This document shows, piece after piece, positions 1 through 64,000 of a stretch of DNA of 64,000 bases. The stretch is from Salvelinus alpinus (taxonomy: Eukaryota > Chordata > Actinopteri > Salmoniformes > Salmonidae). The position numbers and the translations under genes are program-made. The notes under the pieces are model-generated. The model ran no database searches and was not told where the DNA came from. It worked only from the letters and a program-made list of their open reading frames with translations. The first letter of the stretch is position 1. Every line of letters starts with the position of its first letter. The stretch lies in assembly GCF_045679555.1 (NCBI RefSeq), contig NC_092094.1, forward strand, positions 37,917,430-37,981,429. The letters are read 5' to 3'.

Positions 1-419
1 TTGAAGACATTCATTCAACCAACAAGACTTGAATGAAAATACTACAATGAAAACCAAAAACAGACATATTAAGTTAAAAGACCATTTAATTTAGGGTTAC
101 ATTTTCTGCACACACAAAGTTCCCTGACTATTTACAATCTATAAAATGTAAACGTGTATCACACTATGCTGGTCCCATTTAACATTAAAGGAGTATAGAT
201 TTCTTTGGCTAGAAAACCACATTTACAACGTGACAGTTACTCCCACCCACTGACTCTTCTAAAACATCACTGCTGACCAATATGACATCTAGGGGTGCAG
301 GAGAGGCCTGTCTTTTCTTCAGGCCTTGTCACTAGTGAACTAGACTTTCTTCACACTTATAAAGCCTCCTCTCCTGGCTCCCCCCGGACTGGCTCCCCCC
401 TCTCACACAGGGGGTACCC
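1..419. other. Downstream flank of the BBS2 pseudogene
   Basis: This stretch lies beyond the BBS2 stop codon, which reads on the minus strand. It is AT-rich with one C-rich patch near 375-420. The only signal I see is a minus-strand ATTAAA at 85-90, which could be the old polyadenylation signal of BBS2. No other gene or repeat is recognised. Confidence 0.4.
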
Positions 420-980
420 TCAGGAAGAGGCTGTGCCTGCTCTCATGATCTTGAACAGGGCATTGACATTGTTGTTTTTGATAGTGTCTCGGCAGGCTGT
501 GATAACCTGATTCTTTGGCTTACCCACTGAGAGAGACACATAGTAGTAGAGGTTAGGAAAGACCTGAACCCTTCAAAACACATTCAAACCTCTACAATTG
601 CTATCCCCCACTGATCACCCTGTCAACCCCTACTCACCTCTCAGTCTCCCTGCCCTCTGAATGGGCCTGGTTGACAGACTTAAGAACATTGTGATTGTTG
701 GATCCGATCTTGTACTCATTGATCAGGTCTCTGTTCAGGTCATAGAGCTCAATGTAGAGCTTCTTCATGTTCCTCCTGTCATGCAAAAAGATGAAGGGAT
801 GAAAAGAAAAGCCAAGCAGAGAAATCATGGTGGTTGTTATGGCGTCACTAACTTGTCCCCCATGAGTTGTGCGTCCTCTGCCTGCTCCAGCATGTTACGG
901 ATGTGATTAGAATGATCTGCAATGGCCACCATCAGCATTTGGTGGACAGAGTGATAGTCATCTACCTGTTCAAACAATAG

Positions 981-3800
981 GTAACTTTGCGTAACGGTAT
1001 GTAACCCCGTTTCTCTGAAGGAGATGAGGAAGACATCTCACTATGGGACACGCCCTATTTTGTTGGTCATTGGTTGAAACCAATCATGCCTAACAGACAT
1101 ATCAGAGCTTTATGGGTGTACGCCCCATATCAGAGCTTTATATATAACACCATTCACTGCTCTGGTTTCCTCATTCTAAGAACTACCTCTTACACAAATC
1201 GTGCAAGAGGGGCAATCTGGTGAGATCTCCTTCAGAGAACCGGGGTTACATACCGTAACCCAAAGTTTTCTTTCAGTCAACTCGGTTGGACATTTCACTA
1301 TGGGACACTTGCAAAGCTCCCCGATTGCCAATAGTACCTTTCCTGAGAAGCCTGTTGTGGTACATGGTAATGTACCTGATCCATCCTACTCAGCTTCAGT
1401 CCAAGGACTCTGTGCGCCAGGGAGGGCGCAGTAACGTCCACGCAATAGAACCTCACAAAGGTGTGAGAAGAAGCCTAACTAGCCGCACAAATCTCCAAGA
1501 CGGAGATGCCTATATACAGTGCCCATGACGTGGCAATTCCTCAAGTGAAATGTGCGCGGACACCCAGGGGAGACTGCAATCCCAGACAACTGTACACCTT
1601 GGCAATAGCCTCCACTACCCAATGGGTGAGGCATTGTTTGGACAAAGCCCTACCCAGATCAGGGGTGGAAAAGCAAACAAAAAGTTGGTCACAACTTCGG
1701 AATGGCCTAGTGCTGTCCATGTTCAGTAGCTGCGCAGTGCACGCACTTAAGGCGCCGCTGCTCTGGAGAAGAGAACGGCGGAGGGTGGAAGGGAAAAAAG
1801 GTCAGTGGTTTGACTACTATAAGTCATGGGAATGACCTTAGGAATGAACGTGGCGTAAGGATGTTTCATAGCCTTGGAGTAGTCGGGGGGGAAACTGAGT
1901 GCATGAAGGATGAACCGAGAGCACATGAAGGTCGCTAACACACTTGGCCATAGCCAAGGCGAGCAACTGGGCTGTTTTATATGACAGAGTCTTAAGATCC
2001 ACTGTCTCCAGGGATTCAAAGTGATTGCCTGTAAGTTCATCCAGAACCAGTGCCAAATCCCATGATGAGGAAAGTGGCTTGGAGACCGGACAGAGATTGC
2101 GCACTCTGTACCGCCATGTATATGGAGAGGAGGGCAGCAGCGTTCACGGAGCGCCCCACCTGAGATGCAGATCGGTAGATCCTCTCATACATTGACGCGG
2201 TGAAGCGGTCATTGGGATGAGCGAGCTTGGGGGCAGAGGAAGAGGAGCTCAGCCAGGGATGGCTCCACGGGAGGCGGGCTGAGCCATCCCGACGACTCCA
2301 TGTTGTGCATATCCAAGTAGGGGTAGCCAGTCACAGGAGAAGGTGACTTGAGGGGCACACCCAGGAAGACTCCAACAACGCCAGACAGTCTAGGAAGGCT
2401 GGTACACGCTGTCAGACGGATGTAGAATTACTCTGAGAGGAGATTCCATCCATCCTAGTCTTCTTGTAAGGTGTGGGAGGCGTTGAATACTCAACATCAA
2501 ATTTGGTTGCAGTGCATCTGATTGCCTCGAAGAAGGAGAGGTCAGTTATTGACTCATGTCCTACCTCTGCAGTCTGGCTGGGTAGCACAAACTGAGTAGA
2601 GGGGAGAAATTATTCAGGGGCGTAATCCATCTCCTGGTTAGAGAGGCTGATGCGGCAAGAGACATGCTGTCGTCCTCACTTCCGGATTCATCAGAATTAA
2701 GGTCCGCCTCAGACAGAGGCGGTAGCTTCTCCCTCCTCAGGGACTTCATTGTCAACAGAGTCGTCTTCGAGCAAGGACGAGGCCTGGGCAATACTTTCCA
2801 TGTACTTGGCTCTACGTCTTAGGCCACCGGAGCCCATCTGAGCGCAATGCACACAACTAGTGGGGTCGACGAGAGCCTCCATGGCGTGTTCGACGCCTAG
2901 CCAAGTATTACAGAGTGGATGGGAATCTGTCCCGGACATGTAATGCTCGCAATTGTAATGCCCGCAATCTTCACCTGAGTGACGATAGCCAGCTAGCCGA
3001 GCCGTCGCATGAGATACCAAGTGCCGACTCGGTGTGTAAACCAAATAACTCGAGGTAGAACGAACGGCTGGGCTATCATTCACAGGGGAAGGTAAAAGGG
3101 ATGGTGCTTCAATGGTGGGGTAACACACTGAAGAAACAGCACCGCTCGTGCTAGCCAAACAAACCGAATGAGGGTTTAGCCCAAAGGATTCTAGCTAAAA
3201 CACCAGCGGATCCGTTAGCACACTACACAGCCAAGACATTCAAAAGTTTAGCTAGCTAGCTCCGAACGGTGGAATCCGACAGAGAGCTAGAGACCCCAGG
3301 TATAAGTAGCTTAAATTTGTGGGAACCTGCAATTAGCGGGATGCTAAAGCAGTGGAGCAAGCTAGCTAACAAGGCCAGGCAACAGATGTACTGTAGCTAG
3401 CCAACGACAAAAAGTGCTGCTAACAAGCTAACTAAGGTATTTTCACTCTGTAAAGTGAAGCTGAAGATTTCAGAATTCCTGAAAATAGAAAATAAGCCAC
3501 CCAATTCTCCATGGTGGGGTGGTAACCCACCAGGAAAGAAAAGTTAAGTTGAGAGCTAGTTTTCTGAAGAACGTTGCTTAATGAGCTAGTACCCAAATAG
3601 ACTTGTGATGATGCAAAGAAATAGGAAACCAGAGCAGTGCAGGATGTTATATAGACACGAGGGGCATACACCCACAAAGCTCTGAATGGCCTGTTAGGTT
3701 TGATTGAATAAGGCTTCAACCAATGACCCGTAAAAGTGGGTGTGTCCCATAGTGAGACGTCGAACCGAGTCGACTGAAAAATAACATTGAAATGTTAGGC
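981..3800 (-). mobile_element. DIRS-like retrotransposon fossil in BBS2 intron 14
   Basis: A block of about 2.8 kb whose two ends are inverted copies of each other: about 1035-1195 resembles the reverse complement of about 3580-3770, sharing a CACTATGGGACAC core, an ATTGGTTGAA block and an AGAGCTTT block. A further copy of the end motif lies near 1250-1312, as expected for the internal complementary region of DIRS elements. On the minus strand 2709-3158 is a Cys/His-rich stretch (key residues CxHYNC, DSHPLC, LGVEHA, CVHC) like the first coding region of fish DIRS elements. The element is far shorter than whole family members and is broken. The BBS2 orientation and its own sense are the same. 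Old, but younger than the intron it sits in. Confidence 0.6.
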
Positions 3801-5563
3801 CAACTACACAAAAATAAAGCGATATCAAAGGTGTTGTGAGGTTGGTAACGAGAGAAATGCTATTGGTGTGAAGGTTGAGGTGGGTTGTGTGGGAACAGGT
3901 TTGTTCACCTCAGTCATGGTGGTCCGCAGCTTCCCAAAGTACGTGGGAAAGTCTGCCTTTGCCTGTAGGTCTATGTCGTCTGTGATTAGTGTGATCTGAT
4001 TGGAAAACAAAGAACCACTGAAGGGGCCATTTTGAAATACTACAGATCTCCTGTGCACGAAGATGTGTGTTAACACATGTAGACATACCTCTGCCCACGG
4101 CGCAGAAAGTTGAACGTCACAACTGGGGTATCAATGCCCTCCGGTAGGAGGAAGATCTGGTTCAGCCACATGACGACCTAAAGACGAGAATACAGATTTT
4201 CTGTAATAACAGTTAACATTACTGTGAAGCAGAATGCCAGAGGGGCTTGGAAGAGTCTGTAGAGGAGCGTGACAGCACATGGAAGTGTGTGTGTGTAAGT
4301 TAGAGTAAGAGAACGAGAGATACAAAGAATGAATGTGCTTACTCTCTGTGGCCTGGCGAAGGTGACTTTCCCAGTAGGTTGAGATACCTCAGGATCAACA
4401 TTAAGATCATACATGGAGAAGCCAGGCAGCTGACGCATGATCTCAAAGACGTGGAACTGAACGCTGGAGGAAAAGGAAGAGAAAGAATAAGCACATTCAA
4501 ATTACAAAACGATTTATTGTTGTCATTAGACAGAGCTAAAGTACTGCTAAACTTACAAAGTTGGAAAGTAATTGATAGTCAAAATCAATGATTGGTTGTT
4601 TTAAAGTGTGAATTTCACTGGCAAATCACTTCACTAACACATCTATGCAAAGGACTCAGCTGTCTCGTTCATAATTAAAATATGTGTACCTGCTCTTGCC
4701 GCCAACAAAAGCTTTGATGTGTAGATCCACAAGGATATCTTTGGGAGGAATGATGTGAACACGGATACAACCAGACCAATTCTGGGCACTGGGGTGTACC
4801 ACATGACTTTCACCCTTGAAAATTTCCTCAGCGAAAATCAGCACGGCTCTAATGATGGTCTCTGTAGGGGGAAATCCAAGAGGACAGTACTCAGCCCACT
4901 CAGTTACCACAGCAAGCCACATGAGGCTGCACATTCTGGATTATAGGATGGTGAGTGGAGAGAGTGATTGGGTTCAATGTGGGACAGGCTGAAGTTTGGT
5001 CAGCATGGTGAGTTTCTGTGTGGTTTTAGGGCTGTGTAGGTGAGCTGCTTACTGTGTTTTGATGACAGTGCATGAATGTGTTAGTGGTTAGTAGGGAGGG
5101 TATCTGTTTGGGGTGATGGTGTTTACCATTGGGCGTGGAGATGCTGAGCTCTATGTGTGCCCTCTGGGACTCCGTGGCAGCTCTGACAGAGGGCAGTCTA
5201 GAGCTGGGTATTGGCTGATATCACCCCCATCTGGGTATCACCTTCTGAAGTCCCTGGGACAGCCTGCTACCAGAGACACAAGACACACAGTCCTTTACAC
5301 TAAGGTACAAACACTATGCGTGTGTATGTTTGTACATAGAGTGGGAGGATCAATGTTCTCCTCAGAGTACAGTAACTGATAGGTCTGGTAATGTTTGTCT
5401 GAGGTGTGGGTGTTTGATTGCACATGTGGGCTTTATCATTTTCTTCTAATATTAGTTATTTCAGAGAGTTTCAGTGTGTATATATAAATGTAAACGTGTG
5501 TTTGGTTGTAGCTTTATCCTCATAGTTGATTCTGTGAAAGTGTTCGTCAGTGTCTGTTCTTAG

Positions 5564-6857
5564 TAGGGCTGTCCCCGACTAAAATAAATGTTGGTCGAAG
5601 GAGAGTCGTCTGTTCTTTTGACCAATCGATTGGTCGAAATGTTAAAATATATATAGACACACCCTATGTTTGAATAAAATCAACTATATATAGACTACTG
5701 AGCCTGTCTGATGCTTAAAGCACTGCAATTAAAAATGAAGACATAAAATGACTAAAGAGGGAGCCAGAGATCAATATCACCTAACCAGAACAGTTTCATT
5801 TCATTTATAGTAAATCAATATCATTTGGTTAATCAAAATTCTATGAAAATGATACAAATCTAAAAGTAACTTCTATTGCCAATATGTAAAAGTAGCCTAT
5901 ATAAAGCCAACAAATAAAAACATTGCAGGTAGAAAATATCCTGATAAAAATAAATATCCTATGAATCACATTGGCTACGCATGGCCTGTCTACAAGGAAC
6001 TTGACACATTGTGTCAACTATTAACTTGATCCAGCATGAGGCGAGCAAACTTGCAACATTGTATAAAATATTCTGGGCCCTCAGAGTTTCCTGCTCCAGT
6101 GAGCTCCGGACAGACACAGCTGTAGGCTATTTGCGGAATGGATAAGAATTAATCAGATAGGCATATTTAATGACATTTTTTCCCCTTTCATGCTGAGTAG
6201 TTATGGAAAGGGAGAGAGCTGGAAAGATGTTTCTAATAGGCTACGTTGAGGAACGATTGTCCTTCTCAATGGATGTAAAAAACAGACTTAATTTACTTGC
6301 TGTTTGAGGCGAAGAAAAAATGACTTTGAGAAGCTCCACAGTAATGGTGAGTTAAGACTATCATAAATAGTATGAGATCCCCAAATGGGCACATAGGCCT
6401 ACATTTGCACGCAGGCCAGGTATCCTAGGCCTACTTCTATGTGTAATCAGGTGTGTGTCTTTACTCAAGATTGACAGGAGCACTCCAAACAAGACAAATA
6501 ATACATTGACAACTCATAAATGGAATTAAATAAACCCAAACCTTTTTCTCACAAGTGTAGCCTACGTTGGGCGCTCTGCAGACAACATTTCCACTCCTAC
6601 AATGACAACAGAAATGACCGTAATTAAACAAACAATGTAGATGAGAAATTATGGAAATTAATAGTAGGCTAAATGTACTACTGGTACTGGTGTACCATTC
6701 CCGCGGCCTGCAATGGATTAGTCTGCTCAGAAAGGCGTGAATCAGACAGGTGTCTCGTGTGCCATACATTTTTTAAATATGGTTGCCACAGCTCGACAAA
6801 CAAAATCTCGGTCGACCAACAGCCTATCGACCAGTGGACTAAATGGGGTCAGCCCTA
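5564..6857. mobile_element. Non-autonomous hAT-type element in BBS2 intron 9
   Basis: The block begins TAGGGCTGTCCCC and ends with GGGGTCAGCCCTA, an imperfect terminal inverted repeat. It is flanked by an 8-base target duplication, GTTCTTAG at 5556-5563 and GATCTTAG at 6858-6865 (7 of 8 match), which is the hAT signature. Sub-terminal GTCGACCAA/TTGGTCGAA motifs are also inverted. No transposase reading frame is visible in the 1.29 kb. It sits only a few bases inside the intron, beside the splice donor of the exon ending at 6870. Confidence 0.75.
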
Positions 6858-7969
6858 GATCTTAGAAACCTTGGCATTCTCCTTATAGTTGCGTAGTTCC
6901 AGTAGCAGGTTCTGCCTGAGTTGGCTCAACTCTCGGATCAGATCCTGCTCCACACTGGAGTCCATCAGGTTCCCCTTCATCTCCTTACTGGCAGGCAGGT
7001 AGCCACGCACTGACAACCAGCACACAACACATTGGATGTCAAAGACAAATTCTGAGAGAATACACACAAATAAACTAGGCCTATACGAAGTACTAGTAGT
7101 GTTACTCATGTCTTTACCTTCTCCCTCCACAGAGGTACAGATGAGCTGGATCTGTCCATCCATGCGATAGTCCCTCTCCACCACTCCAGCCACAGAGGAC
7201 GAGAAGATGTCTTTGAAGATGACTTCACCTGTTTCGATCGCTCCGTGCATCAATCTGTAAATTAAGGTGAAGTCAAGGGGCCTTACAACATTCCTTACAC
7301 TTGGAGGAAAGGCTGGTGCCAAGTGTCAACCAGTCCTAGGCAATGTGACAAAGTGAAGGATTAGAGGACTTTGAAGACTCTCCTTGATTGGTTCTGTACT
7401 CATTTTAACAAATAGGTCTTCTCAATTGCCCTAAATTGATTGTTGACTGACACATCAAGGTGGTTTACCTTTCCATTGGACCAGCCCTTGATGAGTTCTA
7501 CAACACCGTCAGCATTAAGGTCAAATACATGAACGCTCATTGCATGGTTCTTAGACTGCAGAGGGAAAGTGGGACAGTTATTGGCACATCTTTAAACATA
7601 ATGCTGATTCAAATTCAATACGTTTTGTGTAAAGTGACAGGGATGCATTAAGAAGGAAACTAATATTCCACCCATTCAAAACTTGCAGTACCTTGATTAT
7701 CCAGTAGTGAGCAGTGTGGTCATTGGCCAGTGCACTGCACTGTTCCATTGGCCAGTGCATAAGCAAACCTGCTGCCATGCTTATGACAGAGGGAGGTAAC
7801 CTTCTGAAAGATACAAAGAGAGAACAATCAGCACACATCCTCTCTTTGCTGACATTTTCTGTACTATACACAGCAAGATTTGTTTAAGTTTTAAACATCA
7901 AATAGCTGCAGAAACACAACTCTAGGTATGTAATATGAGCTATACCTCATTTTCACAAGTTCATCTTCT

Positions 7970-8501
7970 TTGATCAAAATCAAATCAAATTTATTGGTCA
8001 CATGTGTTTAGCAGATAGTTATTGCGGGTGTAGAGAAATGCTTGTGCTTCTAGCTCCGACAGTGCAGTAATATCTAACAAGTAATATCTAACATTATTAA
8101 AGGGCTAGTGTTTCATTTCATTAAAGTGGCCTGTGATTCCTAATCTATGTCTATAGGCATCTGCCTCTGATGTGCTAGTAATGGCTGTTTAGCAGTCTGA
8201 TGGCCTTGCGATAGAAGATGTTTTTTAGTCTCTCGGTCCCAGCTTTGATGCACCTGTACTGACCTCGCTTTCTGGATGATAGCGGGGTGAACAGGCAGTG
8301 GCTCGGGTGGTTGATGATCTTTTTGGCCTTCCTATGGCATCGGGTGCTGTAGGTGTCCAGGAGGGCAGGAAGTTTCCCCCCGGGAATGCGTTGGGCATAC
8401 CACACCACCCTCTGGAAAGCTTTGCGGTTGTGGGCGGTGCAGTTGCCGTACCAGGCAGTGATACAGCCCGACAGGATGCAATTGTGCATCTGTATACCCT
8501 A
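7970..8501 (-). mobile_element. 5'-truncated L2/CR1-type LINE inserted in BBS2 exon 5
   Basis: On the minus strand the block opens with the C-terminal part of a non-LTR reverse transcriptase (residue run SGCITAWYGNCTAHNRKAF, then a KIINHPSHCLFTPLSS block). It continues through an untranslated tail and ends in a TTTGATTTGATTTTGAT-type tail near 7970-7985. The same family occurs at 24282-26885. Exon 5 of BBS2 reads SEDFDIRV up to 8502 and resumes with KEDELVKM at 7969, so the LINE landed inside a codon block of the exon. No target-site duplication is obvious. Clade assignment is from memory of fish L2/Rex1-like proteins. Confidence 0.82.
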
Positions 8502-9546
8502 ATGTCAAAGTCCTCTGATCTGACAAGAAGCTGCAAAGACCTGACAAAATAAAATATACACAGTATATTACCCATTTTAGGATCTAGTATATTTATGTAA
8601 TAACAACATTTAAAGTCGTCTAGCTATACATTGCAAAGTACTTGCTTTCATCTTTGGATGAAACTTCTGCTAAATAAAATGTCACCTCATTTTTTCAATT
8701 GCCAGTAAAAACACAGAGAACCAATGACCGGACATTATCCCCCGTGTCCTGAAAAGGAACCCAGACAAACAAACAAACATATAATGTCCTTAATTGTGGT
8801 AAAACTATTCCTATTTCAATGTTAGACAACAGTTCACATGATGAAGAGGAACACAATCCATACCGTCCAGAACTGGTCGTTCCCCTCACAGTCAAATCCT
8901 TGTAAGGCACAGTTTCCTCCGATGATGGTGAGGGGGGACTCAATATTCGCCAATTTCCCTAAAGCGATGGCATTGTCCCCATCTGTCACCTAGAGGAAAG
9001 GAAATAGCATCATTATTTGCAAAACGTTATTATTATGTAATACTACTACAACAGAAGCATGATTATGTTGTATCATTGCTTCCTGTCCAGTCCTTGGCTC
9101 ACCTCTCTGTTGAAGATGTCAGCAATTTCGTGTACATCATAGGCCAGGTTTGTCTGGGTGCCCACGAGGAGCGTGTCTCCAGTGGTGTTGGGTCCTCGAG
9201 TACCAGCTGTCAAGCAGCTCAATGCCTGGTTGATGTTGAGCAAAGAGATGTCTGAGTCCTGGGCACTCTGGCTTAGACGGTAGGCTGCCTGCCACTGGCC
9301 ACACATGTGAGGGTTATGGATGAACACCTAATAGAAGAGAGAAGATTGAATTACTTGAGCTGGAGTGCTATATTACGATGCATCAAGCTTCATGCATACA
9401 TGTAAATGGCAACTACCAAAGGGAACTGGGCGAGGCCATACCTTCCCTGATTGTGTGACTGCAGTGAGGCATGGGTGGATCCCTTTAAACTTGCCCATTG
9501 TAACCATGCAAGGGTTTATTTTATGGTTCATCTTGAGGGTGAGTGC

Positions 9547-10936
9547 CTACACACAATACCCCATAACGAAAAGTGAAAACAGGTTTTTAGATTTTTTTTC
9601 AAATGTATTAAAAATAAAAAAACTGAAATACCTAATTTAGATAAGTATTCAGACTCTTTGCTTTGAGACTCGAAATTGAGCTCAGGTGCATCCTGTTTCC
9701 ATTGATATTCCTTGAGATGTTTCCACAACTTGATTGGAGTCCACCTGTTGTAAATTCAATTGATATGACATGATTTGGAAAGGCACACACCTGTCTATAT
9801 AAGGTCTCACAGTTGACAGTGCATGTCAGAACAAATACCACCCCATGAGGGTGAAGGAATTGTCAGTAGAGCTCAGAGACAAGATTGTGTCGAGGCACAG
9901 ATCTGGAGAAGGGTACCAAAAATCATTCTTAAATGGAAAAAGTTTGGAACCACCAAGACTCTTCCTAGAGCTGACCGCCCGGCCAAACTGAGCAATCGTG
10001 GGAGAAGTGCCTTGGTCAGGGAGGTGACCAAGAACCTGATGGTCACTCTGACAGAGCTCCAGAGTTCCTCTGTGGAGATGGCAGACACTTCCAGAAAGAC
10101 AACCCTCTCTGCAGAACTCCACCAATCAGACCTTTGTGCTAGAGTGGCCAGATGGAAGCCACTCTTCAGTAAAAAAGCACATGACAGCCCGCTTGGAGTT
10201 TGCCAAAAGGCACCTAAAGACTCTCAGACCATGAGAAACAAGATTATCTTGTCTGATGAAACCAAGATTGAACTCTTTGGCATGATTGCCAAGCGTCGTG
10301 TCTGGAGGAAACCTGGCACCATCCCTATGGTGAAGCATGGTGGTGGTAGCATCACGCCGTGGGGATGTTTTCAGCGGCAGGAACTGGGAGACCAGTCAGG
10401 ATTGAGGCAAAGATGAACAGAGCAGAGTACAGAGAGATCCTTGATGAAAACCTGCTCCAGAGTGCACAATGATTCAGGACAAGTCTCTGAATGTCCTTGA
10501 GTGGCCCTGCCAGAACCCGGACTTGAACCCGATCAGACATCTCTGGAGAGACCTAAAAATAGCTGTGCAGCAACACTCTCCATCCAACCTGACAGAGCTT
10601 GAGAGGATCTGCAGAGAAGAATGGGAGAAACTCCCCAAATAGAGGTGTGCCCAGCTTGTAGCGTCATACCCAAGAAGACTCAAGGCTGCAATCGCTGCCA
10701 AAGGTGCTTCAACAATGTACTGAGTAAAGGGTCTGAATACTAATGTAAATGTGATATTTCCATTTTTAAATTTGTATAAATTAGCAAAACTTTCTAAACC
10801 TGTTTTTGCTTTGTCATTATGAGGTATTGTGTGTAGATTGAGGATGAAAAAAATATTGAATCCATTTTAGAATAAGGCTGTAACCTAATAAAATTTGGAA
10901 AAAGTCAAGGGGTCTGAATTATTTGCGAAGGCACTG
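9547..10936 (+). mobile_element. Tc1/mariner element, left end truncated, abutting BBS2 exon 1
   Basis: The right end is a normal Tc1 terminus, CAGTGCCTTCGC read inward, followed by the target TA at 10937-10938. The left side starts inside the terminal inverted repeat at CTACACACAATACC, so roughly the outer 100 bases are missing. The transposase region (9823-10650) keeps [11 protein letters not shown] and KHGGGS motifs and a PDLNP block, but an early section is missing and later parts fall in different frames, so it cannot make a complete enzyme. It directly replaces the start-codon region of BBS2. Confidence 0.85.
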
Positions 10937-11094
10937 TAGGCACCAAAGTGGTGGCACAATACTAAAACAAAAATAACCAATCACAGTACATATTGTGAGT
11001 TTGTTCTACTGGATGCTTGTTCTGAGGTGAGTAAGAAATCTAATCATCACTGCTGGAGATGCATGCATGTTGCATCCACTTGCAAACTACCCTC

Positions 11095-11405
11095 ATAAAC
11101 TTTGTTTTTACACTGCTGCTACTCACTGTTGACTATCTATGCATAGTCACTTTACCCCTACCTACATGTACAAATTACATCGACTAACCTGCACCACTGC
11201 ACATTTACCCGGTACCGGTTCCCCCTGTACATAGCCTCTTTATTGTTATTGTGTGACTTTTTATTTTTTACTTTAGTTTATTTCGTAAATATTTTCTTAA
11301 CTATATTTCTTGAACTGAATTGTTGGTTAAGGGCTTGTAAGTAAACATTTCACGGTAAGGTCTACTACACCTGTTGTACTCGGTAAATAACATTTGATTT
11401 TGAAA
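11095..11405 (+). mobile_element. LINE 3' tail, 5'-truncated
   Basis: Reads ACTGCTGCTACTCACTGTTG at the left and ends with the AAATAACATTTGATTTTGAAA-type tail usual for salmonid LINE copies, after a CATTTCACGGTAAGGTCTAC block common to this tail. No coding sequence. It lies between the dead BBS2 and the metallothionein promoter. Confidence 0.65.
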
Positions 11406-12390
11406 CGGCTTACTCCAGGCGCCCGCTGGGTGTCCCGGCGTTCCATGTTCATTGCATTGGCTCCTCCTAGCCTTCGAAAATAGCCAACAAAGATAAACAG
11501 ATACCTAGATAGATGGCATAGCTATGACTAATTAAAATATTGTTAATAATAGAGTGCAACATTTCAGTAATTATCTTTCCCAAATGAACACATCCACAAG
11601 ACAGTCAGCGATTGTAACTCATCAGAGATAACGACGTTCACTACTTACTATAGTTAGGTATATTTATTCCCCCATTTCCATATGCAACGATACATGAGAT
11701 ATGTCGACAGAACATACAAAGCATTTCATATAGTTAGCCCATTTGATAAAGCGAGACGATATCTTACCGAAGTCCTCGACCTTTAACTGTCAATGTTTCT
11801 GGGTTAGCTAGCTAGCTACAACCATGCAAAGGCAGTTATTTAAAAAAAATAAAAAATATATATTGCAAATGACTTCACTTATCACTCAAAGCTGCTCAAG
11901 TTACTTTGTCGCGAACACATTATTCCACAGTACCAAACAAGTGCTTTGAAGTCATCATCGTTCATGGAGTTTAAAATATATTTCTGTATTGATCATGATT
12001 CTTATTAGGGTAAATTTGTTTTATATATATACATGATGGAAGATGAAAGTATTTATGAAAGGCTTATAGAATAGTTCTGAATGCATCATTGTTTTTGTTT
12101 TCTTAACTGTCATTTGTAATTAATTGTAGGTCTGGCTGCTGACGGTGACTATTCTTATCACGTCGCACAATGTTTGTGGTATGACACAGCTCATTTACTC
12201 AGGCAAGATATTCTAGAAAAATACTAACACTCAGTCGACATGCGCAAAGTGATTCATTCACATTCGAATGTTGCTCATGAGCACAGCTCGTGTGCAGATA
12301 AAGGAAGCACGGGACTGGAAGCTCTCAACACAGCACCAATGACAACACCACTCCCGAAAAAGTGACAACTGAACCGTTTAATAATTTGCG
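11406..12390. other. Intergenic, BBS2-metallothionein
   Basis: A short GC-rich patch at 11408-11465 could mark an old CpG-rich promoter of BBS2, but I cannot tie it to an exon. The remainder is AT-rich with no reading frame, tRNA or repeat that I recognise. Confidence 0.3.
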
Positions 12391-12394
12391 TACC

Positions 12395-12401
12395 GTGTGC
12401 A
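12395..12401 (-). promoter_or_regulatory. Distal metal-response element of metallothionein
   Basis: Reads TGCACAC on the minus strand, fitting the MRE core TGCRCNC bound by MTF-1. It lies about 545 bases upstream of the TATA box. Known trout metallothionein promoters have a distal MRE group at about this distance (family knowledge). Confidence 0.5.
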
Positions 12402-12875
12402 CTGTGCACGGTAACGATGACTGTCCAACCGAAAACCAGTCAACAATGTAGTGATTTGTAAATCGTAGTTTTAATATATATTTCCAAATACACTAGGCCT
12501 ATTCAAATTCTTCCCGACAAGTAATATAATTATATTAACTTTTCGCATTCTAATCTATAGGCCTATGTCTAGATTAGATTATAGTATATAACAATTAAAA
12601 TCATCATGAATTTGAACATTACATTTAGATCGTGCCTGTAAAATAACAATATAATGGCTTGATTGATTACAACACTCCAGACCCTGGGGGTTATTGAAGG
12701 CATTCCTAAAAACAAAAAAGATCCCAATAAATGTTTGTATAGTTAAATAAATAAGGGTGTAGCCTTAATTAATCGATGATCAACGTGGTAATCAGGTTAT
12801 GTAACAGGCTATGGAATTTGGAAACAATAGGAAACTCTTCCTTGATTATTTTCGCGCAGTATAATGAAATAACCC

Positions 12876-12882
12876 GGGTGCA
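12876..12882 (-). promoter_or_regulatory. Proximal metal-response element
   Basis: Reads TGCACCC on the minus strand, a match to TGCRCNC, about 60 bases upstream of the TATA box. Part of a pair with the element at 12913. Confidence 0.6.
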
Positions 12883-12912
12883 AACCCTGAGCGTCTGAAC
12901 GCGAGACTGTTT

Positions 12913-12919
12913 TGCACAC
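12913..12919 (+). promoter_or_regulatory. Proximal metal-response element
   Basis: Reads TGCACAC followed by GGCAC, a good match to the extended MRE consensus. It is 22 bases upstream of the TATA box, the usual place for the strongest MRE in metallothionein genes. Confidence 0.7.
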
Positions 12920-12940
12920 GGCACCCGTCTGTCCTGACGC

Positions 12941-12947
12941 TATAAAA
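12941..12947 (+). promoter_or_regulatory. TATA box of metallothionein
   Basis: TATAAAA located 108 bases upstream of the metallothionein start codon, which leaves room for a 5' untranslated leader of about 75-80 bases. Two MREs lie just upstream. Confidence 0.75.
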
Positions 12948-13048
12948 ACGGTGCTTCGCCAAAGAGAAATTTAAAGCTTACAACTCAACAGTGAAATTAA
13001 GCTGAAATACTTCATTTGGAAAAATAATCGCGATCAAAAACTGAAAAA

Positions 13049-13816
13049 ATGGATCCTTGTGAATGCTCTAAAAGTAAGTTTTCATGTATATTGATTAATA
13101 TAATCATAATGTAGGCCTATTTATTCGAAAACCAATTACCTGTCATTTTGATTATCTATTAACGCAACTGTCTATTTGTAGCTGGCTCTTGCAACTGCGG
13201 TGGATCCTGCAAGTGTTCCAACTGCGCATGCACCAGTTGTAAGAAAAGTAAGTTTTTTGGTTTTGTTACGTTGTAAATACCACTCGTCAAATAAACTCGT
13301 CATGTTCTGAGCGCCGACTTCTCTCTCATGCTGGCTTCACCTAAGGAAATGACTTGATAACTGCAATTTCGGCAGAAATTCAACTGCACAACTTATAAAA
13401 AGAAATGTAATTTTTTAATACTATCATTTGTTTACCAGCATGATGGCTGTACTTGATGGTTGACACTGTTGGCCATTAGAACATGTGTTTCTCAATGAGT
13501 TCAAAGCATGGTTGGTCAATACCATCTTCCCACTTAGTTATGAACACCTGGTAGCCTAATTAGGCTCTTCAAGAGGACTCTGAACAAGGAAGGCTTTGAT
13601 TAAGTTGACCACACCTGGGGAGACAAGTTGACAACTCATCTTAGAGCCTTATTAATGGGTTTGTCTGTCATTGGTCAATAGTCTGTCATTGGTCATCAAT
13701 AATCGATTGTTTTTGTCCCATCAGGTTGCTGCCCCTGCTGTCCTTCCGACTGCAGTAAATGTGCTTCAGGCTGTGTGTGCAAGGGCAAGACCTGCGATAC
13801 CAGCTGCTGTCAGTGA
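13049..13816 (+). CDS. mt: Metallothionein (60 residues, three exons)
   Basis: A cytosolic cysteine-rich protein that binds zinc, copper and cadmium and buffers metals and oxidants. Exons 13049-13073, 13182-13247 and 13725-13816 join in frame to 61 codons including TGA. The product starts MDPCECSK and ends KTCDTSCCQ. It has 20 cysteines: 9 in the N-terminal beta domain (exons 1-2) and 11 in the alpha domain (exon 3), in the CxC, CC and CxCC patterns typical of fish metallothionein. All splice sites are GT/AG, and the exon borders fall after SK and KK as in other vertebrates. The protein matches what I recall of salmonid MT; I cannot say whether it is the A or the B paralogue. Regulation by MTF-1 is expected from the MREs upstream. 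Nothing in the gene looks broken. Confidence 0.97.
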
Positions 13817-13913
13817 GGCCTGGTGCATGACTGTGACAATGCAGTCATTCCCTACGAAATTGGTTGTACCATCTTGAGCCTAGATTTAGTACTTTGTCTG
13901 TTAAATGTAAGAA

Positions 13914-13919
13914 AATAAA
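13914..13919 (+). terminator. Polyadenylation signal of metallothionein
   Basis: AATAAA 98 bases after the stop codon, the only canonical signal close downstream. Confidence 0.75.
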
Positions 13920-14069
13920 TTGCATATAACTTATTCGAGTTTGACTTTCATTTGGGTTACTGGGGGTGGGCAACAACACAATGTTTAGTTACCTTCCGAT
14001 GTCTACATGTTTCTTGATTCCCTCCCAAATTAAAAGTGGGGGATTCACATAGTTAACCATAGGTTTCCA

Positions 14070-14650
14070 TTTAAGATTTTATTTTTTGTACTGGCAATTT
14101 GTCTAAATACAAAATTGAATTCTTAACAGATCCCCATTAGCTGTTCTTGGGGTCGAAACACTAAGGCTCTTACATCAAACAAGAGAACAGTAAATAGCGT
14201 TACACATACAAAATGTATTACACTAAACCGTGTGTGCTAGCATGTCTTAACATTACCTGCTGTTCCGTAAGGTGAATTATTAGTTTTGAATCTGATCTTA
14301 CTGCTTGCATCAGTTACCTGTGGACTGTTCTATGTAATACTGTGTGCCTCCCATAGTCTTCGGGATTTTAAGACCTTTAAGCATGTCTTGTGGCATGGGT
14401 GTCCGAGCTGCCCTGTTCTGAGCAAATTGTACATTTCCTAAGTCTCTGTGGCACCTGACCACACTACTGAACAGTAGTCCAGCTGTGACAACTAGGGCCG
14501 GTAGGACCTGCCTTGTTAGCGATAAGGTAGAGCAGTGCTTTATGGACAGACTTCTAAGTCTAAGCTACTGTTGTATCACAGTTTTGATCATGACAATTTA
14601 CAATCCAGGGTTACTCCAAGCAGTTCGTGGTTAATATTTAGCTAGTTAGG
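14070..14650. repeat. Diverged interspersed repeat (probable LINE relic)
   Basis: Contains phrases common to a widespread salmonid repeat, such as ACAGATCCCCATTAGCTG near 14128 and the TACAATCCAGGGTTACTCCA block near 14600. There is no reading frame of note. The family name is uncertain. Confidence 0.45.
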
Positions 14651-49124
<34,474 letters not shown>

Positions 49125-49257
49125 CCCCAAAATACCTTCAAGCCCCAGCCACACCCACCCTTTTCATCAACTGTCAGATTTTGTTTTGCTTCGTCCCCAT
49201 TTTATGTTTCTTTGTCCTTATTCGTTGCTCCATATTTGTATTTTTTTCATAAATTGA

Positions 49258-49263
49258 AATAAA
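49258..49263 (+). terminator. Polyadenylation signal of NUP93
   Basis: AATAAA 134 bases after the NUP93 stop codon, in an AT-rich 3' untranslated region. Confidence 0.7.
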
Positions 49264-49512
49264 ATGTCAGTTAAATTTAATTTCTTACGCCTTCATTTAA
49301 TTTGATTCATTTGCATTTAGTATTTCAGTTTGCTTTTTTTTAAATTATTATTATGCGTCATGGTCATCTATACAATTATTAGTAGTATGAGTACTACCTG
49401 GATTTAAAGTAAACTGAAGGAAGTACTGTTAGAGTCATTTGGAATTTTTGATTTAATTGTGCCTTTTGATATTATTTTATGGTAAAAGGCATATTTTGAG
49501 ATTTTGGCAATG

Positions 49513-49625
49513 AAGCCCTTTTTTCTATTTACCCAGAGTCAGATGAACTCTTGCTGCTAAAACTGCACACTGTACCATAAAAATGGTACCCATGAGTTAA
49601 TCTGACTAAATAGAAAAAAGGGCTT
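49513..49625. repeat. Long imperfect hairpin downstream of NUP93
   Basis: The left arm 49513-49550 (AAGCCCTTTTTTCTATTTA, a 6-base CCCAGA bulge, then GTCAGATGAACTC) pairs with the right arm 49594-49625 (ending TAAATAGAAAAAAGGGCTT). The loop contains its own perfect palindrome, GTACCATAAAAATGGTAC, at 572-589 of the 49 kb block (49572-49589). It could be a tiny palindromic transposon or a transcribed hairpin; no known RNA family recognised. Confidence 0.8.
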
Positions 49626-51690
49626 AATTGCCAGGATCTCCAACTATTCCTCAGACATGGCCTGCCTATAGTCATAGAAGCAACAGGAAATTGGGAATCA
49701 TATTGAACTAACCATAATCCAGTGGTCCAGGAAGAACTAAATCTTGCAAGCAGTTTTGTCTTCACCAGAAGATGTGTGTTCTACATTGAATCCACCTCCA
49801 CAGTCGATAAAAATGTCATTTGGAAAAACCAATGATTTTATCAAGGTATCATGTCAAACTGAAACCGGCAGCTAATACGATTTTGTGGGTGCTAGAACGA
49901 CAATTCAGCATCCACTGTGTACTCTGTAAATTGGTCAAACTGCACACCCACACATACAAAATTGTATCCCTGCTGGTGGTTATCTATAAGGAATTACATG
50001 ATGATATACCAATCTTTGCTACTAGTTATACCTGATTGATTTGCTTAGAAAGGTCTGTTTCTTTGGATAACATCTCCCCTTTCTATGACTACACTATCAG
50101 CAGCTGGAGAAATACTACTCTGAGTAGGTGAGAGGAACTGTATTGAACGTACATTGTGATGGGCCCTATCATGTATGACACTGCTACACTTATTGGCAGA
50201 TGGTTAGAAAGCAAGGAAATGCCCTGAGAGAACACAGATGGGAGTCTGCTTGGCTGCGCTAGATTGTCGAGAAGCCTTTCCTCTCAAACTGATTCTATTG
50301 TCACCACAGGGGACTTGTCTTCATTATGGAGAGAACCAAATTGACTGTGCAGGCTCTTTTAATGCAGTTTTTTAACTTCACTCACAGCCCTTATCATCAT
50401 GAGTTCTGGAGACAATGCCCTTGCTACGCACCACATCTGCTCTGGTGAAGATCAGTCTGGAGCTCTCTGTGGAAAAGACATGGACTTCTGCCAAGGTTGA
50501 TCCACTCTCAGGTGTGTGTGCTGCAGCTGGTGTTGTGAATCAGGCCGATGCCACACACCTGCTATAACCCGGCTATTTCACAACACCAGGGTGGCACTGC
50601 ACCACTGCCAACGAGACGCCAATGGGCAAGCAACAGAAGCAGCTTTGAGGAGCGGAAGAGTTCCTACGGTTCACCTGATGAAATGTCTGCTGTGATTTTA
50701 AATTCACTGTCGTGTAAAAGCATTTGATTAAACTTGTTTTATGATATTGTGAGTTTTTACTTTATTTAATAATGGAGGACAATTATGCCCCAAGGAGGCA
50801 AATACACTAATTTATTTGTATTCCAGGAGGAAATGCTTTGTTAAAAAGTTATATTTTCAGGATATACTGTAAGTAATAAAACAAAGTTACATTTTGGCCC
50901 AAATGCAGTCAGGGGGATCAACAGTTTTGAATAGTAAGGCTTCTATACCAAGAATTGTCTGCAGGGTCAGCGGTTTAATGGAAACTCAATGAAAGGGAAC
51001 ATATACTGCTGCTGGCACAACATGGTTGCTCAGCTGAGACTGTAACAGTCATTTACCATGGTGTTTTACACAACATGACCAACTGATACCAAGGTCATCC
51101 TTTAACTGAGGCAGTGAAGTGGTAAACACACACCAAAACATTCCAAGCATGACTGTTTAGGGGATGACTTTTACATAGCAAGAATGAGGTCACCTGAAAG
51201 TTATTCCGTAGTGGCAAGTTTATCAAGATATAAATATTCAATTATTTTATAAGGATCCCCTTTGTCTATTGTTTGGTTTAATACTGAATGGCTGGGCTCA
51301 GGAGAAGTCAGGGATCATTTAAATGGAGATTTTGAAGGTGATGGAGCTGTCTCCCAAACTTGTTGCCTTTCCATGTCTTCAATATAAATATTTTCAATTT
51401 CTCCCATCCTTGGGAGGCCCCTTTACATCAATATGGAATAAGAGGAAGGTAACAGTTCCTCCTCAGAAGCAATACCTTATGGAGAAGGGTTTACCTCTTC
51501 TATCTTTGTGACTTTCTGCCAAGGTTATCTTGCCTTAGATCACAAGTTAATCTATGTAATAAGGAGGTTCACAAGCCCTCAGGGGGTTAGTTATAAATAC
51601 AAATTGCTCTCATGGAGTTCCAAATAGGTTTAGTGAACTGAACATTGACTTATCTCAACATGGCCAAAGGCACTTCCTGCCTTTTTCAAG
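49626..51690. other. Intergenic, NUP93-SLC12A3
   Basis: Two kilobases with no exon, RNA gene or repeat that I recognise. An AATAAA-like signal near 50873 has no gene attached. The right part is the SLC12A3 upstream region. Confidence 0.35.
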
Positions 51691-51693
51691 ACA

Positions 51694-51699
51694 TATAAA
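51694..51699 (+). promoter_or_regulatory. Likely TATA box of SLC12A3
   Basis: TATAAA 58 bases upstream of the SLC12A3 ATG. This would give a very short 5' untranslated leader of about 30 bases. Confidence 0.5.
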
Positions 51700-51756
51700 G
51701 CCCCTCATGCCACCATTTGTTTCCTATTACATGAAAACTTTGGTCTTCCACTCCAA

Positions 51757-59249
<7,493 letters not shown>

Positions 59250-59816
59250 TATCTGTTTTAACCATGTTCAATGAAATCCCCCAATGGTCAAGGAAAATAA
59301 CATTGTTATTGTCATAAATGATAATGCATTAGATGTGCTCTGGTAGAAGTCGTCTGGTTATGACATTTCACTTCATTCATTATCATCAGTACTAGACACA
59401 TTAGCCATCTGTGAAAAATGTGATTAGATTTAACGTCATCATCATTATCATCATCATCAGTACCAGAAGCATTGTTGTCATTATCATCATTAAGCAGTAG
59501 TAAAAAAAAAACATTCTTGATTGTTAAACGTGTGCTTGATGATAGAAGTTTTGAAGTGTAACACCAGTGTGTATTTTTAATTGTCTATACATTTTTATTG
59601 TGCCTATTTAATTTGGAACGTAAGCAACACAGGTAAATGGGATAACTAGGCTTCTTGTATTGTGTACCCCCTTGAAAACATCCCAATGTCACAATCATCA
59701 TTCCAGAACATTCCAGTTTGAAATTGAAATGTCCCCTTGAGTCCCCTGAGAAAAACAGTAATCTTATCAAACAAAGTAAGAACTTTCTTTTCTATTCAAA
59801 TGGGTATAGAATACAC
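59250..59816. other. SLC12A3 3' flank
   Basis: 3' untranslated region and downstream DNA. A run of CAT/TCA triplets lies at 59437-59490 (imperfect ATC microsatellite). No clear canonical polyadenylation signal close to the stop; the nearest is not convincing. Confidence 0.35.
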
Positions 59817-60400
59817 AGAGGTGTAAAGTAAAAATACTTTAAAGTACTACGTTTTTTGGGTTATCTGTACTTTACTTTACTATTTATATTTTTGACAACT
59901 TTGACTTTTACTCTGCTATATTCCTAAAGAAAATAATGTACGTTTTACTCCATACATTTCCCCTGACACCCAAAAGCCCTCGTTACATTTTTAAAGCTTA
60001 GCAGGACAGGAAAATCATCAAATTCACACACTTATCAAGAGAACATCCCTGGTCATCCCTACTGCATCTGATCTGGCAGACTAACTAAACACAAATACTT
60101 TGTAAATTATGTCTGAGTGTTGGAGTGTGCCCCTGGCTATCAGTAAATAAAAAATATAAAAATAATTGTGAAGTCTGGTTTGCTTAATAGAAGGAATTTG
60201 AAATGATTTATACTTTTACTTTTGATACTTAAGTATATTTTAGCAATTACATTTACTTTTGATATTTAAGTATATTTAAAACCAAATACTTTTTGACTTT
60301 TACTCAAGTAGTATTTTACTGGGTGACTTTTACTTGAGTCATTTTCTATTAAGGTATCTTTACTTTTACTCAAGTATGACAATTGGGTACTTTTTTCACA
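59817..60400. repeat. Interspersed repeat, probably a non-autonomous DNA element
   Basis: Begins GAGGTGTAAAGTAAAAATAC and ends in a run of TTTACTTTTACTCAAGTATG. The ends are rich in the inverted phrases AAAGTA/TACTTT. It matches a widespread salmonid repeat. It lies in the SLC12A3-HERPUD1 gap and has no reading frame. Confidence 0.55.
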
Positions 60401-60704
60401 ACTTTTTTCACAACTAAGGGCATTTTAGGGTAATATAATGCGCTTTAATGTCATGTGTTGGGACAGCCTGCAAGACCTAAAACTGAGAGAATGTGAACAC
60501 ACGGCGTTAACTAGGGAATATACTTATTTTCAAGTGGGGTCCCCTGTATTTTCTACTGTCAATTTGGGGTCGTGTGCAGAAAAAGTTTGCGAACCGCTGA
60601 TGAACTTCAACTTCATAGCTAGTATGTTAATCTTTGCAGAGCGTGTGCAATACAGACTGCTCCTGGAGCAGGAGCCTCCACGTCTGATCACGAGCCTTGG
60701 TTAT

Positions 60705-60723
60705 CCAATCACAGCAAGCCACC
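60705..60723 (+). promoter_or_regulatory. ERSE-like element upstream of HERPUD1
   Basis: CCAAT, nine bases, then CCACC: the ER-stress response element is CCAAT-N9-CCACG, so 9 of 10 fixed bases fit. It is 216 bases before the HERPUD1 ATG. HERPUD1 is a classic ATF6/XBP1 target (family knowledge). A separate CCACGTC lies at 60678-60684. Confidence 0.5.
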
Positions 60724-60938
60724 GTGTGTTTCCAAACAACATCCCTTTTCACAGAACTACAGGCTGTGTAGCTAGCTACTTACTTCCTCATCATCTCAAC
60801 TAAAAAGTTGTCGGCTGAATAAATTTATTCCTACTTTGTTTATCTGACATTTTAGCTAGATGATTAGATGCTGTAGTTACTTACTCCATTGATATTATAA
60901 CTAAGAGGTCGCGTTGGAGAGGTCACTAGAAAACAAAA

Positions 60939-62903
60939 ATGGACAACAGTGGTTTTCCTAACGTTAGACAAAAGACAATCACTCTTGTGATAAAAACACC
61001 GAATCAAGCCCACGGGGATCAAACGATTGAAGGAGTTGACACGGACTGGACAGTGAAAGAGTTGAAGAATCATTTATCGAGGGTGTACCCAAACAACCCG
61101 GTGAGTGATTGTGATAGCTAGCTAGCTAACTTGGCTAGCTAGCTACCCCATAACTAGCAAGCTAGCCAGTCCTCGCCAAGTTAGACTGGTCCAGTAAGTT
61201 AGCCAGCTATAATGTCATACTAGTAACGTTAGCTACTGTCAATAACAATCATGCAATCCAAACAGCTAGCTAGGCTATAAATAGTTGTGTATGTATAAAT
61301 CGTGGTTGCTGTCAGTGTGTGTTGTGTTGACATCTGTCCCCCTTTCCCCCCACAGACTGAAAGCGATCAGAGACTCATTTACTCTGGCAAGCTGCTCCCA
61401 GACCAACTGCATGTCAGAGATATTTTCAGAAAGGTACGTGTGTGTGCCTATTCACCTAAATATTAACTAGACATATTCTCAGAACTCTATCTATATACTG
61501 AGTTATGTGCCATCTGGTCAGATTGCTGGTATCGTCAGTAAAAAAAGTTATTGATTCAACATTATGTGCCTAGGGATTCAGTCTGCCTCCAGGGATCCAC
61601 AAATATGTGAAATTAGGCAGAGAATTGCTCAACCTAGGTCCTAGTTATTTTTTAGTATTACTGGATTACCTATACAGCTGTGCTGAACAGTGTGTATATT
61701 ATGTCAATTAATTACTATGCTAGAAGCTCAGATTAATGCAGAGAGCAAAACCTAGACAGTAAACTGAACTGGGCTTTGACATCCCTGGAGTTCAAGCCCA
61801 TAGAAGCCCCTCAGAACTATTGTTCTGTGTCAGGACTGTTGCGAATGCAGTCCCCTTTTCTGAACTACAGATCAGTCATATTTTGATCACTCGGTTCATG
61901 TTTAATGTTGCATTCACTACTTTTCTCAAGATTTTTCAATAGCCATTCTTTGTTATACATTTTTTACTTCAAAAGGTTGAATGAGTCTCCCTCTATGTTC
62001 CGTGCCATGAATGGATTTGATGTTACTGTGTCTTATGCCACCTGGGATATTGCATCATGTATGTATGTCTTCACAGACGGACCTAACACCCACTGTGCAC
62101 CTGGTGTGTGCAGTCAGAACTCAGCCCAGAGGTCCACTAGGAGCAAGACCAAAGGTAAAGTACCCCATATGAAACCCCATCTCAAACTGTGACATGTACT
62201 CTATGTGAAGGTTATGATGTAGACCTAGGTGAAGCTATTTGAAATATACTCATTAAATAGCCTCAGTTGTTGCTCCCCTAGATATTGTGCCAAACCAGGA
62301 AACTTTTTTGTTTTTAGTTCTGCCGTGCCTGTGATTCCCTTGTGTTCTCCTTTAGAAACCCTACACACCTCATGAATATTATCTAGTAGCTATAATTGGG
62401 AACTCCCGGAGCTGACAACGGACAATCAAAGCCAGACATTCAGATTAGGAAAAAGACACCTCACACGGTTGATAAGGGATAATTTGATAAGCCAAAACGC
62501 CCTATCAGCTAAATCGTCTAAATTATTACCCCAGTCAGTGGTTGAGGAGGTGTCAGAGCTGAGGCTGTTCTGGCCTCTGGAGAGAGGAGTCCCAGCTCAG
62601 TGGATAGCAGGAGACAGGTGCACAACTACTCTCATTAGGAATCTCTGGAGACCATAACATTGCTTCTCTGAAAATTCACTGCAGCCACTTTGTACAGTAT
62701 GTATGTCCGCACATGTGGTGTTAACACCATGTCTCACTTTTGATTCAGGTCAGAGAGCCAGAACCACAACCCTCTGCCATGCCAACCAGACAGAACCCAG
62801 AGGGTGCCACCCCAGCCCCATCTGTGCCCACTGAACCAGAGCTGAGACAACGCAGGTACACTTCCACCTCTCCCGCCCCACCCGCATGGCCTGGCACTAC
62901 AAC
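60939..62903 (+). CDS. herpud1: HERPUD1, first four exons (gene continues beyond window)
   Basis: HERPUD1 is an ER-membrane ubiquitin-like protein induced by ER stress that helps the HRD1 complex degrade misfolded proteins. Exons 60939-61100, 61356-61433, 62077-62154 and 62749-62903 join in frame. Residues about 11-95 form the ubiquitin-like domain (KTITLVIKTPNQ, VKELKNHLSRVYPNNP, DQRLIYSGKLLPDQLHVRD, PTVHLVCAVRTQ), followed by a Pro-rich linker with ELRQRRYTS, matching the GLRQRE region of human. The exon ends in phase 2. The rest, with the two hairpin membrane segments, would lie to the right of 64000. The last intron holds a Tc1 element from 63239. No break seen in the part present. Confidence 0.93.
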
Positions 62904-63238
62904 GTGAGTTAACTGGACAAGTGAATTCTTTGCATAATGCTGGTGATATTAGTACCATATAAACTAATAAACAACAACACTTCGGCTTATATGTAATATA
63001 TACATTTTACAATACTTATATTTTGTTTGTTTTTAGTCCTAGCCTCCCTTTAACCTCCATCTCTCCCATCTATTTCTGATGTCCACCCAGTTTGATTTCT
63101 ATTTGCCATATATTTTTCACTGTGCTGTTTTGCAAAAGTTCTGAACCTATATACATTTTACAGACACAGTATATTTTACATTTGTTATCTTGTTGTCATT
63201 AGTCCCAACCTTCAGCTCCATTCAACCCCTCCCATCTA

Positions 63239-64000
63239 CAGTTGAAGTCAGAAGTTTACATACACCTTAGCCAAATACATTTAAACTCAGTTTTTCACAA
63301 TTCCTGACATTTAATACTAGTAAAAATTCCCTGTCTTCAGTCAGTTAGGACACCACTATTTTAAGAATATGAAATGTCAGAATAATAGTAGAGAGAATGA
63401 TTTATTTCAGCTTTTATTTCTTTCATCACATTCCCAGCGGGTCAGAAGTTTACATACACTCAATTAGTATTTGGTAGCATTGCCTTTAAATTGTTTAACT
63501 TTGGTCAAACGTTTCAGGTAGCCTTCCACAAGCTTCCCACAATAAGTTGGGTGAATTTTGGCTCATTCCTCCTGACAGAGCTGGTGTAACTGAGTCAGGT
63601 TTGTAGGCCTCCTTGCTCGCACACGCTTTTTCAGTTCTGCCCACAAATTTTCTATAGGATTGAGGTCAGGGCTTTGTGATGGCCACTCCAATACCTTGAC
63701 TTTGTTGTCCTTAAGCCATTTTGCCACAACTTAGGAAGTATGCTTGGGGTCATTGTCCATTTGGAAGCCTCGCCCTTTTTCCTCCAAACATAACGATGGT
63801 CATTATGACCAAACAGTTCTATTTATGTTTCATCAGACCAGAGGACATTTCTCCAAAAAGTACGATCTTTGTTCCTATGTGCAGTTGCAAACCGTAGTCT
63901 GGCTTTTTTATGGCGGTTTTGGAGCAGTGGCTTCTTCCTTGCTGAGTGGCCTTTCAGGTTATGTCGATATAGGACTTGTTTTACTGTGGATATAGATACT
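63239..64000 (-). mobile_element. Sleeping Beauty-type Tc1 element, cut by the window edge
   Basis: Starts CAGTTGAAGTCAGAAGTTTA after a TA, with the inner direct repeat GGGTCAGAAGTTTACATACA at about 63438. Minus-strand transposase blocks follow: [20 protein letters not shown]-like near 63690 and the ALYTN(Y)R-side sequence near 63900. It is the same family as 19672-21262 in the opposite orientation, inside a HERPUD1 intron. The left edge is complete; the state of the rest is unknown. Confidence 0.9.

Follow-up and report, generated by a model that had tools for sequence, protein, structure and literature searches.

The gene bbs2 is a cilium gene whose product is a subunit of the BBSome. Lien et al. 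2016 (PMC8127823) found that 55% of the Ss4R duplicates of Atlantic salmon remain as two functional copies; they also report for this species that, for 56% of 9,162 singletons, a pseudogenised fragment occupies the expected place, and that interactions between partners weigh very weakly on duplicate retention. The locus described here resembles these singletons in that a broken fragment likewise occupies the expected collinear position while its partner is intact, and differs from them in that the lesions of a single gene are listed one by one. It is one more case of a common duplicate fate, reported for thousands of Atlantic salmon genes and ordinary in kind, and it illustrates cleanly how one member of a pair is lost once a genome has doubled. 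A literature search on bbs2 with salmonids, ohnologs, trout and salmon returned no mention of the pseudogene, which may still be in print; the only occurrence of bbs2 in PMC5731093 is in the title of a cited reference.

The window analyzed is a 64,000-nt stretch of the Salvelinus alpinus genome (C9:37917430-37981429), and the other bbs2 copy of the same genome is carried by the contig termed C15. A BBS2 protein search of the whole genome gave 28 matches at E <= 0.001, of which 17 lie on C15 and 11 in the window; among its 26 best-scored candidates there was no third bbs2 locus, though a very decayed copy could escape such a search. That the window match to BBS2 is not due to chance follows from these 11 matches and from the ORF of exon 2, which scores 77.4 bits against Pfam BBS2_N. 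The initial annotation had proposed to look for a second bbs2 elsewhere in the genome, and one was found at C15:29038021-29042807, where 17 exons with AG/GT borders form one open frame of 716 amino acids. Since these exon borders were picked to suit the splice signals and the frame, the independent check is an end-to-end alignment with bovine BBS2 containing only short gaps (6vbu chain 2; residues 1-716 aligned to 1-721, 1173.8 bits, 525 of 715 aligned sites identical), obtained in a search of solved structures whose sole further match at E <= 0.001 was BBS7 with 25.8 bits. The window copy, in contrast, is unable to encode such a protein. In the genome search, internal stops were indicated for three of the 17 matches on C15, which we read as alignments overrunning exon borders into introns, and the BBS2_Mid family gave a match on C15 only and not in the window copy.

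Each exon of the intact C15 copy, in place of a reference transcript, was aligned to the window. By this alignment all 17 exons of a BBS2-like gene are recognizable on the minus strand between positions 420 and 10949, in the order previously given. The gene had been placed at 420..9546; it is indeed there, but its locus runs past 9546 because a Tc1-like DNA transposon splits exon 1 and leaves the initial 13 coding nt of the ancestral gene beyond it. Exon 1 is thus composed of a 5' end at 10937-10949, where the ancestral start codon ATG reads ACT, the transposon at 9543-10936 (plus strand) and a 3' part at 9442-9542. Exon 2 (9103-9327) has lost 3 nt, exon 3 lies at 8864-8989 and exon 4 (8686-8748) contains a TGA stop at codon 175. 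Exon 5 is divided into a 5' part at 8491-8530, a LINE-like fragment at 7974-8490 and a 3' part at 7946-7973 with a 13-nt deletion, the latter read by eye from the sequence. These are followed by exon 6 (7692-7803, 7-nt insertion), exon 7 (7469-7555), exon 8 (7118-7254, 1-nt insertion), exon 9 (6870-7009), an insert in intron 9 (5564-6859) and exon 10 (5127-5263), which carries both a TAG stop at codon 382 and a 2-nt deletion. Exon 11 (4690-4861), exon 12 (4343-4463, 9-nt deletion), exon 13 (4089-4177, net 34 nt shorter with its donor GT kept) and exon 14 (3909-3995, 51-nt or 17-codon deletion) precede an insert in intron 14 (981-3839), and the gene is completed by exon 15 (853-965), exon 16 (638-775, 12-nt deletion and 1-nt insertion) and exon 17 (420-526), which ends in TGA.

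The insert in exon 1 is 1394 nt long, is placed after a TA and contains an ORF (9817-10413) with a Tc3/Tc1-type transposase domain (HTH_Tnp_Tc3_2). The 517-nt insert in exon 5 matches dispersed repeat copies and has itself no Pfam family match; a related copy of this repeat extends into a reading frame with an RVT_1 domain at 24365-25042, and the name LINE given to the fragment by the initial annotation is fair when inferred from this related copy. Both intron inserts appear as gaps between blastn segments, without a counterpart at the corresponding place in C15 by blastn, and the one in intron 14 bears arms at 1032-1081 and 3712-3761 that form an inverted repeat with 84% complementarity. Elsewhere in the window, a repeat at 43648-45257 holds a stop-free stretch of 361 amino acids (43867-44952, minus strand) that is Tc1-type transposase-like by eye; it is 98% identical to a C15 copy and hence probably young.

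Altogether the window bbs2 carries 11 disabling lesions and four in-frame deletions. The frameshifts are those of exons 5, 6, 8, 10, 13 and 16 (-13, +7, +1, -2, net -34 and +1, respectively), and the in-frame deletions those of exons 2, 12, 14 and 16. The two stops, the missing start, the frameshifts in exons 6, 8, 10 and 16, the 17-codon gap in exon 14 and the insert in exon 5 had all been noticed in the initial annotation and were recovered by alignment to the C15 copy; the Tc1-like insert in exon 1, the deletions that shift the frame in exons 5 and 13 and the in-frame deletions in exons 2, 12 and 16 are additional. It is scarcely conceivable that the animal has an intact gene here and that the lesions are errors of assembly or sequencing: the insertions lie at defined places, neither of the fetched blocks (C9 and C15) contains an N, and the differences from the C15 copy extend through exons (164 of 2009 exonic sites) as well as introns (504 of 3266 noncoding sites). 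With two mobile-element pieces in exons, two intron inserts and a divergence of 8% in exonic and 15% in noncoding sequence, the earlier exclusion of sequencing error as the sole cause holds.

The collinearity of C9 with C15 extends over about 110 kb, beginning 47 kb ahead of the window and reaching about 63 kb into it. The alignment forms one inverted chain of 83 segments, taken from 173 inverted low-copy matches among 403 matches. Exons on the C9 side were named by Pfam as PHAF1, Galactosyl_T, metallothionein, Nup93 and SLC12 (10 proteins, two of them SLC12 or permease and three without a family), and those of PHAF1, Galactosyl_T, metallothionein and Nup93 have conserved counterparts in the C15 block. 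The filter applied to conserved ORFs (a minimum of 25 codons and a pN no higher than 0.35 of pS) was also passed by bbs2 fragments (9076-9327 and 8837-8989) and by repeats, and therefore marks common conserved exons, not intact neighbours. A second nup93/slc12a3/herpud1 block had been anticipated beside the second bbs2, and its collinearity and the Nup93 counterparts agree with this; several slc12a3 ORFs of the window lack a match in the C15 block. Both the collinearity, which takes in other genes over this length, and the introns present in the window copy argue against a tandem, small segmental or processed copy in place of a homeolog from whole-genome duplication, an origin that we regard as extremely improbable. 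Combining an intact paralog in a collinear block, several independent lesions and retained introns, the window bbs2 is, as judged from these alignments, almost certainly a nonfunctionalised duplicate, that is, an ohnolog pseudogene.

Over 652 codons (gapped codons and the two stop codons were left out), the two bbs2 copies differ by a dS of 0.179 and a dN of 0.059, a ratio of 0.33. The dS is close to the K80 distance of 0.173 at noncoding sites, so that synonymous sites behave as neutral. When amino-acid changes at 654 sites were polarised with the bovine protein, 57 were found only on the window copy (the exon-4 stop being one of them) and 5 only on the C15 copy, with all three sequences differing at 21 sites; the 57 to 5 imbalance (chi-square 43.6, binomial p 3e-12) indicates relaxed constraint on the broken copy. 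The initial annotation had suggested comparing the dN/dS of the two copies, and splitting dN by the share of polarised changes (bovine outgroup) gave about 0.05 on the C15 branch versus 0.60 on the window branch. Replacements in the window copy affect 57 of 487 sites where C15 and bovine agree versus 26 of 167 elsewhere (Fisher p 0.22). Among exons, pN/pS is lowest in exon 9 (0.15) and exon 3 (0.18) and highest in exon 1 (1.78), uneven values that rest on small counts. From the two branch ratios, roughly 58% (bootstrap 41-83%) of the window branch looks to have been without constraint.

The initial annotation had taken the gene to be one of two copies left by the salmonid whole-genome duplication. 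Two copies in collinear blocks, one of them dead, do exist; their assignment to the salmonid event is an extrapolation, with which the dS of 0.18, based on two copies of one genome and the bovine sequence, is compatible. PMC8127823 gives this duplication an age of 80 million years, and if the copies diverged at that point and rates were constant, the loss of bbs2 would fall near 47 million years ago (33-66). The salmonid-specific duplication would have produced two redundant bbs2 copies, of which the window copy would have remained constrained until roughly 40% of its branch had elapsed. A disabling mutation would then have become fixed in it and given way to neutral decay, the C15 copy continuing to supply the BBSome subunit. 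Such a death well after the duplication predicts lesions common to related genera. As earlier proposed, we infer that the other copy carries the function; the C15 bbs2 would then be the only working copy, on which targeting or screening for ciliopathies in this fish should focus, and the dead copy may be hit erroneously by reads or primers.

The GT/AG borders of the window copy had been described as mostly intact, which was correct but understated. Scored by script, 16 of 16 acceptors are AG and 14 of 16 donors are GT; the two remaining donors (exons 5 and 13) fell outside that alignment and are GT by eye, which brings the intact dinucleotides to 32 of 32. No splice dinucleotide has thus changed, compared with an expectation of 3.3 changes over the neutral time estimated above; the probability of seeing none is 0.035, or 0.09 with the lower bound of that time and 0.003 with a branch that was neutral throughout. 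A tract of 112 nt at 6930-7041, comprising the 5' part of exon 9 and adjoining intron, is moreover identical in the dead and open copies; only two identical runs among the 71,047 aligned columns between C9 and C15 are longer. Of these two, one lies in a simple-repeat ORF stretch and the other in the conserved ORF 38020-38181, which adjoins a Nic96-matching exon that we take as nup93. The number of identical 112-nt runs to be expected is about 0.0002 when calculated with the identity of bbs2 overall and 0.011 with that of its exons. Gene conversion, a constrained element or chance could account for the tract, which is too small for a firm claim.

These two features are what one could cite for a dead bbs2 that is still spliced into an RNA, noncoding or truncated, that has a function such as regulating the intact bbs2 transcript. 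We consider this very unlikely, given that early constraint on the branch accounts for part of the splice-site retention, that gene conversion or chance could equally have produced the tract, and that conserved residues were replaced nearly as often as others, so that little protein constraint is visible. There is likewise only a slight chance that the splice signals and the exon 9 tract were kept by selection for a gene acting as RNA, as opposed to chance or gene conversion. For an ohnolog pseudogene, the intact splice set and the tract are mild oddities, and neither restores a frame.

With the idea that the whole BBSome has returned to single copy in mind, we counted BBS1 and BBS9 in the genome by protein search. 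BBS1 gave three matches, all on C24, whereas the 12 matches of BBS9 fell on two contigs, at C4:44638953-44662053 and C35:11408725-11444528. Within the BBS9 exon that covers profile positions 228-290, one TGA was flagged in the match on C4, and the C4 and C35 sequences differ by a 6-nt gap.

Some observations concern the neighbours of bbs2. In slc12a3 (51649-58526), window ORFs including 51649-52128 and 55710-56009, the latter with SLC12A3 chains as its best matches, match SLC12A3 and have no match in C15:28950001-28984000, and further slc12a3 ORF matches in that interval contain stops. The gene may show the reverse fate to bbs2, a reciprocal loss that is a lead only. Metallothionein exons at 13163-13813 (PF00131 for 13703-13813) adjoin bbs2 on the opposite strand and have conserved C15 counterparts. 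Finally, a mir-138 precursor was detected at 50519-50596 with 94.2 bits, within sequence that is likewise part of the C15 alignment.
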